From positions 1-64,000 of the forward strand of contig CAJYJH010000054.1 of the NCBI GenBank assembly GCA_913775265.1: a stretch of DNA of 64,000 bases, given 5' to 3'. Below, piece by piece: positions 1 to 64,000 of this stretch (the first letter of the stretch is position 1; each line of letters begins with the position of its first letter). Origin of the DNA: an uncultured Mucilaginibacter sp. GTDB taxonomy: Bacteria > Bacteroidota > Bacteroidia > Sphingobacteriales > Sphingobacteriaceae. A program made the position numbers and the translations under genes. The notes beneath the pieces are model-generated. The model saw only the letters and a program-made list of their open reading frames with translations, made no database searches and was not told where the DNA came from.

Positions 1-1413
1 GTGAATGTAGCTCAGATAAATAGGAAGTAACTTGAATGCCTCAGGGCTTTTGTTACGTTGATAAGCCATTAAAGCCATAATCAAGGCACGTGAGTTATCA
101 TCCAAGCAATAACCTTCTTTCAGGTTCGGAATGCCATATTTGGCATGTTGAACAATACCTGTATCATCAGTTAAGCGTAACACGTGTGCCAAGTTAAAAG
201 CTGGCATAATCTCAGGATCAACAATACTGTTACGTAAAATTTTATCTCTGAAATCATGGCGGCTGCAAGATTCCTGAGCTACTTTAATATACTCAGAGCC
301 AACTACAGGCCAGCGCAAGTGCAAACCGTACTCATAAGCATTCTCTTTAATTTCTTGAAGCTTATCTTCGTTATCCAGTAAATCGTTTACTGTATCAGCT
401 AATGACTCTGCGTCTTTGAAATCAAATAAGCGGCCACGGTTGTCATCTAATAATTCAGTAGCATGCCAGTAAGGAGTAGACACTACCGCAGCACCCGAAC
501 CAACTGCGTATGATAATGTACCGCTGGTAATTTGCGCTTCGTTCAAATACGGAGTAACATAAACGGTGGCAGCTGTCAGATAATTAATTAGCTCTTCCTC
601 AGTTACAAATTTATTAATGAACGCCAAGTTATTAGATACCTTTAATTGAGCAGCCAATGATTTTAAGTACTCGCGGTATTCTTCGCCCGAGTGTTTAACC
701 ACACCTGGATGAGTGTTACCTAACACTACGTACATCACATCCGGATGCTTAGCCACAATTTTAGGTAAAGCTTTTACCACTACCTCTAAACCTTTATTAC
801 GGCTAATTAAACCGAAAGTAAGCAGTACTTTTTTATTTTTAAATGAGCTTATGCTTTTTACCGGGTTAACCTCGGGCTGTTCTAGATCAGGCACGCCGTG
901 CTCAATGATTTGAATTTTTTCTGCAGGGATATCATAGATGGTAGTCAAAAACTCCACTGCACGTTTGCTCATTACCACAATTTTAGAGGACTGCTCGGCA
1001 ATTTCTCTTACAATAATACGCTGTACATAGCTTGGCTCGCGTAATACTGTGTGTAAAATAGAAATTAAAGGCTTTTCTAAACGGTTAAGCAAAGGCAGGA
1101 TGTATATGCCGCTCTCGCCACCATAAATACCAAACTCGTGCTCTAATATACACACGTCTGCATCGCTGGTATTTATGAAGTTAGCAGCTCTGATATAGTC
1201 CTTTTGGTGGTTTTGCCGTATCACATACTTAACCTCCTGCGGATACTCATACTCCTGCAAGTTAACCGAGTCATTTACGGCTACCACAAAACCACCTTCC
1301 GAAAGAGATTTTCGGTTAGGGTAGTTAGCATTGATAGCACGCATCAGGCTTTGGTTAAAAGTTGCAATTCCGCATTCGCGGGGTGGATAGGTGGAGATAT
1401 AGGCAATTTTCAT
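1..1413 (-). CDS. Glycosyltransferase family 4 protein, partial (3' end outside window)
   Basis: The frame is open from the ATG at 1411-1413 to the left edge, giving 471 visible residues. It starts MKIAYISTYPPRECGIATFN, the usual start of a GT-B fold glycosyltransferase. A second Rossmann half follows, with GLISRNKGLE near residue 195 and a sugar-nucleotide-site-like stretch (PYLNEAQITSGTLSYAVGSG) near 290. After about residue 400 the protein continues into a helical region with the motif YCLDDNSRALIMAL, suggesting a fused C-terminal alpha/alpha-toroid domain. It is probably a cytosolic transferase of a sugar from a nucleotide donor; donor and acceptor cannot be told. The family is clear, the exact product is not. 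Confidence 0.85.
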   Translation of the reverse strand, partial: MKIAYISTYPPRECGIATFNQSLMRAINANYPNRKSLSEGGFVVAVNDSVNLQEYEYPQEVKYVIRQNHQKDYIRAANFINTSDADVCILEHEFGIYGGESGIYILPLLNRLEKPLISILHTVLREPSYVQRIIVREIAEQSSKIVVMSKRAVEFLTTIYDIPAEKIQIIEHGVPDLEQPEVNPVKSISSFKNKKVLLTFGLISRNKGLEVVVKALPKIVAKHPDVMYVVLGNTHPGVVKHSGEEYREYLKSLAAQLKVSNNLAFINKFVTEEELINYLTAATVYVTPYLNEAQITSGTLSYAVGSGAAVVSTPYWHATELLDDNRGRLFDFKDAESLADTVNDLLDNEDKLQEIKENAYEYGLHLRWPVVGSEYIKVAQESCSRHDFRDKILRNSIVDPEIMPAFNLAHVLRLTDDTGIVQHAKYGIPNLKEGYCLDDNSRALIMALMAYQRNKSPEAFKLLPIYLSYIH

Positions 1414-1720
1414 TTTTATAATATATTATAGGAGATGTTGTATAATAATGTTAGTGTAAGAACGGTTAAGTTAATACTTTTAATACACATAGGTGCATAT
1501 TAATTAGAACACTCTGACCTGTAAACAGATGATTTTTATGCTTTGTTCTAATATTGTATTAAACCATGGCGATTAGTACATAAACCATACCAATTAATTT
1601 TTTATTGGTGTGTTCGATACACTAAGTATCAGGAATGGAGTTGCAGTTTTATTTTGTAAGGATATAAAATCCTATACTAATAAAAGTTTAAAAAATCGTA
1701 CGGAAAAAAATGGCTTTTAT
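1414..1720. other. Intergenic region, AT-rich
   Basis: This gap lies between the start of the glycosyltransferase and the end of the aminotransferase, both on the minus strand. It holds a 14-bp perfect AT-only palindrome (TATAATATATTATA, 1417-1430) just upstream of the glycosyltransferase start. A weak 9-bp inverted repeat near 1587-1611 lacks a U tract. No convincing gene or RNA was seen. Confidence 0.5.
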
Positions 1721-2908
1721 TTAAACTGATTGATTAACAGCATGTAAGATCACCTTACATGCATGTCTTATTTGCTCGTTGGTGATGATGAGCGGAGGGG
1801 CAATCCGCATGGCATTACTGCAATGTAAAAACCAATCGGTAATCACGCCTTGTGCTATACAGTGGTCTATTATCCTTTTGTTAAGTTCAAATGATTCAAA
1901 CTCTACAGCCAGCATTAAACCTTTACCCCGTATATCTTTTATGGCAGGGTGTACTAAAAGCTGTTTAATAAGCGCCTCTTTAGCCGCTACGCTTTCTATT
2001 AGGTTGTTGTTAAGTATTACCTCCAACGATGCCAAACCTGATGCGCAGCATACCGGATGCCCGCCAAAAGTGGTAAGGTGGCCCAGTATCGGGTTATTTT
2101 TAAGGGCTCCCATAATTTCGCTTGAGGCGATGAATGCTCCTAATGGCATACCGCCTCCTAAAGCTTTGCCTAAAACCAATATGTCAGGCTCAATACCAAA
2201 ATGTTCAAAGGCAAACAACTTGCCGGTACGGCCAAAGGCCGTTTGATTTTCATCTAAAATAAGCAAGGTGCCGGTTTGGGAACACCGGTCGCGTAAGGCT
2301 TGCATATAAGCTCCGTCAGGCACACGTATGCCAGCCTCGCCCTGTATGGTTTCTAAAACCACACAAGCCGTTTCTTCGGTAATGTAATCTAAATCGTGGT
2401 GGTTATTAAATTGGATGAAACTGACACCTGGAAGCAGCGGGCGATAGGCTTGTTTAAATTCCTCATTGCCCATAATACTTAATGCACCTTGTGTACTGCC
2501 ATGGTAAGAGTTATGGCAGGAAATGATATGCTGACGGCCGGTATAGCGTTTAGCCAATTTCATGGCACCTTCAATAGCTTCGGTGCCCGAGTTAGTAAAA
2601 TAGACAGATTGCAGTTGAGCCGGCAAGAGTGAGGTTAGCTTTTCGGCAAAGCGCACCTGCGGTGTTTGTACATACTCGCCGTACACCATCAGGTGCATGT
2701 ATTTATCCAACTGGTCTTTGATGGTACTGATTACCTCCGGGTGGCTGTGGCCAATATTGCTTACTCCAATGCCCGAAATCAAATCCAGGTTAGGTTTGCC
2801 CTCCATGTCGTACATGTATACACCTTCGGCCCGCTCAAACTCCAGCATCAAAGGGAAGTCGGTGGTTTGTGCGTTGTTTGCTAAAAATAATTGACGAAGG
2901 CTTAACAT
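1721..2908 (-). CDS. Class III (PLP-dependent) aminotransferase
   Basis: The 395-residue product matches the acetylornithine/ornithine-type class III aminotransferase family in length and motifs. These are SGIGVSNIGHSHPEV near residue 45, NSGTEAIEGAMKLA at 106-119, the Asp-Glu pair at 219-220, and GKALGGGMPLGAF with Lys248 as the likely PLP Schiff-base residue. It would be a cytosolic fold-type I enzyme moving an amino group between an omega- or alpha-amino donor and a keto acid. The segment after the Asp-Glu pair reads NQTAFGRTG where most relatives have VQTGFGRTG. The gene stands alone, just downstream of the sigma operon's terminator. The exact substrate cannot be assigned. Confidence 0.9.
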   Translation of the reverse strand: MLSLRQLFLANNAQTTDFPLMLEFERAEGVYMYDMEGKPNLDLISGIGVSNIGHSHPEVISTIKDQLDKYMHLMVYGEYVQTPQVRFAEKLTSLLPAQLQSVYFTNSGTEAIEGAMKLAKRYTGRQHIISCHNSYHGSTQGALSIMGNEEFKQAYRPLLPGVSFIQFNNHHDLDYITEETACVVLETIQGEAGIRVPDGAYMQALRDRCSQTGTLLILDENQTAFGRTGKLFAFEHFGIEPDILVLGKALGGGMPLGAFIASSEIMGALKNNPILGHLTTFGGHPVCCASGLASLEVILNNNLIESVAAKEALIKQLLVHPAIKDIRGKGLMLAVEFESFELNKRIIDHCIAQGVITDWFLHCSNAMRIAPPLIITNEQIRHACKVILHAVNQSV

Positions 2909-2924
2909 AGCGCAAAAATAACAA

Positions 2925-2950
2925 AGGCCCGACAGTTTAATGTCAGGCCT
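2925..2950 (-). terminator. Rho-independent terminator of the sigma operon
   Basis: A 10-bp inverted repeat with one mismatch (AGGCCCGACA / TGTCAGGCCT, 6-nt loop) lies 22 bp past the stop of the Spy-like gene. On the minus strand it is followed by a T-rich run. Confidence 0.7.
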
Positions 2951-2972
2951 GTATTATTTTATATAATCGCAG

Positions 2973-3446
2973 TTATTGTCCGTCGGGAGTACCGCGTTCG
3001 CCATAGATTTTAATTAACTCATCGGTAAACTCACGCTCGCTGCGACTAATTAAACTTACCTTAGCTGGCGGCAGAATTTTAGAGAACTCCTGGTTGTACT
3101 TGCGTTTGATATCAACCATTTGCTGCTCATAATAGATATCTTTTCTCGACTGATCACCGGAGCGATTATTAAGCATGTTCTGGCGTTTTAATTGCCGAAC
3201 AGCTGTCATTTCCTGGCTATACTGACGGTAAAGCGGCCAAAATTTTTCTGCTTCATCATCCGTCAAATCCAACTGCCGGGCCACGTAGTTCTCTTTAGCT
3301 GCTTCTATTTTACGGTAAGGCGAGCCCCCGTTGCGTTGCTGAAAACTGCGCTGATTGCTTCTGAAAGACGCTGGCGGCTGGCTGTAGGATTCTATCCCTG
3401 CAAAAACCAGTAAGCCAAATACAATATATTTTAATAGTGTGTTCAT
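2973..3446 (-). CDS. Small exported Spy/CpxP-like protein of the sigma operon
   Basis: The 157-residue product starts with a hydrophobic signal peptide (to about residue 22, SYSQPP), so it is probably periplasmic. The core motif is LDLTDDEAEKFWPLYRQYSQEM (broken here for length after FWPLYRQ), followed by a charged helical stretch and KILPPAKVSLI. This is the pattern of small helical Bacteroidota proteins often found next to ECF sigma factors and distantly like Spy/CpxP stress proteins. It is third in an operon with the sigma factor and the anti-sigma-like gene, 9 bp behind the latter. A part in envelope-stress sensing is inferred. Confidence 0.7.
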   Translation of the reverse strand: MNTLLKYIVFGLLVFAGIESYSQPPASFRSNQRSFQQRNGGSPYRKIEAAKENYVARQLDLTDDEAEKFWPLYRQYSQEMTAVRQLKRQNMLNNRSGDQSRKDIYYEQQMVDIKRKYNQEFSKILPPAKVSLISRSEREFTDELIKIYGERGTPDGQ

Positions 3447-3455
3447 TAGTGTTTG

Positions 3456-4385
3456 TTATTGTGCATCCACATAATCCTGAATTGCAGCTCTTAAAGCATC
3501 ATCATCAAGCTGGGTAGCATCTGCAATAACGGTGCGCTCAGTTTCAGTAGCATCTGACTGTGTTTCTAAATAGCTTCTCAAATCATCAGACGACACTTCA
3601 GACAATTCTTTGTGCAAGTAAGAATGATTTGATGGCGCAACATCCTGTTTAATATAAACTGCCAGGCCAACTATGATAGCTAAACAAGCTGCCGAAGCAT
3701 ACTTAAATGCTGCACTTGATATCAGCTTACGAACTACGCCACGTTGCGAAGGCATTTGTATTACCTTAGCCTCCTGCTGTTCTGCAGTTTGGCTCAGGAT
3801 GTTTTGCTGCAGGTTAGCAAAGTAACCTTCGGGCACTTCAAAAGCGGTGCTTTCAGAACCAATAGTTTCTTCAAGAGCTATTCGGCTTTGTATGTTACTG
3901 CTTAGTTCATCAAAATATCCTTGTGGCACAGTAAAGCTTTCCAGTTCGCCGGCTAAAGCTTCCTCAAGCGCTATGCGGCTTTGTATCTGGTTGGTCAGGT
4001 TATCAAAATAACCTTCGGGTACATTAAAACTTTCAGTCTCGTTTTGTACAGCCTCTTCAATGGCTATACGGCTTTGTATATTGCTGCTTAATTCGTCAAA
4101 ATAATTAGCCGGAACTGACATTGGCTCACTATCTAATGCAGCTGCCTCTTCAATTGTTATACGACTTTGTATGTTGTTGCTTAATTCAGTAAAATAGTTT
4201 TCCGGCACGGTAAAGGCCCCCAAAGGGTTGGCTTCTTTCAGTTGTTCCAGATGTACGCCTGATATAATCCGCTCGCTTAGGTCATCAAAGTAGGCTTCGG
4301 GCACGTCAAAGGGGTTACCTTGCGGTAACATTTGACGCCAGGAGTCATCCTCGGGCCATTCTTTATGTTCTATATCGATTTTCAT
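3456..4385 (-). CDS. Membrane protein with six VPxxYFxxL repeats; probable anti-sigma factor
   Basis: The 309-residue product has one predicted membrane segment at about residues 228-247. A soluble N-terminal region of some 220 residues precedes it and a 60-residue acidic tail follows. The N-terminal part carries six copies of VPxxYFxxL at residues 28, 60, 91, 122, 153 and 184, spaced 31-32 residues apart. Each copy after the first is followed by a helix such as NIQSRIALEE. The gene lies 50 bp behind an ECF sigma factor, the usual place of an anti-sigma factor. No zinc-finger anti-sigma motif (HxxxCxxC) is present, so sigma binding through the repeats is inferred. The repeat expansion is unusual. 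Confidence 0.75.
   Translation of the reverse strand: MKIDIEHKEWPEDDSWRQMLPQGNPFDVPEAYFDDLSERIISGVHLEQLKEANPLGAFTVPENYFTELSNNIQSRITIEEAAALDSEPMSVPANYFDELSSNIQSRIAIEEAVQNETESFNVPEGYFDNLTNQIQSRIALEEALAGELESFTVPQGYFDELSSNIQSRIALEETIGSESTAFEVPEGYFANLQQNILSQTAEQQEAKVIQMPSQRGVVRKLISSAAFKYASAACLAIIVGLAVYIKQDVAPSNHSYLHKELSEVSSDDLRSYLETQSDATETERTVIADATQLDDDALRAAIQDYVDAQ
3810..4304 (-). repeat. Six in-frame repeats of about 93 bp
   Basis: These are the coding repeats of the anti-sigma-like gene, each 31-32 codons long. Near-identical stretches such as CGGCTTTGTAT recur on the plus strand at the same spacing, pointing to tandem duplication followed by divergence. Confidence 0.8.
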
Positions 4386-4435
4386 ATCTTACGTTAGATG
4401 AAATTAAAACAATAAGGTTTAAAATAAAAATCAAA

Positions 4436-4990
4436 TTAATCGTTCGACGTTAAGTAGGCTTCAATCTTTTTCACGGCCAGGTGAAAAGATGCTTTTAATG
4501 CTCCTACACTCGTCCCTAACACTTCCGACATCTCTTCATACTTCATATCATCGTAATACTTCATATTAAAAACCAAACGTTGTTTATCCGGCAAAGTAAG
4601 TAAAGCACGTTGTAGCTTTAACTGTATTTTGTCGCCGCTCAAATAACTCGAATCAGCCAGAGTATCGGCCAGTTCATAAGATACATCATCGAGCGGTATA
4701 TTATTCTTTTGCTTCTTTTTATTCAAAAATGTAATGCACTCATTAGTGGCAATCCGGTACATCCAGGTATACAGCTGTGCATCGCTCCTAAAGCCTGGCA
4801 GGTTTTTCCATATTTTCACAAATATATCCTGCACCAGGTCGTCGGCATCGTCATGGTCTATCACCATGCGGCGCACATGCCAGTATATTTTTTGCTGATA
4901 TTTTTTCAGCAATAAGTTAAAAGCTTCGTTCCGGGTACGTTCGTCCTGAAATTTGCTGAGTATCTCGGTATCACTAACGGATGCTGACAT
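4436..4990 (-). CDS. RNA polymerase ECF sigma-70 factor
   Basis: The 184-residue product has the two-domain layout of an ECF sigma factor. Region 2 lies near residues 25-95 (DDADDLVQDIFVKIWKNL, then YTWMYRIATNECI). Region 4 lies near 130-182 (LPDKQRLVFNMKYYDDMKYE, then a helix-turn-helix LGTSVGALKASFH). It directs RNA polymerase to a small regulon, usually in response to an envelope signal. It is the first gene of a three-gene minus-strand operon with the repeat-bearing membrane protein and the Spy-like protein, so its activity is probably controlled by the former. Family assignment is firm; the signal and target genes are unknown. Confidence 0.93.
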   Translation of the reverse strand: MSASVSDTEILSKFQDERTRNEAFNLLLKKYQQKIYWHVRRMVIDHDDADDLVQDIFVKIWKNLPGFRSDAQLYTWMYRIATNECITFLNKKKQKNNIPLDDVSYELADTLADSSYLSGDKIQLKLQRALLTLPDKQRLVFNMKYYDDMKYEEMSEVLGTSVGALKASFHLAVKKIEAYLTSND

Positions 4991-5091
4991 CTATTCTATC
5001 TGTCTATTTGATAATTTATAGCCGCTTAGGTTTAACCGCTGGCCATGTTTAATATAAGCTAAAGTAATTAATTGTTTGCAAACTTGCCACT

Positions 5092-5556
5092 TCAGGCCTT
5101 TAACAGGTCGAGCACCTGCTGCGACGAATTTTTGGTATCTACTTTAGTAATAATGTGGCTGATTACACCATTGGCATCAATAATAAAGGTAGTGCGCTGG
5201 GTACCCATATACTTTTTACCGTACATGTTTTTCTCTACCCAAACGCCATAGTTGTTCACAATCTGCTGGTCGTGGTCGGCAATTAAAGTAAAGGGCAAGC
5301 TATATTTACTCTCAAATTTTTTGTGAGATTTCTCATCGTCAGTACTTACACCGATTACTTCATAACCTTGCGATTGCAGATACTCGTAATTGTCTCTAAA
5401 ATCGCAAGCTTCGGCGGTACAACCCGGTGTATCGTCTTTAGGGTAAAAATATAACACTACCGTTTTGCCGTGGTAATCGGTCAGTGATACGGTTTCGCCG
5501 TTTTGATCTTTGGCGGTAAATTCAGGAGCTTTGTCGCCTTCTTTTAATGTTGCCAT
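5092..5556 (-). CDS. bcp: Thioredoxin-dependent thiol peroxidase (Bcp/PrxQ peroxiredoxin)
   Basis: The 154-residue product is the usual length for the Bcp/PrxQ family. The peroxidatic cysteine is Cys46 in DDTPGCTAE, and Cys51 five residues on is the typical resolving cysteine. The thioredoxin fold is visible as VVLYFYPK before the active site and as RTTFIIDANG near residue 122. It reduces hydrogen and organic peroxides in the cytosol with electrons from thioredoxin. The start follows the M23 peptidase stop by 16 bp in minus-strand order, so it may lead a short operon reading away from that gene. Confidence 0.95.
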   Translation of the reverse strand: MATLKEGDKAPEFTAKDQNGETVSLTDYHGKTVVLYFYPKDDTPGCTAEACDFRDNYEYLQSQGYEVIGVSTDDEKSHKKFESKYSLPFTLIADHDQQIVNNYGVWVEKNMYGKKYMGTQRTTFIIDANGVISHIITKVDTKNSSQQVLDLLKA

Positions 5557-5572
5557 GTTATAAATAGGTTAA

Positions 5573-7285
5573 TTAGCGATTAAAGGTTGCTGTATAAGTT
5601 GATGTGTTGTCTTTACCATCGGTAACAGTAAAATTAAACTGGTGTTCGCCGCTACCAATGTTGTCATCAAAGGTATATCTAAATACACGGGTTTTATAAT
5701 CTTGTTCTAATAAAACCCACTTCCCGTCAATCTCGGCCCGGTATGATTTAATGCCCGATAGGTTATCGCTTGCCCTGAGCATGATACTACGCACGGCAGC
5801 TAAATTACTACCGTTACGAATGTTGATAGGCGTAATTACCGGTGCCAAGGTATCAACCCGGATGTAAAAATCGCCGAAGGCAGCAGGTTTGGCTTTTACA
5901 TAGCCGTCCTGGTAAATACCGCCTACTGAACCGCTTGCAGCGTTTACGATAACGGCTTTGCCGGCCAGGCTGCCTATACTCACATTAGGCTTGATCCATA
6001 AGTCGTAATTGGCATGTATGGGTGTGTATTTGTTGTGGATGCGATGGGTGGCAGAATAGGTGCCGGGTTTTTGCGGCAGCAGGCTGTACATAAAATCAAC
6101 ATCATCATACAAATTACCAGGTGTAACAACCACTTTAACCGGTCCATTATTATACTCGTTACGTTGATCGTATCTAAAACGGGTGCCGGCAAAGGTTGCC
6201 ACCGGCCGATCTTTAGGGATGCTTGATTGCACTTTAAGTTTTAACGAAGAAGTATTGCCGGCAATGTCTTTAACTAAATACTCCACGTCGTGTTGAAGAG
6301 TATCGTTAAAAGTCATAACGCCGCGGTTTTCAGATTGGGGGTAAAGCGAGATATGACTTCCCGGAGGAATAAAGCACTTTTGTATCCACCGGCGCGATCT
6401 CAAATACTCGGGATAATCAATGTAACCGTTGATGGCATGGGTCTGGTCGAAGGCAAAGCGTTCGACGGCAAAAGTATACACCGTTCGGCCATCCAGCTTG
6501 AGCTCTAAAGAGTAAATGCCATTATGGTTAACCGACGAACTGTTTTGATCATAAGCGGTGATGCCAAAGCCAATCTCGCCACTCAGGTTAAGCGTTTGTG
6601 GTTGGGTAAGCCGATAGCTACCGCCCGAACCGGCAACAGCAAATGAGTTGCGCAGCGTGTTTTCGCTAAATGGTTTGCCATTTAAATGATAAATGCTTAT
6701 GCCGGTTATTGCCGGTGGTATCTGATCGGCTATGGTTAAGCCGAAAAGCTGCGGATTAATGGTTTCTTCAGTAAGTGAATCCCGAATCTCGAAATGCAGA
6801 TGCGGACCGCCTGATGCACCGGTATTACCGGATATGGCAATCAGTTGCCCTTTAGTTACCGGAAACTGAAAAGGCTGTAACCTAAAGTCAGTTTCAAAAG
6901 TTTCATGCTCATACTGATATTTGCGTACGGCCTGGGCCAGTTCAGGTATCAAATGATCTAAGTGTGCATAAACGGTAGTGTAGCCGTTAGGGTGCGTTAA
7001 ATATACCGCATTCCCAAAACCGCCCACTTGCACCCGTAGGCGGGATACATAACCATACATGGCTGCATGCACCGGATAGCCGGTACGTCGGTTAGTACGA
7101 AAATCGAGCCCTGAATGAAAGTGATTAGCACGCAACTCGCCGAAAGAGCCTGCCGTACTTGGCGGCAAATCTAACGGATATTGGAATACACCTTTAGGAT
7201 AAGTTTTGCTTTGAACAATATCCTGAGCTTTAAGGCTCAGCATCAAAACAAAAAGGCAGATGTAGCAAAAAAGTACTTTAACCAT
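5573..7285 (-). CDS. M23 family metallopeptidase
   Basis: The 570-residue product begins with a signal peptide (to about residue 20, SLKAQ) and is therefore exported. The LytM/M23 domain comes first: HFHSGLDFR gives zinc ligands His57 and Asp61, YAHLDHL gives His108, and GPHLHFEIRD gives the third ligand His164. The remaining 400 residues are beta-rich and end in an Ig-like region (residues about 480-570). M23 enzymes cut peptidoglycan cross-bridges or act as divisome/elongation regulators when degenerate. All zinc ligands are present here, so an active endopeptidase is likely. It sits 6 bp from the FAH-family gene on the same strand. Confidence 0.9.
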   Translation of the reverse strand: MVKVLFCYICLFVLMLSLKAQDIVQSKTYPKGVFQYPLDLPPSTAGSFGELRANHFHSGLDFRTNRRTGYPVHAAMYGYVSRLRVQVGGFGNAVYLTHPNGYTTVYAHLDHLIPELAQAVRKYQYEHETFETDFRLQPFQFPVTKGQLIAISGNTGASGGPHLHFEIRDSLTEETINPQLFGLTIADQIPPAITGISIYHLNGKPFSENTLRNSFAVAGSGGSYRLTQPQTLNLSGEIGFGITAYDQNSSSVNHNGIYSLELKLDGRTVYTFAVERFAFDQTHAINGYIDYPEYLRSRRWIQKCFIPPGSHISLYPQSENRGVMTFNDTLQHDVEYLVKDIAGNTSSLKLKVQSSIPKDRPVATFAGTRFRYDQRNEYNNGPVKVVVTPGNLYDDVDFMYSLLPQKPGTYSATHRIHNKYTPIHANYDLWIKPNVSIGSLAGKAVIVNAASGSVGGIYQDGYVKAKPAAFGDFYIRVDTLAPVITPINIRNGSNLAAVRSIMLRASDNLSGIKSYRAEIDGKWVLLEQDYKTRVFRYTFDDNIGSGEHQFNFTVTDGKDNTSTYTATFNR

Positions 7286-7291
7286 TCGCTA

Positions 7292-7903
7292 TTATTTAAC
7301 TTGGAAATCAAGTAATTTCTGACCCTGCAGATAGCCTTGCAAATGGTCGCCTGGTTTTACGGCCGACACACCTTCCGGCGTACCGGTAAAAATTAAATCG
7401 CCTTTTTTAAGCGTGATGTATTGCGATACAAAGGCAATGATTTTTTCGAATGAGAAAAGCAAATCTTTGGTGTTACCGTTCTGGCGGGTCTGGCCGTTTA
7501 CATCCAGCTTTAAATTGAGGTTGTATAAATTTTCAAACTGCGCTTTAGGCAAGAAATTGCTGATAGGAGCAGAACCATCAAAACCTTTTGCCAGTTCCCA
7601 AGGTAAGCCTTTTTCTTTGTGGCGGCTTTGTACGTCGCGCGCGGTAAAATCTATGCCTAAGCCAATCTCATCGTAATAGTCGGCTGCAAATTTTTCATTA
7701 ATGTGCTTGCCTTCTTTACAAATCTTCAGAACCAATTCGATTTCGTGATGTATATCTTCCGAAAAATCGGGGTGATAAAACGGCTTGTTATCTTTTAAAA
7801 GCGCCGTGTCGGGTTTCATAAAGATTACCGGTGTTGTCGGAACCGGATTATTTAATTCTTTAGCGTGTTCGGCGTAGTTACGGCCTATGGCAATAATTTT
7901 CAT
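7292..7903 (-). CDS. Fumarylacetoacetate hydrolase (FAH) family protein
   Basis: The 203-residue product is the short, single-domain form of the FAH superfamily. It shows the N-terminal IGRNYAEHAKEL motif, metal-binding acidic residues in IHHEIELVL (Glu54 and Glu56), GIDFTARDVQ near residue 85, and the C-terminal GDLIFTGTPEGV. Members are Mg-dependent cytosolic enzymes acting on acylpyruvates or oxaloacetate (hydrolysis, decarboxylation or tautomerisation). The substrate cannot be deduced from sequence alone. It precedes the M23 peptidase by 6 bp on the minus strand and probably shares its transcript. Confidence 0.9.
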   Translation of the reverse strand: MKIIAIGRNYAEHAKELNNPVPTTPVIFMKPDTALLKDNKPFYHPDFSEDIHHEIELVLKICKEGKHINEKFAADYYDEIGLGIDFTARDVQSRHKEKGLPWELAKGFDGSAPISNFLPKAQFENLYNLNLKLDVNGQTRQNGNTKDLLFSFEKIIAFVSQYITLKKGDLIFTGTPEGVSAVKPGDHLQGYLQGQKLLDFQVK

Positions 7904-8152
7904 AGCAAGGTTATGTAAAAGGCCAAATCTAATAAATATTTATTTTGACCTACGAGCCCAAACGTTGCTCCGGTTGGGAAAGTCAACACATAACAACAGC
8001 TTCAAAGCAAGTGTTTACTTAAATTTAAGTGCTGATAAACGGTGTGGATGGTTTTGAGCAAGTTAAGGTTTGTACAAATCACTATGTAGCCAACCTAATC
8101 ACGCTAAATTGTTACAAATAACTGGGGGCAAAAACAGGGGAAAGGCGTAAAA

Positions 8153-8653
8153 TTACAGGATAGTAACTCGCTTGATGATGGACTCGGTACCGGCGGTTAC
8201 TTTTAAAAAATAAAACCCACTGGTAAGGCGGTTGCTTTTTAAATCGTGTACCAGTTTTACCTCGCCGGTTTCCACACGGTCTGAATACAAGGTGGCCACG
8301 TTGTTGCCTAATACGTCCATCAATCTGATAGTAACGTTAGTATTGCGTGATACCATGTACTTCAGGTTCATTTGATCCACAATAGGATTAGGATAAACCT
8401 GTACATTACTCAGCAGCTTGTCGCTAGTAGTCTGCACCGCAGGCTTAACAGGCAAATAAGGCGAGGCCTTCAGTGGGGGTAGCGTACCTACGGTTAAGCC
8501 ATTTTTGAAATAAGACGTTTTTTTGTTTTTTTTATTAAAGATGGTATCGGCTTTAACGTATTTGCTGGTACCTAAAGTAAAGGCAAAGGATATTGCTATC
8601 GCTTGCGCAATAAAAATTATCCATAGAAATTTAAAAGTATATCTTTGCCCCAT
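8153..8653 (-). CDS. Small exported protein with a C-terminal T9SS type A sorting domain
   Basis: The 166-residue product has an N-terminal hydrophobic segment (residues about 8-27). From about residue 82 it carries a type A sorting domain: VQVYPNPIVDQMNLKY, a middle MDVLGNNVATLY, and the end SGFYFLKVTAGTESIIKRVTIL (second motif broken here after FYFLKVTA). Such domains direct proteins to the type IX secretion system. Only about 50 residues lie between signal and sorting domain and they show no known fold, so this is almost a bare sorting domain. Its own function is unknown. Confidence 0.85.
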   Translation of the reverse strand: MGQRYTFKFLWIIFIAQAIAISFAFTLGTSKYVKADTIFNKKNKKTSYFKNGLTVGTLPPLKASPYLPVKPAVQTTSDKLLSNVQVYPNPIVDQMNLKYMVSRNTNVTIRLMDVLGNNVATLYSDRVETGEVKLVHDLKSNRLTSGFYFLKVTAGTESIIKRVTIL

Positions 8654-8850
8654 ATTACTTCGAGTTACAAAGGTACTAATAAAAGAAGTTAAACGTTACG
8701 ATGTAAAGATTTTACACTCAAATTTTAACAATTTTTAACAAAAATTGATTTTACAAGTTATACTTAAAATAACTTGTTTTTTGCAGGTAAACAGCCGGTT
8801 AAGCCGGTGCAACCGAGCATCATAATTTACAAACTTTTTTACAATTAAAA

Positions 8851-10803
8851 GTGTCATCACACAATAAAGACCTACAAAAGCTGACCACCGCAGGATTGCT
8901 GATCAGTTTAGGTATTATCTATGGCGATATAGGTACCTCTCCCTTATACGTTTTTAAAGCCATTGTTGGCGATCATGCCATTACGGAGTCTCTCGCTTTA
9001 GGCGGCGTCTCGTGTATTTTTTGGACGCTTACCCTGCAAACCACCATCAAGTACGTAATGATCACCCTACAGGCCGATAACAAAGGCGAAGGTGGTATTT
9101 TCTCTTTATTTTCATTAGTACGCCGGCGCGCCAAATGGTTAATTATACCGGCGGTGGTTGGCGGTTGCGCCTTATTAGCCGACGGGATAATTACACCCCC
9201 AATCACCATATCATCTGCCATTGAGGGCTTGCATGCCAAGTACCCTCAGTTGCCTACCATGAGTGTGGTGATTACCATTATAGCGGCTTTGTTTTTCATC
9301 CAGCAGTTTGGTACCTCGTTGGTGGGTAAAGCATTTGGCCCTATTATGTTTTTGTGGTTTACTATGATGGGCGTTTTGGGTATCTCTTATATTGTGCAGA
9401 TGCCAGGCATCATTAAAGCGCTTAACCCATATTATGCTTACCATTTATTAACTACCAGTGCTAACCCTACAGCATTCGGTATATTAGGTGCTGTGTTTTT
9501 GTGTACCACAGGTGCCGAGGCATTGTATTCAGACTTAGGTCACTGTGGTCGCTCTAACATTCGTGTAAGCTGGATTTACGTTAAAACATGTTTAATATTA
9601 AATTATTTGGGGCAGGCTGTTTGGCTGATGCAGCGCGAAGGGCAGGAGTTAAATTTGGATGTGTTTAATCCATTTTATCAGATCATGCCCTCGTGGTTCC
9701 TGATTTTTGGTATCGGTATAGCTACTGTTGCCGCCATCATTGCCAGTCAGGCTTTAATATCAGGATCATACACCCTTATCGCAGAAGCAGTGCGCTTAAA
9801 CCTTTGGCCTAAAGTGCGGATCAATTATCCGTCTGAGCAAAAAGGACAGCTGTACGTGCCCAGTATTAACTGGATTATGTGTGCCGGATGTATTGGCGTG
9901 GTGTTGCTGTTTCAGCATTCTGCAAAAATGGAAGCCGCTTACGGATTGAGTATAACTGTGGCCATGCTGATGACAACCATTTTGGTGTCTAAATTTTTGA
10001 AACGTCGTAAAGTTCCATCATACCTTATCAACCTTTTCTTGTTGGTCTATTTGGTGGTTGAAGGTATATTCCTATCCAGTAACTTGGGTAAGTTTACCGA
10101 AGGCGGCTGGTTTACACTTACCATAGGTTTTGTTTTATTTAGTGTGATGTGGACCTGGCACACCGCCCGCAAAATCCGTAACCGTTACGTGAAATTTGTG
10201 GAGGTCGAGGAGTACTACGATATTTTAAAAGAGTTGAGCGAAGACGAGACTGTGCCTAAGTATGCATCGCAGTTAGTGTATTTAACCAGCGCTAACTTCA
10301 ACTCCGAGGTAGAGTCGAAAATCATCTACTCAATCTTACAAAAGCAACCTAAGCGTGCGGATATTTACTGGTTGGTACACGTTGATGTAATGGACGAGCC
10401 TTATACCCGCGATTACGAGGTAGACTTTTTAGTGCCTAATAAAGTTATTCGTATAGATTTTAAATTGGGCTTTAGGGTAGGTCAGCAGATTAATTTATTG
10501 TTCCGGAAGGTAGTTGAAGATCTGGTAAAAAACGGCGAGGTAGATATTACCAGCCAATACCAATCACTCAATAAGCGTAAAATTGTGGGAGATTTCCGTT
10601 TTGTGGTGATCGAAAAGGTTTTGTCGCGCTCGCACAATCTTTCATTTTACGAACGTATAATTATGGCCATCTATGGACAGCTTAAAAAAGTAAGCATATC
10701 TGAAGAGCGCGGCTTTGGTTTGGATTTAAGCTTCGTGACAGTAGAAAAAGTGCCGCTAATGCTCACTGACCCTGAAAGCGTAGTGATTAACCGGGTAGTT
10801 TAA
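8851..10803 (+). CDS. kup: Kup-type potassium uptake transporter
   Basis: The 650-residue product has the hallmark GDIGTSPLY at residues 25-33 and about twelve membrane segments to residue 440. A cytosolic C-terminal domain of about 200 residues follows. This fits the KUP/HAK/KT family, which takes up K+ by proton symport across the inner membrane. The likely start is a GTG at 8851, since the family's N-terminus aligns there and no ATG lies close upstream. A strong terminator follows the stop codon. The gene stands alone, convergent with the PAP2 gene. Confidence 0.95.
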   Translation: MSSHNKDLQKLTTAGLLISLGIIYGDIGTSPLYVFKAIVGDHAITESLALGGVSCIFWTLTLQTTIKYVMITLQADNKGEGGIFSLFSLVRRRAKWLIIPAVVGGCALLADGIITPPITISSAIEGLHAKYPQLPTMSVVITIIAALFFIQQFGTSLVGKAFGPIMFLWFTMMGVLGISYIVQMPGIIKALNPYYAYHLLTTSANPTAFGILGAVFLCTTGAEALYSDLGHCGRSNIRVSWIYVKTCLILNYLGQAVWLMQREGQELNLDVFNPFYQIMPSWFLIFGIGIATVAAIIASQALISGSYTLIAEAVRLNLWPKVRINYPSEQKGQLYVPSINWIMCAGCIGVVLLFQHSAKMEAAYGLSITVAMLMTTILVSKFLKRRKVPSYLINLFLLVYLVVEGIFLSSNLGKFTEGGWFTLTIGFVLFSVMWTWHTARKIRNRYVKFVEVEEYYDILKELSEDETVPKYASQLVYLTSANFNSEVESKIIYSILQKQPKRADIYWLVHVDVMDEPYTRDYEVDFLVPNKVIRIDFKLGFRVGQQINLLFRKVVEDLVKNGEVDITSQYQSLNKRKIVGDFRFVVIEKVLSRSHNLSFYERIIMAIYGQLKKVSISEERGFGLDLSFVTVEKVPLMLTDPESVVINRVV

Positions 10804-10834
10804 TTGCCGGGAAGATCAACCTCTTTTTAAAAGT

Positions 10835-10873
10835 AAAAACCCGTTCAGCTCTATTAGCGTGAACGGGTTTTTT
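10835..10873. terminator. Rho-independent terminator, probably bidirectional
   Basis: A perfect 13-bp stem (AAAAACCCGTTCA with TGAACGGGTTTTT) with a 12-nt loop and flanking A/T tracts lies between the convergent kup and PAP2 genes. Confidence 0.9.
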
Positions 10874-10894
10874 ATTTGTGAATTGTATCAAATA

Positions 10895-11575
10895 CTATTT
10901 TTTCTTGATCAAGCCCTTGGCCCAGCGTTGTGAGTGCATGAAGCCTTTATTGTCTAAAAATGTTACCCACATAATTGTGCTGAAAGTGCCTATGATCGAT
11001 CCGGCCGTTACATCCTCAAAGAAGTGCTGACTTAAGTACATCCTCGAATAAGCTACACCAATAGCCAATAGTAAGAAAATGAATCCGTATCGCTTGTTTA
11101 CCGAAACGTAAGACAATACCACGGCGGCTGAGAAGGCAGTGACAGTGTGGCCCGAAGGGAAACTGTTATACTCCATCATCCTGATGCCTTTAACAAAGTG
11201 GATCAGGCTAAGGTCTTTTTCAAAATAAATCACCGGACGAGGTGCATGATAAATGTGTTTAACAATTTGTACCAGAATGCCACTGATGGCAAAGCTTGTT
11301 GCCAGTAACAGCGCTTTACGATAACTAAGGCAAAGCATAATCAGCGTCAGGGTAATTACCATATAACCTTCGCCCAAATCGGTAAGGTATGGAAATACAA
11401 AGTCGCCGGTGTGGGTATATAATTTATTGACCGAAAAGTAGATTTCCTCGCGGGTGTAAGTGATTTTAATAATCAGACAGGCAATTAGAACAACAAGGTA
11501 AGGGATAAAAAACAGGCGGATCTTATATAAAACATCAGTAATACGGGTATTCATCATGTTACAAATTAAGTACAT
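10895..11575 (-). CDS. PAP2 family membrane phosphatase
   Basis: The 226-residue product has about six membrane segments and the complete acid-phosphatase signature of PAP2 enzymes. This consists of Lys106...Arg113-Pro114 (KHIYHAPRP), PSGH at 140-143, and SRMYLSQHFFEDV with Ser177-Arg178, His184 and Asp188. Such proteins dephosphorylate lipid phosphates such as undecaprenyl pyrophosphate or phosphatidylglycerol phosphate at the inner membrane. The start could also be Met7 or Met8 (near 11554). It is divergent from the amino acid permease. Confidence 0.9.
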   Translation of the reverse strand: MYLICNMMNTRITDVLYKIRLFFIPYLVVLIACLIIKITYTREEIYFSVNKLYTHTGDFVFPYLTDLGEGYMVITLTLIMLCLSYRKALLLATSFAISGILVQIVKHIYHAPRPVIYFEKDLSLIHFVKGIRMMEYNSFPSGHTVTAFSAAVVLSYVSVNKRYGFIFLLLAIGVAYSRMYLSQHFFEDVTAGSIIGTFSTIMWVTFLDNKGFMHSQRWAKGLIKKK

Positions 11576-11600
11576 TATCAGTAATCACGTAAAAAATGGT

Positions 11601-11608
11601 TATGTTTG
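11601..11608 (+). promoter_or_regulatory. -7 promoter box (TATGTTTG) of the permease gene
   Basis: An exact match to the Bacteroidota -7 element TAnnTTTG lies 25 bp before the ATG at 11633. It overlaps the more upstream in-frame ATG at 11606, which favours 11633 as the true start. No clear -33 TTG was found. Confidence 0.5.
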
Positions 11609-11632
11609 GTACTGCTAACTTTAATTTTCTGC

Positions 11633-13330
11633 ATGTCGAAAAGTATATTTCGAAAAAAATCTCTCGATAAAATTCTGGCCGATGTTCAAAGCGGCTTTGG
11701 CGACGGGGAACATTCGGGTTCTCACTTAAAAAAAGAACTGCTTACCAAAGATTTGACCTTAATGGGCATAGCCGCCGTGGTGGGGGCCGGTATATTTTCG
11801 ACTATTGGTACGGCATCATTTAATGGCGGACCGGGTGTAACTATACTTTTTGTGCTAACTGCTATTACCTGCGGTTTTTCGGCCATGTGTTATGCCGAGT
11901 TTGCCTCGCGCATCCCAGTTGCCGGCAGTGCCTACACTTATGCTTATGCCTCATTTGGCGAGCTGATTGCCTGGATTATTGGTTGGGATTTATTGATGGA
12001 ATATGCGATAGGCAACATTGCTGTAGCCATATCTTGGAGTGAGTATTTTGTTAACCTGCTCGAAGGCTTTCATTTGCACGTGCCCCGATACCTGACGATG
12101 GATTATTTCTCCGCCTATAAAGGGCATGAGCAGTTACAGCAGTTAACCGCATCGGGCCATCTATCTGAAATAACTGAACGCATCAAGGCGGAGTCTTTAG
12201 CGTGGACCACGGCGCCTAACATTGGCGGCATCAAACTAATTGCTAACTTTCCTGCTTTGCTCATTGTGATACTGATTACTTACCTGGTTTATATCGGTAT
12301 TCGCGAAACTAAAAAGGTAACCAATGCCATGGTGCTGCTTAAAATAGGCGTGGTGTTGGCTGTTATTGCCTTGGGCTTTTTTTACGTTACACCAGCCAAC
12401 TGGCACCCTTTTTTACCCAACGGCTTTAGCGGTGTGATGAAAGGTGTATCGGGAGTGTTTTTTGCCTATATTGGTTTTGATGCCATCTCGACCACTGCCG
12501 AAGAATGCAAAAATCCGCAACGCGATTTACCTCGCGGTATGATCTATTCATTGATTATTTGTACTGTTTTATACATCCTGATAGCGCTGGTGCTTACCGG
12601 TATGGTGAATTATAAAGAGCTACAGGTGGGTGACCCGCTGGCATTTGTATTTGCGCGGATAGGCCTTACTAAAATCAGCTACGTAATATCAATCAGTGCA
12701 GTTATTGCAACAGCCAGTGTGCTATTAATTTTCCAGATGGGGCAGCCGCGTATATGGATGAGCATGAGCCGTGACGGGTTGCTGCCGAAAGCTTTTTCGC
12801 GCATCCATCCTAAATTTCAAACACCGTCATTTTCGACTATTGTAACCGGCTTTGTAGTAGCCATACCGGCGCTGTTTATGAACCTGACCGAGGTAACCGA
12901 TTTAACCAGTATTGGTACTCTGTTTGCCTTTGTACTGGTTTGTGGTGGTGTATTGCTGCTACCCAAAACGGAAGCTACACAGGGGCGTTTCCGTATACCC
13001 TACATCAATGCTAAGTGGATTGTGCCGGTATTATTTATTGGTGGAATGATTGCTTTCTGGAAGCCCATGATAACTATGTTTTCTCAAGAAAATAGCCACG
13101 AGCAATTTCCATTTGTGTTATTCATTCTGCTTTCGGCTACATTAACTGTATTGGCCTTCATGAAAAATCTTTCACTGATACCGGTACTAGGTTTATTAAG
13201 CTGTTTTTACCTAATGACAGAGTTAGGCTATATTAACTGGCTGCGTTTCCTGATCTGGCTGATCATCGGTTTGGTGGTTTATTTTACCTATGGTTATAAA
13301 AACAGCCGTTTAGGTAAAGAGACGGCTTAA
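11633..13330 (+). CDS. APC superfamily amino acid permease
   Basis: The product (565 residues from Met at 11633) is an integral membrane protein with about twelve to fourteen helices. The first helix carries GIAAVVGAGIFSTIGT, the substrate-binding motif of APC amino acid/cation permeases, and GVFFAYIGFDAISTTAEE marks helix 6. It resembles cationic or general amino acid permeases that use proton symport or exchange. An upstream in-frame ATG at 11606 would add nine hydrophobic residues but overlaps a promoter-like box. The amino acid carried cannot be told from sequence. Confidence 0.92.
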   Translation: MSKSIFRKKSLDKILADVQSGFGDGEHSGSHLKKELLTKDLTLMGIAAVVGAGIFSTIGTASFNGGPGVTILFVLTAITCGFSAMCYAEFASRIPVAGSAYTYAYASFGELIAWIIGWDLLMEYAIGNIAVAISWSEYFVNLLEGFHLHVPRYLTMDYFSAYKGHEQLQQLTASGHLSEITERIKAESLAWTTAPNIGGIKLIANFPALLIVILITYLVYIGIRETKKVTNAMVLLKIGVVLAVIALGFFYVTPANWHPFLPNGFSGVMKGVSGVFFAYIGFDAISTTAEECKNPQRDLPRGMIYSLIICTVLYILIALVLTGMVNYKELQVGDPLAFVFARIGLTKISYVISISAVIATASVLLIFQMGQPRIWMSMSRDGLLPKAFSRIHPKFQTPSFSTIVTGFVVAIPALFMNLTEVTDLTSIGTLFAFVLVCGGVLLLPKTEATQGRFRIPYINAKWIVPVLFIGGMIAFWKPMITMFSQENSHEQFPFVLFILLSATLTVLAFMKNLSLIPVLGLLSCFYLMTELGYINWLRFLIWLIIGLVVYFTYGYKNSRLGKETA

Positions 13331-13615
13331 ACGTTTTATGTTGTTAAAGCTTGGTTTGCTTTTATCTTAAAATACTACTTTAACAATAACATGTTTTTAT
13401 TAGTTAATAGAAACCGTCTTTCTTGTTGCTTTTTCTGCACGTGCTTGGCAATTTGCTTTGCTTAGTATGCATGTTTCTTTTCTGTTATATCTCGAATTGC
13501 CAATTGATAGCAACTAAAGTTCTACTATGTTAGTAAATAATGCTTATGGGCTGTTTGCCGAGCGTAGCTATGAAACTGTCGGCTTCCTGTTGGTAAGATT
13601 GCTGATGCAGAATAG
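13331..13615. other. Intergenic region, no feature seen
   Basis: This AT-rich gap of about 285 bp separates the permease from the hydrolase gene. I saw no hairpin with a U tract, no open frame with family similarity and no RNA. Confidence 0.4.
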
Positions 13616-14770
13616 ATGCTTTATTTTGTCTTTCTCATGCTTCGTTTAATCATCATTATAATTTTACTTTTAGCCTCTTTGCTTACAGTATTTAAAGCGC
13701 CAACTTATCATTTATGGTTATTGGCTGTCTTAGTAGGTGAGTATGGCCTGTTGTTTATTGGAATCATTATTGTAGCCTTGCTGGCTGCTTTTTTACCCGG
13801 AAGATATGTATGGCAAGGCACAGTTTTAGGTTTGCTTGCTATTGCGCTGTACTCGTATCCAATTATCAGCGCCTATTTAATTGGCGAAAAGTTAAATGAT
13901 GACATCAGTAAAAATTTCTCGCTCAGTATTCATACTCAAGGTCAGGCTGCATTAAAACCTTTCAGTTTCGCTAAGCTACTCCAACTATATCCTAAGCAGG
14001 CTAATTATAAAACATTCACTTACGCCACGTATACCGATACTGCTTTAACGCTTGATTACTATCCGACTGTAGTAATTGGTAAGCGCCCTTGTGTAATGGT
14101 AATTCATGGCGGGTCTTGGAGTAGTGGTGACAGTAAGCAATTGCCAGAATTGAACGCTGTGCTGAGTCAGGCCGGCTACCAGGTAATAAGCATCAATTAC
14201 CGCTTATCGCCCAAATGGCAAAGCCCGGCGCCTTTGCAGGATGTGGCTGCTGCTTTAAGCTACTTACACCAAAACGCTGACGAATTGCGAATAGATACCG
14301 GTAACATTATTCTGTTAGGACGCTCGGCCGGAGCACAGATTGCTTTGCTGGCCGCTTATACTTTGAAACAGCAGGGCATTAAAGGGGTAATTGATTTTTA
14401 CGGCCCCGCCGATATGGTTTGGGGATATAGCCTGCCGGCATCTAAACTGGTGATGGACTCGCGGCGTGTGATGGCCAATTATTTAGGCGGCTACTACGAT
14501 CAAGTGCCGCAACAGTATGCCGAAAGTTCGCCTATTGAATTTGCGAATCGTAAAACCGTGCCTACCTTAATAATACATGGCGCTAATGATGTGCTGGTGG
14601 CTTATGGGCACAGCGAGCGGTTGAGCCGCAAGCTAATTCAAAATCAGGTGCCGTTTTACTGGCTAAAATTGCCTTGGGCTACGCATGGCTTCGACTATCA
14701 TTTAAACGGGCCAGGAGGGCAGTTGTCTACTTATACGGTTCTTCGTTTTTTGGAAAGCGTTGTCCGATAG
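13616..14770 (+). CDS. Membrane-anchored alpha/beta hydrolase (esterase-like)
   Basis: The 384-residue product has three to four hydrophobic segments in the first 90 residues and then an alpha/beta-hydrolase domain. The oxyanion motif HGGSW is at 164-168 and the nucleophile Ser237 is in GRSAG. The acid is probably the Asp in GANDVLVAYGH near residue 325, and the His lies in ATHGFD near residue 356. The HGG motif places it with the hormone-sensitive lipase / BD-FAE-like esterases. The catalytic domain could face either side of the inner membrane. Met8 (13637) is an alternative start. The substrate is unknown. Confidence 0.85.
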   Translation: MLYFVFLMLRLIIIIILLLASLLTVFKAPTYHLWLLAVLVGEYGLLFIGIIIVALLAAFLPGRYVWQGTVLGLLAIALYSYPIISAYLIGEKLNDDISKNFSLSIHTQGQAALKPFSFAKLLQLYPKQANYKTFTYATYTDTALTLDYYPTVVIGKRPCVMVIHGGSWSSGDSKQLPELNAVLSQAGYQVISINYRLSPKWQSPAPLQDVAAALSYLHQNADELRIDTGNIILLGRSAGAQIALLAAYTLKQQGIKGVIDFYGPADMVWGYSLPASKLVMDSRRVMANYLGGYYDQVPQQYAESSPIEFANRKTVPTLIIHGANDVLVAYGHSERLSRKLIQNQVPFYWLKLPWATHGFDYHLNGPGGQLSTYTVLRFLESVVR

Positions 14771-14848
14771 GAATGAAGTTAAAAATCAGGAGTAAAACAA
14801 ACAAATTTAGGGTTTCGCTTATTCACATAGATATTAAATCTAAGCGTC

Positions 14849-15370
14849 ATGAAATTTGCATTCATATTTGGAACCAACATTTTTTTAAGTACCGAAAATA
14901 CCGTTAGTTATGCCGATGCAGATACACGTATTCCATTCCTTAAAATATTGTCTTATCGTAAGTCAAGCAACAATAACTCAGATAAGCATTTGGCGATCGA
15001 TTTGGACATAGCTACCTCGCACGATGAGGCTATTGTTTGGCGTGGCAGCCAGTTTGAAGGTAACTCGCCAGTTCAGGTAAGTACAACTGATGATTCTGTC
15101 AAATTATTCCGTGAAGGTCACGAAGAACCTGTATTCTTTATACGTCAGTTGACCGAAGATGATATTTCCGGATTATCGAGCCATATCGTTAATGAGGTAG
15201 AAGCTCAACAACCATTGGCGGTATTTAAAATCAGCGGTGATTTTAGGGTAGGAGGTCATCGTATTATTATCGACAACGAAAAGCTGTTTGTCAACGGCGA
15301 CGATTTTGCTAACGGTGTCACTAACTCGAAGCAGGATGCTGCATTGACACCATACGGCGTTTTGTCCTAA
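14849..15370 (+). CDS. Protein of unknown function
   Basis: The 173-residue product has no motif I recognise. It begins MKFAFIFGTNIFLSTENTVS, without a clean signal peptide. The middle is acidic and looks beta-rich (HLAIDLDIATSHDEAIVWRG; later FKISGDFRVGGHRIIID). It lacks cysteine, repeats and membrane segments. Codon use and the clear start and stop fit its neighbours, so it is probably a real gene. It stands alone, 78 bp after the hydrolase and convergent with the SDR gene. Confidence 0.6.
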   Translation: MKFAFIFGTNIFLSTENTVSYADADTRIPFLKILSYRKSSNNNSDKHLAIDLDIATSHDEAIVWRGSQFEGNSPVQVSTTDDSVKLFREGHEEPVFFIRQLTEDDISGLSSHIVNEVEAQQPLAVFKISGDFRVGGHRIIIDNEKLFVNGDDFANGVTNSKQDAALTPYGVLS

Positions 15371-15419
15371 GATTAATTGCTGTGAATTAACTAAAGATTA
15401 AACTGTTAAATGCGAAAAT

Positions 15420-16187
15420 TTAGGAACGCAAGTAAGAAGCACCATTGATATCTATAATTCCCGAGGAGGTAAACTCAAAACCAGGTGAGGCGTAAACTGC
15501 TGCCAGGCGTGCTACCTCTTCGGTTGTTGCTACCCGGTTAAACGGGCTTTGCTGTTTTATATTTTCACCTTTAGGGCCGTTTAATATATCAGACGTCATG
15601 TCGGTTTCTACAAAACCGGGAGCAATGATATGTACACTTACTTTTTGGGGGGCAAGGCTTACTGCCAGTGATTGGCTCATGGCATTTAAACCGGCTTTGC
15701 TGGCTGCATAAGCCGGATGATCGGGTTCGCCTCTGAAAGCACCGCGTGATGAAATATTAATGATTTTACCGCCGCCTTTCTTTCCCATGTGCCTGGAAGC
15801 GAAATAACAAAGGTTGGCTACACCGTTTAAGTTAGTATTTATAGTTTCCTCCCAGTTGTGCTGCCAGGCCTCGTAACTAACTTCGTTAATTTTATGCTCC
15901 AGGTAAATACCTGCATTATTGATCAATATATCCAGACGGGAGTACTTTAACAATAACTTCTCAAAAAAACGATGTACGTGGGTTGGCTTGCTCTGATCTA
16001 ACTGAAAAACAGCATGCTTGCCTTTACCACCCAGACTATCCAGCGTTTGTTCGGCTTCGACAACGTTATTTAAATAGGTAATTACCACGTTGGCATTGAG
16101 CGAAGCAAACAACTGGGCACAAGCCTTGCCAATACCGCGTGAGCCGCCCGTAATGAGTACTGTTTTGCCTGGGAAATCAATAAGCAT
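15420..16187 (-). CDS. SDR family NAD(P)-dependent oxidoreductase
   Basis: The 255-residue product is a classical short-chain dehydrogenase/reductase. The cofactor loop is TGGSRGIG (13-20), NNAG is at 90-93, the catalytic Ser is in INISS (146-147), and Tyr160 and Lys164 form YAASK. It would reduce or oxidise a carbonyl/hydroxyl group in the cytosol. The closest-looking group is FabG-like 3-oxoacyl reductases, but this group is too broad to name a substrate. It ends 50 bp from the convergent orphan gene. Confidence 0.9.
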   Translation of the reverse strand: MLIDFPGKTVLITGGSRGIGKACAQLFASLNANVVITYLNNVVEAEQTLDSLGGKGKHAVFQLDQSKPTHVHRFFEKLLLKYSRLDILINNAGIYLEHKINEVSYEAWQHNWEETINTNLNGVANLCYFASRHMGKKGGGKIINISSRGAFRGEPDHPAYAASKAGLNAMSQSLAVSLAPQKVSVHIIAPGFVETDMTSDILNGPKGENIKQQSPFNRVATTEEVARLAAVYASPGFEFTSSGIIDINGASYLRS

Positions 16188-16289
16188 GTTTTAGTAGTAA
16201 AATCGTATTTAACTAAGGAGCAATTTCCTGCTTATACGTATACTACTCAAACAAGTTATAAAGTGGTCATTTGTAGGCCCAATTCGGCG

Positions 16290-17285
16290 TTATTGATTTT
16301 GCTTAGTTTCTGTCGTTTTTTGTGCTTCTTTTTCGCGTTTCTTAAAAAATCCTCGCAACAAGAAATTATGTTGCACTGCCTCAAGGTCGTCGTTCAATTT
16401 TATTGAACTTTGGTTTAAATAATTTAATGTACTTTTTAATTGAACAGCACTATTTTGGTCGTTTAAAAGCACCCCTAAAGCGTTATCTGTAGTATTCAGT
16501 TTACCACTGGCACGGTTTAAGTTATCCGTAAGTGTGCTGGCTTTAGCAGTTGCCTCTTGTAACTGATTAGCCGACTGTTGCAGTTTAGCAAATACTGCGG
16601 TATCAGTCAACATCTTGTCGGCCAGGCCACCTTTAGTATTAATTTTAGCGCTGAAAGTTTTCAATTGGTCTGCCATAGCCGAAGTTCGTGCAGTAGTGTT
16701 TTGCAGGTTTTGCACCACCGCTTTAAACTGCATAGCCAAGTTAGAGTCGGCCAGTAACGAGCCCGCCAAACCTTTGCCTTCTACCATCTTTTTGCTCAGG
16801 GCTTTAAAATCAGAAGTAATTTCCAACAGGTTTTGGTTGTTTTTCTGAAAAGTTTTCATGATATCGTCGGTTGACAGCATGCCTTTAGAGTTCAGCATAT
16901 CACCATTCTCAACAACTGGCGAAGCCGGATTGCCACCATCAATAGTAATAATTTTGTTCCCAATAAAACCCTCAGATCCAATACTGGCGATAGCATCTTT
17001 ATGAATATACTGCTGTATAGCCTGGTCTACATTAAACTCAACATCAACCTGATTAATACCAGTAAATTTGATGCCTTTAATGGTGCCTACCTTAACGCCC
17101 GAAAACCAAACGTTATTACCTTTAATTAAGCCCGATACATTATCAAAGCGGGCTTGCAAGTGTACGCCTTTCGAAAAGCTTTTTTGTTGATTACCCAAGG
17201 TAAATATGGCTACAACAAATATCAGCAAGCCTACGGCGATAAAAAGGCCTACCCAAAAAGCGGTTTTATTTTCTTTAAGATCCAT
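16290..17285 (-). CDS. MlaD-like MCE-domain substrate-binding protein of a lipid ABC transporter
   Basis: The 331-residue product has an N-terminal membrane anchor (residues about 11-30) and one MCE domain at about 38-115 (NVSGLIKGNNVWFSGVKVG). A long helical region rich in Asn, Gln and Ala follows, ending in a basic tail. MCE proteins form periplasmic hexamers that pass lipids between the inner and outer membranes in Mla-type systems. The gene is last of three: MlaE-like permease, MlaF-like ATPase, then this one, with 4 bp between it and the ATPase. The lipid carried and the direction of transport are not known. Confidence 0.9.
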   Translation of the reverse strand: MDLKENKTAFWVGLFIAVGLLIFVVAIFTLGNQQKSFSKGVHLQARFDNVSGLIKGNNVWFSGVKVGTIKGIKFTGINQVDVEFNVDQAIQQYIHKDAIASIGSEGFIGNKIITIDGGNPASPVVENGDMLNSKGMLSTDDIMKTFQKNNQNLLEITSDFKALSKKMVEGKGLAGSLLADSNLAMQFKAVVQNLQNTTARTSAMADQLKTFSAKINTKGGLADKMLTDTAVFAKLQQSANQLQEATAKASTLTDNLNRASGKLNTTDNALGVLLNDQNSAVQLKSTLNYLNQSSIKLNDDLEAVQHNFLLRGFFKKREKEAQKTTETKQNQ

Positions 17286-17289
17286 TATC

Positions 17290-18063
17290 TCAGTTGATAA
17301 AATTATAGTCGTAAAATTGTTTAACCCTCACGTCTTCCCCTTCAAACACTTCGTCAAAAGTGCCCTGACGCTGAAACTGTCCGTCGAGTAGCATAGCTAC
17401 CCGGTCGCCGGTAGTTTTAGCGCAGGTAAGATCGTGAGTTATAATAATTGATGATGTATTAAAGCGTTCCTGTACGCGATTAATTAAGTTGTTTATTTCC
17501 ATCGATGTGATGGGGTCAAGGCCGGCTGTCGGCTCATCATACAGCATGATTTCGGGGCGCAAGATGAGCGTGCGGGCAATGCCGATACGTTTACGCTGAC
17601 CACCTGAAAGCTCAGCCGGCATTTGGTTAATGGTTTGGCTCAGGCCTACGGCTTCGAGCACACGCTCCACCATCTCATTGATTTCTTTGCGCTTGAGCGA
17701 TCTTTGGTTGCGCACCAGCGGAAACTCCAGGTTTTTTCGCACGGTCATACTATCGTACAAGGCACTGTTCTGAAAAGAAAAACCGATGCGGGTACGTAAT
17801 TGCTGCAAATCTTGTGGCGTAATAGTAGTTACCTCGTTGCCCAATACGTTTACCGTGCCAGAATCCGCCTTAAGCAAACCCGAAATTATTTTGATGAGCA
17901 CCGATTTACCTGTACCCGAGCGGCCCAATACCACTAGGTTTTCTTTTCGGAACAAATCCAAGTCAATGCCCCGTAATACATGGTAATCACCGAAAGATTT
18001 GGTAAGGCCGTGAATGCTGATTACCTTTTCGTTATAATCTATGGATTGTGGTTGTTTTTCCAT
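17290..18063 (-). CDS. MlaF-like ABC transporter ATP-binding protein
   Basis: The 257-residue product has all ABC ATPase motifs: Walker A GRSGTGKSVLIK, Q-loop FSFQNSALYDSMTV, signature LSGGQRKRIG, Walker B EIMLYDEPTAGLDP and the switch His in IIITHDL. The FQNSALYDSMTV stretch resembles MlaF/Mkl ATPases. It powers lipid transport with the MlaE-like permease 13 bp upstream and the MCE protein 4 bp downstream. Confidence 0.93.
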   Translation of the reverse strand: MEKQPQSIDYNEKVISIHGLTKSFGDYHVLRGIDLDLFRKENLVVLGRSGTGKSVLIKIISGLLKADSGTVNVLGNEVTTITPQDLQQLRTRIGFSFQNSALYDSMTVRKNLEFPLVRNQRSLKRKEINEMVERVLEAVGLSQTINQMPAELSGGQRKRIGIARTLILRPEIMLYDEPTAGLDPITSMEINNLINRVQERFNTSSIIITHDLTCAKTTGDRVAMLLDGQFQRQGTFDEVFEGEDVRVKQFYDYNFIN

Positions 18064-18076
18064 ATCAGTATCTCGG

Positions 18077-18886
18077 TTAACGGAACCAGCCGGTTATCTG
18101 TACAATAATTACTTCTTCAATAAACACCAAAAACATGGCTGTTACTACCGCCGAGTTTGCCGCTTTACCCACACCTGCTGTACCGCTTGATGAGTTCCAG
18201 CCTTTATAAGTGCCTACAATACCAATAGTAAAGCCAAAAATAGTTGACTTGATAAGCGATGACTCAAAATCGATAAACCCTAGGGGCTGAAAAAACTGCT
18301 GAATATAGGTACTAAAGCTAGTGCCCTCATTTACGGCTACGTTTAGGTAACCCCCCAACATGGCTATTAAGCCATTATAAATAGCTAAGATTGGAATACT
18401 AATGGTAGTGGCTAGCGTGCGTATGCAAACTAAGTACTTAAATGGGTGGGTGCCCGATACCTCCATGGCATCAATTTGCTCAGTTACCCGCATAGAGCCA
18501 ATTTCAGCACCAATACTCGAGCCTACACGTCCGGCACTAATAAGTGCCGTAACCAAAGGGGCCAGTGCACGCATCAGTGCTATCGAAACCAGTGATGGTA
18601 TCCAAGAGGTAGCACCAAATTGTAGCAACGATGGGCGCGACTGCTTGGTGAATATCAAACCTACAATAAAGCCGGTAACCGTAATTAGCAGTAACGAGCG
18701 GACACCTACTTCCCAGGTTTGCTTAATTAACTCCCTAAATTCGTAGGGCGGAACAAAAGCTTCTTTAAAGAAACGGGCAATAAAGGCAAAAACATCATAA
18801 ACGTCTACAAAAAATTGAGTAAAGCGTTTACTGATAGAAGGGCCTGCCTTAGTTGCCGGGGCTGTTGTGCTGTTTTGAGTATCCAT
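18077..18886 (-). CDS. MlaE-like lipid ABC transporter permease
   Basis: The 269-residue product is a five-to-six-helix membrane protein of the MlaE/YrbE family. It carries GRVGSSIGAEIGSMRVTEQI, the conserved cytoplasmic coupling segment, near residues 118-137. It is the first gene of the mla-type operon. No mlaB or mlaC homologue lies nearby, as is common in Bacteroidota. Confidence 0.93.
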   Translation of the reverse strand: MDTQNSTTAPATKAGPSISKRFTQFFVDVYDVFAFIARFFKEAFVPPYEFRELIKQTWEVGVRSLLLITVTGFIVGLIFTKQSRPSLLQFGATSWIPSLVSIALMRALAPLVTALISAGRVGSSIGAEIGSMRVTEQIDAMEVSGTHPFKYLVCIRTLATTISIPILAIYNGLIAMLGGYLNVAVNEGTSFSTYIQQFFQPLGFIDFESSLIKSTIFGFTIGIVGTYKGWNSSSGTAGVGKAANSAVVTAMFLVFIEEVIIVQITGWFR

Positions 18887-19170
18887 TAATAAGCTGGTAA
18901 AATTACAGCATATTTTTTAGTAACCGCCATTTGTATCTAAACTTAAGCTGGTAGTTTGTAAATGGTATGTAAAAACTATGAGCGTTTACGAACTTCAACA
19001 TCAACACTAAAAGCTGTTACGGGTTTTAGGCAAACATACCTATTCTAAAACAAATTGCTCTAACCGTATTAAATTACAAAGGCTTAACGCTATGCGCTTG
19101 ATAAACGTACATTAAACATTTATTGTGAATGCTGTTTTTTTTACACATTTTAGTCCCGGCTGACTGCCGC
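18887..19170. other. Divergent intergenic region
   Basis: About 345 bp separate the starts of the lipid-transport operon (minus) and the aldose epimerase (plus). Apart from the epimerase promoter at 19171-19198, no gene, hairpin or repeat was seen. Confidence 0.4.
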
Positions 19171-19198
19171 TTGCGTTAAAAGCTAAGGCATACGTTTG
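19171..19198 (+). promoter_or_regulatory. Promoter of the aldose 1-epimerase gene
   Basis: TTG at 19171-19173 and TACGTTTG at 19191-19198, with a 17-bp spacer, match the Bacteroidota TTG / TAnnTTTG consensus. The expected transcript starts about 30-40 nt before the ATG. Confidence 0.6.
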
Positions 19199-19232
19199 CA
19201 GCCGGTTGTAAACATTAAACCAATAACCCATT

Positions 19233-20411
19233 ATGATTAACATGAAGAGCAAAAATTTTTTTGCAGCAATGCTGGCAGCCGGCCTGTTTTCGGTAACCGC
19301 TTGCAACCAATCATCCAACAAACAATCCACTAATATGACCGACAGTACCACGGCCGCAGGACAACTCCCGGCAGCTTCCAATTTCGAAAAAACCGTTGAT
19401 GGTAAACAAACCAAACTCTATATATTAAAAAACAGCAAAGGGGTACAACTGGCTTTAACTAACTATGGCGGCCGTATGGTAAGCCTGATGGTGCCCGATA
19501 AAGATGGCAAAATGGTTGACGTAATTGCCGGACCTGGCAGCGTTGAAAATTTTGAAGAAGCTAAAGGTAATTACTACGGCGCTTTAATTGGTCGTTATGG
19601 CAACCGTATCGGCAACGCTAAATTTACTTTAGAAGGTAAAGAGTATAAGCTGCCTGCTAATAACGGCCCTAACACCTTACATGGTGGTAAAGAAGGTTTC
19701 GATGTAAAAGTATGGGATGTTAAACCTATTGATGATCATACGTTAGAACTGTCTTATACCTCGGCAGATGGTGAGCAGGGTTTTCCGGGTACGTTGAAAA
19801 CTACAGTGACTTACAAACTGACTGAAGAAAACGCCGTTGAGATTTCTTACAATGCTACTACCGATAAGGCAACTGTGGTTAACTTAACCAGCCACACTTA
19901 TTATAATCTAAATGGTAATGGTGCTGGTTCTATTTTAAAACATAAACTGCAGTTAGATGCCGATCAGTTCACCCCGGTTGATAGTACCCTGATTCCAACC
20001 GGTAAATTGGCTTCAGTACAGAATACACCTTTCGATTTTAGAAAATCAACAGAAATTGGTGCACGTATTAATGAAGGCGATGAGCAGCTTAAGTTTGGTA
20101 AAGGGTACGACCATAATTTTGTGCTTAACAAACACACCCTGCAAACGCCTATTGCTACACTGCAAAGCGATAAAACTGGTATTGTGATGGAGGTATTTAC
20201 CGAGGAGCCAGGCATCCAGTTTTACAGCGGTAACTTTATGAAAGGTGACTTTAAATTTAAAGGCGATATTAAAGATGATTTACGTACTGCACTGGCTTTA
20301 GAAACTCAGCATTTCCCAGATTCACCTAACAAGCCCTCGTTCCCAAGCACAGAGCTTAAGCCCGGACAAACTTATAAAACCACTACTATTTATAAGTTCT
20401 CGGCTAAGTAA
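19233..20411 (+). CDS. galM: Aldose 1-epimerase, lipoprotein
   Basis: The 392-residue product has a lipoprotein signal with the lipobox-type cysteine in SVTACNQ, so it is probably membrane-anchored outside the cytosol. The galactose-mutarotase fold is clear: GALIGRYGNRIGNAKF near residue 112, NTLHGGKEGFD, NLTSHTYYNLNG carrying the acid His, and EEPGIQFYSGN carrying the base Glu. It interconverts alpha and beta anomers of aldoses. The ATG at 19242 is an equally good start. Its export suggests a role in sugar uptake. Confidence 0.93.
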   Translation: MINMKSKNFFAAMLAAGLFSVTACNQSSNKQSTNMTDSTTAAGQLPAASNFEKTVDGKQTKLYILKNSKGVQLALTNYGGRMVSLMVPDKDGKMVDVIAGPGSVENFEEAKGNYYGALIGRYGNRIGNAKFTLEGKEYKLPANNGPNTLHGGKEGFDVKVWDVKPIDDHTLELSYTSADGEQGFPGTLKTTVTYKLTEENAVEISYNATTDKATVVNLTSHTYYNLNGNGAGSILKHKLQLDADQFTPVDSTLIPTGKLASVQNTPFDFRKSTEIGARINEGDEQLKFGKGYDHNFVLNKHTLQTPIATLQSDKTGIVMEVFTEEPGIQFYSGNFMKGDFKFKGDIKDDLRTALALETQHFPDSPNKPSFPSTELKPGQTYKTTTIYKFSAK

Positions 20412-20431
20412 AAACTTTTAAAATATAATGG

Positions 20432-20461
20432 GGCCGGTTTGCAACGCAAGCCGGCCTTTTT
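20432..20461 (+). terminator. Rho-independent terminator of galM
   Basis: An 11-bp stem (GGCCGGTTTGC / GCAAGCCGGCC, one wobble pair, AAC loop) is followed directly by TTTTT. It lies 21 bp after the stop codon. Confidence 0.92.
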
Positions 20462-20546
20462 CGTATGAGTCTGTTGGTAAACCGTTGCATTGGCAAAATA
20501 ATTTTAAGCATTGTTTGATGCCGGTAAACCCATTACCTTTATTTTA

Positions 20547-21116
20547 ATGATGTTTAAATCTATCCCCCGGTTAATTTGGTTGTTGATCGTAGTGTGCGCT
20601 TTGGCGGCTTCGTGTAAGTCTAAAAGGGCAGTGCTTAAAGGCGCGCCGGGCGAAGTGGTAAAACCGCAGGGCTTTATTGCAGATAAATATGCTGAGATGT
20701 TGCAAGTCGACAGCCGCGACATAACTAACGGCCGGCTTTACAACTTTATTGACCAGTGGTATGGTACGCCTTATAAATTTGGCGGACTGGATCATGACGG
20801 GGTGGATTGCTCAGGTTTTACTCTACTGTTGGAACAACAAGTGTATGGGATAAACTTGCCTCGTAATACTGGTAAACAAATCAATGTCATCAAACGCAAG
20901 TATGAGGACGAGCTACAAGAGGGCGACTTAGTTTTTTTTGATTTTGACGGTAAAAAATTCAGCCATGTAGGTGTTTATTTACAAAACGGATATTTGGTAC
21001 ATGCCAGCACACGTAAAGGCGTACTGATTGTAAAACTACGCGATCCATCTATGTACAAGTACTTCTCCCGTGCAGGTTCCGTCATCTATACTAATAGTAT
21101 CGCGCAAATAGAGTAA
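20547..21116 (+). CDS. NlpC/P60 family (C40) lipoprotein peptidase
   Basis: From the ATG at 20547 the product is 189 residues, with a lipoprotein signal ending in the lipobox LAASC. The NlpC/P60 domain follows. Its catalytic Cys is in DHDGVDCSGFT, the His in KKFSHVGVYL and the third polar residue in LVHASTRKG. Such enzymes cut the gamma-D-Glu-diaminopimelate bond in peptidoglycan stem peptides. An upstream in-frame ATG at 20511 would put charged residues before the signal, so the later start is preferred. Confidence 0.92.
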   Translation: MMFKSIPRLIWLLIVVCALAASCKSKRAVLKGAPGEVVKPQGFIADKYAEMLQVDSRDITNGRLYNFIDQWYGTPYKFGGLDHDGVDCSGFTLLLEQQVYGINLPRNTGKQINVIKRKYEDELQEGDLVFFDFDGKKFSHVGVYLQNGYLVHASTRKGVLIVKLRDPSMYKYFSRAGSVIYTNSIAQIE

Positions 21117-21872
21117 ATATTTGTGAGTTAATATTATTTTCTTCTTAATCGGAGTTGACTTATGCATATTCTCAATCTGCAGTAATTCTATCATCAAGGC
21201 AATGCCCTTATTTATGCTTTTGACAAAGCAATAAATTGTTACATCTCACCAGGTTAATAATGATGGACTGTACCATCGCCTGCCCAATTTGTCAATGCAT
21301 TAATCATCTGGACGGTTTTGGCTGTTGCTTACTTACGCCAAGAAATAAGCTTTCGCACCAAGGCGTTCCCCTTTAAACGCGTTCAACTTTTTATGTTTTT
21401 CATCTGTAGAAGTGATGCCATTAAGAGTTAAATTATTTAATCGAGTCAAAAAAAGGCTAAAATCCGTCTCAAATCCATGTTTTTATTAAGGGAAAGGAAA
21501 ATGCTAATATTAACTATAAATCAATTCGCCCTCTTATAAGGTAGTTTGAGCATTTGAAAATCCTCGTTGACGTAAAAAAGGCAACTAAAAATTATTTGAT
21601 AGGTATTTTTAAAGCAAGGGGCAGCATTATAAGTAACTGATGTTAACAGGTATACGGCATTTCAGCACATTGAATGTTTATCGTAACATCGAAACGGCTG
21701 TTTCTGGCAAGAGTGTTTGTAAAGTTATTTTCTTATAAGTTTAATTTAGTGCCTTTGCAGTTGTTGTACGTAAGGGGATAAATACAAGTTACAAAAGGAG
21801 AAGACTTTAAAATGAGTTCCGGCAAATATGATTATCCGTGTTGCTGGCCATTATAAACTTAGATACGACTAT
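21117..21872. other. Long leader region before the polysaccharide operon
   Basis: These roughly 750 bp carry no convincing gene. One small Cys-rich frame (21260-21376, 38 codons) is discussed as a finding. A weak promoter candidate is TTTG at 21716-21719 with TAATTTAG at 21742-21749, one mismatch from the -7 consensus. It would give a leader of about 120 nt before the first glycosyltransferase. Confidence 0.4.
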
Positions 21873-22781
21873 ATGAATAATTTTATAGAAATATCGGTTA
21901 TAATACCAAGTTACAACCATGCTTCGTACTTGGAACAACGTATTCAAACCGTTTTGAACCAAACCTATCCAATTAAAGAGTTAATCATTTTAGATGATGC
22001 ATCTTCAGATCATAGTCAAAAGATCATCAACAAGTATAGTTCTGATCCGCGTATTAGCCACATTGTTTTCAATGAAACTAACAGCGGCAGTACTTTTAAT
22101 CAATGGAAAAAGGGTTTGCAGTTAGCCAAAAGCCCTTGGGTATGGATTGCCGAGAGCGATGACTATGCCGACCTGACCTTTTTAGAAAAAATGGCTGGCC
22201 TGATACAGCATTATCCTAATGTGGGTATTGCTTTTTGCCGTTCACAAATAGTTGATGAAAATGATCAGGTGATCAATTACTCATATAACCACCGGAAATT
22301 CTCTTTTGGCCCTACAGAAATTAAGAATACGCTAAGTTCTGGCTACTGCTTACCTAATGTAAGTGCCTGTCTTTTAAAAAGAGACTGCGCTTTGTGTGCG
22401 GTAGCTGGTTTAGGCAAATACAAAGCATCCGGCGATTTGATATTTTATACCCGCATACTGCACCACACTAATATTGCTTACGAGGATAGCATCCTGAACT
22501 ATTTTAGAGATCATGCAGGCAATGTGTCGCGGCCTGCCAAAAAGAACGGCCTTTGGGTTACTGAAGGGGTTGACGTAATCAGGAATATCAATTATAGCGA
22601 AGTTAATTTTTCGGTTTATACTTTTTTGCGGGTTGGTTTCAACTGGCTTAGGCGGGTTGATAAAGTTACGTTTAAAAATAAGATAACGGTTTTCAAAAAG
22701 CTGCTTTCGGCAAGCTGGAACTTTAGCCTCGCTAAATTGTCAGGTATGTTTCGCTCATCCGATTATGAATTTAATAGCTAA
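21873..22781 (+). CDS. GT2 family glycosyltransferase
   Basis: From the ATG at 21873 the product is 302 residues and opens with the GT-A signature ISVIIPSYNHASYLEQRI. The nucleotide-binding Asp pair is in IILDDASSD, and the metal-binding DXD equivalent is the acidic WIAESDDYAD near residue 110. It transfers a sugar from a nucleotide donor during surface polysaccharide assembly. It is the first gene of the polysaccharide operon and a close paralogue of the last glycosyltransferase (29432-30298); both share NSGSTFxQW and WIAESDDYA. An upstream ATG at 21828 is less likely. Confidence 0.9.
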   Translation: MNNFIEISVIIPSYNHASYLEQRIQTVLNQTYPIKELIILDDASSDHSQKIINKYSSDPRISHIVFNETNSGSTFNQWKKGLQLAKSPWVWIAESDDYADLTFLEKMAGLIQHYPNVGIAFCRSQIVDENDQVINYSYNHRKFSFGPTEIKNTLSSGYCLPNVSACLLKRDCALCAVAGLGKYKASGDLIFYTRILHHTNIAYEDSILNYFRDHAGNVSRPAKKNGLWVTEGVDVIRNINYSEVNFSVYTFLRVGFNWLRRVDKVTFKNKITVFKKLLSASWNFSLAKLSGMFRSSDYEFNS

Positions 22782-22785
22782 CCTG

Positions 22786-23589
22786 ATGACGGCCTATTAT
22801 TGCGTAATCGTTATCCCGGTGCATAAATCCGAACCTTCCTATTACGAGTTGATCTCTTTTGAGCAGGCCTATCGTATGTTTCACAAGTTTCCTATCTATC
22901 TGGTTGCCCCCGAAGGCTTAAGTCTGCAAAAGTATCAGGAAATCATACCGTATATCAATGTTAAATATTTGCCGGCCTGTTGCTTAAGTAGCTTGCTCAA
23001 TTACAACAAGCTCAAATTAAGCCAGTATTTCTACAGATTATTTGCCGGCTACAAATATCTTGTTACTTATGAATTAGACGCCTTTGCTTTTAAAAACGAC
23101 TTGCAATTGTGGTGTAATAAGGGGTACGACTACATTGGTGCGCCTTGGTTTGAAGGTTATAATGAATGTCCCAGTGATAATTTGATGGGAGTTGGTAATT
23201 CAGGTTTTTCTTTAAGAGCTGTTTCTGCTATGCAAAAGGGCATCAGCATGGTAGATTATTACGACCCGACAAAGCCTGGCAACTACCATACAAATGTATG
23301 GCGTAAGCTACGTTTTTGGCTGGCCCGTTTGCTACCCATCGAAAATGTGTATCTGCAGGATGCTGATTTACTTAACGAAGACTGGGTAATTGCCGAACTG
23401 ATAGCCAAACATACACCAGGTTTTAGGCTGGCTCCAATTCAAGAAGCAATGCAGTTCAGTTTTGAGGTAAAGCCCGAAGCTCTGTTTGAATTAAATAATC
23501 ACCAGTTGCCTACCGGTTGCCACGCCTGGTGGCGTTATAATCTCCCATTCTGGAAACCCTTTATCGAAAAATTCGGATACAAATTATAA
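22786..23589 (+). CDS. DUF5672 family protein, probable glycosyltransferase-like
   Basis: The product (267 residues from the ATG at 22786) shows the DUF5672 pattern: VIVIPVHKSEP at the start, YLVTYELDAFAF and YDYIGAPWFEGY in the middle, and GVGNSGFSLRAV. The family is found in polysaccharide loci and is thought to be related to GT-A transferases. The LDAF acidic residue and the GNSGFSLR loop would fit a sugar-nucleotide site. The biochemical role is not established. It follows the first glycosyltransferase by 4 bp and precedes the next by 1 bp. Confidence 0.8.
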   Translation: MTAYYCVIVIPVHKSEPSYYELISFEQAYRMFHKFPIYLVAPEGLSLQKYQEIIPYINVKYLPACCLSSLLNYNKLKLSQYFYRLFAGYKYLVTYELDAFAFKNDLQLWCNKGYDYIGAPWFEGYNECPSDNLMGVGNSGFSLRAVSAMQKGISMVDYYDPTKPGNYHTNVWRKLRFWLARLLPIENVYLQDADLLNEDWVIAELIAKHTPGFRLAPIQEAMQFSFEVKPEALFELNNHQLPTGCHAWWRYNLPFWKPFIEKFGYKL

Positions 23590-23590
23590 C

Positions 23591-24340
23591 ATGAGCTTTT
23601 TTTCGATCATCATACCTACGTACAACAGCAGCTCAACCATAGATCGGTGTCTGCAAAGTATCATCAAGCAAGATTTTGACGCGTACGAAATCATTGTAGT
23701 GGATGGTGTTTCTGCAGATGACACTCTTGAAGTTATAAGCAAATATCAGCGCGTTGTAAATATTAGAGTTGTTTCCGAACCTGATAATGGTACTTATGAT
23801 GCCATGAACAAAGGTATTAAGTTAGCTAAAGGACAGTGGCTGTATTTTTTGGGGAGCGACGATGAGATATATGCAGACACCATCTTATCTAAAATATATA
23901 AAACCATTCAGAAGCATTCAGATAGCAAATTTATATATGGCGATGTGTTAACCTCTACCAATGTCTTAGAACGGTATTGTAACTACACCTATGTGCAGTT
24001 GATGGATCGATGCATCTGCCATCAGTCAATATTTTATCATCGGTCTTTATTTCAGCATGCTCAGTACGATGTACAATTTAAACTTTGTGCCGACTGGGAT
24101 TTTAATCTTAAAATTTTTGATGACAACATCAATCCAATTTATGTGAACCGAATTATTGCCAGGTTTGATTTGGGTGGTGCCAGTGGGAACTGGATGCAGC
24201 ACCCCGAATATCTTAATCATTTTGCCAATAAGCGTGAGTTAGCTAACCGTTACAAAAATGCAGCCTGGTGGTACGGTTACTATGTACCGCTGATGCTATT
24301 TAAACGAACCAAAAGCAAGTTAAAATGGATATTTCAGTAA
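23591..24340 (+). CDS. GT2 family glycosyltransferase
   Basis: The 249-residue product has the GT-A motifs FSIIIPTYNSSSTIDRCLQS, IIVVDGVSADDT and YDAMNKGIKLAKGQWLYFLG, followed by the acidic SDDE that binds metal and nucleotide. It resembles the WcaA/WbbD-type transferases common in O-antigen loci. It lies 1 bp behind the DUF5672 gene and overlaps the next glycosyltransferase by 16 bp, so translation is probably coupled. Confidence 0.9.
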   Translation: MSFFSIIIPTYNSSSTIDRCLQSIIKQDFDAYEIIVVDGVSADDTLEVISKYQRVVNIRVVSEPDNGTYDAMNKGIKLAKGQWLYFLGSDDEIYADTILSKIYKTIQKHSDSKFIYGDVLTSTNVLERYCNYTYVQLMDRCICHQSIFYHRSLFQHAQYDVQFKLCADWDFNLKIFDDNINPIYVNRIIARFDLGGASGNWMQHPEYLNHFANKRELANRYKNAAWWYGYYVPLMLFKRTKSKLKWIFQ

Positions 24341-25179
24341 TCATACCTTGCTATAATCCTGGCAACTATTTACTCGAGGCGGTAGAAAGCGTTTACGCAT
24401 CTGATGGTTTGGACCAAATTACTTATGAAATAGTAATTGTTAATGATGGATCTACAGACAAATATACTTTGCTCATTTTAGAAGCACTTGAAAACCGCGA
24501 TAATTTAAAGATTATAAATCAGGTAAATAGAGGTTTGGCTACCGCGCGCAACGTGGGTATTGAAGCATCTTCAGGCAATTGCCTTTTATTTCTGGACGCT
24601 GACAACCGTATACGAAGCCGGTTTATCAGCATCGCCCTACGCTACTTAAAAAAGGGCAAAGCTGATATAGTGCATGGAAATCCACATTTTTTCGGTGATT
24701 CAAGCGAGCCGAGGTTCCATACAGGTCCGTTTGAGATGAATAGCATGCTGCTTACCAATTACATTGACGCTTGTGCAGTTATTAAAAGAATTGTTTGGGA
24801 AACCCTTGGCGGTTTTGATGCTAACAAATTAGTGAGTGGGTTTGAAGATTGGGACTTTTGGCTACGTGCAGGTAAGGCTGGTTTTAAGTTTCAGTACGTT
24901 AACGAAACGCTTTATGATTACCGTATTGTGAATACATCAATGATCACCACTAAAAATACAGGCGATAATTTAGATAGTGCTTACAGCTACGTTTTGGGCA
25001 AACACCCCATGCACGTGGGCCGGGCATTAAGAGCTTTATATTTTGATCATAAAGAATACAAAGAATTTCAGGCTAAACCTTTTCAGGGTTTAATGAGCCT
25101 GGCTTACAGGCAATCTAAACAGCAGGTAAAATATCAGCTTTACCGCGTTAGAAATGTATTAAACAGAATAAAAAAATGA
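24325..25179 (+). CDS. GT2 family glycosyltransferase
   Basis: The 284-residue product starts MDISVIIPCYNPGNYLLEAV and has the Asp-containing IVIVNDGSTD, GLATARNVGIEASSG and the DXD-like FLDADN (residues about 89-94). It ends in a basic tail. The later stretch GGFDANKLVSGFEDWDFWLR carries the ED motif that often provides the catalytic base in GT2 enzymes. It overlaps its upstream neighbour by 16 bp and the exporter permease by 4 bp (ATGA), placing it firmly in the operon. Confidence 0.92.
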   Translation: MDISVIIPCYNPGNYLLEAVESVYASDGLDQITYEIVIVNDGSTDKYTLLILEALENRDNLKIINQVNRGLATARNVGIEASSGNCLLFLDADNRIRSRFISIALRYLKKGKADIVHGNPHFFGDSSEPRFHTGPFEMNSMLLTNYIDACAVIKRIVWETLGGFDANKLVSGFEDWDFWLRAGKAGFKFQYVNETLYDYRIVNTSMITTKNTGDNLDSAYSYVLGKHPMHVGRALRALYFDHKEYKEFQAKPFQGLMSLAYRQSKQQVKYQLYRVRNVLNRIKK

Positions 25180-25961
25180 CAGATACCTACTGGAAAGATT
25201 TATGGATGCACCGCGAGCTGGTTTACATGTTTAGCTGGCGCGACATCAAAATACGTTACAAACAAACGGTAATTGGCGCCTCATGGAGTATCATCAGGCC
25301 GCTGGTAACTATACTTATTTTTAATATCGTATTTAATCGCATTGCGCATATCGATAATCCGTCGGCTGCACCTTATGCTTTAATGGTTGCCGCAGGTATG
25401 CTTCCATGGCAGTTTTTTTCGACAGCGGTGGCCGACGGATCAAACAGTGTAATTAATAATGCAGGGTTAATCTCAAAAATTTACTTCCCTAGGTTAGTAA
25501 TACCGGCTAGTACATTATTTACCAGTCTCATCGATTTTTTGATATCGGTAGTAATTATTGTTGGATTTATGGTGTGGTATCAACACCTGCCTGGCTGGGA
25601 GGTAGTGTTGTTTCCGGTAGCTGTACTATTTATGCTCATTGCTACTATGGGTGTAAGCGTTTATCTCACAGCGCTCAACGTTAAATACCGCGATTTTAGA
25701 CATTTAATACCATTTGTTTTGCAAATAGGCATATACATAACACCCATCGCATTCAGCAGTAAAAACATCGGCGAAAAGTGGCGCTTGCTTTATTATTTAA
25801 ATCCAATGGTAGGTGTAATCGATGGCTTTAGGTGGACGCTGCTTGGGGACAGTGTTTATTTACCCGGCGCTGTAGTTTCATTGCTGGTATCACTTATCCT
25901 GTTATGGAGCGGCGTAAAATTCTTCAAAAAAATGGAGAAAACTTTTGTAGACGAAATTTAA
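25176..25961 (+). CDS. Polysaccharide ABC transporter permease (Wzm-like)
   Basis: The 261-residue product is an ABC-2-type permease with about six membrane helices. The conserved N-terminal SWRDIKIRYKQTVIGASWSI is the family signature. It forms the inner-membrane channel that exports finished, lipid-linked polysaccharide from the cytosol to the periplasm. It partners the Wzt-like ATPase 15 bp downstream. The presence of this pair means the polysaccharide is made in the cytosol to full length (ABC-dependent route) rather than by the Wzx/Wzy route. Confidence 0.95.
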   Translation: MTDTYWKDLWMHRELVYMFSWRDIKIRYKQTVIGASWSIIRPLVTILIFNIVFNRIAHIDNPSAAPYALMVAAGMLPWQFFSTAVADGSNSVINNAGLISKIYFPRLVIPASTLFTSLIDFLISVVIIVGFMVWYQHLPGWEVVLFPVAVLFMLIATMGVSVYLTALNVKYRDFRHLIPFVLQIGIYITPIAFSSKNIGEKWRLLYYLNPMVGVIDGFRWTLLGDSVYLPGAVVSLLVSLILLWSGVKFFKKMEKTFVDEI

Positions 25962-25976
25962 TCAAACTGAATTCTT

Positions 25977-27248
25977 ATGGCGCAATCGGCAATAAAAGTA
26001 AACGACCTATCAAAAGCCTATATTATTCAGCATAATAACGACGCGTCATCGTCATTACGAGATGTGATAACCAACAAGGTAAGCAGCCTGTTTAAATCCA
26101 AAGTCAAAGAAGACCAAGCTAAAATACAAAGCGAGAAATTTTGGGCATTGCAGGATGTCAATTTTGATATTGAGCAGGGCAGCCGTGTTGGTATACTCGG
26201 AGGTAACGGTGCAGGCAAAAGCACGCTTTTGAAAATTATCAGTAAAATCACTGAGCCTACGTCGGGGCAAATGATAGTGAACGGTAAGGTGGTAAGCTTA
26301 TTGGAAGTAGGCACTGGATTTCATTCTGAACTCACCGGTCGCGAAAATATCTTTTTGAATGGGGTTATATTAGGGATGAAAAGATCTGAAATCAAACGGA
26401 AATTTGATGAGATCGTCGACTTTGCCGAAGTAGAGCAGTTTTTAGATACCCCAGTTAAGCGTTACAGCAGCGGCATGTATATGCGCCTTGCTTTTGCGGT
26501 AGCAGCACACCTCGAACCCGAAATTTTAATTATTGATGAAGTTTTAGCGGTTGGCGACTCGCAATTTCAGAAAAAGTGCATCGCCAAAATGGATGAGATT
26601 AGTCGTGTTGATGGCCGTACCGTACTATTTGTGAGCCATAACCTGGAGGCGGTAAGTTCGTTTTGTACTACTGGTATTTATCTTAAAAAGGGTAAGCTCG
26701 TTACCCAAGGTAGCATAGAAACGGTTTGCGAAGAATACGCCTCAGATTTGTACGGAAAGAGTGATGGCTTCCATTCAAGTAGCCATAAAAAAATTTACTT
26801 CGAAAAACTCAGTCTGCGCAAGTCATTTTTAGCGTTCAACGAATCTTTGGAACTTAATTGCGAAGTGTACTCAGAGGACCCTCAGCCACAATATATTATA
26901 GGTATAACCATTAAAGATACCTATGAAAATAAAGTTGGTTCTACCCTTTTAAAAAATGAGGAAGGCTTGGTTAAGGGTATCAACAATCTGCTAATAAAGC
27001 TTCCTTTAATTAATGTGGTTCCGGGTAACTATAAAATTATTATTGCCATAGCTCTGGATGAAAGGTTAAATAATGAAGATGTAGTGTGGGACTATCCGAG
27101 TTTCATGATTCTGGCTTCCGAACCCCCACAGCATTTTATGTTTCCGAAATGGCACCCAAGCTGGGGGGGGATTTTGTTGAACGAAGCTTCACTAATTAAT
27201 CGCACTATCAAACAAGACAATCATTATGAAAAAGATCTATCAGCTTGA
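25977..27248 (+). CDS. Polysaccharide ABC transporter ATP-binding protein (Wzt-like) with C-terminal substrate domain
   Basis: The 423-residue product has an ATPase part to about residue 245: Walker A GGNGAGKSTLLK, signature YSSGMYMRLAF and Walker B ILIIDEVLAVGD. A beta-rich C-terminal part follows (about 265-423), of the kind that in Wzt O8/O9a binds the capped non-reducing end of the glycan. This predicts that export needs a terminal modification on the chain. A run of eight G residues at 27163-27170 lies in the codons for residues about 396-398. The gene overlaps the acyltransferase gene by 23 bp. Confidence 0.94.
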   Translation: MAQSAIKVNDLSKAYIIQHNNDASSSLRDVITNKVSSLFKSKVKEDQAKIQSEKFWALQDVNFDIEQGSRVGILGGNGAGKSTLLKIISKITEPTSGQMIVNGKVVSLLEVGTGFHSELTGRENIFLNGVILGMKRSEIKRKFDEIVDFAEVEQFLDTPVKRYSSGMYMRLAFAVAAHLEPEILIIDEVLAVGDSQFQKKCIAKMDEISRVDGRTVLFVSHNLEAVSSFCTTGIYLKKGKLVTQGSIETVCEEYASDLYGKSDGFHSSSHKKIYFEKLSLRKSFLAFNESLELNCEVYSEDPQPQYIIGITIKDTYENKVGSTLLKNEEGLVKGINNLLIKLPLINVVPGNYKIIIAIALDERLNNEDVVWDYPSFMILASEPPQHFMFPKWHPSWGGILLNEASLINRTIKQDNHYEKDLSA

Positions 27249-28452
27249 GGGAGTACGCGGTTTTGGGGCATTGTTGGTATTTGTATGTCACTTTCAAATC
27301 GTTTTTTATCCGGCATTTTACGACCGCATTTTGGGGCATTTAACTCCCCGGTTACCCGGTAACATCAGCAGATTCATGGTATATATGATTGATATGTCTA
27401 TCAATGGTAACATGTTTCTGCATATATTTTGGGCTTTGAGTGCTTACGTGCTTTTAAAAAAATATTTCGAAAATAACACCCGTGGTGAAACACTTCCGGC
27501 AAGTAGCATAAAGCGTTACGTCAGGCTAATGATACCTTGTACCGTATCGGTATTTTTTAGCTATTTTCTTTTCAAGTTTGGATTGATTTATGTCCGGGGA
27601 ATACATGTACATGTGCTTCAGCAAAATTTGTACGCTATTCCGCCTTCTATAATTCATAGCATTAAAACATCTTTTTGGAATAACCTATTTGATTACGATT
27701 ACTTTAACAGCTATAACGGGCCGTTATGGACCATCCAACGCGAGTTTATGGGTTCTATTTTCTGCTTTGGTTTGTTTGGTGTAATTGGTAAGGCAAAAAG
27801 GAGAAGCATCTTATATGTTGTACTATTTTGTTGCGTGTTCGCTTTAAAAATGTTCTGGCTTAATAGTTTTTTATTTGGCTATTTTTTAGCTGACTACGAT
27901 TTTTCGGACGAGAATCGTAACGGTAAACTTTATCAGTGGGCTCAGGCAGTAAATCGGTTTGCAACAAATTACCAGATGGCTACGTTGGCCATATTTGTTT
28001 TTGTATTTGTAGCTTTTAAATCTTATTTATATAAGCATCCGGATGATCTGGATATGGTGAATTGCATTTTGAGCTTTTTGGTGATATTCATCTCTCTTAG
28101 GCTGGATGCAGTAAACCGACTAGCCGGAATTAAAGCATTTACTTGGTTAGGGCGGGTGTCGTTTGGGTTGTATGTGTTGCATTGGCCTTTTATGTGCGCT
28201 TACACTTCATGGTTTTATTTAAGCTTCCCACATACTTGGTTTAACATGATTTTTTTGTTTGCGTCAACTTTAGGCGCGTGCTTACTGATGGCCAAACTGT
28301 TTTACAAATATGTTGATTTGGTATCTATAAAAGTTTCCAGTCAGGTTGCAAGCTATTTTTCAAACTCACCGTTGCAGCCGCTATCAAGAATATCCTTGCA
28401 AAAAGCCAGCCTGCTCGTGATTGGCGGAGCGTGCTTACAACTATTTATATAA
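27226..28452 (+). CDS. Acyltransferase family 3 membrane protein (OafA/YrhL-like)
   Basis: The 408-residue product has about ten membrane helices and the family start QLEGVRGFGALLVFVCHF, with the conserved His in helix 1. The arrangement near WTIQREFMGSIFCF and LGRVSFGLYVLHWPF is typical of acyltransferase-3 proteins. These O-acetylate (or otherwise acylate) sugars of surface polysaccharides. It is embedded in the operon between the Wzt-like ATPase and the methyltransferase, so it probably decorates this glycan. Confidence 0.9.
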   Translation: MKKIYQLEGVRGFGALLVFVCHFQIVFYPAFYDRILGHLTPRLPGNISRFMVYMIDMSINGNMFLHIFWALSAYVLLKKYFENNTRGETLPASSIKRYVRLMIPCTVSVFFSYFLFKFGLIYVRGIHVHVLQQNLYAIPPSIIHSIKTSFWNNLFDYDYFNSYNGPLWTIQREFMGSIFCFGLFGVIGKAKRRSILYVVLFCCVFALKMFWLNSFLFGYFLADYDFSDENRNGKLYQWAQAVNRFATNYQMATLAIFVFVFVAFKSYLYKHPDDLDMVNCILSFLVIFISLRLDAVNRLAGIKAFTWLGRVSFGLYVLHWPFMCAYTSWFYLSFPHTWFNMIFLFASTLGACLLMAKLFYKYVDLVSIKVSSQVASYFSNSPLQPLSRISLQKASLLVIGGACLQLFI

Positions 28453-28467
28453 TTTACATATTTTAGT

Positions 28468-29439
28468 ATGACCACCGAAGAAAGTACTTGGACTGGCGAA
28501 CGGCTCGAAACTTTTGTGTTTAACGAGAACACTATTGAGCACTTACACCGCTATGCCATTGCTATGGAACTGGCAGCCGGTAAAAAAGTACTTGACATAG
28601 CGTCGGGCGAAGGTTATGGTACCAACATGATGGCCGCAGTAGCTACCGAAGTAGTAGGGGTAGATATTGATGCGGAAACTATAGCAAACGCTCAACAAAA
28701 ATACACAAAATCAAATCTAAGTTTTAAGACAGGGTCGGCAGATGCTATACCCTGCAAAAGTGATTGTTTTGATTTGGTCGTAAGTTTTGAAACCATCGAG
28801 CATCACGACCGGCATCACGAAATGATGGCCGAAATAAAACGTGTGCTTAAACCCGGCGGTATGTTGCTGATATCGTCGCCCGATAAAAAATATTATAGTG
28901 ATTTAACAGGTTACAAAAATCCGTTTCACGTAAAAGAACTTTATCAGCAGGAATTTGAAGATTTACTAGCCCAATACTTTAAGCATACTAGTTACAGCCG
29001 TCAAAAAAATTTTGTTGGCTCATTGATCATCCCTCGGCTAGATCAAACAGATAATAATTCGGTAAATATGTACGATGGGGATTATGACGAGTTAAAACAG
29101 GGCGATATGGGAGCTCAGTTTTTAGTCGCTTTGGCTTCAGACCTTGAACTGCCGCAGTTTAAAATAAGTTTGTTTAATGGGCAGCAAATTGTACAGAAAC
29201 AAATTGATGACGTGCGCGAGCAAATAATGGCCTTTATGCAGCAACAAGCTGCTGATTATTTCGGGAAGATTCAGAAAGATGCTGCCGACCAGGCTGAATT
29301 AATGAGGAAACAGGCGCTAACCGATATTGAGCAAGCGCGTATGCAAGAAGCGGAAAAGCTGAGATGTACCCGCGATTACCGTATCGGTAATTTGCTGCTG
29401 TCTCCATTACGTACATTAAAAAAGATGTTTCATGCCTGA
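28468..29439 (+). CDS. SAM-dependent methyltransferase with C-terminal coiled coil
   Basis: The 323-residue product has a class I methyltransferase domain: motif I is VLDIASGEGYGTNMM near residue 40, VVGVDID follows, and motif IV is the FDLVVSFETIEHHDRHH region. Residues about 235-300 are rich in Gln, Ala, Glu and Lys with a heptad-like pattern (QIVQKQIDDVREQIMAF, then MRKQALTDIEQARMQEAEK), so a coiled coil is likely. In E. coli O8/O9a, WbdD ends the chain by methylation and uses a coiled coil as a ruler; a similar capping role is inferred here. No kinase domain is present. Confidence 0.85.
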   Translation: MTTEESTWTGERLETFVFNENTIEHLHRYAIAMELAAGKKVLDIASGEGYGTNMMAAVATEVVGVDIDAETIANAQQKYTKSNLSFKTGSADAIPCKSDCFDLVVSFETIEHHDRHHEMMAEIKRVLKPGGMLLISSPDKKYYSDLTGYKNPFHVKELYQQEFEDLLAQYFKHTSYSRQKNFVGSLIIPRLDQTDNNSVNMYDGDYDELKQGDMGAQFLVALASDLELPQFKISLFNGQQIVQKQIDDVREQIMAFMQQQAADYFGKIQKDAADQAELMRKQALTDIEQARMQEAEKLRCTRDYRIGNLLLSPLRTLKKMFHA

Positions 29440-30298
29440 GGTATCCGTTATTATTCCAAATTACAACCATGGCAAATACCTTACACAGCGTATTGATAGC
29501 GTACTCAATCAAAGCTTTCAAAATTTCGAGATGATTATACTCGACGATTGCTCTACTGATGATAGCGTAGCCATTATTGAGGCTTATCGAAGTCACCCAA
29601 AAGTGAAAAGGATTATCTATAATGATAAAAATAGCGGCAGCACATTCATCCAATGGGAGCGTGGAGCACAGGCTGCCACCGGCAGGTGGCTTTGGATAGC
29701 AGAGAGCGATGACTATGCTGAATGTAATTTGTTGGAAGAGCTGGTAAAGCTTATAAAAATTGATGAAGAAATTGGTATAGCATTTTGCGGTTCGCATTGG
29801 GTAGATGCAAACGGAAATATCAAGGAAGATCTATCTATTTACCATCAGTCATTTATACGTTCGGGCACAGTTGAGGTAGGCCAAGAGATGGTAAAGCATT
29901 GCACAATTCAAAATGCCAGTTCCTGTTTATTTAACCGCAAGAAGTTTTTAAGCAGTATCAAAAACTTAAAGACTTACAGGGCATGCGGAGATTGGGTGTT
30001 GTATGTACGCATGTTACAACAATGCGATTTGGCTTTCACTAACCAAAAGCTCAATTACTTTAGATGGTATCATACCAATATCAGTAATGCTGCTAAAGAA
30101 ACATTATGGATCACTGAGGGTATCGATATTTTAAGCAACATAGACACTCGGAAAGTCAGGTTTTCGGGCGAGCATTTTAATTGGGTAACTAGTTTCTGGC
30201 GAAATAAACTCGCCCCTTTGCCAACGAGCGAAAAAATTAAAGCGGTTATAAAGCTGCAATTGTTTAAGCTCAGGTACTGGAAAAGGAAGATTTTTTAG
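29432..30298 (+). CDS. GT2 family glycosyltransferase
   Basis: The 288-residue product starts MPEVSVIIPNYNHGKYLTQR, with the Asp pair in IILDDCSTDD and the acidic WIAESDDYAE near residue 92. It is a clear paralogue of the first enzyme of the operon: both share LNQ(S/T), NSGSTFxQW, and GIAFC. It overlaps the methyltransferase by 8 bp and is the last clear gene of the polysaccharide operon, 69 bp before the LanB gene. Confidence 0.9.
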   Translation: MPEVSVIIPNYNHGKYLTQRIDSVLNQSFQNFEMIILDDCSTDDSVAIIEAYRSHPKVKRIIYNDKNSGSTFIQWERGAQAATGRWLWIAESDDYAECNLLEELVKLIKIDEEIGIAFCGSHWVDANGNIKEDLSIYHQSFIRSGTVEVGQEMVKHCTIQNASSCLFNRKKFLSSIKNLKTYRACGDWVLYVRMLQQCDLAFTNQKLNYFRWYHTNISNAAKETLWITEGIDILSNIDTRKVRFSGEHFNWVTSFWRNKLAPLPTSEKIKAVIKLQLFKLRYWKRKIF

Positions 30299-30367
30299 AT
30301 CATACTAACGAAGGCTTTAAATTAATTTTTGCAGCCTTTACATTTATAGTCGAATAATTAAATTGTT

Positions 30368-33300
30368 TTGAACCTGTACAAGTTTCACAATACCGTTGTT
30401 TTGCGCCATCCGGTATATAGTTTTCAGCAATTTAGTGAACAAAACTTAGCCACTATACTGCAGGATCATTTTTTCAGAAACGCTATCTATTTATGCAGCC
30501 CAACCGTATTTGATGAATTAAAAAAGAACGATTTTGAATACGCTAAACTTAATGCTAAGCTTAAAAATACGCTTCTAAAATATTTTAACCGGATGTGCTA
30601 CCGACCCACACCATTTGCTCTGTGTGCAGCGGTGAGTGCAGTGAACTGGTCTGAAAGCAATGATGCAATCCTGTTTGATGAGGTGGCTTTACATCCCCTC
30701 GTAAAACTGAGTTATGCTAAAAGTTTACAGGTAGCAGCCAAAATAGTAGGTGCTGCAGAAGCCCAGTCAAGGGTTATGGCAAACGCTACCTTGTACAAAA
30801 CAGGCAAGCAAATACGGTATATTAAAAGCTTAACCGATGATACCGATAAAATAAGCTTTTGCATAGCATCTTCAGACATATCAAGCCTGCTGAACAAAAT
30901 TTTAAATTTTGCCGCTTCGCCGCGAGCTATTGACGAGGTCAAAGCATTTGTTATTAAAAAAGTAGACTGTACCGGACCTGAGGCGGCTGATTACTTACAG
31001 TCTCTTTTAAACGAGCAAATTTTAGTAGATTTAAGCGCGTTTAATATAACCGGAGTAGACTATCTGGATAAGTTAATGGAAAGTATTGGGAAGTACTCCT
31101 TAGCTTTTGATAATAGTGTTTACAATGATTTAAACAACATAATTAACGCTTCAACTTTAAACGAATATTTAAGATTGAATCGTACCCGTTTGCAAAAAAA
31201 CGACTTATATATCAACCTGGTAAGCAAGCTTGAAGATGGCTGCATCAACTCTGCATACCAAAATGCTATTTTGGATGGTTTGAATGGTTTAACACATGTT
31301 AATCAGCCGCATATGCCAAAAGCCATCAGCCAGTTTGTTCAACAATTCAATAAAAAATTTGAAGGGCAAACTATTCCGTTGTTGCTTGCGCTCGATCCTG
31401 AAGCAGGTGTTGGTTACGGCGAACTAACAACCTATAGTGAATCACTCAACTTTGCTGATGATATTGGGTGGAAGCAAGCGCAGGCAGATTCAGATAGCGT
31501 AAACTGGGGGCAATTGCAAAGACTTATTTTGTCCAAATGGACGACAGGAGGGAAGTATGAGCCTATAAAACTTTACAATTCTGATCTTAAACATTTTTAT
31601 AAATCTAAGCCGACTAAATTACCATCTGCCTTATCGGTGATGTTCAGGCCGGCAGGCGCAAAAGTATTAATCGAACAGGTGGCTGGAGTAACTGCTACAT
31701 CACTCATTGGAAGATTTACGCCTGTAAATGCTATGATTGACAAGTTAGCACAGGATATTGCTTTGCATGAAGCAGATAGTAATCCCGATATCATTTATGC
31801 AGAGATAGTTCACACTTGCCATAAGCAAACGGCTAATATTGACCGGCGCAATCATATTTATCCTTATGAAATTGTAATACTTACACCATCAACTTTAGAC
31901 GAGCACTTCCAAATACTTTTATCTGATTTATATGTTTCTGTACAAAACCATGAGCCAATATTATGGTCGGCAAGGCTTAAAAAAAGAGTTGTACCGCGTT
32001 TAAGTTCAGCATTTAATTATCAGCGGGACGACCTGGCAGCTTTTCGCTTTTTATGCGATCTGCAACATATTGGCGTACAAACCAATTTCAATTTTACTAT
32101 TGAAAATTTTTTTCCAGGATTAGATTACTACCCGCGTGTAGAATTTGAGCAGGCTATATTGCATTGTGCACAATGGCATTTAGATGCAGAAACATTTGCC
32201 TCGGTTTTAACCGAAAAGGACAAGCTAAAACTCACAGATGCATTCAAACATTTACGGCAACGGCTGCAGTTTAGCAAATATGTAGCCCTTACTCAACATG
32301 ACAATCAGTTATTGTTTGATCTGGATCAGCCTGCTGATGTAGACTTTTTTTTGGAAACCATCCGGCCTTTAAAAAAAACTGTTATCAGGGAGGTACTTAC
32401 CGACACTATTAATAGCCCTTTGTTATACAATAATAACAATGAGGGAATAGTCAGTCAGTTTATCGCCACCCTGTATCATGAGGAGAGAGTTTATCAGCCC
32501 AAAGTTTTTAATCTGCCGGTAACTAAACGGCAATCAACCCGCAAGTTTACGCCCGGTACGGAATGGTTGTATTTGAAACTATACTGTCATTCGGCCAGAA
32601 CAAATGAAATAATTGGTAACGTACTATTCAAAGTAGCAAAAAACGCTTTAAAGGCCGAGTTAATTACACAATGGTTTTTTACTCGGTACAATGATCCGGA
32701 TCAACATATTCGATTCAGACTGAAAGTGCAATCAGGAAAATACGAGAATGTTATTGAGGTGTTTAATCAGGCTGTCGCTCTATATCAGAAGCAAGGATTA
32801 TTAAGTAGTATCATAATTGATACTTACAACCGGGAGTTAGAACGTTACCCTGATATTGATGCGGTTGAAAATATTTTCTATTATAGCAGTGTTTGGGTAG
32901 GCTATTACTTAAATAGTACATGGCAACAACTTAAACAAGAGGACTCTTTGGCTTTCGCATTTTCAACAACCCGCAAGCTGCTCGATGCTGTTAGATCTTC
33001 AAATGACGAAAAAATAACCTACCTGACTAACGTAGTTGATAGCTTTATGAACGAATTTAGCCATATACCCAACTTAAAATACCAGTTAGACTTAACCTAC
33101 AGAAAGCACAAGTTATTTTTATCAAGCTTAAAAGATGCCCCGGCTTTAAATGCTAATAGCAAACTCAAAAAAATAGGAGAAGAAAATTGCAGACATTTGG
33201 CTGCTTACATTAAGCAACTAGGTGCATTACCGGTTTCAACCATATATAAACACTTGGCCGACGTCATTCATATGCATCTGAACCGCATTTTTAATGACCA

Positions 33301-33382
33301 ACCGCGCGAGCAGGAATTTACTTTATACTACCTGCTTTTGAAATATGAAAAAGCAGGTAAATACTTCAGTCAAACTGTATAA
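30368..33382 (+). CDS. Class I lanthipeptide dehydratase (LanB), full length
   Basis: The 1004-residue product carries both LanB parts. The N-terminal glutamylation domain (about 1-700) opens with VVLRHPVYSF and holds RPTPFALCA at 79-87. The C-terminal elimination domain (about 720-985) has EWLYLKLYCHSA, WFFTRYNDPDQHIRFRLKV (RxR near 783-785), DTYNRELERY near 817 and VIHMHLNR near 965, whose His matches the catalytic His of NisB. LanB enzymes dehydrate Ser and Thr in precursor peptides using glutamyl-tRNA. The start is a TTG. The 3' end overlaps the convergent LytS gene by 17 bp. No LanC is near. Confidence 0.93.
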   Translation: MNLYKFHNTVVLRHPVYSFQQFSEQNLATILQDHFFRNAIYLCSPTVFDELKKNDFEYAKLNAKLKNTLLKYFNRMCYRPTPFALCAAVSAVNWSESNDAILFDEVALHPLVKLSYAKSLQVAAKIVGAAEAQSRVMANATLYKTGKQIRYIKSLTDDTDKISFCIASSDISSLLNKILNFAASPRAIDEVKAFVIKKVDCTGPEAADYLQSLLNEQILVDLSAFNITGVDYLDKLMESIGKYSLAFDNSVYNDLNNIINASTLNEYLRLNRTRLQKNDLYINLVSKLEDGCINSAYQNAILDGLNGLTHVNQPHMPKAISQFVQQFNKKFEGQTIPLLLALDPEAGVGYGELTTYSESLNFADDIGWKQAQADSDSVNWGQLQRLILSKWTTGGKYEPIKLYNSDLKHFYKSKPTKLPSALSVMFRPAGAKVLIEQVAGVTATSLIGRFTPVNAMIDKLAQDIALHEADSNPDIIYAEIVHTCHKQTANIDRRNHIYPYEIVILTPSTLDEHFQILLSDLYVSVQNHEPILWSARLKKRVVPRLSSAFNYQRDDLAAFRFLCDLQHIGVQTNFNFTIENFFPGLDYYPRVEFEQAILHCAQWHLDAETFASVLTEKDKLKLTDAFKHLRQRLQFSKYVALTQHDNQLLFDLDQPADVDFFLETIRPLKKTVIREVLTDTINSPLLYNNNNEGIVSQFIATLYHEERVYQPKVFNLPVTKRQSTRKFTPGTEWLYLKLYCHSARTNEIIGNVLFKVAKNALKAELITQWFFTRYNDPDQHIRFRLKVQSGKYENVIEVFNQAVALYQKQGLLSSIIIDTYNRELERYPDIDAVENIFYYSSVWVGYYLNSTWQQLKQEDSLAFAFSTTRKLLDAVRSSNDEKITYLTNVVDSFMNEFSHIPNLKYQLDLTYRKHKLFLSSLKDAPALNANSKLKKIGEENCRHLAAYIKQLGALPVSTIYKHLADVIHMHLNRIFNDQPREQEFTLYYLLLKYEKAGKYFSQTV

Positions 33383-34475
33383 ACAGGTCAACGGTGTATT
33401 GATGGTCTGTTTGAGTTACTTTTAGTTTGTGCTTATCAGGGTAAGTGGCATTCAGCCTTGTACGGGCATTTACAATACCAATTTCGAAGCCTTGTTTGTT
33501 TTTGCCAGCTTGGTTTACCTGGTTATTTGCCGAAAAGTATAAGTCGCCATCTCTAATAGCTATTTTAATTTCGGCCGGAAAGTTAGTGTTTAAAATAATG
33601 CCGTGCTTAAATATATTCTCTACAAAAGTCAACAAAATTAACGGAATGATTCGTTTGTCGCTAAAGTCACCACTAGTGATAAGCTGAACCTGCAGTTTTT
33701 GATCAAACCTGAGTTGGTTGATAGCAATAACAGTTTCAATATTTTCTACTTCCTTTGTTAATTCTACTTTGCCGTCTCCGCCCAATTCTGTAAGTGAATA
33801 GCGCATCAGGTCAGACAGTAACATGATGCCTTCTGCTCCCTTTTCTGATACGTTGTATACAGAGTTGTAAAGGAAATTTAACGTGTTAAATAGTAAATGT
33901 GGATTAATTTGAGATTGCAAATATGCATTGCGGGTTTTGAATAATGCTTTTTCAAGATCGGCTTTCTTTTTATTTTGAATAAGCTGTCGTGTTCTAAGTT
34001 TATTGATCTTACTGCCCGTTTCAATTGAATGCGTAAAAATCCAATATCCAAAGCTCAGGCATAATATATAAAAAGCACGATATCCACCTAATAAAAAAAA
34101 ATGTTTTAAAGATGCTATAGGCTTTGACATCCCTTTCATAATTAATACTTCGTTGACGAGGAACTGAAGCATAAAATAACAGATGATTACTATTACTATG
34201 AGGCAGCAATAATAAAACGCTTTGTTTTTAGTGCGAATGCTGTAGTCTAAGCACCAGGCATTAGTATAAAATAGTAATGCGTTTGCAGAGTAGTGTAAAA
34301 AGTAATCCAAAAATGTGGATACATATCCGCTAACTGACCAAACAAAGGAAATTTCATAGGCCACAAACATTAGCCACACTATGCTGTGTATTAAAATTGT
34401 TTGTTTTTTTACCATTATTTCAGATTTATAAACCCTCTCCAAAAGGTTGTACGGCTCGCTAAAAAGCGCCTTCAC
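33366..34475 (-). CDS. LytS-type sensor histidine kinase
   Basis: The 369-residue product has four to five membrane segments in the first 150 residues, a short coiled linker and a His_kinase domain. The phosphoacceptor is His193 in SQINPHLLFNTLN; N- and G-box residues are FVENIFKHG and GIGIVNARTRL-like (EIGIVNARTRL). It would sense a membrane or external signal and phosphorylate the LytTR regulator whose gene lies on the same strand at 34754. Met21 (34415) is an alternative start and would widen the divergent region to 116 bp. It flanks the putative RiPP precursor gene, which reads the other way. Confidence 0.9.
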   Translation of the reverse strand: MKALFSEPYNLLERVYKSEIMVKKQTILIHSIVWLMFVAYEISFVWSVSGYVSTFLDYFLHYSANALLFYTNAWCLDYSIRTKNKAFYYCCLIVIVIICYFMLQFLVNEVLIMKGMSKPIASLKHFFLLGGYRAFYILCLSFGYWIFTHSIETGSKINKLRTRQLIQNKKKADLEKALFKTRNAYLQSQINPHLLFNTLNFLYNSVYNVSEKGAEGIMLLSDLMRYSLTELGGDGKVELTKEVENIETVIAINQLRFDQKLQVQLITSGDFSDKRIIPLILLTFVENIFKHGIILNTNFPAEIKIAIRDGDLYFSANNQVNQAGKNKQGFEIGIVNARTRLNATYPDKHKLKVTQTDHQYTVDLFIQFD

Positions 34476-34506
34476 GTAATAAAATAAAAAGGGATGTAAA
34501 GTAAAA

Positions 34507-34533
34507 ATAGATTTATCTAAAAGTTAAATCTAT
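34507..34533 (+). promoter_or_regulatory. 9-bp inverted repeat overlapping the precursor start codon
   Basis: ATAGATTTA (34507-34515) and TAAATCTAT (34525-34533) are perfect inverted copies with a 9-nt loop. The right arm ends on the A and T of the ATG. It could be an operator for a dimeric regulator or an mRNA hairpin that hides the start. No TAnnTTTG box was found in the divergent region. Confidence 0.5.
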
Positions 34534-34699
34534 GAAAAAGCAACTATCACAATCATTAAAGCTTAAAACCAAAACGCTTTTTAAATTTAAAAATCAACAG
34601 TTAAATAGCGGTCCCAAGTTTTTCTTCCCGACGGAGGTACCTACAACTACCGTTACAGTTGATCCAACAACGAGTACCACTATTACTGTTACCCATTAG
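34532..34699 (+). CDS. Putative Cys-free, Thr-rich RiPP precursor peptide (LanB substrate)
   Basis: This 55-codon gene encodes a leader MKKQLSQSLKLKTKTLFKFK, then NQQLNSG, then a tail PKFFFPTEVPTTTVTVD and PTTSTTITVTH. The leader has the basic, LxLKxxT-type pattern of Bacteroidota class I lanthipeptide precursors. Residues 34-54 hold eleven Thr and one Ser; the whole peptide has no Cys, so lanthionine rings cannot form. SG stands where a GG cleavage site is usual. It lies on the plus strand between LytTR and LytS genes, 1.15 kb after lanB. That it is translated and is the LanB substrate is inferred. Confidence 0.7.
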   Translation: MKKQLSQSLKLKTKTLFKFKNQQLNSGPKFFFPTEVPTTTVTVDPTTSTTITVTH

Positions 34700-34720
34700 T
34701 TCATAGTTAGTTTTAGTTAA

Positions 34721-34754
34721 GAAAGGCGGCAGGCTATTTAAACGGCTGCCTTTC
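34721..34754. terminator. Hairpin between precursor and LytTR genes, probably a bidirectional terminator
   Basis: GAAAGGCGGC and its near-complement GGCTGCCTTTC form a 10-bp stem with one wobble pair around a loop of about 13 nt. It starts 21 bp after the precursor stop and touches the stop codon of the convergent LytTR gene. T-rich sequence on each side is modest. Confidence 0.6.
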
Positions 34755-35485
34755 TAATTCACTATCCGCCTTTTAAGTATACTCTTTGAAATTTTATTAA
34801 AGAAATATTCTCGATAACTGTTACCTATGGTAAGCTTTATCTTATCATGGATAATGACCTGGTTACCTTCAATAAAGCGTATTTTATCGTCGTTGATAAT
34901 TAAAGACTTATGAATACGACTAAAGGTAGGCTCAGGCAGACTAAGTAATATTTCTTTTAAAGTAAGGTAAACAATGTGTTTATTATCAGGCAAATGGATA
35001 ATGATATAATTGTTTAAGCTTTCGATGTATAAGATATCATCAAACTTAATCCGAGCCATTTGCCCTTTAGCTCCTGATTGGACGAAAATATGTTTAGGTG
35101 GCTCATCGGCAGCAACAATTTTTTTAGGCTCGGGATCTTGCGGTTTCAGCCGCTGTACACATTGTAAAAATCGTTGATATTTAATGGGTTTGAGAAGGTA
35201 GTCATAGCTGCCTAAGTCGAAAGCCTCAAGGGCAAAGCCAGGGTGTGCTGTGGTAAAAACTACTTTAATTTTTTTATTAAAATGCTTACTTACCTCTGTG
35301 CCTGATAACAGGGGCATTTCAATATCAGTAAATACGATATCTGGCTGCAAAGCCGAAATCTCGTGCAGGGCATTTACCGGGTTGTCGTTACTTCCTATCA
35401 GCTCTAAGCCCGGTGTTTGGTTTATATAGCTGTTTAAAATATTGATGGCATGACTTTCATCATCAATAATGTAACAGGTGGTCAT
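34754..35485 (-). CDS. LytTR-family response regulator
   Basis: The 243-residue product has a receiver domain with phosphoacceptor Asp54 in DIVFTDIEMPLLSG and the conserved Lys in YLLKPI. A LytTR DNA-binding domain runs from about residue 135 to 240 (IKFDDILYIESLNNYIIIHL, later FSRIHKSLIIN). It is the expected partner of the LytS kinase encoded downstream on the same strand. The putative precursor gene is inserted between them in antisense, so this pair may control the peptide's expression. Confidence 0.93.
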   Translation of the reverse strand: MTTCYIIDDESHAINILNSYINQTPGLELIGSNDNPVNALHEISALQPDIVFTDIEMPLLSGTEVSKHFNKKIKVVFTTAHPGFALEAFDLGSYDYLLKPIKYQRFLQCVQRLKPQDPEPKKIVAADEPPKHIFVQSGAKGQMARIKFDDILYIESLNNYIIIHLPDNKHIVYLTLKEILLSLPEPTFSRIHKSLIINDDKIRFIEGNQVIIHDKIKLTIGNSYREYFFNKISKSILKRRIVN

Positions 35486-35697
35486 AAAATAGCGTTTAGG
35501 TATTGTTTACATAATAGTCAGGTCAATATATCAATTACATCTCTCTAAATTAAATGTTTGGCTGTTGATTATTCTTAAAGGTTGTGTATCAGCATTTATT
35601 TTTTTTTGAAAAATATACATGTTCAAACAGTAATTAATTGTTTATAGGATAGCTTTTTTGCTGAAACTTTAAGTAATATCTAACTTGCAGAAGTTTT

Positions 35698-36888
35698 ATG
35701 GAAAGAGCTGCTTTACTGAATGCGATTATAGATAATGCGATTGATGGTATCATCACTATTACTGACCGTGGTGTGGTAGAGTCTATAAACCCTTCGGCCT
35801 GTAAGCTTTTTGGCTATGAGCCTGTGGAAGTAATAGGAAGTAATATTGCTATGTTAATGCCCCCGCCCGACCGTAACCGGCATGATGAATATATATCTCG
35901 CTACGAGCACACCGGGCAGGCGCATATTATTGGTATCGGTCGTGAAGTGCAGGGTTTGCGCAAAGATGGAAGTACATTTCCCTTTCGTTTGGGGGTAAGC
36001 GAAGTACAATATTCAGGACGTAAAATATATACAGGCTTTATACATGATCTAACTCGCGAGAAACAGGCAGAGGATAGGTTAAAAGAGTATGCCGGCCGCT
36101 TAGAACAACAGGTAGCTGAGCGTACCCAGTCATTACAGGAAACTGTGGCTGCATTGCAGCAGGCTAAAGAAGAAGTCAGCCAGTCGCTTATAAAAGAAAA
36201 AGAACTAAGCCAGCTTAAAAGTCGCTTTGTTTCCATGGCTTCGCATGAGTTTAGGACGCCGCTAAGTTCTATACAACTTTCCGCATCATTGATTAATAAA
36301 TATGCCGAGCCTTTTCGTAATTTGAACATCGCTAAGCATATTGGGAAGATCAAAAATTCGGTGGGTAACCTTACCGGTATATTGAATGATTTTTTATCGT
36401 TGGAACGTCTTGAAGCGGGCAAAACTGAGCCTGTATATACCCGGTTTGACCTGGTGACGTTTGCTGAAGAGATTACTGAAGAAATGCAACTGGTAGCCAA
36501 GCAGAACCAGCATATTATTTACCAGCACACCGGTACAGAAAGTTTAATAACGCTCGATCAGGCATTATTAAAAAATTGTATCATTAACCTCATTGGCAAT
36601 GCCATTAAGTATTCGGGAGAAAACACGTTTATCGAGTTCAATACGGAAATCAGGGCATCGCAATTCGTCGTTACAGTAAAAGATAACGGTATAGGTATCC
36701 CTGAAAGCGATCATAAACATTTGTTTGAAGCTTTTTTCAGAGCGCATAACACCGGCAACATCCCGGGCACGGGCTTAGGATTAAACATTGTTACCCGCTA
36801 TGTGGGATTGATGAATGGCAAAATCAAATTTGAAAGTAAAGTAAACCAGGGAACATCATTTACCATAACTTTTCCGATAAAAGCATGA
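35698..36888 (+). CDS. FixL-like heme-PAS sensor histidine kinase
   Basis: The 396-residue soluble protein has one PAS domain (about 5-122), a coiled linker (123-170), HisKA with His183 in MASHEFRTPLSS, and a HATPase domain (about 275-395). The PAS core reads RHDEYISRYEHTGQAH, then IIGIGREVQG. His62 and Arg82 are 20 residues apart, exactly as the heme ligand His200 and the oxygen-contacting Arg220 of Bradyrhizobium FixL. It is therefore probably a cytosolic oxygen sensor. It overlaps the next regulator gene by 4 bp (ATGA). Confidence 0.9.
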   Translation: MERAALLNAIIDNAIDGIITITDRGVVESINPSACKLFGYEPVEVIGSNIAMLMPPPDRNRHDEYISRYEHTGQAHIIGIGREVQGLRKDGSTFPFRLGVSEVQYSGRKIYTGFIHDLTREKQAEDRLKEYAGRLEQQVAERTQSLQETVAALQQAKEEVSQSLIKEKELSQLKSRFVSMASHEFRTPLSSIQLSASLINKYAEPFRNLNIAKHIGKIKNSVGNLTGILNDFLSLERLEAGKTEPVYTRFDLVTFAEEITEEMQLVAKQNQHIIYQHTGTESLITLDQALLKNCIINLIGNAIKYSGENTFIEFNTEIRASQFVVTVKDNGIGIPESDHKHLFEAFFRAHNTGNIPGTGLGLNIVTRYVGLMNGKIKFESKVNQGTSFTITFPIKA

Positions 36889-37937
36889 AAACCAAGATTC
36901 TGATTATTGAGGATAACAACGATATTCGTGAGAGTACTGTAGAGATATTAGAACTGGTCGGCTATGAGGTCAAAGAAGCCGATAATGGCAAAACGGGCTT
37001 TGAATTGGCACGGCAATATCAGCCTGATTTAATTCTATGTGATATTATGATGCCTGAGTTGGATGGTTATGGAGTATTGTATCTGCTGAACAAAAATCCG
37101 GAGACGGCTGCAATACCATTTATCTTTCTAACAGCCAAAGCTGAGCGATTGAATTTTAGAAAGGGTATGGAAATGGGAGCGGACGATTACCTGACTAAAC
37201 CCTTCGATGATGTAGAATTGCTCAGTGCGATTGAAGGCCGCTTAGGCAAAAGAGAGAAGCAGCAGGCCTTTTACAGTAAAGCATTGCAAAATATTGAGCA
37301 GTTAGCTCAAAAGTCAGGCAGTGGTATAAACGAACTTCAGCAATTAATTGCCAGCCGTAAAGTGAGGCCGTTGAAAAAGCGGCAGATACTATATTACGAC
37401 GGTGACCAACCGCAGGGATTATTCTTGGTGTTGCAAGGCTGCATTAAAACAATTAAGTTAGCGGATGACGGCCGAGAATTATTGACAGGCTTGTTTAAAG
37501 CCGAAGATTATATGGGTGTGGCCGCTTTATTAGCTGATGAGAACTATAACGAAACTGCTGAAGTTATTGAAGATTCGTTGGTTTGTTTGTTACCTAAGGA
37601 GAACATTTTGGCGCTTATTAACAATTATCCCGAGGTGAGCAGTCAATTTATTAAAATACTCTCTAATAACGTACGCGAAAAAGAAGAGCAACTGATAGAA
37701 TTAGCATATCATTCCGTGCGCAAACGTTTAGCGCAAACCTTGGTAAGATTGAGTAGGCAGTCTGATAACCCAAAGCAATTTAAAATATCTCGTGATGAAC
37801 TTGCTGCAATGGCGGGCATGGCTACCGAAACGGTAAGCCGCACACTTAGCGACTTTAAAGATGAAAGTTTGATTGAAAAGAAGGGCAGCCTTGTACAAGT
37901 ACTGGATTTAAATCGCCTTACTAAAATGAAAAACTGA
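36885..37937 (+). CDS. Response regulator fused to a CRP/FNR-type transcription factor
   Basis: The 350-residue product starts with a receiver domain (Asp53 in LILCDIMMPELDG, Lys in YLTKPF). From about residue 145 to 265 comes a cNMP-binding-like beta-barrel (LFLVLQGCIKTIKLADDGRE). A CRP-type helix-turn-helix closes it (SRDELAAMAGMATETVSRTL). It joins in one chain what rhizobia split into FixJ and FixK. The FNR N-terminal iron-sulfur cysteines are absent, so oxygen input should come through phosphorylation by the FixL-like kinase. It probably binds TGAT-N4-ATCA sites nearby. Confidence 0.92.
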   Translation: MKTKILIIEDNNDIRESTVEILELVGYEVKEADNGKTGFELARQYQPDLILCDIMMPELDGYGVLYLLNKNPETAAIPFIFLTAKAERLNFRKGMEMGADDYLTKPFDDVELLSAIEGRLGKREKQQAFYSKALQNIEQLAQKSGSGINELQQLIASRKVRPLKKRQILYYDGDQPQGLFLVLQGCIKTIKLADDGRELLTGLFKAEDYMGVAALLADENYNETAEVIEDSLVCLLPKENILALINNYPEVSSQFIKILSNNVREKEEQLIELAYHSVRKRLAQTLVRLSRQSDNPKQFKISRDELAAMAGMATETVSRTLSDFKDESLIEKKGSLVQVLDLNRLTKMKN

Positions 37938-37946
37938 TTAACATCA
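37935..37946 (+). promoter_or_regulatory. FNR/FixK-like site TGAT-TAAC-ATCA
   Basis: This matches the core of the anaerobox TTGAT-N4-ATCAA. Its centre lies about 62 bp before the start expected from the -7 box at 37992-37999, a classic activator position. It overlaps the stop codon of the regulator gene. Confidence 0.5.
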
Positions 37947-37959
37947 CTTTTTGTACTGA

Positions 37960-37975
37960 CCTGCCTCATGGCAGG
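37960..37975. repeat. Inverted repeat CCTGCC-TCAT-GGCAGG
   Basis: A perfect 6-bp inverted repeat with a 4-nt loop lies between the FNR-like site and the -7 box, at the place of the -33 element. It could be a second operator or a weak hairpin; there is no U tract. Confidence 0.35.
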
Positions 37976-37991
37976 GCCATAAGGGGAGGAG

Positions 37992-37999
37992 TACTTTTG
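37992..37999 (+). promoter_or_regulatory. -7 promoter box TACTTTTG
   Basis: An exact TAnnTTTG match lies 22 bp before the ATG at 38022. No -33 TTG is present, which fits a promoter that needs an activator. Confidence 0.55.
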
Positions 38000-38021
38000 T
38001 AATCAATCAACCCCCTAATTC

Positions 38022-38522
38022 ATGAAAGTGGTAGTTTACAGTGTTCGGTCGTTTGAGAAAGAGTTTTTGGCCAGAGCCAATCAAAAAAGACACGACATTA
38101 CGCTTATATCAAATCCGTTAAGCCCCGAAACGGTTGTTTATGCTCATGGTAAAGATGCTGTTGTGGTATTTACTAATGATGAGGTTTCGGCTTGGGTCAT
38201 CAACCAACTGGCCGACTTGGGTGTAAAGTATATAAGCACCCGCTCAGCCTGTACCGACCATATTGACAAAGATGCTGCTGCCCAGCGCAGCATCAAACTG
38301 GCCAACGTGCCCTTCTACTTACCTCAAATCAAAACCAAACATTTAGTCGAAGCAGTGGCAAATCATCATGCAGAGATAAATGATATGCTACGGGATGTGA
38401 TGCAACAAGTCGCTGATCAAACTATCAAAAACCTTGACCAGTGGCAACAGAGTAAATGCGTGGGCAAGGCTTGCATCTGTGCTCAAAATTGCCGGGTGGC
38501 TAAAAGTGTTTCGCCGATTTAA
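38022..38522 (+). CDS. Truncated D-lactate dehydrogenase-like protein with C-terminal Cys cluster
   Basis: The 166-residue product matches the N-terminal catalytic-domain half of D-2-hydroxyacid dehydrogenases: MKVVVYSVRSFEKEFL, DAVVVFTNDEVSAWV, GVKYISTRSACTDHID, and KLANVPFYLP. It ends where the NAD-binding domain would begin. A helix follows, and then Cys146-x4-Cys151-x-Cys153-x3-Cys157. It lacks the Rossmann domain and so cannot act as a normal dehydrogenase; the cysteines suggest a metal or iron-sulfur site. It is the first gene after the FixL-like/CRP regulators and has its own FNR-like site. Family relation is clear, function unknown. Confidence 0.75.
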   Translation: MKVVVYSVRSFEKEFLARANQKRHDITLISNPLSPETVVYAHGKDAVVVFTNDEVSAWVINQLADLGVKYISTRSACTDHIDKDAAAQRSIKLANVPFYLPQIKTKHLVEAVANHHAEINDMLRDVMQQVADQTIKNLDQWQQSKCVGKACICAQNCRVAKSVSPI

Positions 38523-38555
38523 TTATAGAATTAGAGTAGGTAAGTTTAACAACTA

Positions 38556-38594
38556 CAACAAAAAAAGCGGCTGAGTAACCGCTTTTTTTTGTTG
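38556..38594. terminator. Bidirectional Rho-independent terminator
   Basis: CAACAAAAAAAGCGG pairs with CCGCTTTTTTTTGTTG around an 8-nt loop, with A and T tracts on both sides. It lies between the convergent LDH-like gene and the Cys-rich gene. Confidence 0.9.
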
Positions 38595-38603
38595 TAACAG
38601 ATT

Positions 38604-40400
38604 TTATGTTAATCTTAATCTCTCGTTTAAAGCTTGCAAATGTTTTTCGGCTATGATGAGCTCTGTATATATTTTATTCTGGTACTCTTGGGTTTCATTG
38701 GTTATTTGTGGCAACAGATTTTTGTAGTAGCCAATGGCCGATTGCAATTGCTGATTAAATTTTAGCAGGTATTTTTCTTTCTTCTCACTCCATCTTTTTA
38801 AATGGATATTAATGTCTTTGCGTAGGTGCTCAATATACAGGTTCAATTCGTTAACGAAAAGGTTAGGACGCTGCACATTTTCAAGTAGGTTTACCTGACC
38901 GTAAATGTGCTTAACCATCTCATCAAGGGAGTAAGTTTTAGAGAAGAATGCCAAATTAGGGCCAGGGCAAATGGCAACAGCTGCGCTTTCTTTGGGCTTC
39001 AACATATCGTTCTTTACATAAGCTGATGCGCAAAGCCCTTCGCATAAGCATATTTTTTCGGTAACGCTATTGTATTGTTTTTGGTAATCATCGGCAGGAA
39101 GGGCTATTGCCTCTAATTGCTTAATTTTGAGGTGTTGATATTCGCGTGACGCGGTACATATAGGCAGCTCAGTAAATTCGGTGTTGGTGCACAAATACTT
39201 TTTAGTGCATGGGCTGCCGGGACGGTTATTCTCAATCCGCTGTAGGCGCTGTTGCTCAATGCTGCTGCCTTTAAAATTGTTAAATAATACGCCTAACGGC
39301 GAAGCATCACTGACATAATAATCATCAGCGGTGGCAGTTGCCAGGTGTTGCAAGGTTTGGTCATCAACGTTAGTTGCTTCAGGCACCAGCAAAAACGGAC
39401 TTCCCCAACCCGTGCCGTCCAACTGGTAATATTCCATCAAAAAGCGGTTTTCGTTAGCTGTGCCTATGCCGCCTTGCACACTAACACGTTGTATTGGGGG
39501 CGCCGTTATATTGATACCTTTTTGAGCTAAGGCTTCATTGTACATCGTTAATAGTTCGGCAAGCATAAGCTGCCTTTTCTGTTTAAATTCTTCAAGTATT
39601 GGGCCAAGCAACAATCCGTCGGTAGCAAAAGCATGGCCACCGCAGTTAAGGCCCGATTCTACCCTGAATTCCGATATCCAAATGCCCTTTTTAGCCAGAT
39701 ATTTAGCTTGTACAAAGGCTGAGCGGTAATCGCTCACCTTCAAAATTACCTTTTTGCGCAACTGCCCTTCTGTATCCGGAAAGAAATCTTTAAATTGTTC
39801 CAAATAACTGTATAATCGTGGGTTCATACCTGCCGAAAGGATAATGGATGATTGCAGATTGCTTTGTGCAAAGCCCCGCAAAGCGGCGAGGGCATCGGTA
39901 TTTTCATCGCCGGTATAACGGCCCTCCGCGTCAAAGTTCATTTTATCTACCTTCGCCATGATATTGACATCAATGCTCCCTTTTTGCAAATGCGCTCGTA
40001 ATAGGTTTTGAAATATCTGCTTGCCGGTAGGGTCCGGAAATTCCTGCATCAAATCGTAACCTTGTTTTAGTTGTGACTCCTGAGGCAATAGGTCAAAGTA
40101 TCGCTCTAAGTCATTCGTCTCACCAAAAGGTAGTTGCTTAATTTGCTCAAATTGCTCATCAACCAAATCATTTAATAAATTCAAATATGCAGTTACACGA
40201 CGTGCACGGCTATCGGGCGATTTTTTGTCGATAGGTTCAAAACGAAGATGGTATTTAGCACTATGGTATTGACGCATGCGTTCAAGTAATTCGTCGTCAA
40301 CTATGGAAACGGTGGAAGTAATGCCGTAGCGAGCAACCTTTAAAGGTGTATCAACCGAAAAAGCAAGGCCCAGTACCGGGATATGAAAAGTATGACTCAT
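38604..40400 (-). CDS. Conserved Cys-rich protein, possibly flavin-binding TIM-barrel like
   Basis: From the ATG at 40398-40400 the product has 598 residues; the next upstream ATG (40442) lies inside a terminator hairpin and is rejected. The start FHIPVLGLAFSVDTPLKVAR, then FRVESGLNCGGHAF and VQGGIGTANENRFLM, are reminiscent of nitronate-monooxygenase-like barrels, but this is weak. Eight cysteines cluster late (CTKKYLC, PICTAS, ICLCEGLC, AICPGP). The last 100 residues are charged and helical. It is the second gene from the FNR-like site at 40894, so an oxygen-linked role is inferred. I do not recognise a named family. Confidence 0.65.
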   Translation of the reverse strand: MSHTFHIPVLGLAFSVDTPLKVARYGITSTVSIVDDELLERMRQYHSAKYHLRFEPIDKKSPDSRARRVTAYLNLLNDLVDEQFEQIKQLPFGETNDLERYFDLLPQESQLKQGYDLMQEFPDPTGKQIFQNLLRAHLQKGSIDVNIMAKVDKMNFDAEGRYTGDENTDALAALRGFAQSNLQSSIILSAGMNPRLYSYLEQFKDFFPDTEGQLRKKVILKVSDYRSAFVQAKYLAKKGIWISEFRVESGLNCGGHAFATDGLLLGPILEEFKQKRQLMLAELLTMYNEALAQKGINITAPPIQRVSVQGGIGTANENRFLMEYYQLDGTGWGSPFLLVPEATNVDDQTLQHLATATADDYYVSDASPLGVLFNNFKGSSIEQQRLQRIENNRPGSPCTKKYLCTNTEFTELPICTASREYQHLKIKQLEAIALPADDYQKQYNSVTEKICLCEGLCASAYVKNDMLKPKESAAVAICPGPNLAFFSKTYSLDEMVKHIYGQVNLLENVQRPNLFVNELNLYIEHLRKDINIHLKRWSEKKEKYLLKFNQQLQSAIGYYKNLLPQITNETQEYQNKIYTELIIAEKHLQALNERLRLT

Positions 40401-40427
40401 ACGATTTTGTATAAAAATGTAACAGCA

Positions 40428-40454
40428 TAAAAAAAGCGGCATGGGAAACCGCTT
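40428..40454 (-). terminator. Terminator between small membrane protein and Cys-rich gene
   Basis: On the minus strand AAGCGG and CCGCTT form a 6-bp stem with a 9-nt loop, followed by a run of seven T. Read-through or a separate promoter would be needed for the gene behind it. Confidence 0.7.
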
Positions 40455-40477
40455 AAAATATAGATATGAATAACAAT

Positions 40478-40831
40478 TTAAAGGATGGCAATAAGTATCA
40501 TGATTACATGAATAGCTATGCTGGCAAAAAACAGGCCCAGCGTGGCACGAATTCCTGCTCCGCCCATGTTGGCTATCAGGTTAGTGAAAAAGCAAGCCAT
40601 AGTTACAGCTAACACAGCACCGGGTGCATCAAAGTAATACATCAGCACAGCTGGCAATGGCAAAAATAATACGCCATGAACTACCAGGTTTATAAAAAAC
40701 CAAAGGGTACGGTTATCTTTCTGACCATCGGCAAACTGCAAAAATTTGCCGCGTAAGTTGGTTGTATTGTAGCTGATGCTTGGGGTTTCTACGGTCCAGG
40801 TTGCAGGTGCTATAGTTTTTAAGTTTGCCAT
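40478..40831 (-). CDS. Small membrane protein of unknown function
   Basis: The 117-residue product has a soluble N-terminus of about 40 residues and then three hydrophobic segments (WFFINLVVHGVLFLPL, AVLAVTMACFFTNLIA, LGLFFASIAIHVIMILIAIL), so it is an integral inner-membrane protein. No catalytic motif is visible. It is the first gene behind the FNR-like site at 40894-40905 and probably belongs to the oxygen-response unit. Confidence 0.6.
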   Translation of the reverse strand: MANLKTIAPATWTVETPSISYNTTNLRGKFLQFADGQKDNRTLWFFINLVVHGVLFLPLPAVLMYYFDAPGAVLAVTMACFFTNLIANMGGAGIRATLGLFFASIAIHVIMILIAIL

Positions 40832-40862
40832 GATGATTACGATTTATCTTTGTTTGTTGATA

Positions 40863-40870
40863 CAAAGATG
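40863..40870 (-). promoter_or_regulatory. -7-like box (CATCTTTG on the minus strand)
   Basis: One mismatch to TAnnTTTG, 32 bp before the start of the small membrane protein. Together with the FNR-like site this gives a spacing of about 41 bp to the expected transcript start. Confidence 0.4.
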
Positions 40871-40893
40871 CCGTTCACAAACGAGCCGGCCCA

Positions 40894-40905
40894 TGATGCT
40901 CATCA
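40894..40905 (-). promoter_or_regulatory. FNR/FixK-like site TGAT-GCTC-ATCA
   Basis: In context ATGAT-GCTC-ATCAA, one base short of the full anaerobox TTGAT-N4-ATCAA. Its centre lies about 41 bp before the start expected from the -7-like box, the class II activator position of CRP/FNR proteins. Confidence 0.55.
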
Positions 40906-40986
40906 ATGCAAAAAGTGATCTTCGGCACTATTTTAGGTAACAGACAAATCTGTTTTGTCCAAGTACTTCATTGTTAAATTAACACT

Positions 40987-40994
40987 TACATTTG
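40987..40994 (+). promoter_or_regulatory. -7 promoter box TACATTTG of the pectinesterase gene
   Basis: Exact TAnnTTTG match 70 bp before the ATG. A 6-bp inverted repeat (AACAGA-CAAA-TCTGTT, 40939-40954) lies about 50 bp upstream and could be an operator. No well-spaced TTG was found. Confidence 0.45.
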
Positions 40995-41064
40995 ATGTGA
41001 AAAAAAGCAATCTGTACTTTTCTTTTCAAGCTGATTTTACGTTTGAAGAAAACTGATATATAAC

Positions 41065-42030
41065 ATGAAAAAAGTTTTACTATTCTTTTTGTGTAGTGGC
41101 CTGTGGCACATCACTAACGCACAAATGCGTATCTCAGTTGCGAAGGATGGTAGCGGTACATACAAAACGGTACAAGAAGCCATAGACCATGTGCCTGCAC
41201 ATAATACAAAGCCTGTAGAAATATTTGTCAGAAACGGAATTTACCAGGAACGTGTGGTACTCGACTCAACTAAAAATTTTGTGAGGCTGATAGGGGAGGA
41301 TAAGAATAGAACTATCATCACCTTCAACAATCATGCAGGTATGACCATGTCATCAGGTAAAAGGATGGGAACACCGGAGTCGGCATCGTTTTTTATTTAT
41401 GCGCACGATTTTATTGCGCGGAATATCACGTTTCAAAACGATGCCGGTTTTACAGCCGGGCAGGCAGTAGCTGTTTTAGCTCATGGCGACCGGCTAACTT
41501 TTGATCATTGTCATTTTATCGGTTTCCAGGATGTATTATATACCGAGGGAGTACGAAGCCGCCAGTATTATCGCGACTGTTATATTGAAGGTACAACAGA
41601 TTTTATATTCGGACCCTCGACGGCTGTTTTCGACCGGTGCCACATTCACAGTAATAAGAACTCTCATGTAACTGCGGCATCAACGCCCGAAAATGTGAAA
41701 TATGGGTATGTGTTTCTGGATTGCAAGCTTACTGCGGATACCGCATTGCACAGTGTGTCGCTCGGTCGCCCCTGGAAACCTTATGCCAGCGTCACTTACA
41801 TCCGCTGCAACATTGGTCCGCATATCATTGCGGGTGGGTGGAACAACTGGTCAAATCTGGATAACGAAAAGACGGCTCGCTTTGCGGAATATAAAAATAC
41901 CGGGCCCGGCGCAAACCCGGCTGCACGTGTAGGATGGTCGCGGCAATTAACCAAAAAAGAAGCCGGTCAGTATACTGTAAAAAATATACTGACCGGCTCA
42001 GATGGTTGGGTTCCTCAAATGTCCAGGTAA
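41065..42030 (+). CDS. Pectinesterase (CE8)
   Basis: The 321-residue product has a signal peptide (to about residue 19, ITNA) and is exported. The CE8 beta-helix motifs are in order: GSGTYKTVQEAID, GQAVAV, FIGFQDVLYTEG with the acid Asp, TDFIFGPSTAVFDRC with the nucleophile Asp, and LGRPWKPYASVTYI with the substrate-binding Arg and Trp. It removes methyl esters from pectin galacturonan. It sits at the edge of the xylan locus, convergent with the GH3 gene. A 14-bp perfect inverted repeat lies in its 3' end. Confidence 0.93.
   Translation: MKKVLLFFLCSGLWHITNAQMRISVAKDGSGTYKTVQEAIDHVPAHNTKPVEIFVRNGIYQERVVLDSTKNFVRLIGEDKNRTIITFNNHAGMTMSSGKRMGTPESASFFIYAHDFIARNITFQNDAGFTAGQAVAVLAHGDRLTFDHCHFIGFQDVLYTEGVRSRQYYRDCYIEGTTDFIFGPSTAVFDRCHIHSNKNSHVTAASTPENVKYGYVFLDCKLTADTALHSVSLGRPWKPYASVTYIRCNIGPHIIAGGWNNWSNLDNEKTARFAEYKNTGPGANPAARVGWSRQLTKKEAGQYTVKNILTGSDGWVPQMSR
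41961..41998. repeat. 14-bp perfect inverted repeat inside the pectinesterase 3' end
   Basis: AGCCGGTCAGTATA (41961-41974) and its exact complement TATACTGACCGGCT (41985-41998) flank a 10-nt loop. The repeat ends 32 bp before the stop codon, between convergent genes, and has no U tract. Confidence 0.8.
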
Positions 42031-42045
42031 CCTGCTATTCTTTTG

Positions 42046-44679
42046 TTATAAAAGCGTAATCGTTTTACTGATAGTTTTTTGAGATGCCGTTGTTGCTTTA
42101 TCAGGCTGGCAACCGCCAACGCTAATAGTAATTTTACCCGGCATATACTTCTGATCGCCGTTTGGGGCGGTTACCATTAGGTCTTCGGGTTTAAGCGTAA
42201 ACGTAACGTTTTGTACGGCACCTGCTTTAATCATCGAACGTTTAAAACCTTTTAGCGCTTTCAGCGGCACCGGTATTTTTAAATCGTTGTGAGTGATGTA
42301 AAGTTGGGTAACTTCTTCGCCATCTAATTTGCCTGCGTTTTGCAGTTTAGCAGTAATAGTAATGGCTTTGCCTTTTTGTACAGTAGCAGGAGCTTGTAAA
42401 CCACTGTATTTAAAAGTACTGTAGCTCAAACCATAACCAAAGCTGAATAACGGCTGTCCGTTAAAATAACGGTAAGTACGGTTTTTCATGGTATAGTCCT
42501 CAAACGATGGCAGATCACTGTCGCTGCGATAAAAAGTTACCGGTAAGCGGCCAGCTGGGTTGTAGTCGCCAAACAGCACATCGGCTAAAGCAGTACCCGC
42601 GGCTTGTCCGCCATACCAGGCGTTAACAATGGCCGGTAAATTATCAGCCTCCCAAGGTGTGGCAACAGCGCTGCCAGTCATCATTACAAATACCACAGGT
42701 TTACCGGTCGCTTTCAGGGCTTTCAATAAATCAGTCTGTACTTTAGGAAGCATGATTGAGGTACGATCGCCGCCGTTAAAACCTTGCTGATTAACACGCA
42801 TTTCTTCACCTTCCAGTTGCGGTGATATACCACCTACATAAATAATAGCGTCAGCATCTTTCACACTTGCTGCAATGGCATTTAAGTCAGCTTTAACTGC
42901 TACGCCCGATTTAAAGTTGAAAGTAGCCCGGCCTTCGGTTTGGCGGTATTCGATCACAATTTGATAATTGCCGCCTTTTTGCGTATTCAGGGTATAAGTT
43001 TTAGGACCAAAACCGTCAGGCTCGCCGTTCAGGCTTCTTTCCTGATTATTGATAATGAGCTTGTAAGGCTTGTTGCCGGTGAGCTCGAAGGTAATTTCAT
43101 CGTTGTTGGCTGCGGTATAATTGGTGGTCCAGCGGGCTGAAAAATTCTTTTGGCTGATGTTGTCTACTACAAAAGTGCCGTCGCGCCAAATGTAATTAAT
43201 GCCGAATTCCTGGCGGGTTACTGTTGGTGTGCCACTCAGACTGTTATTTTGCCAGTACTCTGCCTTAAACCCTTTTTTACCGTCAGCCTGGCCCAATTCG
43301 CCTAAGTCAACATTACGGGTGTATTTGTCGCTGGTGTAATTGATACCTTGAGTATAAGATACATCAGCATCGGCGCCTAACTTTGCTTTGATGGCTTTGT
43401 AAGGTGTGCTGATCTCAGACGGCATACCATTATAATTACCCAATACGCTCACCGGGTTATCGGCGTTCGGACCAATTACTGCAATCCTCTTCAGTTTTTT
43501 ACTCAACGGCAAAAGGTTTTGCTCGTTCTTAAGCAATACAATGCTTTGGTGTGCCATTTTTAAAGCATGCGCTTTGTGTGACGGCGCCTGCAGCATGCTG
43601 GTACCGATACCCGCATACTTATCTTTGCCTGGCGGATCAAACATGCCTAAGCGGAAACGGATGGTAAACAGTCTTTTTAAAGAGACGTCAATCTGTTGTT
43701 CCGTAATCTTACCATGTTTAACCGCATCATTCAGTGATTGGTAGGTGATGTTACCGCACTCCAAATCGGTGCCGTGCAATACGGCATCTGCAGCCGCATC
43801 CTCGGCCGAGGCATGGGTTTTATGTTTTTGGTAAAAATCGTCAATGGCACCACAGTCGGATGTTAAATAACCGGTAAAACGCCATTGGTTACGTAAAATA
43901 TTATTCAGCAATAAATCGCTGCCACAACAAGGCTGACCTTTAAATGCATTGTAGGCACACATCACCCCGGCCACTTTACTATCTACCACCAGTTTACGGA
44001 AAGCAGGTAAATAGGTATCCCATAAATCGTAGTCAGATACATCGGTGTTAAACTCGTGCCGTGATGGCTCCGGGCCGCTATGCACAGCATAGTGTTTAGC
44101 ACAGGCTGCTGCCTTTAAATAAACCGGATCGGTACCTTGTAAACCTCTTACAAAGTTGGCACCCATGTTGGCCGTAAGGTAGGGGTCTTCGCCGTAAGTT
44201 TCTTGTCCGCGGCCCCAGCGTGGATCTCTGAATATGTTTACGTTGGGCGTCCAGTAAGTTAGTCCCAGATAAATACCACGGTGATTAGCTTTGATGCTTT
44301 CGTTATATACTGCCCGGCCTTCGTCTGCTGTTTGCTCGGCCATCAGGTGCATACTGTTGGTATCAAAAGTTGCTGCCATGGCAATAGCTTGCGGGTATAC
44401 GGTCACCTTGTAAGGTGTACGGGCAACGCCATGCAAACTTTCGTTCCACCAGTTATAAGCCGGAATGCCCAAACGCTCTACAGCGGGGGCTGCATTAAGC
44501 ATTTGACCAACCTTTTCGGGCAAGGTTAAGCGCGAAACTAAATCGGTTACCCGTTGCTCGATAGATAAGGACGGATCCTGAAATTTAAAGGTATACTCTT
44601 CGTGCCGGGGTTTCCAGGCAAAACATAACAATAGTAATATGGGCAGGGCCGCAAGGTAAGTGTACTTCAGTTTTTTCAT
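42046..44679 (-). CDS. Glycoside hydrolase family 3, beta-xylosidase/beta-glucosidase type, with PA14 insert
   Basis: The 877-residue product has a signal-anchor-like N-terminus (AALPILLLLCFAW). The GH3 N-terminal barrel follows, whose nucleophile is the Asp in YLTSDCGAIDDF (near residue 273). The C-terminal GH3 domain carries a PA14-like insert at about 455-600 (FKAEYWQNNSLSG), and a fibronectin-III-like domain lies at 775-870. The barrel start YNWWNESLHGVA is typical of bacterial GH3 beta-xylosidases. It would release xylose or glucose from oligosaccharide ends in the periplasm. It is divergent from GH67 across a shared LacI-type operator. Confidence 0.93.
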   Translation of the reverse strand: MKKLKYTYLAALPILLLLCFAWKPRHEEYTFKFQDPSLSIEQRVTDLVSRLTLPEKVGQMLNAAPAVERLGIPAYNWWNESLHGVARTPYKVTVYPQAIAMAATFDTNSMHLMAEQTADEGRAVYNESIKANHRGIYLGLTYWTPNVNIFRDPRWGRGQETYGEDPYLTANMGANFVRGLQGTDPVYLKAAACAKHYAVHSGPEPSRHEFNTDVSDYDLWDTYLPAFRKLVVDSKVAGVMCAYNAFKGQPCCGSDLLLNNILRNQWRFTGYLTSDCGAIDDFYQKHKTHASAEDAAADAVLHGTDLECGNITYQSLNDAVKHGKITEQQIDVSLKRLFTIRFRLGMFDPPGKDKYAGIGTSMLQAPSHKAHALKMAHQSIVLLKNEQNLLPLSKKLKRIAVIGPNADNPVSVLGNYNGMPSEISTPYKAIKAKLGADADVSYTQGINYTSDKYTRNVDLGELGQADGKKGFKAEYWQNNSLSGTPTVTRQEFGINYIWRDGTFVVDNISQKNFSARWTTNYTAANNDEITFELTGNKPYKLIINNQERSLNGEPDGFGPKTYTLNTQKGGNYQIVIEYRQTEGRATFNFKSGVAVKADLNAIAASVKDADAIIYVGGISPQLEGEEMRVNQQGFNGGDRTSIMLPKVQTDLLKALKATGKPVVFVMMTGSAVATPWEADNLPAIVNAWYGGQAAGTALADVLFGDYNPAGRLPVTFYRSDSDLPSFEDYTMKNRTYRYFNGQPLFSFGYGLSYSTFKYSGLQAPATVQKGKAITITAKLQNAGKLDGEEVTQLYITHNDLKIPVPLKALKGFKRSMIKAGAVQNVTFTLKPEDLMVTAPNGDQKYMPGKITISVGGCQPDKATTASQKTISKTITLL

Positions 44680-44892
44680 GCTGAATGATTAATAAATTAA
44701 ATGTGTTTTAAGGTTGATAAAAGGAGCCGTAAAATTTTTTCGGCAGACAAAGTATATAATTGGTTTGTGTTGTAAATCTATATAAATATAATTAAACTTG
44801 CAATCGATTGCATAAATCTGTGTCTGAGTTGCTTTATAAATTATCTTTAGATGCATCAGGCAACCATTTCAAACCAATAAATCTGAAGAATA
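44680..44892. promoter_or_regulatory. Divergent promoter region GH3 / GH67
   Basis: This 213-bp gap serves both the GH3 gene (minus) and the GH67-GH43-GH115 operon (plus). It contains the palindromic operator at 44799-44812. TATCTTTA at 44842-44849 is one mismatch from the -7 consensus and could serve the GH67 operon. Confidence 0.5.
44799..44812. promoter_or_regulatory. LacI-type palindromic operator TGCAATCGATTGCA (site 1)
   Basis: A perfect 14-bp palindrome with the central CG step typical of LacI/GalR operators. The same sequence recurs at 55086-55099 and, with one change, at 60076-60089. Confidence 0.75.
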
Positions 44893-47058
44893 ATGCGGAA
44901 ACAGTTTAGAGTTTTTGGCTTACTGGCTTTTGTATGGATGTTTACGTGGGCTAATCACTGTTTTGCAGACGATGGTTACAAGCTTTGGTTAAGTTACGCT
45001 AAAATCAGTGACCGGGCTTTTGCCGCTCAATATAACCAGCAACTAAAACAAATATATTTTGCTGAGGGTATAGGTAGTAATAATGTTGCCCGCATTGAAC
45101 TGATGAAAGGCGTGGCAGCTATGCTTCAGCTAACCCCACAGGTAACTAAGCCCGGGGATGCCGGATTATTGATAGGTACTCAAAAAACTCTTCCTGCCAG
45201 TGTTATTAAAACTTTACCGGCTGTAACTCATGATGAAGGCTACGTCATCAAAACTATCACCACTAATAACCACAAGCAGGTGGTAATAGCCGGCAAAACC
45301 CAAACCGGCGTACTGTATGGTGTGTTCAACTTTCTGAGATTGCTGCAAACGCAGCAACCTATTAGCACACTAAACATCAATGAATACCCGAGGTTAGAAC
45401 GCCGGGTGCTCAACCACTGGGATAACCTGAACCGCACGGTAGAGCGTGGTTATGCCGGGGCATCCATCTGGAACTGGCATAAACTGCCCGGTTACATTGA
45501 ACAGCAGTACATTGACTACGCCCGTGCAAATGCATCTATTGGCATCAACGGCACCGTTTTAAACAATGTAAACGCCAACGCGCTGATGCTTTCCCCCGAA
45601 TATTTGGTCAAGGTAAAAGCATTGGCTGATGCGTTCAGGCCGTACGGCATCCGCGTTTATCTATCTGTAAAGTTTAGTAGCCCCATCGAGGTAGGTAAGT
45701 TAAAAACTGCCGATCCGTTAAACAGCGAAGTGCGCCAGTGGTGGAAAGATAAGGTAGACGAAATATATAAATACGTGCCCGACTTTGGTGGTTTTTTAGT
45801 GAAAGCCAATTCTGAAGGGCAACCCGGGCCACAGGCTTACGGGCGCAACCACGCCGATGGTGCCAACATGATGGCCGAAGCTTTAGCGCCGCACAATGGT
45901 ATTGTGATGTGGCGTGCTTTTGTGTACGACAGCAACCCGCTCAACGATCGGGCTAAACAGGCCTACGACGAGTTTAAGCCTTTGGACGGCAAGTTTGCTG
46001 ATAATGTAATTGTACAAGTGAAGAACGGCGCTATCGATTTTCAGCCCCGCGAACCTTTTCATCCGCTATTTGGTGCTATGAAAAAGACACCGCTGATGAT
46101 GGAATTTCAGATCACGCAGGAGTATACCGGCTTTTCTACCCACCTGTTTTACGAAGGTCCTTTATTTAAAGAAGTTTTAGGTGCTGATACTTATGCTGAA
46201 GGTAAGGGAACTACCGTAGCCAAAGTAATTGAAAAAAAGCCACACAGCAAAGCAGTAACTGGTATTGCCGGGGTATCCAACATTGGTACCGACAGAAACT
46301 GGTGCGGGCATCCGTTTGCGCAAAGCAACTGGTATGCCTTTGGCCGGATGGCCTGGAACCCTGAGCAGTCATCAGCCCAAATAGCTGATGACTGGCTGCG
46401 TATGACTTTTACTAACAACAAAAGCTTTGTGCAACCTATGGTGCAGCAAATGCTGCAATCGCGCGAAAATACCGTGAATTATATGACGCCTTTGGGCTTA
46501 CATCATATTATGGGCATTAATACCCACTATGGTCCCGGCCCCTGGGTAAATAAAGCCGAACGCCCCGACTGGACCTCTGTACACTATCATAAGGCCGATA
46601 GCCTGGGTATTGGTTTCGACCGCAGCAGCACAGGCAGTAAAGCCACTTCGCAATATGCGCCACAAGTGCAGCAAATGTTTGATAATCCTGCTACCTGTCC
46701 CGACAGCAATCTGTTGTGGTTTCATCATGTAAGCTGGACTTATAAGATGCGCTCGGGTAAAACGCTTTGGTTCGAACTGGTGCACCATTATTATGAAGGT
46801 GTAGATTCAGTTAGACGTTTGCAAACGGTGTGGAATGGCATGCAGGGTAAAGTAGACCAAGAACAATTCAATTCTGTAAAACAGTTAATTGCCATACAAT
46901 TACAAGAAGCCATACGCTGGCGGGATGCTTGTGTACTTTACTTTCAAACTTTCTCAAAGCAACCCATACCTGCGGGTTACGAAAAGCCGGCGCATCCGCT
47001 GTCATACTACCGCGATCAGCAGTTTCACTTTGCGCCGGGCATTGGCGGCAATATTTAA
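44893..47058 (+). CDS. Alpha-glucuronidase, GH67
   Basis: The 721-residue product has a signal peptide (to about residue 26, NHCFAD) and the three-domain GH67 layout of about 700 residues. The catalytic region shows LVKANSEGQPGP with the acid Glu, VKNGAIDFQPREP with an active-site Asp and MMEFQITQEYTG with a Glu. It removes 4-O-methyl-glucuronic acid from the non-reducing terminal xylose of xylo-oligosaccharides, in the periplasm. It is the first gene of a plus-strand operon with GH43 (27 bp behind) and GH115. Confidence 0.95.
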   Translation: MRKQFRVFGLLAFVWMFTWANHCFADDGYKLWLSYAKISDRAFAAQYNQQLKQIYFAEGIGSNNVARIELMKGVAAMLQLTPQVTKPGDAGLLIGTQKTLPASVIKTLPAVTHDEGYVIKTITTNNHKQVVIAGKTQTGVLYGVFNFLRLLQTQQPISTLNINEYPRLERRVLNHWDNLNRTVERGYAGASIWNWHKLPGYIEQQYIDYARANASIGINGTVLNNVNANALMLSPEYLVKVKALADAFRPYGIRVYLSVKFSSPIEVGKLKTADPLNSEVRQWWKDKVDEIYKYVPDFGGFLVKANSEGQPGPQAYGRNHADGANMMAEALAPHNGIVMWRAFVYDSNPLNDRAKQAYDEFKPLDGKFADNVIVQVKNGAIDFQPREPFHPLFGAMKKTPLMMEFQITQEYTGFSTHLFYEGPLFKEVLGADTYAEGKGTTVAKVIEKKPHSKAVTGIAGVSNIGTDRNWCGHPFAQSNWYAFGRMAWNPEQSSAQIADDWLRMTFTNNKSFVQPMVQQMLQSRENTVNYMTPLGLHHIMGINTHYGPGPWVNKAERPDWTSVHYHKADSLGIGFDRSSTGSKATSQYAPQVQQMFDNPATCPDSNLLWFHHVSWTYKMRSGKTLWFELVHHYYEGVDSVRRLQTVWNGMQGKVDQEQFNSVKQLIAIQLQEAIRWRDACVLYFQTFSKQPIPAGYEKPAHPLSYYRDQQFHFAPGIGGNI

Positions 47059-47085
47059 AAAATCCAAAATTATAGACCTCATATC

Positions 47086-48204
47086 ATGTTTAAAACAAAC
47101 CTAAAAGTTAATATCGCTTTGTTGCTTGGGGCAAGTATGGCGGTAGCCTGCCAGTCGTCTGATAAGCAAAAGCAGGCAGCACATCAAAAAGATACCGTAG
47201 CCCATTCGGATAGCAGTACTAAAAAGTATCTGTCTCAGCCATTGATCAGATCTATTTATACCGCAGATCCATCAGCTCATGTGTTTAACGGTAAGATTTA
47301 TATTTATCCGTCGCACGATATTGAATCGGGCATACCGCAAAATGATAATGGCGACCATTTTAACATGAAAGATTTCCACGTGTTATCCATGGATAGCATA
47401 GGAGGAAAAGTAACCGACAACGGCGTGGCTTTAGATATTAAAGACATACCCTGGGCTGGTCGTCAGCTTTGGGCTCCTGATGCCGCTTTTGAGAAAGGTA
47501 CTTACTACCTGTATTTTCCGGTTAAAGATAAAAGTGATGTGTTTCATATTGGTGTAGCCACCAGTAAATCGCCTGTTGGCCCGTTTAAAGCAGAGCCTAA
47601 GCCGATAGAAGGTAGCTATAGCATCGACCCATGTGTGTTTAAAGATACCGATGGTAGCTACTACATGTACTTTGGTGGCATTTGGGGCGGACAGTTGCAG
47701 CGCTGGGCAACCGGTACCTATTCAGGTCCTAATGGTTCAAAAACCGACTTGGAGAAAGACGACCAACCTGCCTTATCTGCCAAAGTGGTGAAATTGAGTT
47801 CTAATATGCTTGGCTTCAGCGAAAAGCCAAAAGATGCTGTTATTTTGGATGAAAACGGAAAGCCGCTTTTAGGCAAAGATCATGACCGTCGTTTTTTTGA
47901 AGGATCGTGGATGTACAAATACAACGGCAAGTATTATTTCACTTATTCAACCGGTGACACTCACCGCCTTTGTTACGCCACAGGTACAAGCCCTTACGGA
48001 CCGTTTACTTACCGGGGTGTAATATTAGAGCCGGTTGAAGGCTGGACCACGCACCATTCTATTGTTGAAATAAAAGGCAAATGGTACCTGTTTTATCATG
48101 ATACGCAACTATCGGGCAAAACTCATTTGCGTAACGTAAAGGTAACCGAACTTAAATATAACGCTGATGGTACTATACCAACCATCAACGAGCATGTAAA
48201 ATAA
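47086..48204 (+). CDS. Glycoside hydrolase family 43, xylosidase/arabinofuranosidase type, lipoprotein
   Basis: The 372-residue product has a lipoprotein signal (lipobox MAVAC) and is membrane-anchored. The five-blade propeller carries the base Asp in YTADPSAHVFNG, the second Asp in YSIDPCVFKDTDG and the acid Glu in FFEGSWMYKYNG. GH43 enzymes with this layout act on xylo- or arabinoxylo-oligosaccharides as beta-xylosidases or alpha-L-arabinofuranosidases; which of the two cannot be told. It follows GH67 by 27 bp in the same operon. Confidence 0.93.
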   Translation: MFKTNLKVNIALLLGASMAVACQSSDKQKQAAHQKDTVAHSDSSTKKYLSQPLIRSIYTADPSAHVFNGKIYIYPSHDIESGIPQNDNGDHFNMKDFHVLSMDSIGGKVTDNGVALDIKDIPWAGRQLWAPDAAFEKGTYYLYFPVKDKSDVFHIGVATSKSPVGPFKAEPKPIEGSYSIDPCVFKDTDGSYYMYFGGIWGGQLQRWATGTYSGPNGSKTDLEKDDQPALSAKVVKLSSNMLGFSEKPKDAVILDENGKPLLGKDHDRRFFEGSWMYKYNGKYYFTYSTGDTHRLCYATGTSPYGPFTYRGVILEPVEGWTTHHSIVEIKGKWYLFYHDTQLSGKTHLRNVKVTELKYNADGTIPTINEHVK

Positions 48205-48313
48205 GCATACTGCAGAATTAATTGTCCGGCTGCTCATTCTTGTCACTTTGTGCAACAAGAATGAGCCTGTTTTTCTACCCGGTAATTTAAATTCCAGCAG
48301 TTTTAAACTTGAT

Positions 48314-50875
48314 ATGAGAAAACTAATTTTTTGCGTTTTGATCGCCATGCCTTTTGTGCTTAAAGCACAAACTGTATCAGGCGTTAAAACTCCGGGTAGC
48401 TTTGCAGTAGCGCAGGCAGGTAAGGTTACCCCAATGTTGTTTGACAGTGCAGACGATGAACTAATTGCCATTGCCGGTAAGCTATTTGCCGAAGATGTGC
48501 AACGCGTAAGCGGCCAGCTGCCACAATTAGTCAACGCCAAACCTGCGGGCAAAAGCCTGATTGTTGTAGGTACGGTTAGCAAATCAAAGTTTATTAAGGA
48601 ACTAATTGCAAGTAAAAAACTACAGGCGGGCAGACTTGCCGGAGCCTGGGAAAGATACCAGATTCAGTTGGTTAAAGCACCCTACAAAGGTGTAGACGAA
48701 GCGTTAGTTATTGCTGGTAGCGACAAAAGGGGCGCAGCTTACGGATTGTTAGAGCTATCCAGGCAAATGGGCGTATCGCCATGGTATTGGTGGGCAGATG
48801 TACCTGTGCAAAAAAAGACTTCGATTTATGTGAGCACTGCTACACCGGTTACCGATGCACCAAAGGTAAAATATCGCGGTATATTTATTAATGATGAAGC
48901 CCCTGCTTTTTCAAAATGGACCAAGGAAAAATTTGGCGGTGTTAACCATTCAGTTTATGAAAAGGTGTTTGAGCTCATTTTGCGCTTAAAGGGTAACTAC
49001 CTGTGGCCAGCCATGTGGGGCAATGCCTTTAACGATGATGACAAGCTGAACCCGGTATTGGCTGATAAATGGGGTATTGTAATGGGGACATCGCACCATG
49101 AGCCTATGCAACGCGCCCAGCAAGAATGGAAACGATATGGTAAAGGTGCCTGGGATTATACCAAAAACGATACTACGTTAAGAAGTTTCTGGCGTCAGGG
49201 TCTTATAAATATGGGCAAGCACGAGAGCTTGGTAACCATAGGTATGCGTGGCGACGGCGATGAGCCGATGACTGAAGGTACCGCAACTGCTTTGCTGGAA
49301 GGCATTGTAAAAGATCAGCGGAAAATAATTGAAGAAGTAACGGGCAAACCGGCCTCGCAAACCCCGCAGATTTGGGCTTTGTACAAAGAGGTTCAGGATT
49401 ATTATGACAAGGGCATGCGCGTACCGGATGATGTTACGCTATTGCTTTCTGACGATAACTGGGGCGATTTACGAAAGTTGCCTGCCTTGAGCGAAAAGCC
49501 ACGTGCCGGTGGCTTCGGTATTTATTATCACTTCGACTATGTAGGCGATCCACGAAATTATAAGTGGATCAACACCAACAATATTGCTCGTGTTTGGGAG
49601 CAAATGCACCAGGCTTGGGAATATAAAGCCCGTCAGGTTTGGATTGTAAACGTTGGTGATATTAAGCCAATGGAATTCCCGATTTCATTTTTTCTGGATT
49701 ACGCCTGGGATCCTACCAAATGGACTGAGGATAACCTGAATAATTACTACACACAATGGGGAAGGGAGAACTTTGGCAGTAAGTATGGCAAAGAGATAGG
49801 TGATATTATGCGGTTGTACGCACAATATGCTGCCCGTCGTAAACCCGAACTGCTGGATGAGAACACTTACAGCCTGCAGAATTACCAGGAGTTTGACAGG
49901 GTAGTCGGTGAATGGAATAACCTTTTAAAAAGGGCGGAAAGTATGAATAGTAAACTGGATAGCAGCTATCGCGATGCGTTTTTCCAGGTGGTATTACATC
50001 CTCTAAAAGCAACGGCTAACTTGCACGAGATGTATGAGGATGTAGCGTACAATAAAATGTATGCTGCTAAAAACGATATCCGGGCAAATACTTATGCTGA
50101 TAAAGCCAAAACTGCTTACCGAAAAGATTCGCTGCTATCAGTTCAGTATAATTCGGTAATGGCAGGCGGCAAATGGAACCACATGATGGACCAGGTGCAC
50201 ATTGGTTACCGTTCATGGAACGATCCGCCCGTTAACCGTATGCCAAGATTAACTTATGTTAGTGCCGACGCTGCTCAACAAGCAGCTATGCCGGAGCAAA
50301 CCAGCAGTAAAAGTGCCGAAGCGATGGTAACACAGAAAGGTGTAAACCGCACGTTTTTTGAAAGAGATGGCTATGTTGCTTTAGAAGCTAATCATTACAC
50401 CCGCGCTATCAACGCTAATGGCGTGCAATGGAAAGTGATACCTGACATTGGCAGGACAGCATCCGGCGTAAGTACTTTCCCTGTTACGGCAGGGGAGGTG
50501 GTTCCGGGTAAAAATACCCCGCATTTGGAGTATGATTATTATACTTATGATAAAGGCGATTTTGCTGTACAAACTTATTTTTCGCCAACGCTCAACTTCA
50601 GAAATGATAAAAACGGATTTCAGTATGCAGTTTCGGTTGATGATGAGCAACCTCAGTTGGTATCGGTAAACAGCGATACTAATGTGAATGTGTGGCGTGG
50701 ATGGGTTGGCAACAACATCATCATTAAAAAATCGAACCATAAGATTACAAGTCCCGGTAAGCATACCCTGAAATATTGGATGGTGAGTAACGGCTTGGTT
50801 TTGCAAAAGCTGGTTCTGGATTTTGGTGGTGTTAAGCCAAGTTACCTTGGTCCGCCCGAAACACTGGCGAAGTAA
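48314..50875 (+). CDS. Xylan alpha-1,2-glucuronidase, GH115
   Basis: From the ATG at 48314 the product has 853 residues, a signal peptide (FVLKAQ) and the GH115 layout. The conserved stretches are YRGIFINDEAPAFSKW, LKGNYLWPAMWGNAFNDDD, GTSHHEPMQRAQQEW and LLLSDDNWGDLRKLP, followed by a C-terminal region. Unlike GH67, GH115 enzymes can take glucuronic acid off internal xylose residues of polymeric xylan. An upstream in-frame ATG (48248) would add 22 residues before the signal peptide. It ends at a strong terminator. Confidence 0.94.
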   Translation: MRKLIFCVLIAMPFVLKAQTVSGVKTPGSFAVAQAGKVTPMLFDSADDELIAIAGKLFAEDVQRVSGQLPQLVNAKPAGKSLIVVGTVSKSKFIKELIASKKLQAGRLAGAWERYQIQLVKAPYKGVDEALVIAGSDKRGAAYGLLELSRQMGVSPWYWWADVPVQKKTSIYVSTATPVTDAPKVKYRGIFINDEAPAFSKWTKEKFGGVNHSVYEKVFELILRLKGNYLWPAMWGNAFNDDDKLNPVLADKWGIVMGTSHHEPMQRAQQEWKRYGKGAWDYTKNDTTLRSFWRQGLINMGKHESLVTIGMRGDGDEPMTEGTATALLEGIVKDQRKIIEEVTGKPASQTPQIWALYKEVQDYYDKGMRVPDDVTLLLSDDNWGDLRKLPALSEKPRAGGFGIYYHFDYVGDPRNYKWINTNNIARVWEQMHQAWEYKARQVWIVNVGDIKPMEFPISFFLDYAWDPTKWTEDNLNNYYTQWGRENFGSKYGKEIGDIMRLYAQYAARRKPELLDENTYSLQNYQEFDRVVGEWNNLLKRAESMNSKLDSSYRDAFFQVVLHPLKATANLHEMYEDVAYNKMYAAKNDIRANTYADKAKTAYRKDSLLSVQYNSVMAGGKWNHMMDQVHIGYRSWNDPPVNRMPRLTYVSADAAQQAAMPEQTSSKSAEAMVTQKGVNRTFFERDGYVALEANHYTRAINANGVQWKVIPDIGRTASGVSTFPVTAGEVVPGKNTPHLEYDYYTYDKGDFAVQTYFSPTLNFRNDKNGFQYAVSVDDEQPQLVSVNSDTNVNVWRGWVGNNIIIKKSNHKITSPGKHTLKYWMVSNGLVLQKLVLDFGGVKPSYLGPPETLAK

Positions 50876-50905
50876 TAAGCCACACTATAGGAAATACTTA
50901 AATGC

Positions 50906-50939
50906 AAAACGGCCCGCTTCTATTGAAGCGGGCCGTTTT
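50906..50939. terminator. Bidirectional Rho-independent terminator
   Basis: A perfect 15-bp stem (AAAACGGCCCGCTTC / GAAGCGGGCCGTTTT) with a 4-nt loop lies between the convergent GH115 and transketolase genes. Confidence 0.95.
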
Positions 50940-50959
50940 GTTATGACAAAAAGGTATAC

Positions 50960-51916
50960 TTAACCTTTGCGTTGGATAGCTTTTTGAGCAGCCTCAACAA
51001 TAGCAGGTGCATTAAGCTTATATTTTTGCATTAACTGCTCAGGCGTACCAGACTCACCAAACGAATCGTTAACGGCCACATACTCTTGCGGAGATGGCAG
51101 ATGACGGGCCAATACCTGCGCTACTGAGTCGCCCAGGCCGCCTAAACGGTTGTGCTCTTCTGCAGTAACTACGCAACGCGTTTTAGTAACTGATTTCAGG
51201 ATAGCTTCTTCATCCAGCGGTTTAATGGTGTGGATATTGATCACCTCAGCCGAAATGCCCATGGCTTCCAGTTGTTCGCAGGCTTGTATGGCTTCCCATA
51301 CCAAATGGCCGGTAGCAATAATGGTTACATCAGTACCTTCGCTTACCATCCAGGCTTTACCAATTTCAAATACCTGATCGACAGGGGTAAAAATAGGCAC
51401 CACCGGGCGGCCGAAGCGCAGGTAAACCGGGCCATGATGCTGTGCAATGGCCAAAGTAGCCGCTTTGGTTTGGTTGTAATCACAAGGGTTAATCACCGTC
51501 ATGCCTGGCAGCATCTTCATCATGCCCAAATCTTCTAAAATCTGGTGGGTAGCACCATCTTCGCCCAAAGTTAAACCCGCATGCGAAGCGCAGATCTTAA
51601 CGTTTTTGTCCGAATACGCTACCGACTGGCGGATCTGATCATAAACCCTGCCGGTAGAGAAGTTGGCAAATGTACCGGTGAATGGGATATGTCCGTCAAT
51701 AGTTAAACCGGCGGCAATACCGATCATGTTAGCTTCGGCAATACCTACCTGCACAAAGCGCTCAGGGAAGGCATTGATGAAGTCCTGCATCTTAAGCGAG
51801 CCAACCAGGTCGGCACAAAGGGCAACTACCTTGGGGTCGCGTTTACCGGCCTCCAGCAGTCCCGCTCCAAAGCCCGAGCGGGTATCTTTTTTTTCTGTAT
51901 ATGTGTACTTAGTCAC
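50960..51916 (-). CDS. Transketolase, C-terminal subunit
   Basis: The 318-residue product holds the pyrimidine-binding and C-terminal domains of transketolase: ADLVGSLKMQDF, the catalytic Glu in SHAGLTLGEDGATHQ, and VVTAEEHNRLGGLGD. With the N-terminal subunit encoded 184 bp upstream on the same strand it makes a complete thiamine-diphosphate enzyme. This split form is common in Bacteroidota. In the pentose phosphate pathway it would process xylulose-5-phosphate derived from xylan. Confidence 0.94.
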   Translation of the reverse strand: MTKYTYTEKKDTRSGFGAGLLEAGKRDPKVVALCADLVGSLKMQDFINAFPERFVQVGIAEANMIGIAAGLTIDGHIPFTGTFANFSTGRVYDQIRQSVAYSDKNVKICASHAGLTLGEDGATHQILEDLGMMKMLPGMTVINPCDYNQTKAATLAIAQHHGPVYLRFGRPVVPIFTPVDQVFEIGKAWMVSEGTDVTIIATGHLVWEAIQACEQLEAMGISAEVINIHTIKPLDEEAILKSVTKTRCVVTAEEHNRLGGLGDSVAQVLARHLPSPQEYVAVNDSFGESGTPEQLMQKYKLNAPAIVEAAQKAIQRKG

Positions 51917-52100
51917 GGTTGTAATTTAATGAGTGAGGTTTAGTTATTAAGTTATTGGTGTATTTAGTTGTTAAGTGTAGGGAATAATTAATTAACCAAA
52001 TAGATGATAATATATTACACTGCTGACGCACCATGATGTTGCCTAATAGTCTAACTCTGTACTCTTGATTCTATAATCTATACTCTATCTCTCCAGGGGG

Positions 52101-52946
52101 CTAATAGTCTCCCAACGTCTCTTCTAATTGACCTAAAGCTTGTTCTAATTGGGCATCGTTAGGGGCAACGCCGTGCCATTTGTGCGAACCCATCATAAAG
52201 TCGACACCTGCACCCATTTCTGTCTGCATTAAAATCATTACCGGTTTACCTTGTCCGCTCAGGCTGATGGCTTTTTGTAAGCCTTCTACAACGGCAGCCA
52301 TATCATTACCTTGCATTTCCATTACCTGCCAGTCAAAAGCCTCAAACTTAGCTCTCAGATCGCCTAATGAAAGTACCACTTTGGTAGGGCCGTCAATTTG
52401 CTGGCCGTTAACGTCAACGGTAGCAATCAGATTGTCTACGCGGTTGTGTGGCGCAAACATGGCAGCTTCCCAAATTTGACCCTCTTGCAATTCGCCATCG
52501 CCGTGCAGGGTGAAAACCAAACGGTCGTCGCCGCTCAGCTTTTTACCTAAAGCAGCGCCAATAGCTACTGAAAGGCCTTGGCCTAATGAACCGGATGCAA
52601 TACGCACACCAGGCAAACCCTCATGTGTAGTAGGGTGGCCTTGTAAACGTGAATCCAGTTTACGGAAAGTAGACATCTCGGCTTTATCAAAATAGCCTGA
52701 ATGTGCTAAAACAGAATAGAATACGGGAGAAATGTGGCCGTTAGATAAAAAGAATAGATCTTCGCCTTTACCTTCCATCGAAAAGGAAGGATTATGTTTC
52801 ATTACCGAAAAGTAAAGGGCCACTAAAAAGTCGGTACAGCCCAATGAGCCGCCCGGGTGACCGCTTTGGCAGCCATGCACCATGCGCACTACATCACGGC
52901 GCACCTGCGAGGCAATACCTTTAAGCTCTTGTATGTCTTGTGTCAT
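52101..52946 (-). CDS. Transketolase, N-terminal subunit
   Basis: The 281-residue product is the thiamine-diphosphate-binding half: GHPGGSLGCTDFLVALYF, GHPTTHEGLPGVRIASGSLG, and the GDG...N cofactor motif in HGDGELQEGQIWEAA with VDVNGQQIDG. It complements the C-terminal subunit downstream. The genes for transaldolase and transketolase lie together beside the xylan locus, which fits pentose disposal. Confidence 0.94.
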   Translation of the reverse strand: MTQDIQELKGIASQVRRDVVRMVHGCQSGHPGGSLGCTDFLVALYFSVMKHNPSFSMEGKGEDLFFLSNGHISPVFYSVLAHSGYFDKAEMSTFRKLDSRLQGHPTTHEGLPGVRIASGSLGQGLSVAIGAALGKKLSGDDRLVFTLHGDGELQEGQIWEAAMFAPHNRVDNLIATVDVNGQQIDGPTKVVLSLGDLRAKFEAFDWQVMEMQGNDMAAVVEGLQKAISLSGQGKPVMILMQTEMGAGVDFMMGSHKWHGVAPNDAQLEQALGQLEETLGDY

Positions 52947-52964
52947 TGAATGTTAGTTGATTTT

Positions 52965-53112
52965 GTTGAGTAGTTGAATGGTTGATTTGTTGAGTAGTTG
53001 ACTGGGTTAAGTAGTTGATTGAGGTGAGGGGCTTCTAAAAAATGACAGATCTATCACATCATAAAAGCCAATCACTTTAACTGCCAACAATTCAACCCAT
53101 CAACTACTCAAC
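52965..53112. repeat. TTGAGTAGTTGA repeats and a long inverted repeat
   Basis: GTTGAGTAGTTGA occurs directly at 52965 and 52989, with a degenerate third copy near 53010. A 21-nt inverted copy lies at 53092-53112, matching 52965-52985 at 19 positions. It fills most of the gap between the transaldolase and transketolase genes. Confidence 0.75.
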
Positions 53113-53119
53113 TAAAAGA

Positions 53120-53785
53120 TTATTTCCCTGCTTCAGCCGCTTTAGCGTGATCGGCCAGGAATTGAGCTAATCCATTATCTGTTAATGGGTGCTTAAGCAA
53201 TGCAGTAATGGCCGATAATGGGCCGGTAATCACGTCAGAACCTATTTTAGCACAATTAATAATGTGCATAGCATGACGTACTGATGCCGCTAAAATTTGA
53301 GTTTCGTAACCGTAGTTATCATAGATCAAACGGATATCTTCAATTAGTTGCAAACCATCGGTAGATACATCATCTAACCTGCCGATGAACGGCGATACGT
53401 AAGTAGCACCTGCTTTAGCAGCCAACAAAGCTTGGCCAGCCGAAAATACCAGCGTACAATTGGTTTTAATACCTTGTTGCGTAAAATATTTGATGGCTCT
53501 TACGCCGTCTTTAATCATCGGAACTTTTACTACAATACGCTCGTGTAATTTAGCCAGTTCCAGGCCTTCTTTAATCATTTCGTCGTAAGTAGTAGCAATT
53601 ACTTCGGCACTTACGTCGCCGTCGGTAATTTCGCAAATAGCTTTGTAATGAGCTTTAACATTTTCTTCACCGGTAATGCCTTCTTTGGCCATTAGTGAAG
53701 GGTTGGTGGTTACACCGTCAAGTACACCCAGTTCATGCGCCTCTTTAATTTGTGCAAGATTCGCCGTGTCAATAAAAAACTTCAT
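53120..53785 (-). CDS. Transaldolase (small, type 3B)
   Basis: The 221-residue product is of the short transaldolase/fructose-6-phosphate aldolase family. Lys87 in VVKVPM is the Schiff-base residue. Glu61 in [10 protein letters not shown] and Phe133 in [11 protein letters not shown] are the residues found in transaldolases, where aldolases of this family have Gln and Tyr, so transaldolase activity is favoured. It links the pentose phosphate pathway to glycolysis with the transketolase encoded next to it. Confidence 0.93.
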
Positions 53786-53854
53786 TATGTATGTGATTGA
53801 TTTCTGAATTGATATGCTTTTATAAAATGTATAGTCTCATTTACGGGTCTAAAG

Positions 53855-54952
53855 TTAAAATTTTACCACTTCCCAGTACGCTTTTTTAGGCTTGCGGTTT
53901 TCATCAAACAGTAAAGGGAAATTCTTCCGTCCCCGCACTGGGTATTCGTCCAGCCAGGAGTACTGGTCGCTTAAGTTCCAAAACGTTACACCAGTTACCG
54001 TGCCTTTAAAATCCCTAAATATTTTAAAAACTTCTTTGTATTTGTCGGCCTGTTTTTTCTCAAGCTCAGGAGTATATTCTCCTTTTTCACCCTCACGCAG
54101 CGGCCTGCGCTCTTTCTCCCACGGATAAAGAGATACATCAAGTTCGGTAAATTGAACTTTAAGCCCTAAAGATGCAAATTTTTGAATAGTATTCCGCAAT
54201 TCAGTTGCCGATGGTTCCCATAACGACCAATGCGCCTGCAAACCAACTGCATGTATAGGCACTTTGGCGGCCTTTAATTTTTTGAGCAGGCGATAAACAC
54301 GTTCGGTTTTTTCGGGACGTTCGGTATTGTAGTCGTTGTAAAAAAGCACAGCCGACGGATCTGCCTCATGGGCATATTCGAATGCTTTAGCTATAAAATC
54401 TTCGCCGCATATCTGGTACCATAATGAGTTACGCAGAAAATTGGCAGGGTTATCATCAATAGCTTCATTAACTACGTCCCAGGCATATATTTTACCCTTG
54501 TAGCGGCCAACTACGGCAAATATATGATCGTGCAGACGCTTTAATAATACCTCTTTAGTTACCTGTTTACCCGAGCTATCTACAAATAACCAAGCGGGCG
54601 TTTGTTCGTGCCAGCAAAGGTTGTGGCCGCGCACTTTAAGGCCATGGTGTTGCGCAAAATTTACGATAGAATCAGCATCACGCCAAAAGTAGCGGTCTTC
54701 GCGCGGATGAATTGGGCCCATCTTCATGGCGTTTTCGGGCGTCAAACTATTGAATTGCTGTAATATTAATTCAGCATCAACACCTGCCAGATGCCTGGGA
54801 GCTACTGCAACACCAACTGGGAAATAATTGCGGTAATAATCTTTCAGGCCTTTAACCGTTGACTGAGCCCAAACATTGTTAAAACTGGACGTTAAAAAAG
54901 ATAAAGACAGTATAATACTAAATTGTAGTGAAGTAAGGTTTTTTCTTGTCAT
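53855..54952 (-). CDS. Endo-1,4-beta-xylanase, GH10
   Basis: The 365-residue product has a signal peptide (to about residue 30, VWAQ) and one GH10 barrel. The acid/base is Glu163 in AWDVVNEAIDD and the nucleophile Glu270 in VQFTELDVSLY; RGHNLCWHEQTP and FYNDYNTE are further family marks. It cuts the xylan backbone into oligosaccharides. No carbohydrate-binding module is present. It is divergent from the hybrid sensor gene, with the second palindromic operator between them. Confidence 0.96.
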   Translation of the reverse strand: MTRKNLTSLQFSIILSLSFLTSSFNNVWAQSTVKGLKDYYRNYFPVGVAVAPRHLAGVDAELILQQFNSLTPENAMKMGPIHPREDRYFWRDADSIVNFAQHHGLKVRGHNLCWHEQTPAWLFVDSSGKQVTKEVLLKRLHDHIFAVVGRYKGKIYAWDVVNEAIDDNPANFLRNSLWYQICGEDFIAKAFEYAHEADPSAVLFYNDYNTERPEKTERVYRLLKKLKAAKVPIHAVGLQAHWSLWEPSATELRNTIQKFASLGLKVQFTELDVSLYPWEKERRPLREGEKGEYTPELEKKQADKYKEVFKIFRDFKGTVTGVTFWNLSDQYSWLDEYPVRGRKNFPLLFDENRKPKKAYWEVVKF

Positions 54953-55083
54953 AGATAAACTACTGAATAATTATTAGACAGATAAAGTTTTGAAATGATA
55001 AATCCTGAATAAATGCTTAGTAGACATTTATAAGTATTCGTAATATCTTTATTACTACGACAATTATAGACAAAAATCCTTAA

Positions 55084-55101
55084 ATTGCAATCGATTGCAA
55101 T
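55084..55101. promoter_or_regulatory. LacI-type palindromic operator ATTGCAATCGATTGCAAT (site 2)
   Basis: A perfect 18-bp palindrome, the longest of the three copies, 132 bp before the GH10 start. Confidence 0.75.
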
Positions 55102-55246
55102 AATAATAAACTTTGCTTTTTTGAGGCTTAACTTAGTAAGTTCAAATTTGGCCGTTGAAAACGTTTTAGCAACTTTTCGTTATGAATGAGATTGATTTTA
55201 GGCAAGTAATCTTGACACAATAAGCCAAAATTCTATACTGCATAGT

Positions 55247-55254
55247 TATATTTG
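55247..55254 (+). promoter_or_regulatory. -7 promoter box TATATTTG of the hybrid sensor gene
   Basis: Exact TAnnTTTG match about 119 bp before the preferred ATG (55373). No correctly spaced TTG was seen. Confidence 0.45.
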
Positions 55255-55372
55255 TAAACCAAATTATAAAATTTTCGTCTGCGTTATTTAGCAAGGATTG
55301 GTTTCAGCAAAGCGTACTCAAAGCTTATGCTATGAAACCTGCCGTGTTGAAGGCGTCTCGAATGCCGGAATA

Positions 55373-58300
55373 ATGATGAATGGATGTCTGATTTTTTTGC
55401 GTGTGCTGCTGATTTATGCAATCAGTATGGTTGCTCTTGCTCCGGTTTGGGCTCAAACTCCCAATATCCAGTTCACATCATTGTCGTCAAAAGATGGCTT
55501 GTCATCTAACACTGTTAACGCTATATTAAAAGATAGATACGGACTGCTTTGGCTTGCTACCGAGGACGGTCTGAACAGATATGACGGTACACGGGTTAAA
55601 ACTTACAGGCACGAGGCACGAGATACCACCAGTTTGGAAACTAATGAGATAGCGGCGTTGTATGAGGATGCCACAGGGCAATTGTGGATCGGAACGGTTG
55701 GCGGTTCGCTGCATAAGTACGACCGGCAGCACGATTGCTTTAAACGCATACATGCTACATTAAATAACAAGCCTTATAATCTTATCAATGTTAAGTCGAT
55801 AGCCAGTGACAGGAGTGGCAAACTTTGGCTGGCTACCTTTGCGGGCTTGAGTATATATGACCCGGCCACCTCACGACTAAACCGATTCGAAAATAACAGG
55901 CAACTGCCGGCTGCACTAAAAAGCGGTGTAATGCTGAGTGCTTATCGGGATAGCAAGAACCGGATGTGGTTAGGTACGCGGTCTGGCTTATACAGGTACG
56001 ATGATGTTTCGAAGCGCTTCATCACCTTTTTACACAACGACGCTGATGCTTTGAGTATTGCAGGTAACGCGGTAAAGACTATCACTCAGGATGCTTCAGG
56101 CAATTTGTGGTTTGGTACAACAGATGGTTTGAGCATGCTTCAATCTAATGAGCAGGGCTTTAAAAACTATAAGTATTCATCAAGTACAAAAGGACAAACC
56201 ATCAGCAGTAGCGTAATTTACGCTGTAGCGCCCAAAAGTAAAAACGAGCTATGGGTGGGCACGGAGAGCGGATTGGATTTGATTGAAATTTCGTCGGGAA
56301 ACGTTAAGTGTTTTAATCCGGACAGCCGTAACAGCTTTAGTTTAACCAGCAAATCCATCAGGAGTCTGTTGATAGATAAGCAAGGCATTTGCTGGATAGG
56401 AACCTACCAGGGTGGAGTAAACAAATATGATGAAAACTTAACTTTTTTCAGCCTAAAAAGAAGTAACCCGTTTGATCCGTATGGCTTAAGTGCGCCCTTT
56501 GTAACCTCATTTGCCGAAGCTGCCAACGGTAATGTTTTTGTAGGTACTGATGGCGGTGGATTAAACGTTTTTAATCCGCAAACTCGTTTATTGCACCATG
56601 TTGCCATCAGGTCTAAGATAGACAATCCAACGTCAGGCCTGTCTATTTTAACATTAGCCAAGACAAAAAATAACCGGTTATGGATAGGCACTTATCAAAA
56701 TGGGCTCTTCGGTTACAACCCGCAAACAGGAGCCTGCCAGCAGTTTATTAAAGATGGCTCAACGGCTTCTTTAAGCAGCAACGATATCTTTTGTTTGATG
56801 CAAGACAAACACGGCAAACTTTGGATAGGTACCAATGGCGCCGGTGTTAATATACTCGATCCGTTAACCCAAACGGTTGATCGTAAACTACCGGAAGAGA
56901 TTTTGGGACAGGTACCGCAAACCTTGCATAACGGTTTTATACGTGCTTTTGAAGAAGATCATCTCGGCAACATCTGGGTTGGTACCAATGGCGCAGGTAT
57001 CAGCATCTATAATCCAGAAACAAAACACTATACCATTCTTCAGCGGAGTAATAAAACCTTCCCGAGCGATAAAATTAATACTATACATGAAGACAGGCAA
57101 GGCGTGGTTTGGATAGGTACCAGTGACGAAGGTTTGGTAAGTATAGATGCAAGCCGAAAACACCTAAGGGTATTTAACGAGCGAAACGGGTTGCCCAATA
57201 ATGTTATTTTGAAAGTTATTGAAGACCGAACAGGTAAAATATGGGTGACTACCAACAAAGGTGTAAGTGCGCTGGATGATGCAAGAAAAGGCTTTGTTAA
57301 TTATAGCTCGTTTAATGGTTTGCAAAATAATGCATTTATACAAGGTGCCGGCTTTGCCGCAAGCAATGGGCAACTGTACTTTGGTGGCAACGAAGGGTTT
57401 AACTACCTGATGCCAACTGATGTAAAAATAAACAATAATGTGCCGCCTGTACTGATTACCAACTTAACTATAGGCGGTAAAGCCATAACTTCGGCAGATA
57501 AAGATCATCTCGATGAAGATATATCTGTAGCTAACAAATTTACGGTAGATTATAAGCAAAGCTTCGCGTTGAGCTATGTAGCCGTTAATTATACCAGCCC
57601 TAAGCAAAATCATTATGCTTACAGGCTCAAAGGGTTCGAGAAAGATTGGATAGACGCAGGTACCAACACTACAGTTTATTATACCAATTTAAATCCGGGA
57701 GAGTACTTGTTTGAAGTAAAGGCCTGCAATAATGATGGCGTTTGGAATAATACTGGTAAATCAATTAAAATAGTGGTAAAGCCTCCCTTTTGGCTTAGCT
57801 GGTATGCTTATTTGATATATATTGTGTCGGCGATTAGTGTGCTGTTATATATCAGGCATCGTGGCATACGCCAGTTGCAACAAGAGTTTAAACACGAGCA
57901 GGAAAAACGCGAGCAGGAACGCCTGCGCGAGCTGGATCAAAGCAAAATTAAATTCCTGACTAATCTGAGTCATGAGTTTAGAACGCCTATAGCATTGATT
58001 ATGGCTCCGGCAGATAAATTGCTAAACCAACCGGTAGATATACAAACCTCGGCGCAGATTAACATCATTAAACGCAACGCGCGCAGACTGCTGAACATGG
58101 TTAACCAACTGCTTGATTTCCGTAAACTTGAGGAGCAGGAACTAAAACTTTGTGTTGCAGAAGGTGATGTCATTGCGTTTTTAAAAGAAGTAAGCGAATC
58201 GTTTCGGGATTTGTCGGAGAAAAAGAGAATAACCTTTGTTTTTAACAGTGGTTTAGACGGGTTGCTGATGCGCTTTGATCATGATAAGTTAGAACGCATT

Positions 58301-59500
58301 TTATTTAATCTTTTATCAAACGCCTTTAAATTTACGCCGGAAGGAGGGAAAGTGATGCTGGCCGTTTATTTACGCACAGGAGTAGAAGGTTCGCAGCAAG
58401 ACAGTTTAGTGATTGAAGTTACTGATACTGGTATAGGCATTGGCGCAAACCAACAGGCACAAATATTTGAACGCTTTTTCCAAAGTGATCAGTCTCCGGC
58501 TATACTAAACCAAGGCAGCGGTATAGGCCTGTCCATCGTAAAAGAATTTGTAAGCATGCATGGCGGAAGCGTAGCTGTAAAAAGTGAATCTGGATTGGGC
58601 AGCACGTTTACAGTTGAGCTACCTTATGAACCAGTTCATCTCCCGTTATCATCGAAACCCTATGATGTGCCGGAAGAAATCGGTTCATCCGATGGCTTTA
58701 TTGCCGGAACATCTGAACCGGGTGATCATTCATTACTATTAATTATTGATGACAACGAGGAGTTTCGGTTTTATCTTAAAGATCATCTAAAAGCAAATTA
58801 CAATATAATAGAGGCGGCTGATGGCAAAGAAGGATGGCAGCAGGCCTTAGCTCATCATCCGGAGCTAATTATCAGCGATATGATGATGCCCTTTATGGAC
58901 GGGATAGAGTTGAGTAAAAAGCTCCGGGCCGATAAACGGACCTCTCATATCCCGGTTATCCTGTTGACTGCCTCTACCGGCGAACGCGAACAAATGCAGG
59001 GGTTAACATCAGGCGTAAATGATTATTTAACCAAGCCCTTTAGCTTCAATGTCTTGAACGCTAAAATCAGTAATATGCTGGCCTTTAGCCGAAGCCTCAA
59101 AAAGGCCTACTCCAAGCAACTAAGTGTCGCGTCTCCAGAAGTAGAGATTGAACAGGCTGGTGAGCGTTTTATTAAGACAGTTGTAGATTACGTTAAATCG
59201 AACCTGAATAATACTCAGTTATCGGTTGAAGATCTGAGCCGTCATGTAGGCATGAGCCGTGGATCATTGTATAACAAACTATTAGAAGTGACCGGACAAA
59301 CTCCTGTAGAGTTTATACGTACTATGAAGCTGGAACAAGCTGCCCTGCTGCTTGAAAAGAGTGATATGAACATTGCGCAGATTGCCTATACCGTAGGATT
59401 TACTACTCCCAATTACTTTGCAAAATCATTTAAGTCAAAGTACAACATATTACCATCAGAATACCTCAATCTGAAAAGAAAAACATTTGAAATAAAATAG
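55373..59500 (+). CDS. Hybrid two-component system regulator (HTCS)
   Basis: From the ATG at 55373 the product has 1375 residues. A signal peptide (ALAPVWAQ) is followed by a periplasmic double propeller of two-component-regulator repeats (WIGTxxGL motifs) and a Y_Y_Y domain. A membrane helix (WYAYLIYIVSAISVLLYI), HisKA (LTNLSHEFRTPIA), HATPase, a receiver (LIISDMMMPFMDG) and an AraC-type helix-turn-helix at the end complete it. HTCS proteins bind oligosaccharides outside and activate the adjacent utilisation locus inside. The target here is presumably the xylan genes around it. An upstream in-frame ATG at 55298 is less likely. Confidence 0.95.
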   Translation: MMNGCLIFLRVLLIYAISMVALAPVWAQTPNIQFTSLSSKDGLSSNTVNAILKDRYGLLWLATEDGLNRYDGTRVKTYRHEARDTTSLETNEIAALYEDATGQLWIGTVGGSLHKYDRQHDCFKRIHATLNNKPYNLINVKSIASDRSGKLWLATFAGLSIYDPATSRLNRFENNRQLPAALKSGVMLSAYRDSKNRMWLGTRSGLYRYDDVSKRFITFLHNDADALSIAGNAVKTITQDASGNLWFGTTDGLSMLQSNEQGFKNYKYSSSTKGQTISSSVIYAVAPKSKNELWVGTESGLDLIEISSGNVKCFNPDSRNSFSLTSKSIRSLLIDKQGICWIGTYQGGVNKYDENLTFFSLKRSNPFDPYGLSAPFVTSFAEAANGNVFVGTDGGGLNVFNPQTRLLHHVAIRSKIDNPTSGLSILTLAKTKNNRLWIGTYQNGLFGYNPQTGACQQFIKDGSTASLSSNDIFCLMQDKHGKLWIGTNGAGVNILDPLTQTVDRKLPEEILGQVPQTLHNGFIRAFEEDHLGNIWVGTNGAGISIYNPETKHYTILQRSNKTFPSDKINTIHEDRQGVVWIGTSDEGLVSIDASRKHLRVFNERNGLPNNVILKVIEDRTGKIWVTTNKGVSALDDARKGFVNYSSFNGLQNNAFIQGAGFAASNGQLYFGGNEGFNYLMPTDVKINNNVPPVLITNLTIGGKAITSADKDHLDEDISVANKFTVDYKQSFALSYVAVNYTSPKQNHYAYRLKGFEKDWIDAGTNTTVYYTNLNPGEYLFEVKACNNDGVWNNTGKSIKIVVKPPFWLSWYAYLIYIVSAISVLLYIRHRGIRQLQQEFKHEQEKREQERLRELDQSKIKFLTNLSHEFRTPIALIMAPADKLLNQPVDIQTSAQINIIKRNARRLLNMVNQLLDFRKLEEQELKLCVAEGDVIAFLKEVSESFRDLSEKKRITFVFNSGLDGLLMRFDHDKLERILFNLLSNAFKFTPEGGKVMLAVYLRTGVEGSQQDSLVIEVTDTGIGIGANQQAQIFERFFQSDQSPAILNQGSGIGLSIVKEFVSMHGGSVAVKSESGLGSTFTVELPYEPVHLPLSSKPYDVPEEIGSSDGFIAGTSEPGDHSLLLIIDDNEEFRFYLKDHLKANYNIIEAADGKEGWQQALAHHPELIISDMMMPFMDGIELSKKLRADKRTSHIPVILLTASTGEREQMQGLTSGVNDYLTKPFSFNVLNAKISNMLAFSRSLKKAYSKQLSVASPEVEIEQAGERFIKTVVDYVKSNLNNTQLSVEDLSRHVGMSRGSLYNKLLEVTGQTPVEFIRTMKLEQAALLLEKSDMNIAQIAYTVGFTTPNYFAKSFKSKYNILPSEYLNLKRKTFEIK

Positions 59501-60042
59501 GCATAAATTTCCTTGGCTTATCTAACAATGCTTTCTGTATTGATCTGTTTCCTAATCCCTCCACTACATCTTGTTTGCATAGGTCGTTACATTAAGGTAA
59601 GCAAAATTTACTAAAAACCAGGGTAAATTTGTAGAAGAGCGTAGTGTAACATAATTTTAAGCGGTCGAAGTATTTGTACGGAATTGTAACTCACTGATTT
59701 CGTATAAAGCTCAAACATTATAAACGGAAATAAAGGCACAATTTGAGATTATTTTAATGAATTATTCTTATAATTATTTATAATGTATGAGTGTGGGTGG
59801 TTTATTGTTAATATTTGAAAATTGCTGTTGACTTAGTATTGGTTAAGGGATATTAATAGCAACTTTTAAACGCCTGCATTGAACATTTGTGTATATATTT
59901 TGTACAAAATTGCTTGGGGTGCGTAAATTACTCCTATACCTTTACCATTGTAATAACCAATAAAACCGATCGTTTTTGTACAGTCTGTCAATCTTTGTTT
60001 TTCAGGCCGATCAGCTATTATAAAAGTGTCAATAAGCGCTTG

Positions 60043-60064
60043 AAGGGTGGAATGCCCTTTTTTT
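60043..60064 (+). terminator. Terminator-like hairpin upstream of susC
   Basis: AAGGG and CCCTT form a short stem with a 7-nt loop followed by a run of T. It lies 540 nt after the sensor stop codon and 12 nt before operator site 3. Confidence 0.5.
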
Positions 60065-60075
60065 ATCAGCACCTA

Positions 60076-60089
60076 TGCAATCGATTGTA
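60076..60089. promoter_or_regulatory. LacI-type palindromic operator TGCAATCGATTGTA (site 3)
   Basis: One mismatch from the perfect palindrome of sites 1 and 2; lies about 195 bp before susC. Confidence 0.7.
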
Positions 60090-60283
60090 ATTTATGCAAA
60101 GTGGTGTCTTAAAGCGATGATTTAGACAGACGCAAAAGCTAATTCTACAGATAAGAACTAAATTATAAACATAAATGAATATTAGAATTTAACAACAATC
60201 CAGAAAGAAAAAAACAAACAATTGTAAATTAAAACCAGCCTTAAGTTAATTATATGAGAATACTTCAACTTTCAAAATTCATG

Positions 60284-63200
60284 AAAACATATATAGCAGC
60301 AGTTGTGCTAACTATGTTTTCATCCGTGCTTTTTGCACAAAGCGTGCCTATTAAAGGTAAAATTGTTGACGAAAAAAATGAGCCCTTGGTGGGAGCCACA
60401 GTCAAAGTAACAGGTGGTACTACCGCTGCAGTCGCTGATGTAAATGGTAACTTTACCTTGAATGCTCCGGCAGGAACCAGCAGCGTGACCGTTTCATTTG
60501 TCGGTTATAATGATTTTGTGAAAACCGTTGCGTCTGGAACCACTAATCTGGGCACGCTAACCTTAACCAGAAGTGCCAGTAACCTAAACGACGTAGTTGT
60601 GGTAGGGTACGGTACACTTCGCCGGCAGGATGTTACAGGTACTGTGGCCTCGGTTGACGCAAAAACTTTGCAAGAGATACCGGCTTCCAACTTTGCAGAG
60701 CAGCTTAAAGGCAGGGTAGCTGGTGTTGACGTAGTGAGCGGCAGCAACGGGCCTATTATTTCGATACGTGGCAACCGTACTATAGGCGCTGCTCCTGGTG
60801 TAGACGGACCACTGATTGTATTAGATGGTCAGCCTTATTATAACTCGATCGAAAATATCAATCCTTCTGATATTAAAAGTATCGATGTATTAAAAGGTGC
60901 CTCAGCGACGGCAATTTACGGTTCACGTGCTTCGGGTGGTGTGTTGTTAATTACAACTAATCGCGGCAGGGTAGGCCAAACAGTTACTGCATATGATACT
61001 TATGTAGGTGTGAGCAAGCTGCAAGGTAACTTCAGAATGCTTAACGGACAAGAATTTGCCCAGCTACAAAACGATGCGCTACAAGGCGCCGTGTTGCAAG
61101 GTTATTCTAACAATACACCTTCAAATCCTTACGCACTCACAGCAATCGAAAAACAAGCGTTAGCTGAGGGAATTAGCACAGATTATGTAAAACTGCTAAT
61201 CAAACCATCAATGATTTGGGATCAGAGTTTACGTGTTTCGAGCGGTACTGAGAAAACTCAATTTACTGTTGGCGGCGGTTACCGTTTAAATACTACGTTG
61301 CAGCCAAATAATGATAGCAAGCGTATTTCGTTGAATGCTACCCTTGATCACAAAATAAACAAGTATTTAAAATTTGGTTTAACTACTTTAACTACTGTAC
61401 GTCTAATTAACAATGGTGGTGGCGATCAATTGTTAAGCGCCCGTTATATCAGTCCGCTTACTTATCCTTATTTGCCAGATGGCAGTATAAACCCTACGCC
61501 GCAATCAGACCAGATTGATGCAACTTTTTTAAACCCATTGCTTCCTGGCCAAAGTCCAAACCAGTACTACGATTATACGCGTGGATTCACACACAACGAC
61601 ATCGTTTACGGAGAAGTTTCGCCGGTTGATCATTTAAAATATCGCTACACCTTAAACTACAACTTTAATCAGTCGTTACAAGGGTTGTATCGTGGTATAA
61701 ACAATGTTGATATTGTAAACGCTGCACGTACTACTGCCAGTACAATTAACAACTACCAATACCGGTTAGCCCAAGAGCATCTGTTAACTTACGATAATAC
61801 GTTCGCTAATAAGCATAGAGTAAATTTTGTTGCCGTTTTTAGAAATGAGAAACAACACAATGAAAATTCAAGAATTGACGGCACAGGTATCCCTTTTGAT
61901 GCTGTACGCAATAGCAACCTCGGTTTAGCAAACACGATCACTGGTGTAAATGGTACTTTTATTGAGCAAGGCCTTATTTCCTACATCGGTCGCTTAAACT
62001 ATGCTTTTGATAATAAGTATGATTTAACTGCATCAGTAACCACTGATGGTAACTCTGCATTAGCATCCGGAAACAAATACACTACTTATCCGTCCATCGG
62101 TTTAGGTTGGGTATTAAGTAACGAGAGCTTCATTAAAAAATATTCATTTATTGATAACCTAAAACTGAGGGCAGGTTACGGTATAACATCAACTACCGCT
62201 ACCATAAATCCTTATGCAACTTTAGGTGCTTTAAGTTCATCTAAGTATCAATACGGTGGTGCGTCTACAGGTAATGCGCAGGGTGTGCGGGTAACATCTT
62301 TAACCAACCCAACTTTAACCTGGCAAAGAACGCATGAGTATAACATTGCGTTAGACTTTGGTGTGTTAAAAAACAGAATTACAGGTTCGGTAGAAGTTTA
62401 TAAACAACGTACAACCGGTATCATTTTACCAAACCAGTTGCCTGTAACTAACGGCGCGTCTTCGCAGATCTCGAATTTGGGTACATCATCAAACAAAGGT
62501 TTAGAAATTACGCTGAGCAGTGTAAATATTCAAAACTTAGGTGGCTTTACCTGGTCAACCGATTACAACATGTCATTTAGCCGTGAGCGTATTGAAGAAT
62601 TACCAAATGGTGCTCAGTTTAATATTGGTGCTGGTCAATTTGTTGGTCAACCATTGAGTGTTATTTATGATGTAAGAAAAATAGGCATCTGGCAGTTAGG
62701 CGACTCGCCTGGTATTGATAACTCAAAACCACAAACCAGCGGCCCGGTTTACCAACCGGTAAGAGGTCAGGCTGGTACATTGCAGTACCCCGGCCAGATT
62801 CGTGTTCAGGATTTAAACGGTGACGGGAAAATTGACAACAACGATAACCAGATTATCGGCAACTTCCAACCGAAGTACCAGTTTGGTATGACTAACCGTT
62901 TTGCTTATAAAAACTTCGATTTAAGTATTGTTATACAAGGTAGAATGAAGTTTACTACGGTAGTGCCATATGTATCATCGGCAAACTCAGCTTACGTAGG
63001 ATGGCAATATCTTAACTTAGGTCGTCATAATCAGCCTTATATTGATTATTGGACACCGACTAACCCAACAAATGCATTTCCGATGCCGAACGCTCAGATT
63101 CAGGGTAATTATTATTCAACCCTGCAATACTATGACGGTTCATTTATTCGCGCAAAAAGTATAAACTTAGGTTACAATCTTCCGGCTGGCATTGTACGTC

Positions 63201-63448
63201 GCTTAGGTATGAGCTCTTTAAGAGTTTATGCTAACGTAACCAATCCGTTTATTATTTACGCACCAATTATGCACCACAGTTTCTCGGTAACAGATCCCGA
63301 ATCGGTTTACAATCAGCAGGTAATCAACTCATCTACCAGCGGTAACTTGGGCGGTCAGGATGGTAACTTTAATAACTATCGTGGTTTGGCCATCAGTGCC
63401 GGTACCACTACCCGCGATTTCATTTTTGGTATAAACGCCCGCTTTTAA
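60284..63448 (+). CDS. SusC/RagA-type TonB-dependent outer-membrane transporter
   Basis: From the ATG at 60284 the product has 1054 residues. A signal peptide (SSVLFAQ) is followed by a carboxypeptidase-like regulatory domain (GKIVDEKNEPLVGATVKV). The plug domain carries the SusC signature GSRASGGVLLITTNRG near residue 225, and the barrel ends in an aromatic residue (NARF). It imports oligosaccharides, presumably glucuronoxylan fragments, with the SusD-like lipoprotein encoded 11 bp downstream. Met at 60254 is an alternative start. Confidence 0.96.
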   Translation, partial: KTYIAAVVLTMFSSVLFAQSVPIKGKIVDEKNEPLVGATVKVTGGTTAAVADVNGNFTLNAPAGTSSVTVSFVGYNDFVKTVASGTTNLGTLTLTRSASNLNDVVVVGYGTLRRQDVTGTVASVDAKTLQEIPASNFAEQLKGRVAGVDVVSGSNGPIISIRGNRTIGAAPGVDGPLIVLDGQPYYNSIENINPSDIKSIDVLKGASATAIYGSRASGGVLLITTNRGRVGQTVTAYDTYVGVSKLQGNFRMLNGQEFAQLQNDALQGAVLQGYSNNTPSNPYALTAIEKQALAEGISTDYVKLLIKPSMIWDQSLRVSSGTEKTQFTVGGGYRLNTTLQPNNDSKRISLNATLDHKINKYLKFGLTTLTTVRLINNGGGDQLLSARYISPLTYPYLPDGSINPTPQSDQIDATFLNPLLPGQSPNQYYDYTRGFTHNDIVYGEVSPVDHLKYRYTLNYNFNQSLQGLYRGINNVDIVNAARTTASTINNYQYRLAQEHLLTYDNTFANKHRVNFVAVFRNEKQHNENSRIDGTGIPFDAVRNSNLGLANTITGVNGTFIEQGLISYIGRLNYAFDNKYDLTASVTTDGNSALASGNKYTTYPSIGLGWVLSNESFIKKYSFIDNLKLRAGYGITSTTATINPYATLGALSSSKYQYGGASTGNAQGVRVTSLTNPTLTWQRTHEYNIALDFGVLKNRITGSVEVYKQRTTGIILPNQLPVTNGASSQISNLGTSSNKGLEITLSSVNIQNLGGFTWSTDYNMSFSRERIEELPNGAQFNIGAGQFVGQPLSVIYDVRKIGIWQLGDSPGIDNSKPQTSGPVYQPVRGQAGTLQYPGQIRVQDLNGDGKIDNNDNQIIGNFQPKYQFGMTNRFAYKNFDLSIVIQGRMKFTTVVPYVSSANSAYVGWQYLNLGRHNQPYIDYWTPTNPTNAFPMPNAQIQGNYYSTLQYYDGSFIRAKSINLGYNLPAGIVRRLGMSSLRVYANVTNPFIIYAPIMHHSFSVTDPESVYNQQVINSSTSGNLGGQDGNFNNYRGLAISAGTTTRDFIFGINARF

Positions 63449-63459
63449 AACTAAGAGAC

Positions 63460-64000
63460 ATGAAGATTCTAAATAAAACAAGCATTATCATAGCAACGGC
63501 AGCCGTTTTATCGTCAGCTACCAGTTGTAAAAAAATATTAGATGAGCAGCCAAGAGCTCAATTATATCCGGAGTATTTTACCACAGCAGGTGGCGTACAG
63601 GCCGCAGTTACAGGTGTATACAACGACCTGCGGGGAACTTTCTCTGGTGAAGGTATTGTTTATGCATACAACGGTACAGACGAAAATATCCCTGGTGGCA
63701 GTGCTGGTACAGTAGCACCTCTGTTTAACTCTTTCAATGGTATTAACTCATCAAATGGTCCGGATATTACCGGCTTATATGTGGATATTAATACCCTAAA
63801 CGGTGTATTCCAATATGCTACAGCCATTACAGACGCTACAGCACGTACGCAGTTTGTGGCACAGGCCAAATTTTTACGTGCGTTTATCTATTTCTACCTC
63901 GTTCAAACCTATGGGGGTACAACAGCTACTCAAAAAAGTGGTATTCCTTTACATTCAACATACATCACCTCAGCCAGTACTGCTGACGCACCCGCGCCGC
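63460..64000 (+). CDS. SusD/RagB-type glycan-binding lipoprotein, partial (3' end outside window)
   Basis: The frame is open from the ATG at 63460 to the right edge, with 180 visible residues. A lipoprotein signal (lipobox SATSC) and the SusD start KKILDEQPRAQL are followed by YFTTAGGVQAAVTGVYNDLR and AQAKFLRAFIYFYLVQTYGG (all classic RagB/SusD segments). It forms the lid of the SusC transporter and binds xylan oligosaccharides at the cell surface. It directly follows susC. Confidence 0.95.
   Translation, partial: MKILNKTSIIIATAAVLSSATSCKKILDEQPRAQLYPEYFTTAGGVQAAVTGVYNDLRGTFSGEGIVYAYNGTDENIPGGSAGTVAPLFNSFNGINSSNGPDITGLYVDINTLNGVFQYATAITDATARTQFVAQAKFLRAFIYFYLVQTYGGTTATQKSGIPLHSTYITSASTADAPAP

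What the first reader, a model, noticed from the sequence alone, without database searches (positions are those of the whole stretch)
30368..35485. LanB system with a Cys-free, Thr-rich precursor and no LanC
Seen: a full-length LanB with intact glutamylation and elimination motifs, a 55-codon gene with a leader of Bacteroidota lanthipeptide type and a tail with 11 Thr, 1 Ser and no Cys, a LytS/LytTR pair around it, and no LanC, LanT or protease between 21 and 41 kb. Known: class I lanthipeptides need Cys and LanC for rings. Inferred: the product is a linear peptide rich in dehydrobutyrine, a RiPP type I do not know from Bacteroidota.
Basis: partly seen in the sequence, partly recalled or inferred. 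Interest (0 to 1): 0.85.

Follow-up and report, generated by a model that had tools for sequence, protein, structure and literature searches.

The report
Ring-free Thr-rich peptide family with LanB
A soil-type bacterium carries a four-gene cassette, found again in more than a hundred related genomes, in which a lantibiotic-type enzyme probably turns many threonines of a tiny, mostly cysteine-free peptide into reactive double-bond residues without making rings, next to its own two-component switch.

Summary
LanB (window 30368-33382) is full length, keeps every catalytic residue checked and is the genome's only LanB; the genome has no LanC over cut-off and no C39 peptidase. The 55-codon frame (34532-34699) is a real gene: the 65%-identical LanB locus in the same genus has it too (dN 0.07, dS 0.97). 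Of 120 LanB loci read, 105 carry a homologous 42-67-aa precursor, 103 of these with both a LytS-type kinase and a LytTR regulator, and 1 with LanC. Of 111 precursors, 76 have no Cys and 96 none in the second half; 15 do. In 399 genomes of the family, 137 have the precursor and all 137 have a LanB. A shared DNA element lies about 57 nt before the start. Best reading: a RiPP family whose only linked tailoring enzyme is LanB, giving a linear dehydrobutyrine-rich peptide, linaridin-like but made by tRNA-Glu chemistry. Dehydration, linearity and regulation are inferred. The leader is not the known Bacteroidota type: 1 of 111 against 20 of 20 canonical controls.

The parts
30368..33382 (+). LanB-type tRNA-Glu-dependent dehydratase, full length, glutamylation and elimination domains (TTG start as listed; true start uncertain)
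   Evidence: Pfam, residue check, AlphaFold model whose best PDB matches are MadB, MibB and NisB
33366..34475 (-). LytS-type membrane histidine kinase (PF06580, QINPHLLFN box)
   Evidence: a kinase hit in 103 of 105 precursor loci
34448..34487 (+). Conserved upstream element (GTAATAA core, 56 nt before the precursor ATG); likely, not shown, to be the binding site of the LytTR regulator
   Evidence: one pattern match in the own genome
34532..34699 (+). 55-aa Cys-free Thr-rich precursor peptide gene
34720..34756 (.). Strong hairpin between the convergent precursor and regulator genes, terminator-like by eye; a similar inverted repeat is seen by eye in L037
   Evidence: (z -3.36, 1 of 200 shuffles as stable); the consensus terminator scan found none here
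34754..35485 (-). LytTR response regulator
   Evidence: a regulator hit in 104 of 105 precursor loci

Best explanation
A four-gene RiPP cassette (lanB, LytS-type kinase, LytTR regulator, precursor). The kinase and regulator switch on the precursor through an element about 57 nt before its start (inferred). LanB recognises the N-terminal leader, glutamylates Thr residues of the C-terminal TDPTTTT.T..T.TH-type core with Glu-tRNA and eliminates glutamate, leaving several dehydrobutyrines (inferred from the intact active-site residues). With no Cys in most precursors and no LanC linked, no thioether ring is expected, so the product is a linear Dhb-rich peptide, linaridin-like in structure but made by a LanB. 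It may be released by general export or proteolysis and act as a secreted signal or toxin; this last part is speculative.
For: 105 of 120 LanB loci carry the precursor; of these 103 have kinase and regulator, 103 have LanB and precursor on one strand, 1 has LanC in the held stretch. Genomes: 137 of 137 precursor genomes have LanB, 0 of 181 LanB-less genomes have the precursor, 78 of 137 have no LanC-domain protein at E <= 1e-5. Residues equivalent to NisB R14, R83, R87, R784, R786, E823, H961 in 104 of 104 aligned precursor loci; Y80 102, T89 92, R826 100. Second halves of precursors hold 7.4 Thr and 0.16 Cys on average against 1.5 and 0.87 in all 40-70-aa ORFs of the loci (partly by construction, since seeds were picked as Thr-rich). 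dN/dS about 0.08. 110 of 117 LanBs form one branch, SH-aLRT 100, apart from the canonical LanC loci. Held-out matrix of the upstream element has its best hit of the whole locus before the precursor in 69 of 90; column-permuted control 0 of 90.
Against: No mass, expression or binding data. 15 of 111 precursors have Cys in the second half and 20 in the first half only. LanC lies near the cassette in L156 and L193. 81 of 218 LanB genomes have no precursor hit and 59 of 137 precursor genomes have some LanC-domain protein. No exporter or leader protease is tied to the cassette. No correlation of precursor core with kinase sensor beyond shared descent (partial -0.03). A sigma-70 consensus scan finds no more promoter-like sites than shuffles (10 against 9.5).
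Confidence: 0.72

Rival explanations
1. The modified peptide is itself the signal read by the neighbouring LytS-type kinase: an autoinducing Dhb-peptide loop.
For: Kinase and regulator beside the precursor in 103 of 105 loci; likely regulator element before the precursor and, in L096 and L166, before LanB.
Against: No excess correlation of precursor core with the kinase sensor half (partial -0.03; leader with sensor 0.19; core with regulator 0.26). No exporter. The kinase may sense something else.
Confidence: 0.3
2. LanB works with an unlinked cyclase or a small thiol, so that the Dhb residues end up as thioethers after all.
For: Glutathione adducts of dehydrated peptides are known from heterologous production (PMC9993889, passages); 59 of 137 precursor genomes have some LanC-domain protein.
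Against: The window genome and 78 of 137 precursor genomes have no LanC. Among LanB genomes LanC is not associated with the precursor (59 with, 78 without, against 32 and 49; p 0.67).
Confidence: 0.12
3. LanB only glutamylates, or adds amino acids like a PEARL, without dehydration.
For: LanB relatives with other chemistry exist (PEARLs; seen in the search listing).
Against: The elimination domain is complete (PF14028) and its residues, H968 (NisB H961 equivalent) included, are in 104 of 104 (R826 in 100, K in 4).
Confidence: 0.08
4. A canonical class I lanthipeptide cluster that has decayed by losing LanC and the Cys precursor.
For: LanB family membership; a few loci with LanC nearby (L156, L193).
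Against: Purifying selection on the Cys-free precursor, conservation over several genera, separate LanB branch.
Confidence: 0.03

Closest known systems
Class I lanthipeptides (nisin; Bacteroidota cases named in the passages read: pinensin, PedA15.2, ChmA, RuiA)
   Same: LanB with glutamylation and elimination domains (pinensin has them split), leader plus Ser/Thr-bearing core, catalytic residues as in NisB
   Different: LanC in 1 of 105 loci, no Cys in most precursors, no LxLxKx5L-GG leader, no C39 peptidase in the window genome, own LytS/LytTR pair, separate LanB branch
Linaridins (cypemycin, legonaridin; recalled)
   Same: Predicted linear product rich in dehydrobutyrine
   Different: Dehydrated by other enzymes (recalled), not by a tRNA-Glu-dependent LanB
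Thiopeptides, goadsporin, spongiicolazolicins
   Same: LanB-type dehydration in RiPPs that are not lanthipeptides (PMC10676384, passages)
   Different: They use a split LanB and YcaO-made azoles; here LanB is one chain and no azole enzyme is linked
PEARLs (small LanB-like ligases)
   Same: Related to the LanB glutamylation part, no LanC (recalled)
   Different: They lack the elimination domain (recalled); here it is complete

Membership tests
Class I lanthipeptide | LanB with glutamylation and elimination domains and catalytic residues | tested here: met
Class I lanthipeptide | LanC cyclase | tested here: not met
   None over cut-off in the genome; 1 of 105 precursor loci
Class I lanthipeptide | Cys in the core to form (methyl)lanthionine | tested here: not met
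   0 Cys in the window precursor; 96 of 111 without Cys in the second half
Class I lanthipeptide | Known Bacteroidota leader (LxLxKx5L, often GG) | tested here: not met
   1 of 111 match LxLxKx5L, none in the window, against 20 of 20 canonical controls; no NCBIfam hit
Linaridin | Linear peptide with dehydrobutyrines | not testable with these tools
   Needs mass spectrometry; predicted only
Linaridin | Linaridin-type dehydration enzymes | not tested
   No search for these families was run
Thiopeptide or goadsporin type | Split LanB | tested here: not met
   Both domains in one chain
Thiopeptide or goadsporin type | YcaO azole synthesis | tested here: inconclusive
   No YcaO among the 10 window proteins scanned around the cassette; the genome was not searched for it
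PEARL | LanB-like protein without elimination domain | tested here: not met
   PF14028 complete, 182 bits
LytS/LytTR-controlled peptide system | Kinase and LytTR regulator beside the peptide gene | tested here: met
   103 of 105 loci
LytS/LytTR-controlled peptide system | Regulator binds before the peptide gene | not testable with these tools
   A conserved element is there; binding not tested

The most novel reading that the evidence does not exclude
An undescribed, widespread RiPP class in Sphingobacteriaceae, Chitinophaga and Pontibacter: LanB-only linear poly-dehydrobutyrine peptides with a TDPTTTT.T..T.TH-type core, made under their own LytS/LytTR switch and acting as a self-sensed signal (a Dhb pheromone).
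Probability: 0.25. Interest if true: 0.9.

Novelty: new variant of a known kind. Interest (0 to 1): 0.77.

Why it matters
Surveys that start from LanC, as the two large ones whose passages I read do, cannot see clusters without LanC. In this family sample 127 of 218 LanB-bearing genomes have no LanC match, and a conserved, mostly Cys-free precursor stands beside LanB. If the product is a linear Dhb-rich peptide, LanB chemistry reaches a ring-free peptide class, minimal LanB systems with natural Thr-rich substrates become available for mechanism work, and environmental Bacteroidota gain a peptide system tied to a two-component switch.

Tried and rejected
The search for related loci with the single LanB gave no relative; an alignment query gave 80 named loci. 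Walker 2020 and Marsh 2010 were checked for LanC-less LanB clusters: passages only, both start from LanC. Coevolution of precursor core and kinase sensor over 97 loci: no excess. A conserved protein of about 385 aa just after the precursor in 52 of 105 loci was followed as a possible cyclase or protease: no Pfam model hit by more than 1 of 14 members at E <= 1, best PDB sequence match E 0.2, no PDB fold match at E <= 0.001, no match in the window genome; not counted as a part. SusC/SusD, RteC, SUF and phosphoglucomutase neighbours change with lineage. PADLOC: no hits for 5 proteins. Promoter and terminator consensus scan: nothing above shuffles.

Rows dropped or kept before counts: L186 fetched and not used; L057-L086 used only to build the LanC HMM (29 sequences passed); L039, L089 and L167 (short or broken LanB frames) left out of the tree and residue check. 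Of 132 precursor-HMM hits, 20 in the canonical loci L168, L173, L181, L184 and 1 short frame in L094 were left out, leaving 111; one of the two L157 frames in the 111 is probably an artefact. HMM seeds were picked by eye. The upstream-element matrix was anchored on GTA[AT] at -85 to -40, so that core is there by construction; 90 of 105 loci gave a site. The 80 named loci largely are the same genomes as the unnamed ones and are not independent.
Full report
Checking the observation. LanB at 30368-33382 (+) matches Lant_dehydr_N and Lant_dehydr_C over nearly their full lengths and is the only LanB match in the 4.9-Mb genome, which is rated 99.9% complete. The genome has no LanC over the curated cut-off. 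Of five weak hits, three frames were scanned: one is a GH76 glycosidase, one GH88-like, one without a family. It has no C39 peptidase match, in a search that rings in 8 of 14 control genomes. The 55-codon frame at 34532-34699 has no Cys, and 11 Thr and 1 Ser after residue 30. The kinase (33366-34475, -) and LytTR regulator (34754-35485, -) are as described.

The frame is a gene. The nearest LanB (65% identity, G151, same genus) sits in the same order of genes and has an 87%-identical 55-aa Cys-free frame. Eighteen codons differ synonymously and seven not; dN 0.074, dS 0.974. A profile of the precursor finds exactly one place in the own genome.

A family-wide cassette. I read the window and 119 LanB loci of relatives. 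An iterated HMM, seeded by eye, finds a precursor in 105 of 120 loci; none of the once-shuffled small ORFs passes E 0.05. The usual order is lanB >, regulator <, kinase <, precursor >, exactly so in 78 of 117 loci with a full-length LanB; in the window, L037 and a group of mostly g14 genomes it is lanB >, kinase <, precursor >, regulator <. Of the 105, 103 have both kinase and regulator hits, 103 have LanB and precursor on one strand, and 1 (L156) has LanC in the held stretch; of the 15 loci without the precursor, 6 have LanC. Among those 15 are canonical loci with GG leaders and several Cys (L173, L181, L184). Flanking genes change between lineages: SusC/SusD, RteC, SUF genes, phosphoglucomutase.

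Genome-level test. In 399 genomes drawn from the family, 218 have a LanB match at E <= 1e-5, 101 a LanC-domain match at E <= 1e-5 and 137 a precursor at E <= 0.001. All 137 precursor genomes have LanB; none of the 181 LanB-less genomes has a precursor; 81 LanB genomes have no precursor hit; 127 of 218 LanB genomes and 78 of 137 precursor genomes have no LanC; among LanB genomes LanC and precursor are not associated (p 0.67). Named loci lie in Mucilaginibacter, Pedobacter, Pontibacter, Chitinophaga, Daejeonella, Hufsiella, Pararcticibacter and unnamed Bacteroidetes MAGs; 75 of 80 carry an HMM hit, many being the same genomes as the unnamed ones. One of the 75, L191 (Pontibacter litorisediminis), is a canonical Cys-rich locus with LanC; L193 (Chitinophaga sp. 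CF118) has a Cys-free precursor and a LanC-like gene just upstream of LanB. The closest named locus, L187 (62% identity), ends before the precursor would begin.

Anatomy of the precursor. Length 42-67 aa, mean 52.6; consensus of 62 members MK....K..K.K......F....TDPTTTT.T..T.TH, with the Asp in 90% or more. Of 111 precursors, 76 have no Cys, 20 have Cys in the first half only and 15 in the second half; seven of the last come from one LanB subclade with cores like DPTNTCTT. The second half holds 7.4 Thr and 0.16 Cys on average, against 1.5 and 0.87 in all 40-70-aa ORFs of the loci; the seeds were chosen as Thr-rich, so part of this is by construction. No NCBIfam or Pfam model is hit by more than 1 of 62 members at E <= 1. 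The Bacteroidota leader motif LxLxKx5L with GG (PMC7268733, passages) is found in 1 of 111 precursors and not in the window's, against 20 of 20 canonical precursors of the same loci.

LanB chemistry. Residues equivalent to NisB R14, Y80, R83, R87, T89, R784 and H961, mutated in PMC4341554 (passages), and to R786, E823 and R826 (recalled) are R13, Y72, R75, R79, T81, R782, H968, R784, E823 and R826 here. Among 104 aligned precursor loci all are kept, except Y80 in 102, T89 in 92 and R826 in 100. The same residues are also kept in the loci without precursor, so they show a working dehydratase, not what sets this branch apart. Equivalences were set by motif, not by superposition. The AlphaFold model (mean pLDDT 83.4, pTM 0.68) has MadB, MibB and NisB as best PDB matches, with TM 0.55-0.61 over the chain and rmsd 12-14 A, so the domain arrangement is not accurate. 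In the LanB tree 110 of 117 proteins form one branch with SH-aLRT 100 (quick method, some long branches flagged, the five canonical rows not one clade); 6 of the 110 had no precursor hit.

Control. A conserved element with a GTAATAA-like core lies 51-82 nt before the precursor ATG, most often 57; some loci show two similar copies 21 nt apart by eye, the spacing I recall for LytTR sites. A matrix built without the locus under test and without similar sites places its best hit of the whole locus, both strands, within 150 nt before the precursor in 69 of 90 loci; with permuted columns 0 of 90. With the full matrix at 13 bits or more, 72 hits lie before precursors, 43 inside genes or far from one, 2 before LanB and the rest before assorted genes. 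In the own genome the window's pattern occurs once. Over 97 loci the precursor core shows no excess correlation with the kinase sensor half (-0.03); core with regulator gives 0.26, leader with sensor 0.19. Binding and sensing are open.

Mechanism. Shown: the conserved cassette, selection on the precursor, intact LanB active-site residues, no LanC in the window genome and in most genomes with the precursor, and the shared upstream element. Inferred: Thr dehydration, linearity of the product, control by the regulator. Speculative: export and role. No exporter or protease is tied to the cassette; none was searched for genome-wide except C39.

Literature. Ten searches of an open-access library returned no paper that, from its listing, describes LanC-less LanB clusters with Cys-free precursors in Bacteroidota; passages were read of PMC9993889, PMC7268733, PMC3091789, PMC10352776, PMC4341554, PMC12328550, PMC10609062 and PMC10676384. 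The two Pedobacter lusitanus papers (Caetano 2020, Bothwell 2021) are not held and may mention such LanBs, so novelty in print is not proven.

Noticed in passing
L164:3243-4403 (-) and homologues, e.g. L045:3886-5049 (-), L112:3246-4391 (-): A protein of about 385 aa with no Pfam family and no PDB fold match at E <= 0.001, all-helical in the model (pLDDT 86), lies on the precursor's strand, mostly within about 100 nt after it, in 52 of 105 loci. Its end looks RteC-like by eye. No match in the window genome.
   Followed up: partly
window 28468-30298: A methyltransferase and a family 2 glycosyltransferase directly upstream of LanB on the same strand, also in L037; probably part of a polysaccharide gene run, but they could be co-transcribed with LanB.
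   Followed up: partly
L172, L178, L179: Two or three tandem copies of the precursor between kinase and regulator, with a core NPTGDQSHTVMTS or VPTGDQSHTVMTS instead of DPTTTT.
   Followed up: no
L176:9958-10119 (+) and 4429-4587 (-): Two diverged Cys-free frames with a Ser-rich end, 56-57 nt after a strong match to the shared upstream element, beside a LanB outside the main branch.
   Followed up: partly
L193 (Chitinophaga sp. CF118): A LanC-like gene just upstream of this LanB type with a Cys-free precursor downstream: possibly an intermediate between ring-forming and ring-free systems.
   Followed up: partly
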